Positions 1 through 32,121 of a DNA stretch of 32,121 nucleotides are shown piece by piece. Below the pieces are notes generated by a model. It made no database searches. It worked only from the letters and a program-made list of their open reading frames with translations, and was not told the origin of the DNA. The stretch spans positions 1-32,121 of the forward strand of contig CAMWSM010000027.1 of the NCBI GenBank assembly GCA_947176915.1, given 5' to 3'. The position numbers and the translations under genes were made by a program. The first letter of the stretch is position 1, and each line of letters starts with the position of its first letter. Source of the DNA: an uncultured Porphyromonadaceae bacterium (GTDB lineage Bacteria > Bacteroidota > Bacteroidia > Bacteroidales > Muribaculaceae).

Positions 1-218
1 AAAGCAATTTCCGGTTTACGAGGGTCGCCATTTTGTGCTACAAGATAGCATGCATAGCGTGTCAGCGTCACGTCATCTACTTGACGCTTAGCACCCTTAG
101 CTAAGTTTATCATTTTGCTGACGTCAGCAAAATGATCAGCAATGTTTTCTCCTGGATTAGCAGCGGATTCCTTAGCTTTCATTTGCGGTCTAAAAAAGGG
201 GGCATATATGTGGGCCAT
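1..218 (-). CDS. DinD-like protein, partial at window edge and lacking the usual N-terminus
   Basis: The minus strand is open from the window edge up to a stop at 243-245. It encodes a stretch strongly reminiscent of DNA-damage-inducible protein D: a [17 protein letters not shown] segment, then a [19 protein letters not shown] block and a PEIAF block. In E. coli DinD this region is preceded by roughly 45 residues of a Bro-N-like domain containing a GYSEYR-type segment. Here the upstream residues ([18 protein letters not shown]) do not resemble that, and no other upstream frame restores it. The first ATG is at 218; a second at 182 is equally possible. The C-terminus lies outside the window. 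DinD is a DNA-damage-regulated protein of unclear biochemical role. The gene may be an N-terminally truncated remnant, or may encode a variant with a different N-terminus. Family assignment is fairly sure; functionality is not. Confidence 0.6.
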
Positions 219-276
219 TTCGCCGTTTCGGGGTTCAATTATTTAAGTGTTAAAAATTTCTTTTGATACACCCCCG

Positions 277-308
277 TTTTGATTTCAGAAATAAATGGTG
301 TAACTTTG
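277..308 (+). promoter_or_regulatory. Bacteroidetes-type promoter of the DUF262 gene
   Basis: A TTTTG element at 277-281 and TAACTTTG at 301-308 are separated by 19 bases, matching the Bacteroidetes -33/-7 arrangement. The predicted start lies near 315, leaving a leader of about 130 bases before the ATG at 444. Confidence 0.6.
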
Positions 309-443
309 TGTATCGAAATGGCTATAAGTTAGTTTTTGGTGGTGCTTATAATTGTTTATTTTATTATAATTAGCCAAGAAACCATGTCGTTTGTATGCCA
401 TTATTTCTATAATCTTTAACTTGCGAAATTTAGATAACGTAAA

Positions 444-2381
444 ATGAAAACCGGCTATAAAGAAATAGGTTTTGGAAAGCAAACCATAGCGGAGGTATTC
501 GAGGAGTGGTACACCGTACCATCATATCAAAGGCACTACGTATGGGAAAGCGACAATATTAATGATATGCTCGAAGATTTTACGTCTAATTATGCGGAAC
601 ATGGCAATGAGGAATATTTTCTTGGCTCTTACATTATTCAAAATAAAGAGCAGAACAATGATTTGCTGGATGGACAACAACGGATTACTACTTTGTTCCT
701 TTTATTTGCTTTTCTTCGAGACTATAATAGATCCTCTGATGAGGTCAGAGAAAATTGCAAAGCTTTAATTGTCCAGAAAGAGAATAAGATACGTAAGATA
801 GCACAACGAATCAGACTTTCCTATGAAATAAGAGGCAATGTCAAGAATTTCATTGAACAGTATATAATGCCGGATGGAAATATTTCTCAATATTGGTCTG
901 ATATTGTAATAAAAGCTAATGACAAGAAAGAATCCACATCTATTCAAAGGATGTGCAATGCATTATTGTGCTTCAAGGAGTATTTCGATGAGCATACAGA
1001 AATAGATCTTGACATATTACTGGGGTTTATTCTCAATAATGTGGTCATGATTTATATATCAGCAGACTCCCTTGAAGATGCGTTCCGATTGTTTTCCGTT
1101 ATGAATGATCGGGGGCAGAAGTTAAGTAATGCAGACATTTTAAAATCATCAAATCTTGAAAAGATCAGTGATGATACGGATAGAAATAACTATGCCCGAG
1201 GTTGGGAGGAGATGCAGGAAGATATGGGAAATGAATTCGACCGTTTCCTTGCGTATGTCAGAACAATGCTATTAAAGAAACGTCAGAAAACTAATCTTCT
1301 CGATGAGTATGACAAACTGATATTCAAAGCTGGCAAGATGCAACAAGGGAAGGAATTCTTTAACTATGTTTTTAAGGCGTACGAAGACTACAACAAACTC
1401 ATCAATTTAAATGATAATGATGATGCTGAGTATTGTACGCTAATTCGAATTCTCAATAACTCCATGCCATCAACCGATTGGATACCGGTAGTCCTATCGT
1501 ATGGAAGAAAATTTGGCAATACCGGCCTATTGAAGTTTACCCTTAAGGTGGCTTGCAAGAATATTGGCGATGCGGTATGTGGTAAGTCTTCTTCATATCG
1601 TATTGATAATCTTAATAGTATCATAAATCTTATAGAAGATTCTGTGGATAGCAATGCTGTGTTAGAGTCAACCAAATTCTACTCTTTCGATGAACAGGTG
1701 TTTATGGCAAACGTACAGTCGGAGATATATGGACGTAGGTATACTTATGCTTTGTTAATGTTGCTTGAATATAAATATAAGGATAAGTCGGAGTGGAAGG
1801 AGTTTGGTACTATCTCTATAGAACATATCCTTCCACAAAATCCAAAATTGAATAGCAAATGGGTTAAAGACTTTACAGAGGAACAAAGAAGTTTTTATAC
1901 GGATAGAATAGGTAATCTCTGCCTTATCGGAAGAAGGAAGAATGCCTCATTAGGAAATCTGGATTACCAAGAAAAACTGAAAAGGTATTTTGAAAAGAAT
2001 ATTGGTTCGTTTGCCTATACGCAAAAGATTTATAAGAATTATCCAACTGCCTGGACGCCGGAAACTGTTGAAGAGAATCAAAAACGTGTGATTGCTGACA
2101 TAAAAGAAATTTTCGGAATAAACAGTTCTGGAACGGGGATGAATTCCGTAACTTCAAATGATCCAAAAATATCCACGGAGGAAAATCTCACTGATTCATA
2201 TATGCAACGACAGAAAAGCATTTATGCCAATGCATACGAACGGTGGAGTGAAGATGATGACAAAAAACTTGTTGAATTATATAATTCCGGGGTAGATGTT
2301 AAAACTCTTATGTCGATATTTCAGAGAAACGAAGGTTCTATAAAATCCAGAATCAAGAAACTAACCGGTTTGTTCCTATAA
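444..2381 (+). CDS. DUF262/DUF1524 (GmrSD-type) nuclease with C-terminal HTH-like module
   Basis: This 645-residue protein has the two-part layout of GmrSD-type modification-dependent restriction proteins. The N-terminal DUF262 (ParB-like) part shows PSYQRHYVW at about residues 26-34 and the DGQQR nucleotide-binding motif at 76-80. The C-terminal DUF1524 HNH-like part shows IEHILPQNP with a likely catalytic His near 461, then GNLCLIG with Asn near 491 and a downstream NASLGN. A final module (about 600-645: WSEDDDKKLVELY, then SIKSRIKKL) resembles the Myb/HTH-like tails seen on some nucleases and helicases. Known family members cleave modified foreign DNA using NTP hydrolysis; the target here cannot be told. 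The ATG at 444 was chosen because DUF262 begins immediately and a good promoter lies upstream. It neighbours other defence-like genes. Key motifs are intact, so it is probably functional. Confidence 0.88.
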   Translation: MKTGYKEIGFGKQTIAEVFEEWYTVPSYQRHYVWESDNINDMLEDFTSNYAEHGNEEYFLGSYIIQNKEQNNDLLDGQQRITTLFLLFAFLRDYNRSSDEVRENCKALIVQKENKIRKIAQRIRLSYEIRGNVKNFIEQYIMPDGNISQYWSDIVIKANDKKESTSIQRMCNALLCFKEYFDEHTEIDLDILLGFILNNVVMIYISADSLEDAFRLFSVMNDRGQKLSNADILKSSNLEKISDDTDRNNYARGWEEMQEDMGNEFDRFLAYVRTMLLKKRQKTNLLDEYDKLIFKAGKMQQGKEFFNYVFKAYEDYNKLINLNDNDDAEYCTLIRILNNSMPSTDWIPVVLSYGRKFGNTGLLKFTLKVACKNIGDAVCGKSSSYRIDNLNSIINLIEDSVDSNAVLESTKFYSFDEQVFMANVQSEIYGRRYTYALLMLLEYKYKDKSEWKEFGTISIEHILPQNPKLNSKWVKDFTEEQRSFYTDRIGNLCLIGRRKNASLGNLDYQEKLKRYFEKNIGSFAYTQKIYKNYPTAWTPETVEENQKRVIADIKEIFGINSSGTGMNSVTSNDPKISTEENLTDSYMQRQKSIYANAYERWSEDDDKKLVELYNSGVDVKTLMSIFQRNEGSIKSRIKKLTGLFL

Positions 2382-2758
2382 TAGGAATCACAATTGCGGA
2401 TTTTATACGTAAGGAATGTGCTAAGGATAGACATCTGCAAGACGGATTTCTTGCACTGGAAGCCGGCACTTTATTTAAGCCCAATCCCGCCGATCCGACT
2501 TACCCAAGATGGCGTGAACCATGAGTGACTGGTATAAATGGCAATATATGGTCTATCGTGAAATAGGAGACAAAGACAATCGACTCCAATTAGGCTTCGG
2601 CGGAGCATTACGATGAAAAGCGATGTAATGTGCCGTATGAGCGAATGTTGGAGTTGGTGAACGGTACCTTGATAAAGAATTGATTTTTAGGAGATAATAA
2701 AAGTGATATTTCCCAAGTGGAATCACATTCCGAAATCTCGGTAGCCTGTCATCGATCA
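2382..2758 (+). pseudogene. Decayed coding remnants between the nuclease and the DprA-like gene
   Basis: This gap has no normal gene but contains protein-like pieces on the plus strand. One open stretch runs to a TGA at 2522-2524 (ending TYPRWREP). It overlaps by ATGA the start of a 31-codon ORF at 2521 (MSDWYKWQYMVYREIGDKDN). After an apparent frameshift, a third stretch (HYDEKRCNVPYERMLELVN) runs on to about 2683. The coding-like composition and the ATGA junction suggest the ruins of one or two genes. I do not recognise the family, and chance ORFs remain possible. Confidence 0.25.
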
Positions 2759-2761
2759 TTT

Positions 2762-3211
2762 TCATAGATTTTCTAATAATATCGAATTGACAATGGGATT
2801 GTGAGAATAAGCTGATGATTGGGCAAGGAGATTAAAGTTGCCAGTTTTCTTTCCGAGTCTATAGGCAACGTCGTTACCCTCTTTGTCAGCTGCTCGCGCT
2901 CCGATAATGGCTACTGCTTTCTCATCGCGTAGTAAACTGATATTCCCTTTCAGATGGATTATCGGAGGATACTCAGACCCTATCCTGCGAAGCCTTTCCG
3001 GAAATTCCGGATCAGTCCAGACGTATGAGATTACTCCTGCCTCTTCCTGGCAGTCGAGTACGGAATTTGCTTTATCCAGATACTCTTCCAAGATTGGATT
3101 CTCATCGAGCAATTTTTCAAATGTATTGAGTTGCATCTTCAGTATCTCGGAATTTTCCATCCCGAAATACTGAAGAGCAAGCACCTCGTCGATAGTTAGT
3201 GGTTGTTTCAT
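2762..3211 (-). pseudogene. Truncated DprA/SLOG-like protein
   Basis: The 149 residues start like a DprA/Smf-family protein. Residues 1-60 form a helical region, then about residues 66-118 contain DPEFPERLRRIGSEYPP, HLKGN, LLRDEKAVAIIGARAADKEG and AYRLGKK. These match the DprA start of the Rossmann-like SLOG fold, in which the VAIIGAR strand-loop begins the nucleotide or ssDNA-binding site. Family members continue for 130 or more residues (GLALGCD-type and other motifs). Here the match stops after GKK and is replaced by an unrelated 27-residue tail. The catalytically relevant half of the fold is therefore absent. The gene is the last of a minus-strand operon, starting three bases after the preceding ORF's stop. 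Loss by deletion is the simplest reading. Chromosomal dprA acts in natural transformation; operonic stand-alone paralogues like this one may serve conflict systems instead. Confidence 0.7.
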
Positions 3212-3214
3212 TTT

Positions 3215-3425
3215 CTATAGACTATTTTTTACTAATTCATCCCGAGTTGCAAGATAAGACTCAAAGTTTTTCATTATCTTTAGTAGATCAGGCGTTAGCC
3301 TTTTCTCGCATTCCTTTGCAATCCATTTGGGAATAGGATAGACACAAGCTGCCATTGAGCAGGCGATACATGCCTTTGATGCCTTCGGGATGGTTATGCG
3401 ATACTCCTGCGATTGCTCCTAACAT
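3215..3425 (-). pseudogene. Small Cys-rich ORF, apparently inactivated by a one-base insertion
   Basis: An open frame (3215-3418) encodes about 67 residues with a cluster of cysteines (KASKACIACSMAACVYP) and a helical C-terminus (KNFESYLATRDELVKNSL). It has no usable start codon before an internal Met at 3355, and a TAG sits directly upstream. An ATG at 3423-3425, seven bases after the FtsZ-like stop, is one base out of frame. Removing a single G from the TTAGGAG that follows would give a continuous protein of about 69 residues beginning MLEQSQEYRITIPKAS. The stop is three bases before the DprA-like start, which fits an operonic gene. I do not recognise the family. Sequencing error, or translation from 3355 as a 46-residue peptide, are alternatives. 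Confidence 0.5.
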
Positions 3426-3432
3426 AACTCAA

Positions 3433-4287
3433 CTATTCTTCCGGAAGTTTCACATCAAAACCTGAAGCGAGGAAAATTACCGACAGAATATCGTCATCAT
3501 CCGACTCTCCGACTCCCCATTTCACGTCTGCATAAGAAGGTAAAGTCTCAATAAACGCCGTTATCGCCTTCATCTCATTCATCATCAAAGGGCTATTCTT
3601 CGGAACGAAAACCTTTATTAGTACCCTCCGGGCGGTGGAAATGTCGCACTTCTTCATTAAAGGAGATGAAAGAGCCTGCTCAATGGCAAGTCCCACTCTG
3701 TTCTCTCCTGCACCGATGCCGCTCCCGATTGTGAATGTACCGCTCTTTGAAAGGGCAATTCCCAGATCTTCCACATCGATCTTTATTGTACCCTTCTCCG
3801 AGATAAGAGATATTATATCCTGAATGCCTTCTGCAATTGTCTCTTCTACAGAGACAAGGGAATTAATCAGTTCGACAAATGTACATCCTTTTTCAGTCGG
3901 TCTGTTGAAGGTTTCCTTATTTATGATAAGCGAACTGTCGGCTTCATCATTTATCTCACGGGCTACCTCCAATGCTCTAATTACAGCTTTCTCACCTTCA
4001 AAAAGACGCGGGGTGGTGAGGATTGCAGCCAGAGCTCTGCCACTCCTCTTTGTCGATGCCGCTGCTTTCAAAGCTAAGGAATTTTCTTTATTGTTGCCTA
4101 AATCAGCAACCAAAAGCACCAATTCCACTTCCTCTGTAATTTCACCGGTAAGCATTTCGAGTTCGGATTCATTCTTGATACCGAATGTAGCTATCCCTTT
4201 TACTTCATTCTCCGCAATTATACGGACTACATTCAAGCCCGTTTCTCCTATTCCTAACAGGAGAACCTTCTTTGATTTTGGATCCAT
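3433..4287 (-). CDS. Divergent FtsZ/tubulin-like protein
   Basis: The 284 residues align by eye with bacterial FtsZ over nearly the whole core. KVLLLGIGETGLNVVRII (7-24) matches the first glycine-rich strand-loop. LTTPRLFEGEKAVIRAL matches the FtsZ TKPFxFEG segment. EGIQDIISLIS matches the VQGISDLI helix. KIDVED matches the T7 loop. GAGENRVGLAIEQALSSPL and the final IFLASGFD match the C-terminal domain. The signature T4 loop GGGTGTG is missing; LGNNKENS occupies its place. In the T7 loop the two acidic residues are kept but the Asn is Lys. The linker and C-terminal FtsA-binding peptide are absent. It is therefore not the division FtsZ. Nucleotide binding is doubtful from sequence, although polymerisation or scaffolding is possible. 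It starts two bases after the upstream gene's stop, so the two are probably co-translated. It could belong to one of the non-division FtsZ-like families linked to membrane or conflict functions. Confidence 0.72.
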   Translation of the reverse strand: MDPKSKKVLLLGIGETGLNVVRIIAENEVKGIATFGIKNESELEMLTGEITEEVELVLLVADLGNNKENSLALKAAASTKRSGRALAAILTTPRLFEGEKAVIRALEVAREINDEADSSLIINKETFNRPTEKGCTFVELINSLVSVEETIAEGIQDIISLISEKGTIKIDVEDLGIALSKSGTFTIGSGIGAGENRVGLAIEQALSSPLMKKCDISTARRVLIKVFVPKNSPLMMNEMKAITAFIETLPSYADVKWGVGESDDDDILSVIFLASGFDVKLPEE

Positions 4288-4289
4288 TT

Positions 4290-5102
4290 TTATTTGTTCT
4301 TTGAAAGATAACTTCTTATCAAAAAGTCAAGATAGTGATTCAGAGTAGAAAGAGCTCCTCGGAGCATATCTTCTGTCACGCCCTCTGACTTATCAATATT
4401 ATCAATTGCTGAATGCACAAGTTCACTAGCCAGCAGTCGAGAGTAGCGGATATTCACTCCAGCCTTAGCCTTATCTACAAGCTTCTGCAGCCAATCGCTA
4501 TCCCCACGTCCATTATTGATGACAAGCGCGTTCAGTTTGCGGAGATTCGACACCATTTTGTAGCGAAGATTATCAGAGAATTTAGAGTCTTTCAGGTACT
4601 GATTGAATTCTTTATCAAGAGGTATCTTGGGATATCGCTTCGTGTCTTCTGATTCATAGATTTCATACAGCTCCGGTTCAAACTCATAATAATCATAATA
4701 TGAGCGTAGGAAAGCTTCATACCATTTGAAGGCAATTATAACTTCAGAGAGGAACTTCCTGCCCTCCTTTTTCACTTCTTTATTCATCTCCTCAAGTTCT
4801 TGGATATGACTTACCAAAGATGTAAAAGAGAAGTCAAGATAAAGCGTGCGTAAAGTTTCCGAAGAAGCCTTTCGCGCCTCTTCAAGCCATTCTCCAAGGA
4901 GTCTGAACAATTCAGGTTCGCCGGGTTCCCATAGCTCGATGTCTGCCTCTCTGATAAGGTCAATCTGTTTCTTTGCCTCCTCCTCGGAAAGGATTCGGGA
5001 GGTAATGAGCCAATTCTTGAATCCCTCAGAATTGTAGGGGATGCCAAGATACATCTTTTCTATAAGTTCTTCTTTCTTGGTAGTATTCTTTAGATTTGTC
5101 AT
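4290..5102 (-). CDS. Unknown helical protein, first intact gene of the FtsZ-like operon
   Basis: This 270-residue cytoplasmic protein is charged and mostly helical, with no signal peptide or membrane segment. The N-terminal 80 residues (KMYLGIPYNSEGFKNWL, then LIREADIELWEPGEPELF and GEWLEE) form a compact module that recurs in a truncated copy at 6745-6984. The middle (about 95-150) is rich in aromatic residues (YYDYYEFEPELYEIYE). The C-terminal half (DKEFNQYLKDSKFSD, NLRYKMVSNLRKLNALV) faintly recalls the SAM-like helical domains that precede catalytic parts in recombinases and some restriction proteins; that is only an impression. It is two bases upstream of the FtsZ-like gene and has a promoter at 5128-5158. 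I do not recognise the family. Its tight coupling suggests a partner of the FtsZ-like protein. Confidence 0.7.
   Translation of the reverse strand: MTNLKNTTKKEELIEKMYLGIPYNSEGFKNWLITSRILSEEEAKKQIDLIREADIELWEPGEPELFRLLGEWLEEARKASSETLRTLYLDFSFTSLVSHIQELEEMNKEVKKEGRKFLSEVIIAFKWYEAFLRSYYDYYEFEPELYEIYESEDTKRYPKIPLDKEFNQYLKDSKFSDNLRYKMVSNLRKLNALVINNGRGDSDWLQKLVDKAKAGVNIRYSRLLASELVHSAIDNIDKSEGVTEDMLRGALSTLNHYLDFLIRSYLSKNK
4945..5062. repeat. 118-bp perfect direct repeat, copy 1
   Basis: This stretch inside the 5' part of the 270-residue gene is identical, base for base by eye, to 6851-6968. The lower similarity extends farther on both sides (about 4860-5062). The two copies have the same orientation and flank the HNH-like gene. 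Confidence 0.85.
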
Positions 5103-5127
5103 AATTGTTACGTTTTATAGTTTGTTG

Positions 5128-5158
5128 CAAAGGTAATATGTAAGAAGCATTGGGGCAA
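5128..5158 (-). promoter_or_regulatory. Promoter of the FtsZ-like operon
   Basis: Reading the minus strand, TTG (5158-5156) is followed after 20 bases by TACCTTTG (5135-5128), the Bacteroidetes -7 element. The start codon at 5102 lies about 25 bases downstream. The same TACCTTTG element precedes the truncated copy of this gene at 7010-7017. Confidence 0.6.
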
Positions 5159-5363
5159 TCAACTATCTTACCAATCGTTACAATCCACCCTATTGCCCTA
5201 TTATATAAATGATTATAATTAATAATATCATCCTATGAATCTACATTTTCACAGACTGAAAAATAACCTCTTATTATACAACTTAAATGGTGCAAGCGTT
5301 TATGCTCGTACCATTTAAGTCATCTTCTTAGAGCCCTTTGAAAATTCTACAATTATTTTTATT

Positions 5364-6482
5364 CTAACACTCTTCGAGGAGGACACCAGCTTTAAACCGG
5401 GTTTCAGGATTTACACGATATGAAGCAGATATTATACGTAAGGCATCTTTTTCCCATCTATTTTCAAAAATCTTTCTGGATTTTGAAAGACGAGAATTTT
5501 GAGCATTTGGTGAAAAATCAGAATATTCAACATACTCAGCTTTAAGATCCTTTACCTTGGCATTGGGATTTCTCTTCAATGCAGGGTAGAATATATCCAC
5601 AAAAGCTTTCATACCAATATCTCGCAGACAACTAAGCACTTCCTCTTTAATATAACTGTCACTATTATTATTTTTTTTCACTTCAGTCTGTTCCAAATCT
5701 GGCTCATCAAGAAGATCTTCCAGATTTGGAATTACTCTTGAATATGATTCATCATCCGGTATCTTTTCAGAGCTTAGCTCAATTTGGATAACTTTTGATG
5801 CCACTGGTTGCTTTCCCTCAGCAGGTTCAAGTACATTCAGAGAATATATTCCCGGCAACACATATCGGGGATTATAAGTGGGACAATCGATTTTTAATCT
5901 CGCCCAATTGAAGGAAGGTAAGTCATAGTACTTTGATACAATAGCCTTCAAAGTGTTCAAAACTAACGCACCTACATAATAAGAGCCATCCTCCGCAGAA
6001 GGTTTATCAAGAATATCATTGACAAACAGAGGTATTAGAACCACATTCCACATACCTGTAAAATAACTGGGATGCATCGCTTTATTTCCCCATATATGAG
6101 ATATTTTGAAGTTTATAAAATCTGCTTTATGACTTTTATTTCTCTTGAGGTAGTATCCGGTGTACTGTCTGATAAGTGAATCAACACTAGCATTCCCATT
6201 TTTATCTATTTTGATAAGTATATTCCCGGAATTGCCATCATTGAATATCGTCTCCTTTGTTTTCCTGGTCACCTTCTTACCACCATAAAATTTCTTATTA
6301 TTCGATTTTCTGGCAGGCAAGACAATTCCTTGCTTAATACTCTCACACATATTGTCATGGCGATCTTTAACTATCTCTTTGGAAAAGAAATAGCAACCTG
6401 AAATTGAGAACTTTACAAATTCAGTTTCTCCAAACTGTCCTACAAGTTTCTCCATTCCATCAATGGGTTGATTTATTTTCAT
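5364..6482 (-). CDS. Unknown 372-residue protein with a possible HNH-like nuclease core
   Basis: No close family is recognised. Residues 140-180 read ADFINFKISHIWG, then WNVVLIPLFVNDILDKP. The pattern of a His in SHIW followed about 20 residues later by WN-VVLIP resembles the His/Asn core of some HNH-type proteins (CHIW ... NLVLLP). The third metal-binding His is not obvious. The N-terminal part is basic (KKVTRKTKETIF). The C-terminal 100 residues are helical and charged (KRNPNAKVKDLKAEY, then NAQNSRLSKSRKIF). There is no signal peptide or membrane segment. It sits alone on the minus strand between the two copies of the direct repeat, upstream of the FtsZ-like operon, and has its own likely -7 element at 6557-6564. 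Its context argues for a defence or mobile role, but a nuclease call is only a hypothesis. Confidence 0.6.
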   Translation of the reverse strand: MKINQPIDGMEKLVGQFGETEFVKFSISGCYFFSKEIVKDRHDNMCESIKQGIVLPARKSNNKKFYGGKKVTRKTKETIFNDGNSGNILIKIDKNGNASVDSLIRQYTGYYLKRNKSHKADFINFKISHIWGNKAMHPSYFTGMWNVVLIPLFVNDILDKPSAEDGSYYVGALVLNTLKAIVSKYYDLPSFNWARLKIDCPTYNPRYVLPGIYSLNVLEPAEGKQPVASKVIQIELSSEKIPDDESYSRVIPNLEDLLDEPDLEQTEVKKNNNSDSYIKEEVLSCLRDIGMKAFVDIFYPALKRNPNAKVKDLKAEYVEYSDFSPNAQNSRLSKSRKIFENRWEKDALRIISASYRVNPETRFKAGVLLEEC

Positions 6483-6556
6483 ATTTATTATTTTTTGAGT
6501 ATTCTAAAATCTAATCTGTAATCTATTACCTTTTCTTATTTAACCTAACTATTTTT

Positions 6557-6564
6557 CAAAGATA
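6557..6564 (-). promoter_or_regulatory. Probable -7 element of the HNH-like gene
   Basis: TATCTTTG on the minus strand matches TAnnTTTG, 75 bases upstream of the start codon at 6482. I see no clear -33 element, so confidence is moderate. Confidence 0.35.
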
Positions 6565-6744
6565 GTTTAGTTTGTCGGTAACCTGCTTAATAATATTCAT
6601 GTCTCTATATAATCGTTATTTTGGAAAAATTAAGCATTCAAAATACTAAAAATAAAATTTCAAAATGCTTTTATAATTTTTGTTACGCACTCTATCAACG
6701 CTTATTCTCATAAAAACTTAATTTGTATATTTTCAACGATAGTA

Positions 6745-6984
6745 TTAACCCTGATACTGATCAAGGATTTCGAGTTCAAGGGCTTCTTCAAGCCAATCCC
6801 CAAGAAGTCTGAAAAGTTCCGGTTCGCCGGGTTCCCAGAGTTCGACGTCCGCCTCTCTGATAAGGTCAATCTGTTTCTTTGCCTCCTCCTCGGAAAGGAT
6901 TCGGGAGGTAATGAGCCAATTCTTGAATCCCTCAGAATTGTAGGGGATGCCAAGATACATCTTTTCTACAAGATCTTTTTTCAT
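6745..6984 (-). pseudogene. Truncated copy of the 270-residue operon gene
   Basis: The ATG at 6982-6984 begins MKKDLVEKMYLGIPYNSEGF and matches the N-terminal module of the 270-residue protein almost perfectly for about 70 residues, through GDWLEEA. It then diverges into LELEILDQYQG and stops after 79 residues. A TACCTTTG element at 7010-7017 lies just upstream, like the intact gene. The remaining two thirds and any downstream partner genes are missing. The frame also extends upstream to an ATG at 7065, but that part overlaps the promoter-like element and has no counterpart in the intact gene. It may be a relic of an operon replaced or displaced by the neighbouring cassette, or a free-standing N-terminal domain. 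Confidence 0.75.
6851..6968. repeat. 118-bp perfect direct repeat, copy 2
   Basis: This is identical to 4945-5062 and lies 1,906 bases from it, within the truncated copy of the same gene. Flanking sequence outside the block is still similar but has many differences. This pattern suggests gene conversion or recombination using this segment as homology. Confidence 0.85.
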
Positions 6985-7009
6985 AGTTATTGAGTTTTCT
7001 ATCCGGCTG

Positions 7010-7017
7010 CAAAGGTA
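7010..7017 (-). promoter_or_regulatory. Probable -7 element of the truncated gene copy
   Basis: TACCTTTG on the minus strand is in the same position relative to the start codon as in the intact copy (25-26 bases). No good -33 element is visible. Confidence 0.4.
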
Positions 7018-7137
7018 ATACCCACGATGTATAGGCATATTTAAGGCATGTATCCTCCGATACACCTATATTTATTATGCATAAAAGTAAGTTAACTTAA
7101 GAAAATTAATAATTGTTTCGCAGTGCCAATATGACCT

Positions 7138-7695
7138 ATGAAAATTCAAGAATTATCAAATAAAAAACAATATTATCTAAACGACACCATAGGAATGAAC
7201 GTTATCCGTTTGTCAAATGTTAATCTGTTGAAGAATGCAAATATGGAAAAAGAGATAGAGAACGCCCTTCGTCAGAATAAGGTTATTCATAAATATGTGA
7301 TGGCTGTAGTCCATGCATTATTATGGGTGGCGGCATTGAGTTTTGCTGCATTCTTTCATTTGTCTGATTCCTTCAGCCATGATGAGGCTTTGTTGTTCTC
7401 TACGTTGGTTGCTTACGGTGCTTACCTGTGTGAGAGCGGTCTCGGAACAGTTAAGGAAGCTGCGGTTGCCACTATGTCTGAGCTTGACTTCAAGAAAGCT
7501 GGATTATGGAAGTGGATAGTTCTAAACATGGCCGTCAACACTGCATTGAGTTTCCTGTTTCTCTCCAATCCATCGTGGGTCTATCTTGTCCTCATAATCC
7601 TTACGGCAGGATGGCAGAAATATATGGACGGCAGAATACCTCCGCGTCTGCAGGCGACTGCACGGCCTTTGAAACTTAAAAACACAATCTCATGA
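7138..7695 (+). CDS. Membrane protein of unknown function
   Basis: The 185 residues contain three to four hydrophobic segments: HKYVMAVVHALLWVAALSF (about 51-69), LLFSTLVAYGAYLC (about 83-97) and a long LWKWIVLNMAVNTALSFLFL to VYLVLIILTAGW stretch (about 120-160). The N-terminal 50 and C-terminal 25 residues are hydrophilic. An internal ATG at 7243 (MEKEIENALRQNKV) would give a shorter protein whose first helix starts soon after the start. Neither start has a decisive ribosome-binding site. It is the first gene of a compact operon with a 54-residue membrane protein, a Nudix hydrolase and galK; its TGA overlaps the next ATG. I do not recognise the family. The operon position alone does not show a link to galactose use. 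Confidence 0.7.
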   Translation: MKIQELSNKKQYYLNDTIGMNVIRLSNVNLLKNANMEKEIENALRQNKVIHKYVMAVVHALLWVAALSFAAFFHLSDSFSHDEALLFSTLVAYGAYLCESGLGTVKEAAVATMSELDFKKAGLWKWIVLNMAVNTALSFLFLSNPSWVYLVLIILTAGWQKYMDGRIPPRLQATARPLKLKNTIS

Positions 7696-7856
7696 ATACG
7701 ATAAGTCCTACGATACCTTTGATTTTAGGGATAGCCGCAGGAGCATTATTCCTCATCTTGTTTGTCGGAGCGTTGGTCGTGACAATGCGTAACAGGCGAA
7801 TAATACGCCGGAACTCAGATCATACCCCTTTAAATTTGAAAAATGATGACAGATAA
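7692..7856 (+). CDS. Small single-pass membrane protein, 54 residues
   Basis: The start ATG overlaps the preceding stop (ATGA), and the gene ends inside the first codons of the Nudix gene, so it is translationally coupled on both sides. Residues 8-33 (IPLILGIAAGALFLILFVG and following) form one membrane helix. A basic stretch (RNRRIIRRNS) follows, predicting a cytoplasmic tail. It is too short for routine ORF calling. Coupling and the clear helix support a real gene. Its function is unknown; it may pair with the upstream membrane protein. Confidence 0.65.
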   Translation: MNTISPTIPLILGIAAGALFLILFVGALVVTMRNRRIIRRNSDHTPLNLKNDDR

Positions 7857-8379
7857 TTCAGAAGAAATGTTTCCGCTGGTTGATGAGTATGGCAACATTA
7901 TCGGCGCAGCCACTCGCGGAGAGTGTCATAACGGGAGTAAACTCCTGCATCCGGTTGTGCATCTTCATGTTTTTGATTCTTTGGGACGTCTTTACCTTCA
8001 GAAACGTCCGGACTGGAAGGATATTCAACCCGGAAAATGGGATACGGCGGTTGGCGGACATATCGATTTAGGAGAAAATGTAGATATGGCTTTACGGCGG
8101 GAGGCAGCAGAGGAGTTGAATATCACCGACTTCTCGCCGGTGGCGCTTAAGACATACGTTTTTGAATCAGACAGGGAGCGAGAACTCGTCAATGCTTTCA
8201 AGACAGTCATTGATCAAGAGATAATGCCATCGGACGAACTTGACGGGGGTAGATTCTGGACAATTGAGGAGATAGCCTCAAACATAGGGAAAGATGTATT
8301 CACACCCAATTTCGAAAATGAATTTCTTAATGTCATAAATACTGACACCAATCACAAGAATATTTCTATAAATCGATAA
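7843..8379 (+). CDS. Nudix hydrolase, isopentenyl-diphosphate-isomerase-like subgroup
   Basis: The 178-residue protein has an intact Nudix box at about 72-94 (GHIDLGENVDMALRREAAEE), with the REAAEE metal-binding glutamates present. It is preceded by KWDTAVGG. The N-terminal FPLVDEYGNIIGAATRGECH and HLHVFDSLGRLYLQKR segments are typical of the YfcD/IDI-like Nudix branch, whose members hydrolyse nucleoside diphosphate-linked substrates or remain uncharacterised. A full IPP isomerase function is unlikely because the active-site Cys context of Idi is not clear. Two adjacent ATGs (7843 and 7846) are possible starts. It overlaps the 54-residue gene by 14 bases and is followed four bases later by galK, so co-expression with galactokinase is likely. 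The actual substrate cannot be inferred. Confidence 0.88.
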   Translation: MMTDNSEEMFPLVDEYGNIIGAATRGECHNGSKLLHPVVHLHVFDSLGRLYLQKRPDWKDIQPGKWDTAVGGHIDLGENVDMALRREAAEELNITDFSPVALKTYVFESDRERELVNAFKTVIDQEIMPSDELDGGRFWTIEEIASNIGKDVFTPNFENEFLNVINTDTNHKNISINR

Positions 8380-8383
8380 ATAA

Positions 8384-9520
8384 ATGAAAACAAAAATTTT
8401 AGAAGAGTTTAAGACTCGTTTTGGTACGGAGCCGTCTCTCTATGCCTCCGCCGGACGCATCAATCTGATCGGGGAACATACTGACTACAACGGTGGTTTC
8501 GTATTTCCCGGAGCGATTGATAAAGTGATAATGTCAGCTATTGCTCCTAATGACACGGAGAAAGTGCGTGTGTTTTCCATAGACATAAATGAATATGCAG
8601 AATTTGGACTGAATGAGGATGACGTTCCCCCACAGTCATGGGCACGCTATATTTTCGGGGTGTGCCGCGAAATCCTTAAGCGCGGTGGAACTGTAAAAGG
8701 TTTTGATGCTGTATTCGCCGGAAACGTTCCCCTTGGCGCCGGTCTCAGTTCTTCGGCAGCGCTCGAGAGCTGCTTCGCTTTTGCGTTGAATGATATGTTC
8801 AACGCCAACAGCATAGACAAGTTTGAACTTGCCAAAATCGGTCAGTCGACAGAACACAATTACTGCGGAGTAAACTGTGGAATCATGGATCAGTTTGCCT
8901 CCGTGATGGGTCGGAAAGGTAAACTGATGCGTCTTGACTGCCGCTCGATGGAATTTGAATACTTCCCCTTCGCGTCTGACGACTACGAACTCATATTGGT
9001 TGACTCCAGAGTGAAGCATGAGCTTGCCGATTCGCCCTACAACAAGCGGCGCGCCTCTTGTGAACGTGTGGCAAAACGACTTGGACTTGAGACTCTTCGT
9101 GATGCCACGATAGACATGCTTGATTCAATCCGCACAGATATCACTGCCGAAGACTATTTCAGAGCAAAGTTTGTGATTGAAGAGAAGGATAGGGTTCTTG
9201 CCGTCTGCGATGCTCTCAATAAAGGCGATTTTGAGACAGTGGGAGCCAAAATGTATGAAACCCATAAGGGTCTTTCCAAGGACTATGAGGTGAGCTGTGA
9301 GGAATTGGATTTCCTCAACGATGTGGCGCGTGAGTGTGGGGTAACAGGCTCACGCATCATGGGAGGAGGCTTTGGCGGATGCACTATCAATCTCGTCAAG
9401 AAAGACCTTAGAGATAAGTTTATTGAAACAGCGAAGGAGAAATTCAAGGAAAAATATGGTCATGAACCTAAAGTCTACCCGGTGGTCATCAGCGATGGCG
9501 CTCATAAGGTAGAGGAGTAA
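8384..9520 (+). CDS. galK: Galactokinase
   Basis: The 378 residues carry all three GHMP-kinase signatures. The galactokinase signature GRINLIGEHTDYNGG is at about 24-38, with the sugar-binding Glu and Asp. The ATP-binding loop PLGAGLSSSAALE is at about 116-128. The C-terminal GSRIMGGGFGGCTI is at about 322-335. The enzyme phosphorylates alpha-D-galactose at O1 with ATP, the first committed step of the Leloir pathway, in the cytoplasm. Length and motif order are normal for the family. It is the last gene of the operon starting at 7138 and ends three bases from the convergent rhodanese gene. No galM, galT or transporter gene lies in the window, so the genetic partners differ from the common galMPK arrangement. 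Confidence 0.96.
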   Translation: MKTKILEEFKTRFGTEPSLYASAGRINLIGEHTDYNGGFVFPGAIDKVIMSAIAPNDTEKVRVFSIDINEYAEFGLNEDDVPPQSWARYIFGVCREILKRGGTVKGFDAVFAGNVPLGAGLSSSAALESCFAFALNDMFNANSIDKFELAKIGQSTEHNYCGVNCGIMDQFASVMGRKGKLMRLDCRSMEFEYFPFASDDYELILVDSRVKHELADSPYNKRRASCERVAKRLGLETLRDATIDMLDSIRTDITAEDYFRAKFVIEEKDRVLAVCDALNKGDFETVGAKMYETHKGLSKDYEVSCEELDFLNDVARECGVTGSRIMGGGFGGCTINLVKKDLRDKFIETAKEKFKEKYGHEPKVYPVVISDGAHKVEE

Positions 9521-9523
9521 GGG

Positions 9524-9904
9524 TCAATTCTTTTCCCGGTTCTCTTTCCAGGCAAGGATTCCCCCTTCAAGGTTTGTTACTTGGAAACCATTGGCGGAGA
9601 GCTTTCGCGCCGCGTCTGCCGACCGTTTGCCGCTCCTGCAATATACTGCCACGGGTCTTGATTTGTCTAACGACTTCTGAGCCTCCTCTAAGAAGTCATC
9701 ATCAAATACGTCGATGTTTCTTGCCCCCTCGATATGCCCTTCGGCATATTCTTCCGGAGTGCGCACATCTACGAGCTGAACATCTCCGTTCGTTATATAC
9801 TGAGCGAAGTGTTCCACATCCATATCCGTAAAGTTGTTTCCCTGAGCATTCATACAAGCATTCATACCTAACAAAGAGAGTAATAATATTAAAATTTTTT
9901 TCAT
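9524..9904 (-). CDS. Exported rhodanese-domain protein
   Basis: The 126-residue protein has a hydrophobic N-terminal signal (KKILILLLSLLGMNAC) followed by a single rhodanese domain (about 30-122). The domain shows VDVRTPEEYAEGHIEGA and the active-site loop YCRSGKRS with Cys near 89. A Cys at 17 could be lipidated, although the lipobox is weak; cleavage after the nearby NAQ is the alternative. Single-domain rhodaneses in the envelope transfer sulfane sulfur or act in redox or cyanide responses; the acceptor is unknown. It is convergent with galK, with only three bases between stops. Upstream lies a hairpin that could end transcription of the small membrane gene at 9970. Confidence 0.88.
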   Translation of the reverse strand: MKKILILLLSLLGMNACMNAQGNNFTDMDVEHFAQYITNGDVQLVDVRTPEEYAEGHIEGARNIDVFDDDFLEEAQKSLDKSRPVAVYCRSGKRSADAARKLSANGFQVTNLEGGILAWKENREKN

Positions 9905-9923
9905 CTAAGATCTATTTATTATT

Positions 9924-9963
9924 TAAGTGTTGGAAAGCGGTGGAAGCTAATTTCCAACACTTA
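9924..9963. terminator. 13-bp inverted repeat, probable terminator
   Basis: Arms 9924-9936 and 9951-9963 are perfectly complementary (core AAGTGTTGGAAA / TTTCCAACACTT) with a 14-base loop, and are followed on the plus strand by ATTTTTAT. It lies between two minus-strand genes. The core resembles the larger inverted repeat at 14243-14351. Confidence 0.5.
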
Positions 9964-9969
9964 TTTTTA

Positions 9970-10170
9970 TTATTGGACATTGTCAGCATTCACCTGCCTG
10001 CGATAGCATAGATAGAACTTGATGCAAAAGCCGGAGATGATAACTGCAGAAACAAGCTGCCACCAATCCAATTCTCCCATCACAATACGGATGATGCGGT
10101 CGACGATCACGAATATGGACAGGATAGAAAGTGTGAGCCATATATTTCGTTTTACACGGTTGCTTACCAT
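9970..10170 (-). CDS. Small two-helix membrane protein
   Basis: The 66 residues comprise a basic start (VSNRVKRN), two hydrophobic helices (IWLTLSILSIFVIVDRII and WQLVSAVIISGFCIKFYLCY) and a short polar tail. No family is recognised. The ATG at 10170 gives a normal short N-terminus. It is probably transcribed with or before the rhodanese gene, although the hairpin at 9924-9963 lies between them. Confidence 0.55.
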   Translation of the reverse strand: MVSNRVKRNIWLTLSILSIFVIVDRIIRIVMGELDWWQLVSAVIISGFCIKFYLCYRRQVNADNVQ

Positions 10171-10330
10171 AGATAACTATTTTTTCAGAATTATTTTATG
10201 TTCAGTTTACAAATTTATATAAAAAACCTGAGATTTTGGCAGTAGAAAGAGGTATTTTTACTTTATACGGAAGTCTTTGAAGATTAATAAAAAATCAAAT
10301 GCTTGTTGTTTGGTATATGGAATCAATCCG

Positions 10331-10403
10331 GTAGACCGGTAGTAGACTTTGATAGACTGTCATGGTCTATTAAATGTAGATTGGAAATAGGGGAGAGAGT
10401 CTA
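10331..10403. promoter_or_regulatory. Cluster of TAGAC/GTCTA motifs, possible regulator sites
   Basis: In the 370-base gap upstream of the LRR gene, TAGAC occurs three times in a row and GTCTA twice. One pair forms ATAGAC-N7-GTCTAT, an inverted repeat of operator shape. This may be a binding region, but the motif is short and chance is possible. The rest of the gap shows only A/T-rich promoter-like DNA. Confidence 0.25.
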
Positions 10404-10474
10404 TTTAGGGTCTTTAGTGAAAGTTCTTCTGCGGATTGATTAAATAAAGGGGGAGATTTAAAGATATAATTCAC

Positions 10475-10482
10475 TATTTTTG
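10475..10482 (+). promoter_or_regulatory. -7 element upstream of the LRR/T9SS gene
   Basis: TATTTTTG matches the Bacteroidetes -7 consensus and lies 58 bases upstream of the start codon at 10540. A convincing -33 element is not seen. Confidence 0.4.
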
Positions 10483-10539
10483 TCGTGAGAAACCCACGTT
10501 TCATCCAATTTTGACACCAATCGACAACTTAATTAAAAT

Positions 10540-12720
10540 ATGAATTTCAAAACGCCGAGAAATCTCCTCCGATGCGGCGCAATAGCCGCAATGCTCTCCG
10601 CCCCTTTCTCTGCCGGAGCAATTATTTATCAGTATGATAATTTAAATGCTTCCTCCGGCACATGCCGTCTCCTCTCATGGAGCGGGAATCAGCCGAGTTC
10701 AGGAAAACTGACCATCCCGAATGTATATGTTGACGACAAGGGGAAAAGCTATTCAGTAACCGTCATTGCACCTCACGCACTTGACAATCTGACTGAGGTA
10801 ACCCAGATTACTATTCCCGCATCTATCATCAGAATCGGAGATTCCGCTTTTGGACACGGCACCTCAATCATTGATCCCGATGAAAGAGTCTACAATTTCT
10901 TCAATTGTCCTTCATTGGAGAAATTCATAGTTGCCTCCGACAACAAAATATTTCAGGCAACAGACGGAGGTCTTCTATACTCTAAAGGCATTACTCAGCT
11001 GCTTAGAGTTCCGGATCATATAATATTATCGGACAGCACCTTGAGACTCTCCTCCAATACAATAGCCATCAGCGAAGATGCTTTCCGAGGAAATACTACC
11101 ATCGCTCATCTGGAACTCCCTGCCGAGACAAGGATTTATGGAAACGGAGGTCTCAACCGTGCCCCCTCTATTGCCTCCTATTCACTCTACGGGAGCGGCT
11201 CACGTTTGAAGGTGTCTTTTGAAATTCTCTTCTGCAAGGATCTTGAGGACGGGGCGTATGAAATGGTCAGTTTCCCTCGTGCTTCCGCTACGGACGAGAC
11301 GGGTGTTGGCGGAAGTGCAGTAGTAGTCCGTGATGAGGCATTCTTTGGTTGCTCAAATCTGAAAAAGATTTATCTGCATCAGGCGCAGGCGATCGGAGCG
11401 AGGGCACTTTCACAGACCGGCATCACTGAAATTGCCTTTCCCCGAGAAGTTCAATCTCTTGGAGAAGGGGTATTGGAGAGAAATCCTTATCTTACTTCAA
11501 TCCGCAGTTCGATGGACGGCTATCTCTGGCCCGTTCTTCCTGAGCATTTTGCATCTGATTGTCCCAACCTTACCGAATATTCCGGGGTAGGGAAGATCTA
11601 CGACCTTAAGACAGCGGCCTTCAAGAATTGTCCGAATCTGAAGGAATTCCCTTTTCCAGGCAATATAAAGCTGACCGGCGACTCGATTTTCTTCAACACC
11701 GGATTTGAGAAGATTGTGTTTGAGCCGGGAACAGCACAGGAATATCTACCCGGTCGTGCAATATTCGGCAACTGTCGCAACTTACGTGAGATAGACGCTT
11801 CAATTATTGGCAGAACAAATGAAAATCCCTTCCCATTGGGACCGGACTATGCTTCCGGGTGTCTCAAGTTGAAGACTCTTCGTCTGCCGAAGTTTGCACG
11901 CATAGTGCATTCCGAACAAAGTGATAATCCAGTGTTTGGCTACAGCTGCGTTCTTGACACAATAGAATCGCATACTGTTTACGGTCTTGAGGGTTCTCCC
12001 AACTTCTGTTATTCCTCTGTTAGCGGCGTGAGAGAGTTTAAGCCGATGGTGATGCTTTCTCTTACTGACGGATGGCAGTGGGAGAAGGAGAGTTGGAACA
12101 ATTGGGCAGCTCAGTATGCCTTCTCAGCAGGAAACGGAGCGACCATTTCTCCTCAGATTTATATCGACTCTTATAATCCTCCGGCAAATTATGTTTGCAA
12201 GACTGCTACGTATTATGTCGGCGCGATGTGTCGGGAGAATTATGCGGATGCAATTGAGGCAGGATGTGAAGTAAATGAGCTATTTAAACTTACTCTTGAA
12301 TTTCCTAAGAATGGAAACATGAAGTATAGGGTCGACACTATCCCTGGTGCGCCATATCAGATTGAGACCTTTACAATCCATACCAACCATAGTCGCAACA
12401 ATTTAGGAGATTTTGGCAAAACATATTCCATTTCAGGCGATCATGCCGATATAACTAATCTGACCGTATTATATAGGGTGAACGGTTACTCTTTTGAAAC
12501 CGACTACGGTGATCCTCATGATCTGCCGACAGAATCATCAGGGATCAATGACCTGACAGATGAAGAAACTGATGGGCTGATAGAGATATTCTCCCCTTCC
12601 GGTCTTCTTGTGGGAACGAAGCGAGGCAGCCGCCCTGCCATAGATGAGTATCCATCAGGAATCTATATATTGCGCATAAAGAACAGAAACGGAATAAGAA
12701 CCGAGAAAATAAAAATCTGA
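10540..12720 (+). CDS. Secreted BspA-type leucine-rich-repeat protein with T9SS tail
   Basis: The 726 residues begin with a signal peptide (basic start, then AIAAMLSAPFSAGA, likely cleaved near residue 28). They continue with irregular LRR_5/BspA-type repeats, seen as recurring units such as VTQITIPASIIRIGDSAF, NLKKIYLHQ, ITEIAFPREVQSLGEGV and FKNCPNLKEF over roughly residues 75-500. The C-terminal 80 residues end in IEIFSPSGLLVGTKR, then SGIYILRIKNRNG and EKIKI, a typical type IX secretion sorting domain. The protein is expected at the cell surface or released. BspA-like proteins often mediate adhesion to host or other cells; the ligand is not known here. It is monocistronic, with a hairpin terminator at 12724-12765. 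Confidence 0.85.
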   Translation: MNFKTPRNLLRCGAIAAMLSAPFSAGAIIYQYDNLNASSGTCRLLSWSGNQPSSGKLTIPNVYVDDKGKSYSVTVIAPHALDNLTEVTQITIPASIIRIGDSAFGHGTSIIDPDERVYNFFNCPSLEKFIVASDNKIFQATDGGLLYSKGITQLLRVPDHIILSDSTLRLSSNTIAISEDAFRGNTTIAHLELPAETRIYGNGGLNRAPSIASYSLYGSGSRLKVSFEILFCKDLEDGAYEMVSFPRASATDETGVGGSAVVVRDEAFFGCSNLKKIYLHQAQAIGARALSQTGITEIAFPREVQSLGEGVLERNPYLTSIRSSMDGYLWPVLPEHFASDCPNLTEYSGVGKIYDLKTAAFKNCPNLKEFPFPGNIKLTGDSIFFNTGFEKIVFEPGTAQEYLPGRAIFGNCRNLREIDASIIGRTNENPFPLGPDYASGCLKLKTLRLPKFARIVHSEQSDNPVFGYSCVLDTIESHTVYGLEGSPNFCYSSVSGVREFKPMVMLSLTDGWQWEKESWNNWAAQYAFSAGNGATISPQIYIDSYNPPANYVCKTATYYVGAMCRENYADAIEAGCEVNELFKLTLEFPKNGNMKYRVDTIPGAPYQIETFTIHTNHSRNNLGDFGKTYSISGDHADITNLTVLYRVNGYSFETDYGDPHDLPTESSGINDLTDEETDGLIEIFSPSGLLVGTKRGSRPAIDEYPSGIYILRIKNRNGIRTEKIKI

Positions 12721-12723
12721 GGA

Positions 12724-12765
12724 AACATGAGCCGCTCTTCTCCGATAAGAAGAACGGCTCATGTT
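12724..12765 (+). terminator. Hairpin terminator after the LRR gene
   Basis: Arms AACATGAGCCG and CGGCTCATGTT (12724-12734 / 12755-12765) pair perfectly, with further pairing of CTTCT/AGAAG inside. The downstream T run is weak. Confidence 0.6.
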
Positions 12766-12837
12766 GTTATAGATAGAATAAACTCTTATCGCAGTTCGGT
12801 TGTTTTATAATTATTATGAATATAAATTAATTATGCT

Positions 12838-14115
12838 ATGAAAAAGACTTTACTAACACTATCAGCCGCTGTTACTGTCGGCGCTATGGGTTTCTCGGCG
12901 TCTGCCCAACGCGACAATCGCCTGGAGGGAGACGATGTGGTTACTCCCGTTGTAGGCGACGCTCCATCGAAAGATATTAAAGAGGCTTTGCAAAATAACG
13001 CGCCTCAAACTCCTAATGATAACGGTCTGCCCCGTTTTGCAATCGTAGGAAAGGACAGAGGTTTCTATTTAGGTATCGGTGCTCAGTTCCTGGGAGAGGC
13101 AATGTTTGATTTCGGCGACAATATGCCCTCTGCCCTTAACTTCACCCCGTCCTCAATGACTTCAAAGACACCGGGCAACGGAGGGGCGACACGCTTCGCA
13201 TGGCAATCTTCCTCATTCTATATGAACTTTGTGGCAATGCCCAATTCCGATAATCATATCGGCATATTCTTTAAAGCCAATTTTGAGGGTGGAAATAGCG
13301 TACTACAGGTATCCCATTTTTATGGAAAATATCGCGGTTTGACAATCGGTTATACAAATTCTGCATTCAATGATGGAGCAGCTATGCCGATGACTATAGA
13401 TAATGAAGGACCTAACGGGTCTGCTTCCGTTACACTCTTTACTGCTTACTGGGCACAAAACTTTACTGACCATTTCTCAGGAGCTATCGGTATAGATGCG
13501 CCTACAGCAGATATTACCACAGCCGGTTCCACCTCTACCGTATCGCAGAGAATACCGGCCATCCCTCTTTATCTGCAATATGCATGGGATGGAGGGAACT
13601 CCCACATACGTCTGTCAGGACTTTACCGTCCGATGCAATATCGTAATACGGTGGATGCAAAGAATGCGACAGTGCAGGGTGGTGGTGTTCAGCTATCCGG
13701 TATGACTCATATAGCCGGAGGACTTTCTGCACAGTATGACGCCACTTACGGCGCCGGAATAGGCAGTTATCTGCAGGATGATGAAGGGCTTGGCCTTGAT
13801 GCAGTGGCAGTAGGGCAACCCGGAAAAGTCAAAGCTATTAAGAATCTCGGTGTGACAGCCGGTCTCAACTACGTCTTCACTCCCAAACTGTCAGGCAACT
13901 TAATGTATAGCCATCTTACAAACTGGCTTCCTGACAATGCCTTGATATCAAACGACACCTACCGCTACGGTGATTATGTAGCAGCCAATCTTATCTATAC
14001 ATTCAATAAATTTATCTCAGCCGGAATTGAATACGACTACGGGCATACTAAAAACTTCGCCGGAGATCCTCTCCATTCCAACCGAATCCAGGCTCAGCTT
14101 GCAGTAACATTCTAA
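12838..14115 (+). CDS. DcaP-like outer-membrane beta-barrel protein
   Basis: The 425 residues start with a signal peptide (MKKTLLTLSAAVTVGAMGFSASAQ). After a polar linker, alternating amphipathic strands follow (GFYLGIGAQFLGEAMFDFG, FYMNFVAMP, IGIFFKANFEG, HFYGKYRGLTIGYTN). The protein ends RIQAQLAVTF, with the C-terminal Phe typical of outer-membrane barrels. The pattern resembles the DcaP-type porins, which form trimeric channels for small anionic solutes, but that family call rests on general layout. It stands alone between two terminators. The strong hairpin after it indicates a separate transcription unit. Confidence 0.75.
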   Translation: MKKTLLTLSAAVTVGAMGFSASAQRDNRLEGDDVVTPVVGDAPSKDIKEALQNNAPQTPNDNGLPRFAIVGKDRGFYLGIGAQFLGEAMFDFGDNMPSALNFTPSSMTSKTPGNGGATRFAWQSSSFYMNFVAMPNSDNHIGIFFKANFEGGNSVLQVSHFYGKYRGLTIGYTNSAFNDGAAMPMTIDNEGPNGSASVTLFTAYWAQNFTDHFSGAIGIDAPTADITTAGSTSTVSQRIPAIPLYLQYAWDGGNSHIRLSGLYRPMQYRNTVDAKNATVQGGGVQLSGMTHIAGGLSAQYDATYGAGIGSYLQDDEGLGLDAVAVGQPGKVKAIKNLGVTAGLNYVFTPKLSGNLMYSHLTNWLPDNALISNDTYRYGDYVAANLIYTFNKFISAGIEYDYGHTKNFAGDPLHSNRIQAQLAVTF

Positions 14116-14143
14116 AAGCCCCTTTACATAATTATAAAAATGA

Positions 14144-14181
14144 CACAAAGCGCCGGAGACACGTGCCTCCGGCGCTTTGTG
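14144..14181 (+). terminator. Strong hairpin terminator after the barrel gene
   Basis: Arms CACAAAGCGCCGGAG and CTCCGGCGCTTTGTG (14144-14158 / 14167-14181) pair over 15 bases with an 8-base loop. It is followed by TTTCC and, a little later, a T-rich stretch. Confidence 0.85.
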
Positions 14182-14200
14182 TTTCCGATAGAAAAATTTT

Positions 14201-14231
14201 TTGGAAAAATAAAAATTTCATTATAACTTCG
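14201..14231 (+). promoter_or_regulatory. Promoter of the sigma-like gene
   Basis: TTGG at 14201-14204 (part of a TTTTTTGG run) and TAACTTCG at 14224-14231, a one-base variant of TAnnTTTG, are separated by about 20 bases. Transcription would start just before the inverted repeat. Confidence 0.45.
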
Positions 14232-14242
14232 CTATTGAATAA

Positions 14243-14351
14243 TAAGTAAGTGTTGAAAATTAGTTTATATTAACCTGGGGTAGGCTATTGCAAGATTTCA
14301 ATTCATTCATACTTCAAATTTCAGCATGAACTAATTTTCAACACTTGCTTA
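14243..14351. repeat. 23-bp inverted repeat spanning the sigma-gene leader
   Basis: Arms 14243-14265 and 14329-14351 match in 22 of 23 positions. The one exception is a T opposite G, which still pairs in RNA, and 18 inner bases are perfect. The arms are separated by 63 bases. The 3' arm ends at the first base of AGGAG (14351-14355), the Shine-Dalgarno of the next gene. It could be an RNA switch, a small inserted element or an invertible segment. Confidence 0.8.
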
Positions 14352-14369
14352 GGAGAATATTTGAAGATA

Positions 14370-14972
14370 ATGTTAAAGAAATTCGTTATGGACATTGACT
14401 CCTATACAGACCAAGAGATTGCATTGGCAATTCTTCACAGGGACTCCATTATTACGAGAGAGTATCTGTATAGAAAGTGTTATCCCATGTTTAAAGCAAT
14501 CCATAGCAAGTATTATACGGATTGTGAGACTCCATTTGAATTGATCAACCAGATATATCTTTATATTCTTTGGCCTCATAAGGACACCAAAATAAGTAAG
14601 TTGGAAAGCTTTGGTTTTCGTTGCTCTTTAACGGTATGGCTTAAGATCATAACGGAACATTATTGCCAGCAGCTATTTAAGAAGAAAGTCAATCTTTCGG
14701 AAACAGATGCCGAGGTGGGGAATATGACAATTCATGAGGAAGAATATATTTCCCATAATACAAAATCTTTGGATGAAGATGATTTGCGAAAAATTCTCGC
14801 CGCTATGCCTAATGAAAGGTATAGCAGGCTGATAGAACTGCACTATGTGAAAGAGATGAGCAATGAGGAGACCGCCTTTGAACTTGGATTGACAATGGAG
14901 AATTATTATAATTGCCATAAGAGGGCAAAGGCTCAGTATTGTGCTGCCTTAAGAAAGGAGGGTCTGATATGA
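14370..14972 (+). CDS. Divergent ECF-like RNA polymerase sigma factor
   Basis: About 200 residues. The C-terminal part (about 145-200: RLIELHYVKEMSNEETAFEL and YYNCHKRAKAQYCAALR) fits sigma-70 region 4, with a helix-turn-helix for the -35-type element. The N-terminal YTDQEIALAILHRD resembles sigma region 2 entry sequences. The middle is a poorly conserved acidic linker. The ATG at 14370 was chosen; a TTG at 14361 is better spaced from AGGAG (5 bases) and would add three residues, while an ATG at 14388 is also possible. Its TGA overlaps the start of the next gene. ECF sigma factors redirect RNA polymerase to a small regulon on release by an anti-sigma partner. Targets here are unknown. The inverted repeat ending at the ribosome site may control its translation. 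Confidence 0.7.
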   Translation: MLKKFVMDIDSYTDQEIALAILHRDSIITREYLYRKCYPMFKAIHSKYYTDCETPFELINQIYLYILWPHKDTKISKLESFGFRCSLTVWLKIITEHYCQQLFKKKVNLSETDAEVGNMTIHEEEYISHNTKSLDEDDLRKILAAMPNERYSRLIELHYVKEMSNEETAFELGLTMENYYNCHKRAKAQYCAALRKEGLI

Positions 14973-15406
14973 TTGACGATGAGTTAAGAAGAAAATTTGA
15001 AAGTATTGAAGACCTTCCAATTTCAGAAGAGATGATAGGAGGCTACCTTGAAGGAACTCTCTCTGAGAGGGATAGGAGGGATGTGGAAGAATATATCGGA
15101 GGGGATCCATATATGGCGAATCTTATGTATACTGTCTCTATGGAAATAGAAAACAATAGATTATCGTCATATAATGAAATTAAACCATCTATGCTTTCAA
15201 TCCCCTCTTTGACGGGATTATCTGCAGACAATCCTTTAACCTTAGATAAGGAGGATAAAGAGATTGAGTTGGTGGAAGTAGGTTATGAGTGTAATGAACC
15301 GTTGATTGAGTCTGACTATTTCAAATCCGATACCGATGAAGATGAAGGATATGATAATAGTTGCATCGATTCCTCAGATATTATAGCTAATACGGAGGAA
15401 GAGTAG
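14969..15406 (+). CDS. Small acidic anti-sigma-like protein
   Basis: The 145 residues start at the ATG of an ATGA overlap with the sigma-like gene. The N-terminal PISEEMIGGYLEGTLSERD and RRDVEEYIGGDPYMANLM segment (about 15-52) resembles the helical start of anti-sigma and zinc-finger-anti-sigma proteins (the YLDGELSPEE-type motif), but without the His/Cys metal ligands. There is no membrane helix, so it would act in the cytoplasm. The remainder is highly acidic (DTDEDEGYDNS). Position and coupling strongly suggest it controls the sigma factor. An earlier in-frame ATG at 14939 exists but lies inside the sigma gene and is less likely. A terminator follows at 15429-15459. Confidence 0.6.
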   Translation: MIDDELRRKFESIEDLPISEEMIGGYLEGTLSERDRRDVEEYIGGDPYMANLMYTVSMEIENNRLSSYNEIKPSMLSIPSLTGLSADNPLTLDKEDKEIELVEVGYECNEPLIESDYFKSDTDEDEGYDNSCIDSSDIIANTEEE

Positions 15407-15428
15407 TCTCATAATCAAATTAGTATAT

Positions 15429-15459
15429 AAAGAGTTCGGTATCCCGCCGGGCTCTTTTT
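15429..15459 (+). terminator. Terminator after the sigma/anti-sigma pair
   Basis: AAAGAG (15429-15434) pairs with CTCTTT (15452-15457), with additional CGG/CCG pairing inside, and runs directly into TTTTT. Confidence 0.65.
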
Positions 15460-15566
15460 GCTTGTGAGCTGTTTGATACAGGCGATAACCTAAAATTATT
15501 TATGGGGCAGTTGATAGATTTAGGGTAGTTTATGTCTCTTTACTGATAAATTATAGTAACATTAAA

Positions 15567-15656
15567 ATGGAAACACCAACTAAAAGTTTCACTGTCATCA
15601 AGGTGAGAGGAGATCCAGACGATACTCAAAAACTCTCATTTCTTTTCTCCCGGTAA
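15567..15656 (+). CDS. Possible short peptide, 29 residues
   Basis: A small ORF (METPTKSFTVIKVRGDPDDT and then TQKLSFLFSR) sits alone between a terminator and a promoter. It reads like the start of a longer protein that is interrupted at once by TAA; no continuation is seen in the other frames. I cannot assign a family. It could be a remnant or chance. Confidence 0.2.
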   Translation: METPTKSFTVIKVRGDPDDTQKLSFLFSR

Positions 15657-15827
15657 GAAAAATGAGTTGGGTGGATAACCTATGCTCATGACAAATGGTT
15701 CTCCTCCAGGCAATGATTGAGCTGAGTGTATTGTAAAGATACGCCTCTTTGCAACGACTTTAAAATCATTATTGGATGGTGATAATAATAAAATTCATTC
15801 TTTAACCACGTAAAATTGGATAAAGAA

Positions 15828-15858
15828 TTGTTTGATTATAATATTAATATTATATTTG
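15828..15858 (+). promoter_or_regulatory. Promoter of the leader RNA / secreted gene cluster
   Basis: TTG at 15828-15830 and a consensus TATATTTG at 15851-15858 are separated by 20 bases. This is one of the clearest Bacteroidetes promoters in the window. Its transcript would begin near 15866 and run through about 350 bases before the lipoprotein start at 16214. Confidence 0.65.
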
Positions 15859-15865
15859 CAGCCTC

Positions 15866-16195
15866 AACTTGTCCAGAAGCCCGGGTGGGGCAGTAGGACC
15901 GGGAGAGTAAATATTTTTTGGATGCGTCTATTGAGCGCTCTTTCCTGACTATTGGAAACTTCGCAACTTTCAGAATTGATCAGGGATGTGGCAACGGTAG
16001 ATGCCTTGTGGATATTATATCTCAGCGTGTACCCCCATGAGAATGGTGGTATGCGTTTGATATACATATTTGCGTGAGGCTTCTGCGTTGTTCGTTCCAT
16101 CAATTCGGGCAATGCGAAGGCCTCCAATAGTGGAACGAACAATCGATATTGGCTTTCACGCATTCTTTTTTACTAAAATCTTCCTTGAAAGCCTG
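15866..16195 (+). ncRNA. Candidate structured RNA or long leader
   Basis: Downstream of the promoter the DNA has no plausible plus-strand gene but has GC-rich, hairpin-forming sequence unlike the surrounding A/T-rich gaps. CCCGG and CCGGG pair near 15880-15910. A 12-bp perfect hairpin TTGTTCGTTCCA / TGGAACGAACAA lies at 16088-16099 / 16131-16142. GCGTGA and TCACGC (about 16072 and 16156) bracket it. The 99-codon antisense ORF (15864-16163) is probably a by-product of this constraint. I cannot match it to a named RNA family. It may be a free RNA or a regulatory leader for the lipoprotein gene; an old insertion-element fragment is also possible. Confidence 0.4.
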
Positions 16196-16213
16196 GAAGA
16201 GTGATAAGACATT

Positions 16214-17158
16214 ATGAAAAGATTACGACTTTCTAAGATTGCTTGTTATAGTTTGATTTTATTGGGAATGATTGGATGTGGAGATAATAATAAACTGCCA
16301 GATCCTTCTCCAGACGTTCCTGGGGTTACTCAAAATGTTAAAGAATACATGTTTACAAAAGGTTATTCGTGGTCAGCAATAGCATATCACGATGTAACAC
16401 TTTCAGAAATACATTCAGAGATTTCTGACTATACGCTTTCCTGTACACCGCCGACAGGATATTCCATATATCTTAAAAAACAGGCACAGAAGGATGACGC
16501 CGGTTTTACAGTTTACCGTATTGTATGTGATATGGACCCTATCACTGCCACCACTTCAAATAATGAAAACAATAAGCTTGAAATAGCTTATACCCTAACA
16601 GGTACATACGTGTCAAATGGTAAAACTGAAAAAAAGGAATGCAAAAATTCAGTTACTCTCCAGAGATTCTTGGTGCCTGATCAAGTGGCAGTTACAAAGG
16701 CATTATCCACATTCTGGTATTTAGAAGAATGTGATGTATATGATAATAATAATTGGGTGGAATTCCAATCGCAGGATAAGTTTACTGAAATGGAGTCTCA
16801 GGTCAGTAAGTATGGATTAAACAATACTCCTCTTAAAAAGTATTGGGGTGTAAAAGAATTGGTTGTCATAGATGAATACGGAAATCCAATCAAAAAGTAT
16901 CAATATGAGATTAAATGGGGTTGTAATGATTCTCTCCCCGGATGGATTAAGTCTTCTTGGTTTGAAGCAAAGACAGATCTTGTAAATACATGTTTTTCTT
17001 TTGATGGATATCCGGAAGATTTTGGTAGTTCTGTATATTTAGTGACTAACGATGTAATGTGGACTATGAAAGCCGTATATTCCGAAGATGGACAATTGAA
17101 AGAAATTTGGCATTACAAATTCAGAAAATACGAAGCGGAAAAACCAGGAAATAATTGA
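16214..17158 (+). CDS. Lipoprotein of unknown function
   Basis: The 314 residues start with a signal peptide and a good lipobox (ILLGMIGC, Cys near 22), followed by a Pro/Asp-rich linker (GDNNKLPDPSPDVPGV). The body is beta-rich with many aromatic residues. It contains Cys residues but no motif that I can name. It is expected to be anchored in the outer or cytoplasmic membrane. It begins a cluster of exported proteins downstream of the leader RNA and is nearly contiguous with the next gene (two bases before its ATG). The family is unknown; surface exposure is plausible. Confidence 0.7.
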   Translation: MKRLRLSKIACYSLILLGMIGCGDNNKLPDPSPDVPGVTQNVKEYMFTKGYSWSAIAYHDVTLSEIHSEISDYTLSCTPPTGYSIYLKKQAQKDDAGFTVYRIVCDMDPITATTSNNENNKLEIAYTLTGTYVSNGKTEKKECKNSVTLQRFLVPDQVAVTKALSTFWYLEECDVYDNNNWVEFQSQDKFTEMESQVSKYGLNNTPLKKYWGVKELVVIDEYGNPIKKYQYEIKWGCNDSLPGWIKSSWFEAKTDLVNTCFSFDGYPEDFGSSVYLVTNDVMWTMKAVYSEDGQLKEIWHYKFRKYEAEKPGNN

Positions 17159-17160
17159 TT

Positions 17161-17778
17161 ATGAAGATTAATAATGGTATTATCACCTCACATCGATATA
17201 TAGGGCTGTTTTTATTGATTATCGGAGGATTTTTCCACGCCCTGGGAGCAAACGATGAATATGAGAGAGCTTCAGATAAGGATGTACTTAAAGCTCAAAC
17301 TGTAATAGCCAGATTCGATCAACACACCTCCGATGGATATTGGTATATCTACTGGCTTCGATTTAATGCATCTATTGTAAAAGGCGAACAGCCTACAGTC
17401 ACAATAGAGAATTCTTCCTTGGGGGATGTAGAGTATACTATTATTCGTGCGGCAGGTTCTCAGATACGGAAGGAACTTTGGTGTAAGGATCCTAATGGAG
17501 CAGAGGTAAGGATAGTGTTGAAATATGAAGAGAATCCGGAAGCACGAAATGCCACGATTCTCAAATTATATGTAGATACATATCCCGGTACACGAGCCAA
17601 TCAGCAAAGTATTGAAGCTGTGGAATGCCAAAATATATTTCGTTATAAGGACGAGTATGATGCTGGGTCTATTCTTTACTCGGGAGACAATAGTTTAGTA
17701 AAGCCTATTAAGAAATGGAAAGTGGGAAAATATCCAACTCTTTTTCAATGGATGGATGCAAATATACACGGTCTCTGA
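17161..17778 (+). CDS. Exported protein of unknown function
   Basis: About 205 residues, with an N-terminal signal (HRYIGLFLLIIGGFFHALGA, cleavage likely just after). The mature part is beta-rich (YWYIYWLRFNASIV, then PTVTIENSSLGDVEYTI). I do not recognise a domain. The open frame extends to a TTG at 17155 that overlaps the previous stop, but the ATG at 17161 gives a more typical signal peptide and is preferred. It follows the lipoprotein with a two-base gap, so the pair is probably co-transcribed and may function together. Confidence 0.6.
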   Translation: MKINNGIITSHRYIGLFLLIIGGFFHALGANDEYERASDKDVLKAQTVIARFDQHTSDGYWYIYWLRFNASIVKGEQPTVTIENSSLGDVEYTIIRAAGSQIRKELWCKDPNGAEVRIVLKYEENPEARNATILKLYVDTYPGTRANQQSIEAVECQNIFRYKDEYDAGSILYSGDNSLVKPIKKWKVGKYPTLFQWMDANIHGL

Positions 17779-17943
17779 GATGACTAACTATTCATTTCTT
17801 AGTTAATATGATATGGTGTCTAAATGGGGTAATTTGTTAAAAATTAGAGATATAGCTTTTATCAATTTTAACATATATATCCTCATTGAAAAATCTAACT
17901 CTCTATAAAAGTATTTAAGTTAATCTTAAGCGGAATAATTAAA

Positions 17944-19206
17944 ATGAAAAAAATTACTATTTTTATAATTTGTATTGTTGTAGCTAATTTACTATATGCA
18001 CGAGAGGAAGCGTGGGTGGGAGAGTGGGTAACACTGAAATGTCCCGAGGCCACTGTTCCGTTTGGCTGGGAGGCCGCCATAATGCATAGTTATGTATGGA
18101 GTGTGGCTAGTTATTCACAAGATAAAGTTACATTATCACGCCTGACCACTCCCTCCATTGCTGTTACTCCTACATGTCTATATGAAGGTGAAGTTACTAT
18201 CACAGTTAAACACAGTTTTTATTTAACGCGTGTCATAGGTGGTAAATCTCAGGATAAAGCCAGTTCTGAAACACATACTTTCAGATTGGCTTGTAAAAAA
18301 GTAAATATTTCACTTTATCCATCTGAATTGGATTTGCATATAGGAGAATCATATCCTCTTCAGTACTCTTATGATACATCACAATCTAATCCGCCGGTAT
18401 CAACCAGTTTTTTCTCCGATAATGAAACAGTTGCCTCAGTTGATTTCAATGGGGTAGTGTATGCAAAAGGAATTGGAGAGAGTATTATAACAGCTAAAAC
18501 TAATTATGGAACACATAGCTCTTGTAAGATAAAGGTACTTCCAATAGATGTGAAACAAGTAAGCCTGACTCCATTAAATATTAACTTATTTGTAGATCAA
18601 ACAGCTTCTATAACAGCTTCTATAATCCCTCAAAATGCTACAAATACATTTTTGGACTGGTACTCATCTGATGAAGGGATAGTAGAGGTGGATAATACAG
18701 GTTTTATCAAGGCTCTTAAACCAGGAGGTGCGGAGATAAAAGCAGTTGCGTCATCTGGTGTTTTTGGTTGTTGTTATGTGACAGTTCTGCCTATAGAAGT
18801 AGCATATATTCAATTAGAAAAAAATTATATTGAGTTGTCTGTTGGTGAGTGTTTTACCAATCTGGTATCGATTATTCCTGAAAATGCTACCTATAAAGCC
18901 TTAAATTGGTTTTCCTCCGATCCACTTGTTGCAGGTGTAGACAATGAAGGTAGGATTGAAGGTATATCAAATGGTGCAGCAATTATTAATGTTGAGGCTA
19001 ATAACGGTATAAGTGCCAAGTGTAATGTTGTAGTTAAAGATAGAGATAGTAGTATACCGATTATAAAAGATATGGAAAATAAAGAATATCGTATATATAC
19101 ACTTATGGGTGAGAATTTAGGGAGACGTACACTATCCTCTCTTGCTAAAGGGGTATATGTAATAAAATGGAAAAATGGAAAATATGAAAAATTCCAAGTT
19201 CATTGA
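17944..19206 (+). CDS. Secreted Ig-like (Big_2) repeat protein with T9SS tail
   Basis: The 420 residues have a signal peptide (KKITIFIICIVVANLLYA). An N-terminal domain of about 95 residues follows, with no clear name. Three bacterial Ig-like Big_2 repeats start at about 119, 203 and 288; each has an LxVGE/VDQT-type start, a W(F/Y)SSD unit, a VDxxGxI(x)A(L)xxG unit and a final CxVxV strand. The last 40 residues (EYRIYTLMGENLGRR, LAKGVYVIKWKNGKYEK) form a Por-type sorting domain. It is expected on the surface through type IX secretion. Big_2 repeats usually act as stalks or carbohydrate or protein-binding modules. A 165-base A/T-rich gap precedes it, with no clear promoter. Confidence 0.82.
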   Translation: MKKITIFIICIVVANLLYAREEAWVGEWVTLKCPEATVPFGWEAAIMHSYVWSVASYSQDKVTLSRLTTPSIAVTPTCLYEGEVTITVKHSFYLTRVIGGKSQDKASSETHTFRLACKKVNISLYPSELDLHIGESYPLQYSYDTSQSNPPVSTSFFSDNETVASVDFNGVVYAKGIGESIITAKTNYGTHSSCKIKVLPIDVKQVSLTPLNINLFVDQTASITASIIPQNATNTFLDWYSSDEGIVEVDNTGFIKALKPGGAEIKAVASSGVFGCCYVTVLPIEVAYIQLEKNYIELSVGECFTNLVSIIPENATYKALNWFSSDPLVAGVDNEGRIEGISNGAAIINVEANNGISAKCNVVVKDRDSSIPIIKDMENKEYRIYTLMGENLGRRTLSSLAKGVYVIKWKNGKYEKFQVH

Positions 19207-19282
19207 TAATATACCACCTAAAATGTATCTACATAATTATTTATTAGAAGTTTAGTAAACTTAATTAGTTTTAATAATTTCA

Positions 19283-20269
19283 ATGGAAACGAATCGCTTG
19301 TTAGTAATTGAGAAAAATAAATTGATAATTTTTTTTAGTTTTATTATTATCATTTGCGGAGGCTTGCCAGTCCTGGCTGCCCCAGCAGCCCCAGCAGCCC
19401 AATTTAAAAGTATATGTTTGCGGCATAATGTTAATTATTCTGGAGTTAAGAATCTTGAGATAATTATGGATGTTACTGTTCACAATTTAAAAGGGTATGA
19501 TATTAGCTTTAATGCTTATATAGAAACACCTAAAGGAGTCGGACATAAGGATACGAATCAACGATATTGTACCAGAGATGGGAAGGTTTCAACATCCAAG
19601 AAGGTTAAATCTATATATGATCATTGTGAATGGGAAGAATTAATACTACATCTTCCTAATTCTGAAATACACCCATTGCCTGGCAAAAATACCTATTATA
19701 TTCAAGTGTTAGCGTATTATGACGGAAAGTGTATAGGAAGAAGTGACTATGTGAGTTTTAATATGGAAGGAGACTCTCAGAGTTTAGGTTCACGACAATC
19801 TGTTAGGAAAGATAATGGCTACGATGAGGCTAAGACGGATATGAAAATAGATTGTGTATTATGCCATCGAACTGGAAAGTGTGGTATTTGCGGAGGATTG
19901 GGATATACTGTTCCCATGTATGGGTATTCTAAAGGTCAATGTGTACCTTGCTCAAATTGTACAGATGGAAAATGTAGAGCTTGTTTAGGGAAAGGTTATA
20001 GTATAGTTCAATCGCGTAATGGGAATGTATATGTTGATGGAAGGTATGTTCCTCCGGCATCCGGATCTTCAGGAGGAAGTAGCACTTCATCCAAAACTGG
20101 TTGTTCAAAGTGTGGTGGTACAGGAGTTAATAAAACCCCCAATTCTGGTGGTTCTCTGCAAAGCTGGGTCGCTTATTACAATTCAAATGGTAGTAAATGT
20201 CCTTATTGCTTTAGATATACCTCTCATTATCATGATCGCTGTCCCAGCTGTAATGTACCTAATAGGTAA
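19283..20269 (+). CDS. Exported protein with zinc-ribbon-like CxxC repeats
   Basis: The 328 residues start with a signal peptide (LIIFFSFIIIICGGLPVLA) and an Ala/Pro-rich junction (APAAPAA). A beta-rich domain covers about 35-170. The C-terminal half carries DnaJ-like CxxC pairs: CVLCHRTGKCGICGGLGY, then CVPCSNCTDGKCRACLGKGY at about 190-240. A second set, CSKCGGTG, then CPYC and CPSC, follows at 275-325. A Ser/Gly linker (SGSSGGSSTSS) separates the two. Such modules normally bind zinc and occur in cytoplasmic proteins; finding them after a clear signal peptide is unusual. Metal binding or envelope redox roles are possible. It ends without a type IX tail, unlike its neighbour, and has no named family that I recognise. 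Confidence 0.65.
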   Translation: METNRLLVIEKNKLIIFFSFIIIICGGLPVLAAPAAPAAQFKSICLRHNVNYSGVKNLEIIMDVTVHNLKGYDISFNAYIETPKGVGHKDTNQRYCTRDGKVSTSKKVKSIYDHCEWEELILHLPNSEIHPLPGKNTYYIQVLAYYDGKCIGRSDYVSFNMEGDSQSLGSRQSVRKDNGYDEAKTDMKIDCVLCHRTGKCGICGGLGYTVPMYGYSKGQCVPCSNCTDGKCRACLGKGYSIVQSRNGNVYVDGRYVPPASGSSGGSSTSSKTGCSKCGGTGVNKTPNSGGSLQSWVAYYNSNGSKCPYCFRYTSHYHDRCPSCNVPNR

Positions 20270-20486
20270 TGCGTTTGTCAAATATAATATTAAAATACCT
20301 GTATCCTATGAGGCTATAAAGATTCTTTTTAACTGATCTTTAGTAAAACAGTAAAGTGAAAATCTTGATTAGATCACCTTATCACCACTTAATAGGATTA
20401 AAGACCGCTCTCCTTTCATGTGTTTTTCCTATCCTGTGATAGAATCTTGATCGTTTCTATATCTTTATAGTAAAGTATATTTATAT

Positions 20487-20900
20487 ATGGGAAAGATATT
20501 AATTCAGGAAATTTCTATAATTTCTAAAGTGGAAATTTTAGGTCATCAGTTCAATGGACTTTTGGACATAAAGAAGGCAGTGGAAAAATACTGTCGTATT
20601 AAAAGAGATTCATGGGATGTGGAGCCAAAATCTCCTGTGGAGGGGATTCACGTAATTTGTGTATATGAGCCATACCCATGTTTTGATTCATACGATTACG
20701 CTAATGAGGATCGCGACTACCGTAATTACTTCTTCTCCACTGAACCCTTCACTAAACAACAGATTGATTATCTTTCAAAATTACCTACAAGTTCGAATGC
20801 TCAGATATTAAATGTGCTGATGCCTGAATGGACTTTACCTGCAATATATTATCCCGGAGAAGGAGAGATGATGAGGGTAGCAACTTTGGATGAAGTGTGA
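20487..20900 (+). CDS. Hypothetical cytoplasmic protein
   Basis: A 137-residue protein with no signal peptide or membrane segment. It is rich in Tyr/Asp in the middle (YPCFDSYDYANEDRDYRNYF), and the end is acidic. I cannot name a domain. A 217-base gap separates it from the secreted cluster, containing T/A-rich DNA and no obvious structure. It is A/T-rich like its neighbours. Its start ATG has no visible Shine-Dalgarno, which is normal in this group. Confidence 0.45.
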   Translation: MGKILIQEISIISKVEILGHQFNGLLDIKKAVEKYCRIKRDSWDVEPKSPVEGIHVICVYEPYPCFDSYDYANEDRDYRNYFFSTEPFTKQQIDYLSKLPTSSNAQILNVLMPEWTLPAIYYPGEGEMMRVATLDEV

Positions 20901-20982
20901 AGGGTGAGGGGGTCATAACTTTTCTTTGGTAAGTGCTTTAATTTCGAAAAGATTTAGTAATTTTACATCATAAATCTAAAAA

Positions 20983-21768
20983 ATGAATCTCTTTACCAAA
21001 ATATCGATTGATCTGGCTAATCAAAGAAACTATCTTGATCAGTTATTTAGAGTTTATCCTCTTGCTCCCGACAGCGTCAGAACTATCTCTAAAAGGGTCT
21101 GGCAGGAAATAGAGGATAGCTATAATAATGGGAATAATGAGGCTCTTTTCCGTGCTCTTTTAAAATTGAAATATTTTCCGATTAAAGATAGTTATGTGCC
21201 ATACTTTAGAAAAGATAAAACTGCTATAAAAAGAAACCCTCAGACTGTAAATAGAATTTGCGGGCGCATCAGGGAATTAGGATTGGACAGATTATATGAA
21301 AAGGTTACTGAGCCTAAGGAAACCAACAGGCAAATGGGTCCTTTATTCAAAAGATGGATCGACTCGGGAGTTCTGGGTGTGATTCCTTGTGATGAAGATC
21401 AATTCGTTGCGACCAATGATAATGCCATATTAAAAGGGTCGGATACTTCTTTAAAAGAATTTGCTGCGTCTCATCTTGGTTTTATCCGCGAAGATGACAA
21501 AGGGTTTGATTTTTTAGGGAGATTTAACAGCACATACGTGGTTGGAGAGGCTAAATTCATTACGGATGAAGGGGGACACCAAAATGATCAATTTCTGGAT
21601 GCGATGACCACTCTTAAGACTAAGACTCGCTGGAATGTCAAGACTGTGGCAATCCTTGACGGAGTATTATATATCCCTGGTAAAAAGAAAATGTATAAGG
21701 CTATTACATCACAGGATGTCAATGTTATGAGTGCCCTTGTTCTCAGAGAATTTCTTTATAGCTTATGA
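20983..21768 (+). CDS. Type II restriction endonuclease
   Basis: The 261-residue protein has a PD-(D/E)XK nuclease core: Asp near 176 in KGFDFLGRFN, then VVGEAKF with Glu 189 and Lys 191, spaced as in restriction enzymes, followed by GGHQNDQFLDAM. This pattern recalls the Tsp45I-type family, but the family is suggested only by eye. The N-terminal helical half is probably used in DNA binding. Its stop overlaps the start of the methyltransferase (ATGA), as expected of a type II R-M pair. The recognition site cannot be predicted reliably. The pair is flanked by unrelated genes, which suggests insertion by horizontal transfer. All active-site residues appear intact. Confidence 0.8.
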   Translation: MNLFTKISIDLANQRNYLDQLFRVYPLAPDSVRTISKRVWQEIEDSYNNGNNEALFRALLKLKYFPIKDSYVPYFRKDKTAIKRNPQTVNRICGRIRELGLDRLYEKVTEPKETNRQMGPLFKRWIDSGVLGVIPCDEDQFVATNDNAILKGSDTSLKEFAASHLGFIREDDKGFDFLGRFNSTYVVGEAKFITDEGGHQNDQFLDAMTTLKTKTRWNVKTVAILDGVLYIPGKKKMYKAITSQDVNVMSALVLREFLYSL

Positions 21769-22802
21769 TCGATAACAACCTAATTATAAAAGGAGACAAT
21801 ATCAAGGGAATGAATTGGCTTCTGGAGAATGGATATGAGGACAAAATAGATTTGGTCTATATAGACCCTCCTTTTGCCACAGGTGGAACTTTTGGTATTG
21901 ATAGGAATGGTCGTATAGCCACTATCAGTAAATCAAAAGATGCAAATATTGCATACACTGACAATCTGCAAGGGAAAGATTTTATCGAATGGTTAAGGAA
22001 ACGAATTGTTCTAATACATCGCCTTCTTTCTCCACGAGGTTCTCTCTACCTTCACATTGATTATAAAATAGGTCATTACGTTAAGGTGATGTTAGATGAG
22101 GTTTTCGGAATCGAAAACTTCAGAAACGATATCACCAGAATCAAATGTAACCCGAAAGGGTTTTATAGAGTCGGTTACGGCAATATAAAGGATATGATAC
22201 TTTTCTATTCAAAGGGAGCAAAACCTATATGGAATGATATCCAGATTCCCTGTTCGGAAGAGGATATAGCAAAAAGATATAATAAGATAGATAAGCAAGG
22301 GAGACGGTATACCACCGTGCCGATTCATGCGCCGGGAGAAACCAAGGATGGGAGCACTTCACAAGCTTTCAGAGGAACCTATCCACCGAAAGGGCGTCAT
22401 TGGAGAAGCTCAATTGACGAATTGGAAAGATTGGATGACATGGGGCTTATTGAATGGTCCGCTAACGGTAACCCGCGTAAAATAAATTATGCTGATGACC
22501 ATTTAGCGAAGAAACAACAGGATATATGGGAATATAAAGATCCCATATATCCTATTTATCCTACGGAAAAAAATTTGGATATGCTGAAGTATATCGTACA
22601 AAACTCCTCAAATCCTGATTCAATTGTTCTTGATTGTTTCTGTGGTTCCGGGTCAACTTTGCTGGCAGCTGACTTATGTGAGAGGAGATGGATCGGTATT
22701 GACAAGTCGGATATTGCAATTTCCGTAACTCGAAAAAGGATGAACTGTAATTCTATATTCAACTCAGACCTTTTTGATTTTATTGATATTTCAGTAGACT
22801 AA
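21765..22802 (+). CDS. DNA methyltransferase of the R-M pair (beta class)
   Basis: The 345 residues show the DPPF catalytic motif early (VYIDPPFATGG, Asp 34) and the FCGSGST cofactor motif late (about 292-298, then RWIGIDKS). This order, motif IV before motif I, defines the beta class of amino-methyltransferases; DPPF favours N6-adenine, with N4-cytosine possible. The region between (about 120-260) is the likely target-recognition domain, containing RGTYPPKGRHW. It transfers methyl from S-adenosylmethionine to protect the site cut by the upstream enzyme. Start and stop of the two genes overlap by four bases, so the protein levels are coupled. Its TAG or TAA region abuts the convergent TolC-type gene, with only two bases between stops. 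Confidence 0.88.
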   Translation: MIDNNLIIKGDNIKGMNWLLENGYEDKIDLVYIDPPFATGGTFGIDRNGRIATISKSKDANIAYTDNLQGKDFIEWLRKRIVLIHRLLSPRGSLYLHIDYKIGHYVKVMLDEVFGIENFRNDITRIKCNPKGFYRVGYGNIKDMILFYSKGAKPIWNDIQIPCSEEDIAKRYNKIDKQGRRYTTVPIHAPGETKDGSTSQAFRGTYPPKGRHWRSSIDELERLDDMGLIEWSANGNPRKINYADDHLAKKQQDIWEYKDPIYPIYPTEKNLDMLKYIVQNSSNPDSIVLDCFCGSGSTLLAADLCERRWIGIDKSDIAISVTRKRMNCNSIFNSDLFDFIDISVD

Positions 22803-22804
22803 AT

Positions 22805-24121
22805 TTATTTCCGTGAGGCGGAGGGATTGGAGTAGAAGAGGAGGATGCGTTGGCGTATGAGGTATTCGTAATGGGCTTGGATGCGGGCGATTTCAGTCTT
22901 GAAGAGATTGTTTTTCGCTTGTTCGTAGTCAGCCTGCGTAGCGCGTCCGAGATTGAAACGCTCCTGCGTGGCTTCAAAAGAAAGCTGCGCCTTTTCGAGA
23001 GTTTCCCCTGATGTCAGGTAGCGTTCCCTCGCTCCCACAGCCTGATAATATGCCAGACGTATATCTTTCCACAAATTGCTTTCCCGATCCTCCACCTGAA
23101 GTTCCGCTGTCAGTTTCTGCAGCTTGGCTCTGCGGATGCTGTTGCGTGTGTTGAATCCGTCGAAAATAGGCACACGAAGCGAGAAACCGAGATATGTGGC
23201 GAAATTATTACGCATCTGAGTGCCGAAACTTTCCGAGTCCCACCCGGCAACGGTGTAGTAGCTTGATCCTATTCCGGCATTGAAACTGAGAGTGGGAATA
23301 TATCCCGTCTTGGCGAGAGATATGTTTCCCTCAGCCACTCTTACTCCCTGACGGGCACTGAGAAGAGTGTTGTCGGTCCCTAAAGCTGAAGAGTAAACCT
23401 GCTCGGGAGAGGGAATGGGTGGTTCCGCGTCGGAGAGCGGGGATATGTCGAATCCCTCTATAGATTTGAGATGAAGCAGGTTGGCAAGATTCACCAGAGC
23501 AGTCCGGATGTCATTATCTGCCGTTACCACCTGAAGTCTGTCCTGGGCGGCAACCGATTCAAGGTCGTAGAGGGTTGCCTCAGCCACTCTTCCCGCCTCT
23601 ATCATGACTTTTTGACGCTCCACTTCAAATTGCGACAATTCTGCCTGAGAACGTGCCGAACGAGCCACCTCCTTGCAATACAGCACCTGAAGATATTGTG
23701 AAATGACATTGAGGGCGACGTTATCTTTTGCCGCATCCACATCAAGCAGATACTGCCGAATGGAGAGTTTAGCCACATCCATACGTCGGTATTCCGCAAG
23801 ACCTTGGAAAAGAGGCAAGTTTAGTCCTACGCTCCATTGAGTGCTCGACGTATTGCGATTGGCGTATGTATTTTCAGAGGTTAGTCCGCGTCCGAAGTTG
23901 AACGATTGCGATAGGCTGCCGTCTACGGATGGGAGAAAACGGTCTTTTGTCTCTGTCAAATCCAGTTCTCCATTTTTTACATTGAGTTCGCGTTGGCGTA
24001 TGTCAATATTATTGCCGATCGCGTATGCCACACAACTGTCAAGGCTCCACGTTTCCGCTTGTCCGAGAAACGCTACGGTAGTCATGGCGCCTACTGCCAA
24101 TATTCTATGAAATGCTTTCAT
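22805..24121 (-). CDS. TolC-family outer-membrane channel
   Basis: The 438 residues have a signal peptide (RILAVGAMTTVAFLGQA) followed by the OEP repeats: WSLDSCVAYAIGNNIDIRQ near the start, FLPSVDGSLSQSFNFGRG, then NLPLFQGLAEYRRMD. A second half has TLSFNAGIGSSYY and FSLRVPIFDGFNTRNSIRRAK. Long coiled helices lie between, including RLQVVTADNDIRTALVNLAN. It forms a trimeric tunnel that joins the adaptor and inner-membrane transporter to export small molecules or peptides. It is the last gene of the five-gene efflux operon. It ends two bases from the R-M methyltransferase. Confidence 0.92.
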   Translation of the reverse strand: MKAFHRILAVGAMTTVAFLGQAETWSLDSCVAYAIGNNIDIRQRELNVKNGELDLTETKDRFLPSVDGSLSQSFNFGRGLTSENTYANRNTSSTQWSVGLNLPLFQGLAEYRRMDVAKLSIRQYLLDVDAAKDNVALNVISQYLQVLYCKEVARSARSQAELSQFEVERQKVMIEAGRVAEATLYDLESVAAQDRLQVVTADNDIRTALVNLANLLHLKSIEGFDISPLSDAEPPIPSPEQVYSSALGTDNTLLSARQGVRVAEGNISLAKTGYIPTLSFNAGIGSSYYTVAGWDSESFGTQMRNNFATYLGFSLRVPIFDGFNTRNSIRRAKLQKLTAELQVEDRESNLWKDIRLAYYQAVGARERYLTSGETLEKAQLSFEATQERFNLGRATQADYEQAKNNLFKTEIARIQAHYEYLIRQRILLFYSNPSASRK

Positions 24122-24130
24122 GTCTGTCTG

Positions 24131-25231
24131 TTATTTCTTTTCAACATTTCCACGCAGGGGAGTGGTCTTCTTTAAATCCCCGCTTTTCACCTCTACATAA
24201 ATGCCATTAGACAAGCCGGGCACAAATTCCCTACGCTCGAATTTCTGAGCCGGCACGGAGTCGGTCAGTATATTTACAAAAGCCTTATCCCCTTCATATT
24301 CAACCACGCTTTCGGGAACGGCAAGGACACTGTCGGCTCGTTCAAGAATCACATTGGCATTTGCACTGTATCCCGCACGTAAATTGGAAGCATCTCCTGC
24401 ATTCAATGCCGCTTTCACCTCGAAAGTATTTGTGCCGTTATCATCGCTTGCCATGGGAGCGATCTTCTCAATGACAGCCGGAAATTCCGACCCGGCTATA
24501 GCTCCTACGGAAATCTTCACCGACATTCCCTCTTTAAGAAGGTCTACCTCAGTCTCATCCACTTTCCCTTTGAAAATCAGGTCGGTCATGTCAGCCACTT
24601 TCGCTATAGTGGTGCCGTCGTTGAAAGTGTTTGCCTGAATCACTGAACTACCTACTTTCACCGGCACTTCGAGAACCACACCCGTCACGGTGGAGCGTAC
24701 CAACGTGTTGGAGCCTTGAGCATTTGCTGCCGACACACCGTCGCGCACGATGGTGAGCTGATCGCGGGCTTGATCAAGTTCTCTCTTGGCTCTTTCAAAC
24801 GCCGCCATGTCAGTTTCATATTTCTCGCGGCTCTCATATTTCTTTTCATATAGCTGTCGGGTGCGCTCAAATGTCTGGCGTGCTTCATTAAGGGAAATCT
24901 CTGCGACAGCCACTCTGTTCTCTGCCGAGGATAGTTGCGCCTCCTCAGGAATAACCTTTATTTTTGCAATTATGTCTCCATTGTTCACATGATCACCCGC
25001 CTCAACAAGAATCTCACTTATGATGCCCGAAATCTGAGGCTTGATGTCAATTTCATCGCGAGGCTCCACCTTGCCTGTAAGCACCGTAGCACGCTCTAAG
25101 GTTTCGATTTTTGGATACTCGAGGGAATACACCTCAGCCTTATCCTGAGAGTTAAGATAGAGATAGATGAAAGTGGCGATAAAAATCACGCCGACTAATA
25201 TCCATAGAAGGATCTTGAAGAATTTTTTCAT
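24131..25231 (-). CDS. HlyD/MacA-type periplasmic adaptor subunit
   Basis: The 366 residues begin with an uncleaved membrane anchor (ILLWILVGVIFIATFIYLYL). The lipoyl-type halves VEPRDEIDIKPQISGII and VEAGDHVNNGDII follow (about 55-90). A coiled-coil hairpin covers about 95-160 (QTFERTRQLYEKKYESREKY), then RSTVTGVVLEVPVKVGSSV. A beta-barrel and membrane-proximal domain complete it. It bridges the permease to the TolC-type channel. It lies between the second permease gene and the channel gene, in the order typical of MacAB-like operons in Bacteroidetes. Confidence 0.92.
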   Translation of the reverse strand: MKKFFKILLWILVGVIFIATFIYLYLNSQDKAEVYSLEYPKIETLERATVLTGKVEPRDEIDIKPQISGIISEILVEAGDHVNNGDIIAKIKVIPEEAQLSSAENRVAVAEISLNEARQTFERTRQLYEKKYESREKYETDMAAFERAKRELDQARDQLTIVRDGVSAANAQGSNTLVRSTVTGVVLEVPVKVGSSVIQANTFNDGTTIAKVADMTDLIFKGKVDETEVDLLKEGMSVKISVGAIAGSEFPAVIEKIAPMASDDNGTNTFEVKAALNAGDASNLRAGYSANANVILERADSVLAVPESVVEYEGDKAFVNILTDSVPAQKFERREFVPGLSNGIYVEVKSGDLKKTTPLRGNVEKK

Positions 25232-25266
25232 ATCAGGAGAATATATTGTTATTGCTGTTTACGATT

Positions 25267-26523
25267 TTATTTTGAGTTGATGGCCTCCACCGGCTTTATC
25301 CTCATGGCTTTCACGGATGGGATGAGACCGGCAAGAATGCCGAGAATGAGGAAGGTGAGCAAGATGGCCACCGCACTTGAGAAACTCATCTGGAACTGTG
25401 CCACCGATGCCGCATCCGGTGGATTTGTAACATGCTGCATTATGCCGAGCAGGAGGGCGGCGAAAGAGAGTCCGGCGAGACCTGCCACTAATGTGAGAGC
25501 CACCCCTTCGCACAGCACCTGGACAATAATGTCGCGTGGCTTGGCTCCGATGGCTCTCCGGATTCCTATTTCCTGAGTGCGTTCCTTTACTATCACCCAC
25601 ATGATGTTGCCGATGCCGATAACGCCAGCCAGCAGGGTGGAGATGCCTATGAATAATGCCACAAGATCGATGCCGGTGAAAAGATTATCAACCATTTCAA
25701 AATTCTCCGCTATGTTGATGACCCATAGCGCGCTCTCGTCGTTAGGATGAATGTCATGCCGTCGATAGAGCACTCTCCTCATTTTCGGAATTATATCGGC
25801 AAGCCGCTCATCATCCTTAGCCACCATCATGATGAAGTCGACGTTATTGCCATATCCGTTGGCACGCCTGAATGTGGAGGCGGGGAGCACTACAGCCTCG
25901 TCAAGAGAGCCGTTCAGATGGATTTCGGAAGCATCTCCCACGACTCCCACAATGGAATAGGCTGCTCCGGCAGCCTCTATTATTTTTCCTGTAGGATCTT
26001 CTATTCCCGGATAAAGCCTGGCTGCCACTTTTTTACCGACAACGGCTACTCTCCTCTCTCCGTTCTCATCCGCCTCATTTATGAATCTTCCGGCATAAAG
26101 CTTGGGCTCAAGCATGGCGGTATAGTTTGGTTGTGCCCCGATAATTTGCCCCGCATACGTGTTTTTGCCATTCTTGAAGGACACACCCCATTTCTGGAAC
26201 GTCGGGATGACCTCTTTCAATTCCGGACATGCCTCTCGCAGCATCTCCACATCCGTTATATCCAAGCCCCACGCGCGACCTTTCTGATAGCCGTGGTAGG
26301 GAATTGTGGTCTTCGAAGGAATCATGCCGCCGCTGTTTGTGGCGAATCCGGCAAAGTTCCTCTTCAGCATACCCTCACCCCCTTTGGCGCCCCCCATTAG
26401 GAGGGCAAGCATGGCGACGCCCCAGAAAATTCCGAAGCCGGTGAGGAAAGTTCGCGTCTTATTCCTTGAGAGGGTAGATCCAATCTCCTTCCAGTTGTCT
26501 ATGTCGAATAATGCAATCTTCAT
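25267..26523 (-). CDS. MacB-type ABC transporter permease (second copy)
   Basis: The 418 residues have an N-terminal membrane helix (RTFLTGFGIFWGVAMLALLMG), a large periplasmic MacB_PCD domain (about 50-280, with IIGAQPNYTAMLEPKLYAGR and ARLYPGIEDPTGKII) and a C-terminal FtsX domain with three helices. The latter includes TGIDLVALFIGISTLLAGVIGIGNI, followed by KERTQEIGIRRAIGAKPRDI. Family members couple ATP hydrolysis to export of substrates from the periplasm. It is paired with a similar permease upstream (26535-27758), giving two different half-transporters, presumably a heterodimer. Confidence 0.92.
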   Translation of the reverse strand: MKIALFDIDNWKEIGSTLSRNKTRTFLTGFGIFWGVAMLALLMGGAKGGEGMLKRNFAGFATNSGGMIPSKTTIPYHGYQKGRAWGLDITDVEMLREACPELKEVIPTFQKWGVSFKNGKNTYAGQIIGAQPNYTAMLEPKLYAGRFINEADENGERRVAVVGKKVAARLYPGIEDPTGKIIEAAGAAYSIVGVVGDASEIHLNGSLDEAVVLPASTFRRANGYGNNVDFIMMVAKDDERLADIIPKMRRVLYRRHDIHPNDESALWVINIAENFEMVDNLFTGIDLVALFIGISTLLAGVIGIGNIMWVIVKERTQEIGIRRAIGAKPRDIIVQVLCEGVALTLVAGLAGLSFAALLLGIMQHVTNPPDAASVAQFQMSFSSAVAILLTFLILGILAGLIPSVKAMRIKPVEAINSK

Positions 26524-26534
26524 ATTCTCATTTT

Positions 26535-27758
26535 TTATTCATCGCGCAGGGCTTCTACAGGCTTCACCTTGAGCGCCTTTAAAGCAGGGAAAAATCCTGC
26601 GAGGGCTCCTGCGATAATCAGCACCCCGGTCACTTCACAGGCGATGGAAAGACTCACTGTGGGATTCTTGAGGAATCCTGCATCGCCAAAAACGTGGGCA
26701 ATTATCTGGCTGACCACCATCCCCAACACAATTCCGATATATCCGAATAATAGAGTTATTGCAACCGATTCGGTGATGATTTGTGTAAGAATCTTCCGGG
26801 GTTTCGCCCCTATTGCCCTACGGATTCCTATTTCATGTGTGCGTTCCTTCACTGTAACGAACATGATATTGCTTACCCCCACAATTCCTGTAAGAAGCGT
26901 GAGGATTCCCAGCACCCACACGCTCACGTCAAGAATGCCCATAGCGGTTTGTCCGGAAAGACTATTGGTGTAATAATTGGCTATATATATGGCATTGTCA
27001 TCATCCGGATCGAAATTGTGAATGGCGGAAAGGGTCTTTTTCACCCCTTCCTCTGCAGATTTCCCATCCTCTTCCGTGGAGACGTTTTTCAGCGACACGG
27101 TGAGAGTGCCGAGATTGGAGCGCTCGGAGGTCATCATCCTTGCCGTAGTAAAGGGGATGTAGATATTGCGTTTCCATTTGCTCTCGTATATTCCGACGAT
27201 AAGAAACGACAGTCCGGAGCAATTCACCCTTCCCCCGAGTGCGGCTTTCCCGTCGGGTGGAAAAAGCTGAGAGGCATACGTAGAGGGGATAACCATCACT
27301 TTCGCCTGTTGATTCATGTCTCTCTGATTGATGAATCTTCCCTCCTTTATCTCTCCTACATTGGATTGTTCGGTAATTGAGGGGAATACACCCGAAAGAC
27401 TTTCCGAAACATTTGCTTTTGGCGTGGAAAGGACGGTCGTTATATCGATATTTGAGCTTACCTCCGCGATGTGATTAGGGTTATCCCTGACAAGCCTCTC
27501 CATGTCGCCATCCTTGAAATATATGCGCCTTCCCTCGCGATTTCCCTTATAAGGGATGGAGGTGTTCCCTGCCCATATCTTTATGATAGCGGAATTTCCG
27601 CTTGCCATATCCTCTTCGAAAGAATTGGTTACTCCGCGTGCCATGCTCAGAAGCACTATGAGCATAAAAATACCCCACGTTACCGCCACTCCTGTAAGAG
27701 CGGTTCGGAGTTTATTATGACTCATAACCTGAGCTATTTCATGTAAGAGGTCTCTCAT
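26535..27758 (-). CDS. MacB-type ABC transporter permease (first copy)
   Basis: The 407 residues share the layout of the downstream permease. An N-terminal helix (ALTGVAVTWGIFMLIVLLSMARG) is followed by a periplasmic MacB_PCD domain (about 45-260). The FtsX domain has SVWVLGILTLLTGIVGVSNI, then KERTHEIGIRRAIGAKPRKIL and two more helices. It shares the ERTxEIGIRRAIGAKP coupling motif with its partner but is otherwise clearly different, so it is an old duplication. It begins two bases after the ATPase gene ends and would form the transmembrane pair with the neighbouring permease. Confidence 0.92.
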   Translation of the reverse strand: MRDLLHEIAQVMSHNKLRTALTGVAVTWGIFMLIVLLSMARGVTNSFEEDMASGNSAIIKIWAGNTSIPYKGNREGRRIYFKDGDMERLVRDNPNHIAEVSSNIDITTVLSTPKANVSESLSGVFPSITEQSNVGEIKEGRFINQRDMNQQAKVMVIPSTYASQLFPPDGKAALGGRVNCSGLSFLIVGIYESKWKRNIYIPFTTARMMTSERSNLGTLTVSLKNVSTEEDGKSAEEGVKKTLSAIHNFDPDDDNAIYIANYYTNSLSGQTAMGILDVSVWVLGILTLLTGIVGVSNIMFVTVKERTHEIGIRRAIGAKPRKILTQIITESVAITLLFGYIGIVLGMVVSQIIAHVFGDAGFLKNPTVSLSIACEVTGVLIIAGALAGFFPALKALKVKPVEALRDE

Positions 27759-27760
27759 TG

Positions 27761-28456
27761 TCAGTCAGGGTCAGCGGGGGTTATGATTCTATTGTCAGGT
27801 ACAATAAGTCCGTCCGAGATTCTTATCAGTCTGTCGGTCTGTTCAGCCACTCCGGGGTCGTGAGTTACGATCACCACAGTTTTCCCCTCCTCGTGGTTCA
27901 GGCTCCTGAAAATCTCCATGACATCATGTGAGGTCTTGCTGTCGAGGGCTCCTGTAGGCTCATCGGCAAGAATTATGGAGGGGTCGGTAATCATCGCCCT
28001 TGCGATCGCTACCCTCTGCTTCTGTCCTCCCGACATTTCAGAGGGTAGATGATGCGCGCGGTCGGCAAGTCCCATTCTCTCAAGCTGCTCCATAGCCATG
28101 CGGTTACGTTTCTTACGCGGGACTCCCTGGTAGAAAAGAGGGAGGGCAACATTCTCGACCGCATCCTTATAATTGATAAGGTTGAACGATTGGAAAACGA
28201 ACCCTATCATGCGGTTGCGATATTCTGCCGCCCGGTTCTCGCTCAGATTTTTGATGAGAGTGCCATCGAGGAAATATTCTCCCGAATCATAATTATCAAG
28301 AATGCCGAGGATGTTGAGCAATGTGGACTTACCTGAGCCGGAAGCACCCATGATGGAGACTAATTCCCCCTTCTCAATTTCGAGGTTGATCCCCTTAAGA
28401 ACATGAAGCGGGACGGCACCCTGGTAAGTCTTGTTGACGTCAGTCAGTTTAATCAT
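27761..28456 (-). CDS. ABC transporter ATP-binding protein (MacB/LolD-type)
   Basis: The 231 residues hold a complete nucleotide-binding domain: Walker A GASGSGKST (about 37-45), Q-loop FVFQSFNL (near 87), signature MSGGQKQRVA (about 141-150), Walker B IILADEP (about 161-167), D-loop GALDSKT and switch His in VIVTHD. It powers the two permeases downstream. It is the first gene of the efflux operon, with a consensus promoter just upstream (28515-28547). The MacB/LolD-like subgroup is supported by the stand-alone ATPase followed by MacB_PCD/FtsX permeases. Confidence 0.95.
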   Translation of the reverse strand: MIKLTDVNKTYQGAVPLHVLKGINLEIEKGELVSIMGASGSGKSTLLNILGILDNYDSGEYFLDGTLIKNLSENRAAEYRNRMIGFVFQSFNLINYKDAVENVALPLFYQGVPRKKRNRMAMEQLERMGLADRAHHLPSEMSGGQKQRVAIARAMITDPSIILADEPTGALDSKTSHDVMEIFRSLNHEEGKTVVIVTHDPGVAEQTDRLIRISDGLIVPDNRIITPADPD

Positions 28457-28514
28457 AATTGTTTTGGCGTTATGTGGAGAGAATTGCGAGGCGTATTAGT
28501 GTAGTAATACACTG

Positions 28515-28547
28515 CAAAGTTAGAATAAAAACCTAATACTTCCAAAA
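28515..28547 (-). promoter_or_regulatory. Promoter of the efflux operon
   Basis: On the minus strand TTTTGG (28547-28542) and a perfect TAACTTTG (28522-28515) are separated by 19 bases. The ATPase start at 28456 lies about 58 bases downstream. No operator could be identified. Confidence 0.75.
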
Positions 28548-28648
28548 CAATAAGTCAAAAAAATAGGAAATGTAACAGAGGCGATTGAAAAATTTATGAT
28601 TAAGAAGGATAAAAGATAAATAAAGGCAAAATTATAGGGAAAATGGAT

Positions 28649-28700
28649 TAACTTTGCCGAACTAAAATGTTTCTTGTCTTAGATAAATTAGTTATCTTTG
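28649..28700 (+). promoter_or_regulatory. Two -7 elements upstream of the nucleotidyltransferase gene
   Basis: TAACTTTG at 28649-28656 and TATCTTTG at 28693-28700 both fit TAnnTTTG. Clean -33 partners are not seen for either. The second is the nearer to the start at 28751. Confidence 0.4.
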
Positions 28701-28750
28701 TCTAAAATTTAAAAGAATTTTCAATAAGGAGACAGTAGAGACAAAAGTTG

Positions 28751-29056
28751 ATGAAATTAATAGAATTAAACATATCGAAAATATTTGATCTTTGTAAGCA
28801 GTATAAGGTCAAGACGCTTTCTGTGTTTGGATCTATTCTGACTGAAAAATTCAATGAAAGTAGTGATGTAGATCTTTTGGTAGATTTTCATCCTATTGAT
28901 TTTGAAAAAGAGGATTACGTAAGTAATTATTTTGGTCTTCGCGATGCTCTTGAACAGTTATTCGGCCGCCGCGTGGATCTCATAGAGGAGAAAGGATTAC
29001 GCAATAAATATTTTATTTCTGCTGTCAACCGCTCTAAACAGGTAATATATGGATGA
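28751..29056 (+). CDS. MntA-type minimal nucleotidyltransferase
   Basis: The 101-residue protein carries the nucleotidyltransferase signature: SVFGSIL near residues 24-30 and SDVDLLVDF near 38-46, giving the GS...DxD metal site. The later DLIEEKGLRNKYF is also typical. In MntA/HepT (MNT-HEPN) pairs the MntA protein adds AMP to a HEPN RNase toxin and neutralises it; relatives are widespread as toxin-antitoxin modules. A TTG at 28748 would add one residue. The 3' end overlaps an ATG (29049) that opens the HepT-like gene, which is truncated, so this antitoxin seems to be an orphan. Confidence 0.85.
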   Translation: MKLIELNISKIFDLCKQYKVKTLSVFGSILTEKFNESSDVDLLVDFHPIDFEKEDYVSNYFGLRDALEQLFGRRVDLIEEKGLRNKYFISAVNRSKQVIYG

Positions 29057-29096
29057 CATTAGGGTTCTCACTTATCTTCAGGATGTGTTGGATTGA
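29049..29096 (+). pseudogene. Truncated HepT/HEPN remnant
   Basis: The frame overlapping the end of the mntA-like gene by eight bases begins MDDIRVLTYLQDVLD and then stops at TGA. The first 15 residues fit the N-terminal helix of HEPN (DUF86) proteins, which are normally about 110-120 residues long. No continuation is found in the next 130 bases in any frame. The toxin half has therefore been lost, probably by deletion. Confidence 0.6.
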
Positions 29097-29228
29097 ACAA
29101 CCTCAAATTTTACTGACCCATTATACTTGATATCTTTCACTTTTTTAAGTTTTTGAGATAGAAAGGAGGGCTTTTTTATATCTAACTATAAAAGGAGTGT
29201 GCCATCATTATTAAAGATAAATGAAATC

Positions 29229-30167
29229 ATGAAGATATTGCGTTTAGTGGAATTTTCCCTTAGCCTGGTATTATTGACGGGTTGCTCAGGAAAGAAATAT
29301 TCATCTGAGGATGTAGTAACTGAGGTTGAGTCGTTACCGGCTGAGAGGGAATCGGTAGATAGTGTGGAGGTAAATAATATCCAAGTTAATGATGCGGAGA
29401 AAGGTCAAACAGATGAGCCGGATGTGAAAAAATCCTTGGAGGGATATGACCCTTATCATTTTTCTAAAGATTATTTCCTAAAGGACAGCCTCCATAGTCT
29501 GCATTACGAAGTTAATCTTGCTGTTGCTCCCCACGACCCTATATGGATAAAGCGGTTTGTTAATGAATATATCCAAAAGGAACCCGCATTCGGATTTCTT
29601 GATGAAAATGTACGTCCAAGGTTATGCCCTGTGCAAAGGTCTTCATCCTGGAAAGATATTTGCAATTATTATTTTAAATGGTTGAAAAAGGAGTATGTAA
29701 GGAAATTCGCCCAAGTGGCAGGATCTGACGCTCTGGATTTTGAATTTAAATTATCAGCATATCCTGTGTGGGAGGATGAAAAAATGATAACGTATCAGTT
29801 TTATCTGTATGAGCATCTCGATTTCTCCCGTGAAAGAGAACAGGATTTTTGCCGGACATTCGATAAAAGTACAGGTCGCGCCCTGGGTATTGAGGATTTC
29901 TACACAGCCTCTGAATTTGCAGAAGCAGAGACATGGCTGGGAAAGCAGTTGGACAGCATACTGGGGCGTGAAGGATTGACGGCAGATGTTGACCCTCACG
30001 GCAACGTTTTCGCATCTTCAGATCGGATATTGAAGGAGAAATATAAAGGGAAGGTCTTTCCTCGCCCTGCAATTATTCCGGAGGGAATAATCTTCACCTA
30101 TCAGACATACGAGAAGGGTGGAGGAGGAGAGGGGATAATAAAGGTGGTGAAACCTTACAGCAAATAG
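29229..30167 (+). CDS. Lipoprotein of the DUF3298/RsiV-like type
   Basis: About 312 residues with a lipoprotein signal (RLVEFSLSLVLLTGC, Cys near 19). An acidic linker follows. The body is predicted beta/alpha, with NEYIQKEPAFGFLD, YPVWEDEKMITYQFYLYEH, DKSTGRALGIEDFYT and a final PEGIIFTYQTYE plus a GGGGEG loop. This sequence order recalls the DUF3298/RsiV-like fold (KxxDLF-type and YEIGPY-type segments), but it is a loose match. A GTG at 29199 also opens the frame; the ATG at 29229 is preferred since it gives a normal signal. It is convergent with the FGE gene, one base apart. Confidence 0.6.
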   Translation: MKILRLVEFSLSLVLLTGCSGKKYSSEDVVTEVESLPAERESVDSVEVNNIQVNDAEKGQTDEPDVKKSLEGYDPYHFSKDYFLKDSLHSLHYEVNLAVAPHDPIWIKRFVNEYIQKEPAFGFLDENVRPRLCPVQRSSSWKDICNYYFKWLKKEYVRKFAQVAGSDALDFEFKLSAYPVWEDEKMITYQFYLYEHLDFSREREQDFCRTFDKSTGRALGIEDFYTASEFAEAETWLGKQLDSILGREGLTADVDPHGNVFASSDRILKEKYKGKVFPRPAIIPEGIIFTYQTYEKGGGGEGIIKVVKPYSK

Positions 30168-30168
30168 A

Positions 30169-30936
30169 TCACTTCTTTGGTTTGTCGGGATATAAAATCA
30201 GTCTTAATCCAAGTGAGCCGGTTTTGACGTTACAGTGGTCAAATTCACGATGTTCGTCAGTGAGTTTATCTTTCTCAGTGTCATAACCCCCTCCTGCTAC
30301 AATAAACAAAGGATCTGATCCGCTGATCGTCCACTCGGCGACATTCCCAAGCATGCCATAAACACCAAGAGCATTAGGATTCTTATGCTTCACGCTATGG
30401 GTGAAGTTTTCTGCATTTTCCCTATACCAGGCATGACTATCCAAAGCATTGCTTTCAGCAGGGAGCTGTTTGCTTAAATATCCTGCATAAAGCCATTGCG
30501 GATAGGTTGGTATATAGAAATTATGACCTGAAACGGAATCCAGCTTATGCACAAATTCCAGACATTCCACAAGATCAATATTTTCAACCGGCAGAGACTC
30601 TCCTGTCTGGTGAACAGACGGGTTGTAGTCCATTATCGAAGACCATAGCTCTTGTGTTACCTCAGTTTCACCGATATAGAAATCATCCAGTTCAATGGTC
30701 TCTTTAAGTCCTTCACACTCAATCTTACCCCCCTTCACCCCGATCATTTTAACTGCAATGCCATTTATATTTATGACTGTATCTATTGGCGCTAATCCGT
30801 TATCTTTCGGATAAATCTTTGTCTCCTTAAAATCAGGATTAAGAAGATTCTTAATGATTATCACTCCGATAACGCACGCGCAAATCAGGACTATGCAGCC
30901 GATAATCCATGCCGTAATTTTGTAAGCTCGCTTCAT
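30169..30936 (-). CDS. Membrane-anchored FGE-sulfatase (SUMF1-like) domain protein
   Basis: The 255 residues have an N-terminal membrane anchor (ITAWIIGCIVLICACVIGVII, about 6-26) and a SUMF1/formylglycine-generating-type domain: YIGETEVTQELWSSIM, LPVENIDLVECLEF, IPTYPQWLYAG, YGMLGNVAEWTI and LGLRLIL. The domain is short and the two catalytic cysteines of true formylglycine-generating enzymes (near the end) are not apparent, so an enzyme role is unlikely; in many Bacteroidetes such domains are structural or ligand-binding parts of envelope machines. The start at 30936 has a GGAAA ribosome-binding site. A start at 31008 overlaps the upstream gene's stop (ATGA) and would add 24 residues. The domain faces the periplasm. 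Confidence 0.75.
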   Translation of the reverse strand: MKRAYKITAWIIGCIVLICACVIGVIIIKNLLNPDFKETKIYPKDNGLAPIDTVININGIAVKMIGVKGGKIECEGLKETIELDDFYIGETEVTQELWSSIMDYNPSVHQTGESLPVENIDLVECLEFVHKLDSVSGHNFYIPTYPQWLYAGYLSKQLPAESNALDSHAWYRENAENFTHSVKHKNPNALGVYGMLGNVAEWTISGSDPLFIVAGGGYDTEKDKLTDEHREFDHCNVKTGSLGLRLILYPDKPKK

Positions 30937-31004
30937 ATTATTTCCTTTTAAAGTTCCATTTATACATATATATATATGAAAAGAGGGAAAAAGTAAATGT
31001 GATT

Positions 31005-31373
31005 TCATACATCCGACAGATTAAAATCCAACTGAGGAATAAGGTCAAGTATTTTATCGGTAGCCTCCGGTAGCATCAAATACCTAAGAACTTCCTCCTT
31101 AGTGCACCTCAATATAACATGTGTAGCTTTAAAGGGGACAGGTAGCTTATATCCGACCAGCTCCAGGTATCTTTTCGTCTCATGATCCGTCAGATAATTT
31201 GGGATAGGCCGGAATTTAAGCATAATGTCGGTGAGGCACATTGAGCGATCGGTATTCTTAAATTCGGAATAAACCATTTGGAAATCTCCTTCCTCAGGCA
31301 CATCCCGTTCAATTTTCATCCGCAGTTCCGCAACCATAGCCTCAACCTTAAGACGCATTTCTTTCTCACTCAT
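31005..31373 (-). CDS. Hypothetical small protein upstream of the FGE gene
   Basis: A 122-residue soluble protein with a helical start (SEKEMRLKVEAMVAELRMKI) and no signal peptide. The centre (FRPIPNYLTDHETKRYLELVGYKLPVP) and an end rich in Leu/Asp are not recognisable as a known domain. It is directly upstream of the FGE-domain gene, whose longer start overlaps its stop by four bases, so the two are probably one operon. There is no good promoter motif immediately upstream; a 234-base A/T-rich gap follows. Function unknown. Confidence 0.55.
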   Translation of the reverse strand: MSEKEMRLKVEAMVAELRMKIERDVPEEGDFQMVYSEFKNTDRSMCLTDIMLKFRPIPNYLTDHETKRYLELVGYKLPVPFKATHVILRCTKEEVLRYLMLPEATDKILDLIPQLDFNLSDV

Positions 31374-31607
31374 TGTTAAATTAAAGTATTATACTTATTA
31401 CTCATAACTATATTATCAACATCAATTTGATTTTTAGAGATACTAATAGAAAATGTAAATTTTCTCAGAAAAGTTTACTATAACTCTAAATCTTACCTAA
31501 TATTTAGCTGACTAAATATTTCATCAGCTAAATATTATTGTATTGCTTTACATCAACTATAGACTCGCAAACCAATGGCGGTTCCCTATAGTTTTATTTC
31601 AGTTAAG

Positions 31608-32121
31608 TTATAATATGAATTCCATGATAATAAATAATAATACTAATACCGTATATACATAGATGAATATCTTAAGATATATTTTTTGTTTGGGGCTTAT
31701 ATTAGATTTAATTGCAGTGTTTAACTTTGAAATATCAAATTCATGATTGCATAGGTTTATAGCAGGATATATCATTGCCTCTCCCTTTTTCTTTTTTAAT
31801 GCCTTTGGGAAATTGGAATAATCCTTTATTTCACCCAAGATAATGGGATGTATGAGACTTCTGGAAATCATAATTGGTTTCCAGATACGTTTAAAAAAGG
31901 AGTCATTTCGATTTATTAATGGCACCTCTAAAATAATGATAGAATGTTTGGCATATTTTAAAGCATTAGTATAACGCTTTATATCAAAACAATCATTCTT
32001 GTATACTTGTAAATCAAGATAGATTTCCTTATCACTAAAACCGTTTTTGATTAAAAGTCTTTTTAATTCAATTGAGAATCTCTTTGTTAATTGATTAATA
32101 TAGACAATAGCAAGACTATAT
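31608..32121 (-). CDS. Partial protein with TIR-like features and a C-terminal membrane helix
   Basis: The frame is open from the window edge down to the stop at 31608, so the N-terminus is missing. The visible 170 or so residues begin LAIVYINQLTKRFSIELKRL, then IKNGFSDKEIYLDLQVYKN, YTNALKYAKHSIIILEVPL and ISRSLIHPIILGEIKDY. The order of a helix, a Leu-Asp strand, an A-K-H-S-IIIL strand and an H-P-I-IL strand resembles a TIR/SEFIR fold, but no catalytic Glu is obvious. The protein ends in one strongly hydrophobic helix (LKIFIYVYTVLVLLFIIMEF) after a basic loop. An internal GTG at 31925 is not a credible start. TIR-domain proteins with such tails occur in antiphage systems; the call here is tentative. 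Confidence 0.4.
   Translation of the reverse strand, partial: YSLAIVYINQLTKRFSIELKRLLIKNGFSDKEIYLDLQVYKNDCFDIKRYTNALKYAKHSIIILEVPLINRNDSFFKRIWKPIMISRSLIHPIILGEIKDYSNFPKALKKKKGEAMIYPAINLCNHEFDISKLNTAIKSNISPKQKIYLKIFIYVYTVLVLLFIIMEFIL

Follow-up and report, generated by a model that had tools for sequence, protein, structure and literature searches.

A recurrent Muribaculaceae gene cluster with a disabled FtsZ paralogue, possibly an inhibitor of the host division filament

The 32,121-nucleotide stretch of DNA analysed here (the window), from a gut bacterium, carries on its minus strand a run that the first-pass annotation had read as four genes. Three of these, encoding an all-helical protein (HEL), an FtsZ-like protein (FTZ) and a DprA-like ORF, lie where they had been placed, but the fourth, a 'small Cys-rich ORF', is not real and is instead the ruin of an ADP-ribosylglycohydrolase gene (ADPRG). 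The features of the locus are as follows.

444..2381, plus strand: GmrSD-type (DUF262) restriction gene, convergent, outside the FTZ operon (defence context)
2762..3211, minus strand: DprA-like ORF, 149 aa, cut inside the SLOG domain (Pfam, HMM, PADLOC ShosA)
3242..3425, minus strand: ADPRG gene remnant (ADPRG HMM, identity to locus L034)
3433..4287, minus strand: FTZ, FtsZ-like gene, 284 aa (AlphaFold model, Foldseek, Pfam, NCBIfam)
4290..5102, minus strand: HEL, gene for a 270-aa all-helical protein
5364..6482, minus strand: ORF372, probable associated gene (C-terminal part recurs elsewhere)
6745..7065, minus strand: second HEL copy, truncated, 5' part only (206-bp direct repeat)

The HEL and FTZ genes are separated by 2 bp. 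The ADPRG remnant matches an ADPRG HMM at 6.2e-24 (positions 216-261 of 265) and retains the start (MLGAIAG), then a piece with HNHPEGIKG, then the C-terminus in another frame, internal parts having been lost; its pieces are 94% and 97% identical to parts of the full-length gene in L034. The DprA/SLOG-like gene had been assigned to the right family (Pfam DNA_processg_A, 4.1e-10; PADLOC ShosA, 2.8e-12 despite truncation) but is not intact: its match covers positions 4-125 of 279, beyond which the sequence is unrelated. Because ADPRG is in ruins and the DprA-like gene is truncated there is no intact four-gene operon in the window, and the operon is a decayed copy. A boundary repeat, as integron-like cassettes would have, was considered; DNA 3' of the window DprA does recur in L033 and L034. 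The direct repeat of the second HEL copy (206 bp) is 92% identical to 4876-5081. ORF372 has no Pfam family match; its C-terminal ~90 aa were found as short ORFs near HEL/U260 (U260 being a further gene of the clusters described below) in two other genomes (L073 and L075).

The proposal that 3433-4287 encodes an FtsZ-like protein held up in both sequence and structure comparisons. The AlphaFold model (pLDDT 79, pTM 0.79) has FtsZ as its best Foldseek match in the PDB (E 2.5e-15), and the best 50 of 652 matches at E<=1e-3 are all FtsZ. Pfam FtsZ_C is matched at 1.2e-7 (32.3 bits against a cut-off of 27; 184-277) and NCBIfam ftsZ at 3.6e-21, yet with 75.9 bits against a cut-off of 295. The N-domain, H7 and C-domain of the FtsZ/tubulin superfamily fold are present and the protein stops at 284 aa, directly after FtsZ_C, so that the division C-terminal linker/tail is absent; this absence and that of the GGGTGTG loop had both been noticed in the first-pass annotation. 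Of 54 homologues found, 42 are 280-294 aa long, at least three of the remainder are native FtsZ-like, and one (P0047) has an FtsK gamma domain fused to FTZ. FTZ sequences form one clade in the tree (support 100/100). The host's own FtsZ is a 464-aa open frame (G000:C89) and native FtsZ is a possible ancestor of FTZ, although with the outgroups P0053 and P0054 on a long branch the tree is compatible with, and does not prove, descent from the genus's own FtsZ.

Motif retention was compared between 48 FTZ sequences (P0047 included; the fragments P0040, P0044 and P0045 and also P0051-P0054 excluded) and 30 native FtsZ sequences, 29 of them from the window's genus (outgroups P0053 and P0054 excluded). 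In the GTPase domain FTZ retains 27 of 98 native-invariant columns. Retention is 3/10 in T1, 1/27 in the T2/T3 block (15 columns deleted) and 2/12 in T4; T5 keeps 6/9, with its Glu in 98%, and T6 keeps 5/10 columns, but the T6 Asn is found in 0%. The C-domain retains 35/59, with DVKWG at 79-94%. The GTP site is on this sequence comparison largely, though not totally, lost, with T5 mostly retained. In the T7 synergy loop (N-x-D-x-x-D) the Asn is present in 69% of FTZ, the first Asp in 88% and the second Asp in 96%, although only 5/11 columns of the whole loop are retained and the aspartates could therefore be kept partly by inertia. The window FTZ itself has Lys, Asp, Asp (Lys replacing Asn), L035 FTZ has Asn at the second Asp and the FtsZ-like protein of L120 has Asn at the first. 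In comparison with the functional division GTPase, FTZ shares the fold, the C-terminal domain and the T7 aspartates but lacks T2/T3, the GGGTGTG/GTP pocket, the T6 Asn and the C-terminal linker/tail, and it is accessory and patchy. The earlier suggestion that the protein polymerises is unlikely to apply to FTZ by itself, as the 48 family members compared have lost most of the GTP site and kept the T7 aspartates.

Of the partner proteins, two HELs distantly related to that of the window match Phage_int_SAM_5, the SAM-like core-binding domain of phage integrases (27.9 and 24.6 bits against the Pfam cut-off of 22.3). The window HEL matches no Pfam family, this one included, and its model (pTM 0.51) gave no significant PDB fold match; no HEL scanned matches a recombinase catalytic domain in Pfam. 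ADP_ribosyl_GH matches in relatives reach 4.2e-40 (L035) and 2.2e-36 (L089), and T-D-D-T and G-D-x-D-T, which we take to be the catalytic motifs, are present in L002, L034, L035 and L089. The enzyme resembles ARH3 more than 6dre (6dre match weak, 2e-5), 6dre/6drh presumably being Tri1. The DprA of L089 matches PADLOC ShosA at 1.3e-58, and U260 gave SH3/PUA-like matches only, all below threshold.

The pairing of FtsZ-like and DprA/SLOG genes recurs as had been supposed. Clusters in relatives combine HEL, FtsZ-like, ADPRG and DprA genes, some with U260 and SprT, so the helical gene does accompany the pair. Linkage is also conserved, ADPRG and DprA accompanying FTZ, whole or as remnants, in five of five loci (both full length in L002, L035 and L089), and FTZ itself spans 97-100% of the model in all five. 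The set is thus larger than the four genes first proposed: a second cluster in the window's genome has the order DprA-HEL-U260-ADPRG-FtsK-like-FtsZ-like, and in L089 and L120 FtsK-like and FtsZ-like genes form one run with ADPRG. The islands hold known or candidate defence genes (matches to PDC-S10 at 6.6e-71, PDC-S26 at 3.8e-67 and ShosA, with R-M and GmrSD nearby). FTZ is patchy, with matches clearly exceeding the native-FtsZ level in at least 4 of 397 family genomes among the matches listed; one scan of genome contigs gave a single locus, L002. A phage or plasmid origin was considered and set aside: the viral contigs scanned held no relative, and tblastn on phage (13 records) and plasmid (56 records) sequences gave partial matches only, below 60% identity, five of the ten listed being annotated as cell-division FtsZ.

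In sister islands FtsZ occurs in pieces, as GTP-pocket halves and as T7 plus C-domain halves without the pocket (motifs read by eye; ORFs <100 aa dropped, L089, L120, L121 and the five full FTZ rows excluded). Among 13 N-half ORFs, GGAG and the T6 Asn are found in all, T4 G-x-x-T-G in 12, and 12 end before T7; the L130 N-half sits within a longer 351-aa ORF. All 12 C-half ORFs lacking the pocket keep the second T7 Asp and ten keep the first; three (L122, L128 and L135) have a shortened N-domain without GTP motifs and the other nine have little or none. N-half homologues are uniform in size (80/95 being 161-186 aa), and the halves' neighbours include RtcB, a PDC-S10 phosphoesterase, nucleases and small SLOG proteins. 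N- and C-type halves occur together in only 4 of 20 stretches (L122, L128, L135 and L138), 0.2-7 kb apart. A wide spread beyond the family was not borne out: in 374 genomes of the order an N-half query found no stand-alone N-half outside the window's family at E 1e-13, the outside matches listed all being open frames of >=259 aa and nearly all >390, and none in that sample's few family members either.

FTZ is under purifying selection (dN/dS 0.25-0.33; six pairs from four loci, L035 left out). Its dN from the window copy is 0.22-0.33, faster than HEL (rate from a single pair) or DprA. DNA identity between the window and L034 is a mosaic, 72% in FTZ/HEL and 82% in DprA set beside the much closer ADPRG pieces, and the window, L033 and L034 carry broken pieces of DprA, ADPRG and/or U260. 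L002 has a further FTZ remnant, and its HEL beside FTZ is shortened.

The interpretation that we favour, tentatively and at somewhat less than an even chance, is that these are Muribaculaceae conflict/repair islands in which a pseudo-FtsZ uses its T7 face to cap host FtsZ and stops division. The window locus would be a decayed copy of such a modular island, and FTZ an FtsZ paralogue turned filament-capping division inhibitor. As the fold, the C-terminal domain and the T7 aspartates are retained, the T7 face of FTZ would be expected to dock on the GTP-bound face of host FtsZ, perhaps stimulating hydrolysis of its GTP; with its own GTP site mostly gone FTZ could not accept the next subunit, so that filament growth would stop and division halt. 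The split halves, with one filament interface each, might serve to cap either end of the filament or combine into a two-part subunit. Detection or processing of damaged or foreign DNA would fall to DprA/SLOG, HEL (by a presumed recombinase-like DNA-binding domain), the FtsK-like motor and the SprT protease, and the ADP-ribosylhydrolase may reset or gate the response. There are precedents in part: assembly of the FtsZ ring is blocked by YpsA, a SLOG protein that its authors link tentatively to ADP-ribosylation (excerpt of PMC6459960), and the FtsZ C-domain is a target of inhibitors including SulA and MciZ, which bind for instance close to T7 (excerpt of PMC5624674). The partial retention of T5/T6, the loss of other T7 columns and the T7 substitutions in the window, L035 and L120 could count against capping, as may the fast change of FTZ, the rarity of N and C halves together and the decay of the partners; DprA and ADPRG have decayed in several loci where FTZ is intact, so the partners may not be needed together.

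A rather unlikely alternative, although the best of the others, is that FTZ and the halves mimic host FtsZ as decoys or sensors, such that phage or rival factors bind them or the complex triggers the partners, ADPRG removing ADP-ribose from FtsZ or the decoy. The faster evolution of FTZ fits the recognition of a changing opponent better than the capping of a conserved host FtsZ, and the patchy presence and defence neighbours suit it too. There is also a parallel in that T7 Gp0.4, a phage FtsZ inhibitor, activates the immune protein CapRel-Ebc together with FtsZ, for which presumed non-polymerising FtsZ variants suffice (excerpt of PMC13423816), and PMC6459960 refers to ADP-ribosylating toxins that target FtsZ and come with bifunctional immunity proteins. 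A decoy does not, however, require catalytic T7 aspartates, and FtsZ D209C still functions as co-sensor (PMC13423816). The supposed reversing enzyme, besides being closer to ARH3 than to 6dre, changes nearly as fast as FTZ (L002 against L034: dN 0.22 for ADPRG, 0.24 for FTZ). Among the proteins scanned, the neighbours of FTZ include no recognisable ADP-ribosyltransferase, bar a DUF3990/DUF3791 pair ~4.6 kb off in L002, DUF3990 being by our assumption ART-like.

It is improbable that FTZ is instead the scaffold of a segregation or DNA-processing device which, with the FtsK-like motor and the integrase-SAM-like HEL, moves, resolves or repairs island or host DNA like a borrowed terminus/division apparatus. 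The FtsK-like genes in one run with FtsZ-like genes and ADPRG, the P0047 fusion and the Phage_int_SAM_5 matches are in keeping with it, and DprA and SprT belong to DNA metabolism, but in the stretches covered the HMM found no FtsK-like gene in any of the five FTZ loci, the HELs scanned have no recognised catalytic recombinase domain, and FTZ, having lost most of its GTP site, would hardly form a cytomotive filament of its own. Some jumbo phages do use tubulin/FtsZ-like proteins for DNA segregation (excerpt of PMC7824862). Least probable is that these are inert, decaying cassettes of once-functional fragments shuffled by recombination and kept by chance alone, since the broken partner genes, the L002 FTZ remnant and shortened HEL, the window HEL fragment and the mosaic identity to L034 that point that way are set against near-complete FTZ in all five loci, its dN/dS, the uniform sizes of FTZ and N-half homologues, the selective retention of the T7 aspartates and the full-length ADPRG and DprA of L002, L035 and L089.

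The known systems closest to this cluster each differ from it. FtsZm of magnetotactic bacteria is likewise a truncated FtsZ paralogue in a genomic island, but it keeps its GTPase and has unrelated gene neighbours. ShosTA/PsyrTA (PADLOC ShosA, PsyrA) share the DprA-like component, but their toxin partner is a phosphoribosyltransferase; no ShosT match was seen among the proteins scanned in the window and L089, and other partners are present instead. FtsZl1 and FtsZl2 are, like FTZ, divergent accessory FtsZ proteins; they are found beside conventional FtsZ and keep the GTP-binding motif, FtsZl1, which has a coiled coil, in variable operons with vWA, kinase, GTPase and OmpA genes and FtsZl2 alone (Makarova and Koonin 2010, PMC2875224, in part), whereas FTZ lacks the motif and stands beside DprA, ADPRG and HEL, and the genes scanned at the window locus include neither a vWA nor a P-loop GTPase gene. 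Tre1/Tri1, a T6SS toxin-immunity pair cited in PMC6459960, also link an ADP-ribosylhydrolase to FtsZ, and relatives of the window, whose own copy is a remnant, have a DraG/ARH-type hydrolase with the motifs; here, though, an FtsZ paralogue takes the place of the Tre1-like toxin, the 6dre match is weak, and no FtsZ-directed ADP-ribosyltransferase toxin was recognised among the scanned window and L089 genes. YpsA ties together SLOG, FtsZ and possibly ADP-ribose, but it comes from Firmicutes and was studied by overproduction, and the account excerpted (PMC6459960) has no FtsZ paralogue as part of it. CapRel-Ebc, which senses Gp0.4-FtsZ, shows FtsZ as an immune-sensing platform, but the FtsZ used there is that of the host itself rather than a paralogue (PMC13423816). 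A search of open-access full text found no description of split or disabled FtsZ in such islands, and within that literature the recurrent cluster with a disabled or cut FtsZ is undescribed.

FtsZ is essential and usually conserved. Muribaculaceae may possibly, at the same tentative strength as capping, have taken it apart as a weapon or sensor, with one gene for the GTP-pocket half, another for the T7 half and a third for a fused form whose GTP site is dead. Set in recombining conflict/repair islands alongside genes of the DprA/SLOG, ADP-ribosylhydrolase, FtsK-like, integrase-like and RNA-repair kinds, these would cap or impersonate the host division filament when phage or toxin attack is sensed. 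If so, nature itself would have dissected the protofilament interface, GTP-binding and GTP-activating halves being separate or selectively disabled genes, and hitherto scattered links between SLOG, ADP-ribose and FtsZ (YpsA, FtsZ-directed ADP-ribosylating toxins, CapRel) would be united in one testable cluster. During phage infection the cluster may enable cells to cease division or to detect the attack, and would then tie cell-division control to bacterial immunity.

FTZ, the 284-aa product of 3433-4287, had been called FtsZ-like in the first-pass annotation and this identity was borne out, as FtsZ_C is the sole Pfam family seen in it and its predicted model (pLDDT 79, pTM 0.79) matches FtsZ structures at 2.5e-15. 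In a tree a long branch leads to the FTZ proteins, which group as a single clade with 100/100 support. Motifs were counted in 48 FTZ proteins aligned to 30 native FtsZ (29 from the window's genus), taking as invariant those columns conserved at ≥90% across the native proteins. The GTPase domain keeps 27/98 such columns and the C-domain 35/59; by motif, T1 keeps 3/10, the T2/T3 block 1/27 (15 deleted), T4 2/12, T5 6/9, T6 5/10 (its asparagine never) and H7 5/22. T7 keeps 5/11, including both aspartates (88% and 96% of the 48) and the asparagine (69%), for which the window copy has Lys; the FTZ of comparison stretch L035, which lies outside the 48, has Asn in place of the second aspartate. Judged by these motifs, FTZ is an FtsZ whose nucleotide site is mostly dead: T1-T4 and T6 show a clear loss, and most of T5 survives.

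The assembly totals 3.0 Mb in 139 contigs, of which the window is number 27; the names of its homologues suggest that it belongs to the family Muribaculaceae. FTZ is separated by 2 bp from HEL, which encodes an all-helical protein, and the genes around them are listed in transcription order, followed by two restriction loci.

6745-7065, minus strand: truncated HEL copy, first
5364-6482, minus strand: ORF372, second
4290-5102, minus strand: HEL (270 aa), third
3433-4287, minus strand: FTZ (284 aa), fourth
3242-3425, minus strand: wrecked ADP-ribosylglycohydrolase (ADPRG), fifth
2762-3211, minus strand: truncated DprA-like ORF, last
444-2381, downstream of and convergent with the FTZ operon: GmrSD-type restriction gene
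20983-22802, plus strand: Tsp45I-like pair of restriction endonuclease and N4/N6 methylase, each with a near-full-length match to its family

Of the four-gene operon originally proposed, the HEL, FTZ and DprA-like genes exist, but the DprA-like ORF is truncated and the supposed small Cys-rich ORF is a ruined ADPRG gene, the same gene as that of stretch L034 minus internal parts (its fragments share 94% and 97% identity with parts of the L034 gene). A stretch of 135-148 bp (81-84% identical) is shared by window 2581-2727, L033:5097-5241 and L034:14786-14920, and is possibly a mobile or boundary element; in the window and L034 it follows DprA, in L033 it is about 6 kb distant.

Pairwise dN/dS of FTZ at four loci was 0.25-0.33 (0.224/0.721 for the window versus L002), that of HEL 0.14 (one pair) and that of the DprA 5' part 0.12-0.25. 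These ratios are rough, given recombination and the divergence at synonymous sites, and saturation affected several pairs of ADPRG and of DprA. By these comparisons FTZ is under purifying selection, yet outpaces HEL and DprA in its rate of change, with full-length ADPRG not far behind it (dN 0.22 versus 0.24 for FTZ, L002 versus L034).

FTZ of this type was found at five loci, the window, L002 (labelled Bacteroides sp. MAG), L033, L034 and L035. The FTZ search matches 381 of 397 family genomes, nearly all of these being native FtsZ, and at least four, all of the window's genus, have matches clearly above the native level. The expected linkage of FtsZ-like and DprA genes held in relatives, with ADPRG and DprA, or remnants, at 5/5 loci and both full-length in L002 and L035. 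HEL is present at four by HMM, and at the fifth (L033) BLAST places a protein in the HEL cluster; in L002 the HEL adjoining FTZ is just 154 aa and a full-length HEL lies further upstream. U260, a recurrent partner protein, occurs at three (one broken); L035 has three such proteins, together with SprT and another, short FtsZ C-domain protein. By gene content, the operon extends beyond what is seen in the window. At L002 alone, a DUF3990/DUF3791 gene pair (2909-3642, minus strand) lies about 4.6 kb from FTZ; DUF3990 we take to be ART-like, and the pair is possibly an ADP-ribosylating partner.

A second cluster, on contig 88 of the same genome (L089), carries DprA, HEL, U260, ADPRG, an FtsK-motor protein (FtsK_SpoIIIE, 101 bits), a 338-aa FtsZ-like protein and then a SprT scrap. 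The 338-aa protein scores 19 bits with Pfam Tubulin, below the 33-bit cut-off, and its putative relationship to FtsZ rests on matches to native FtsZ and to split halves. In another genome (L120) FtsK-like, ADPRG, FtsZ-like and SprT genes follow one another at a contig end, and in the metagenomic protein P0047 an FtsK gamma domain is fused to FTZ. U260 itself occurs in 28/397 family genomes; 20 stretches centred on it hold HEL (nine), DprA (seven), ADPRG (five), SprT (two) and an FtsZ C-domain (two by HMM, three with the BLAST-clustered one in L067), counts that include fragments and matches several kb off, while eight stretches have none of these partners. In L067 an ADPRG homologue (6389-7408, plus strand), its catalytic aspartates seemingly lost, adjoins an FtsZ-C-like 373-aa protein, so that this type of cluster seems to hold another pseudo-enzyme besides FTZ. 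In L075 a 589-aa AAA ATPase (12190-13959, minus strand), most like IetA by PADLOC, lies beside ADPRG, SprT, DprA, HEL and U260.

Searching with the L089 FtsZ-like protein matched 350/397 genomes, mostly through native FtsZ, and 20 further stretches chosen this way carry, apart from L120 and the fragment seen in L121, stand-alone FtsZ halves. The N-half ORFs (n = 13) have GGAG (13/13), T4 G-x-x-T-G (12/13) and the T6 Asn (13/13), and 12/13 stop before T7, L130's running on into other sequence; among 95 N-half homologues, 80 have lengths of 161-186 aa. The C-half ORFs (n = 12, including L035, L069 and L071) have the first T7 aspartate in 10 and the second in all, without a GTP pocket; a shortened N-domain without motifs remains in three (L122, L128, L135). 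Both halves occur together in 4/20 stretches, 0.2-7 kb apart. A calcineurin-type phosphoesterase is found in 11/20 (adjoining in seven), WYL-type regulators in nine, RtcB in six, and small SLOG proteins and RF-1-domain proteins in four each; by PADLOC the phosphoesterase of L123 is PDC-S10 (6.6e-71) and the adjoining nuclease PDC-S26 (3.8e-67). Islands of RtcB, RF-1-domain release factor, WYL, MBL-RNase, phosphoesterase and PDDEXK_4 genes, their mix varying by stretch, hold N-halves or C-halves in L122, L123, L124, L127, L128, L135, L137, L138 and others.

No described system with this gene set is known to us, and none turned up in searches of an open-access library. Each of the nearest shares one component, but the GTP pocket and tail of functional FtsZ and the motif and neighbours of FtsZl1 are missing here, the ShosT of ShosTA was not seen among the proteins scanned, and no toxin as in Tre1/Tri1 was recognised.

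An established feature of FtsZ is that each GTPase site is completed by the T7 loop of the adjoining subunit (PMC5624674). A protein that retains T7 without a working GTP site would offer one filament face only and so should cap the filament, and the split halves would present one face apiece. Close behind capping comes the possibility that FTZ is a decoy or sensor, because it evolves fast and because FtsZ with phage Gp0.4 is known to switch on CapRel immunity (PMC13423816). A segregation device is unlikely, and inert cassettes slightly more so. The DprA/SLOG and ADPRG genes fit capping or a decoy or sensor alike, since YpsA, also a SLOG protein, disrupts assembly of the Z-ring, with a possible ADP-ribose connection proposed by its authors (PMC6459960). 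What goes beyond sequence, fold and linkage we infer; on that footing, because the T7-only protein and the split halves each show one face, we tentatively rank first that these proteins may arrest division by capping.
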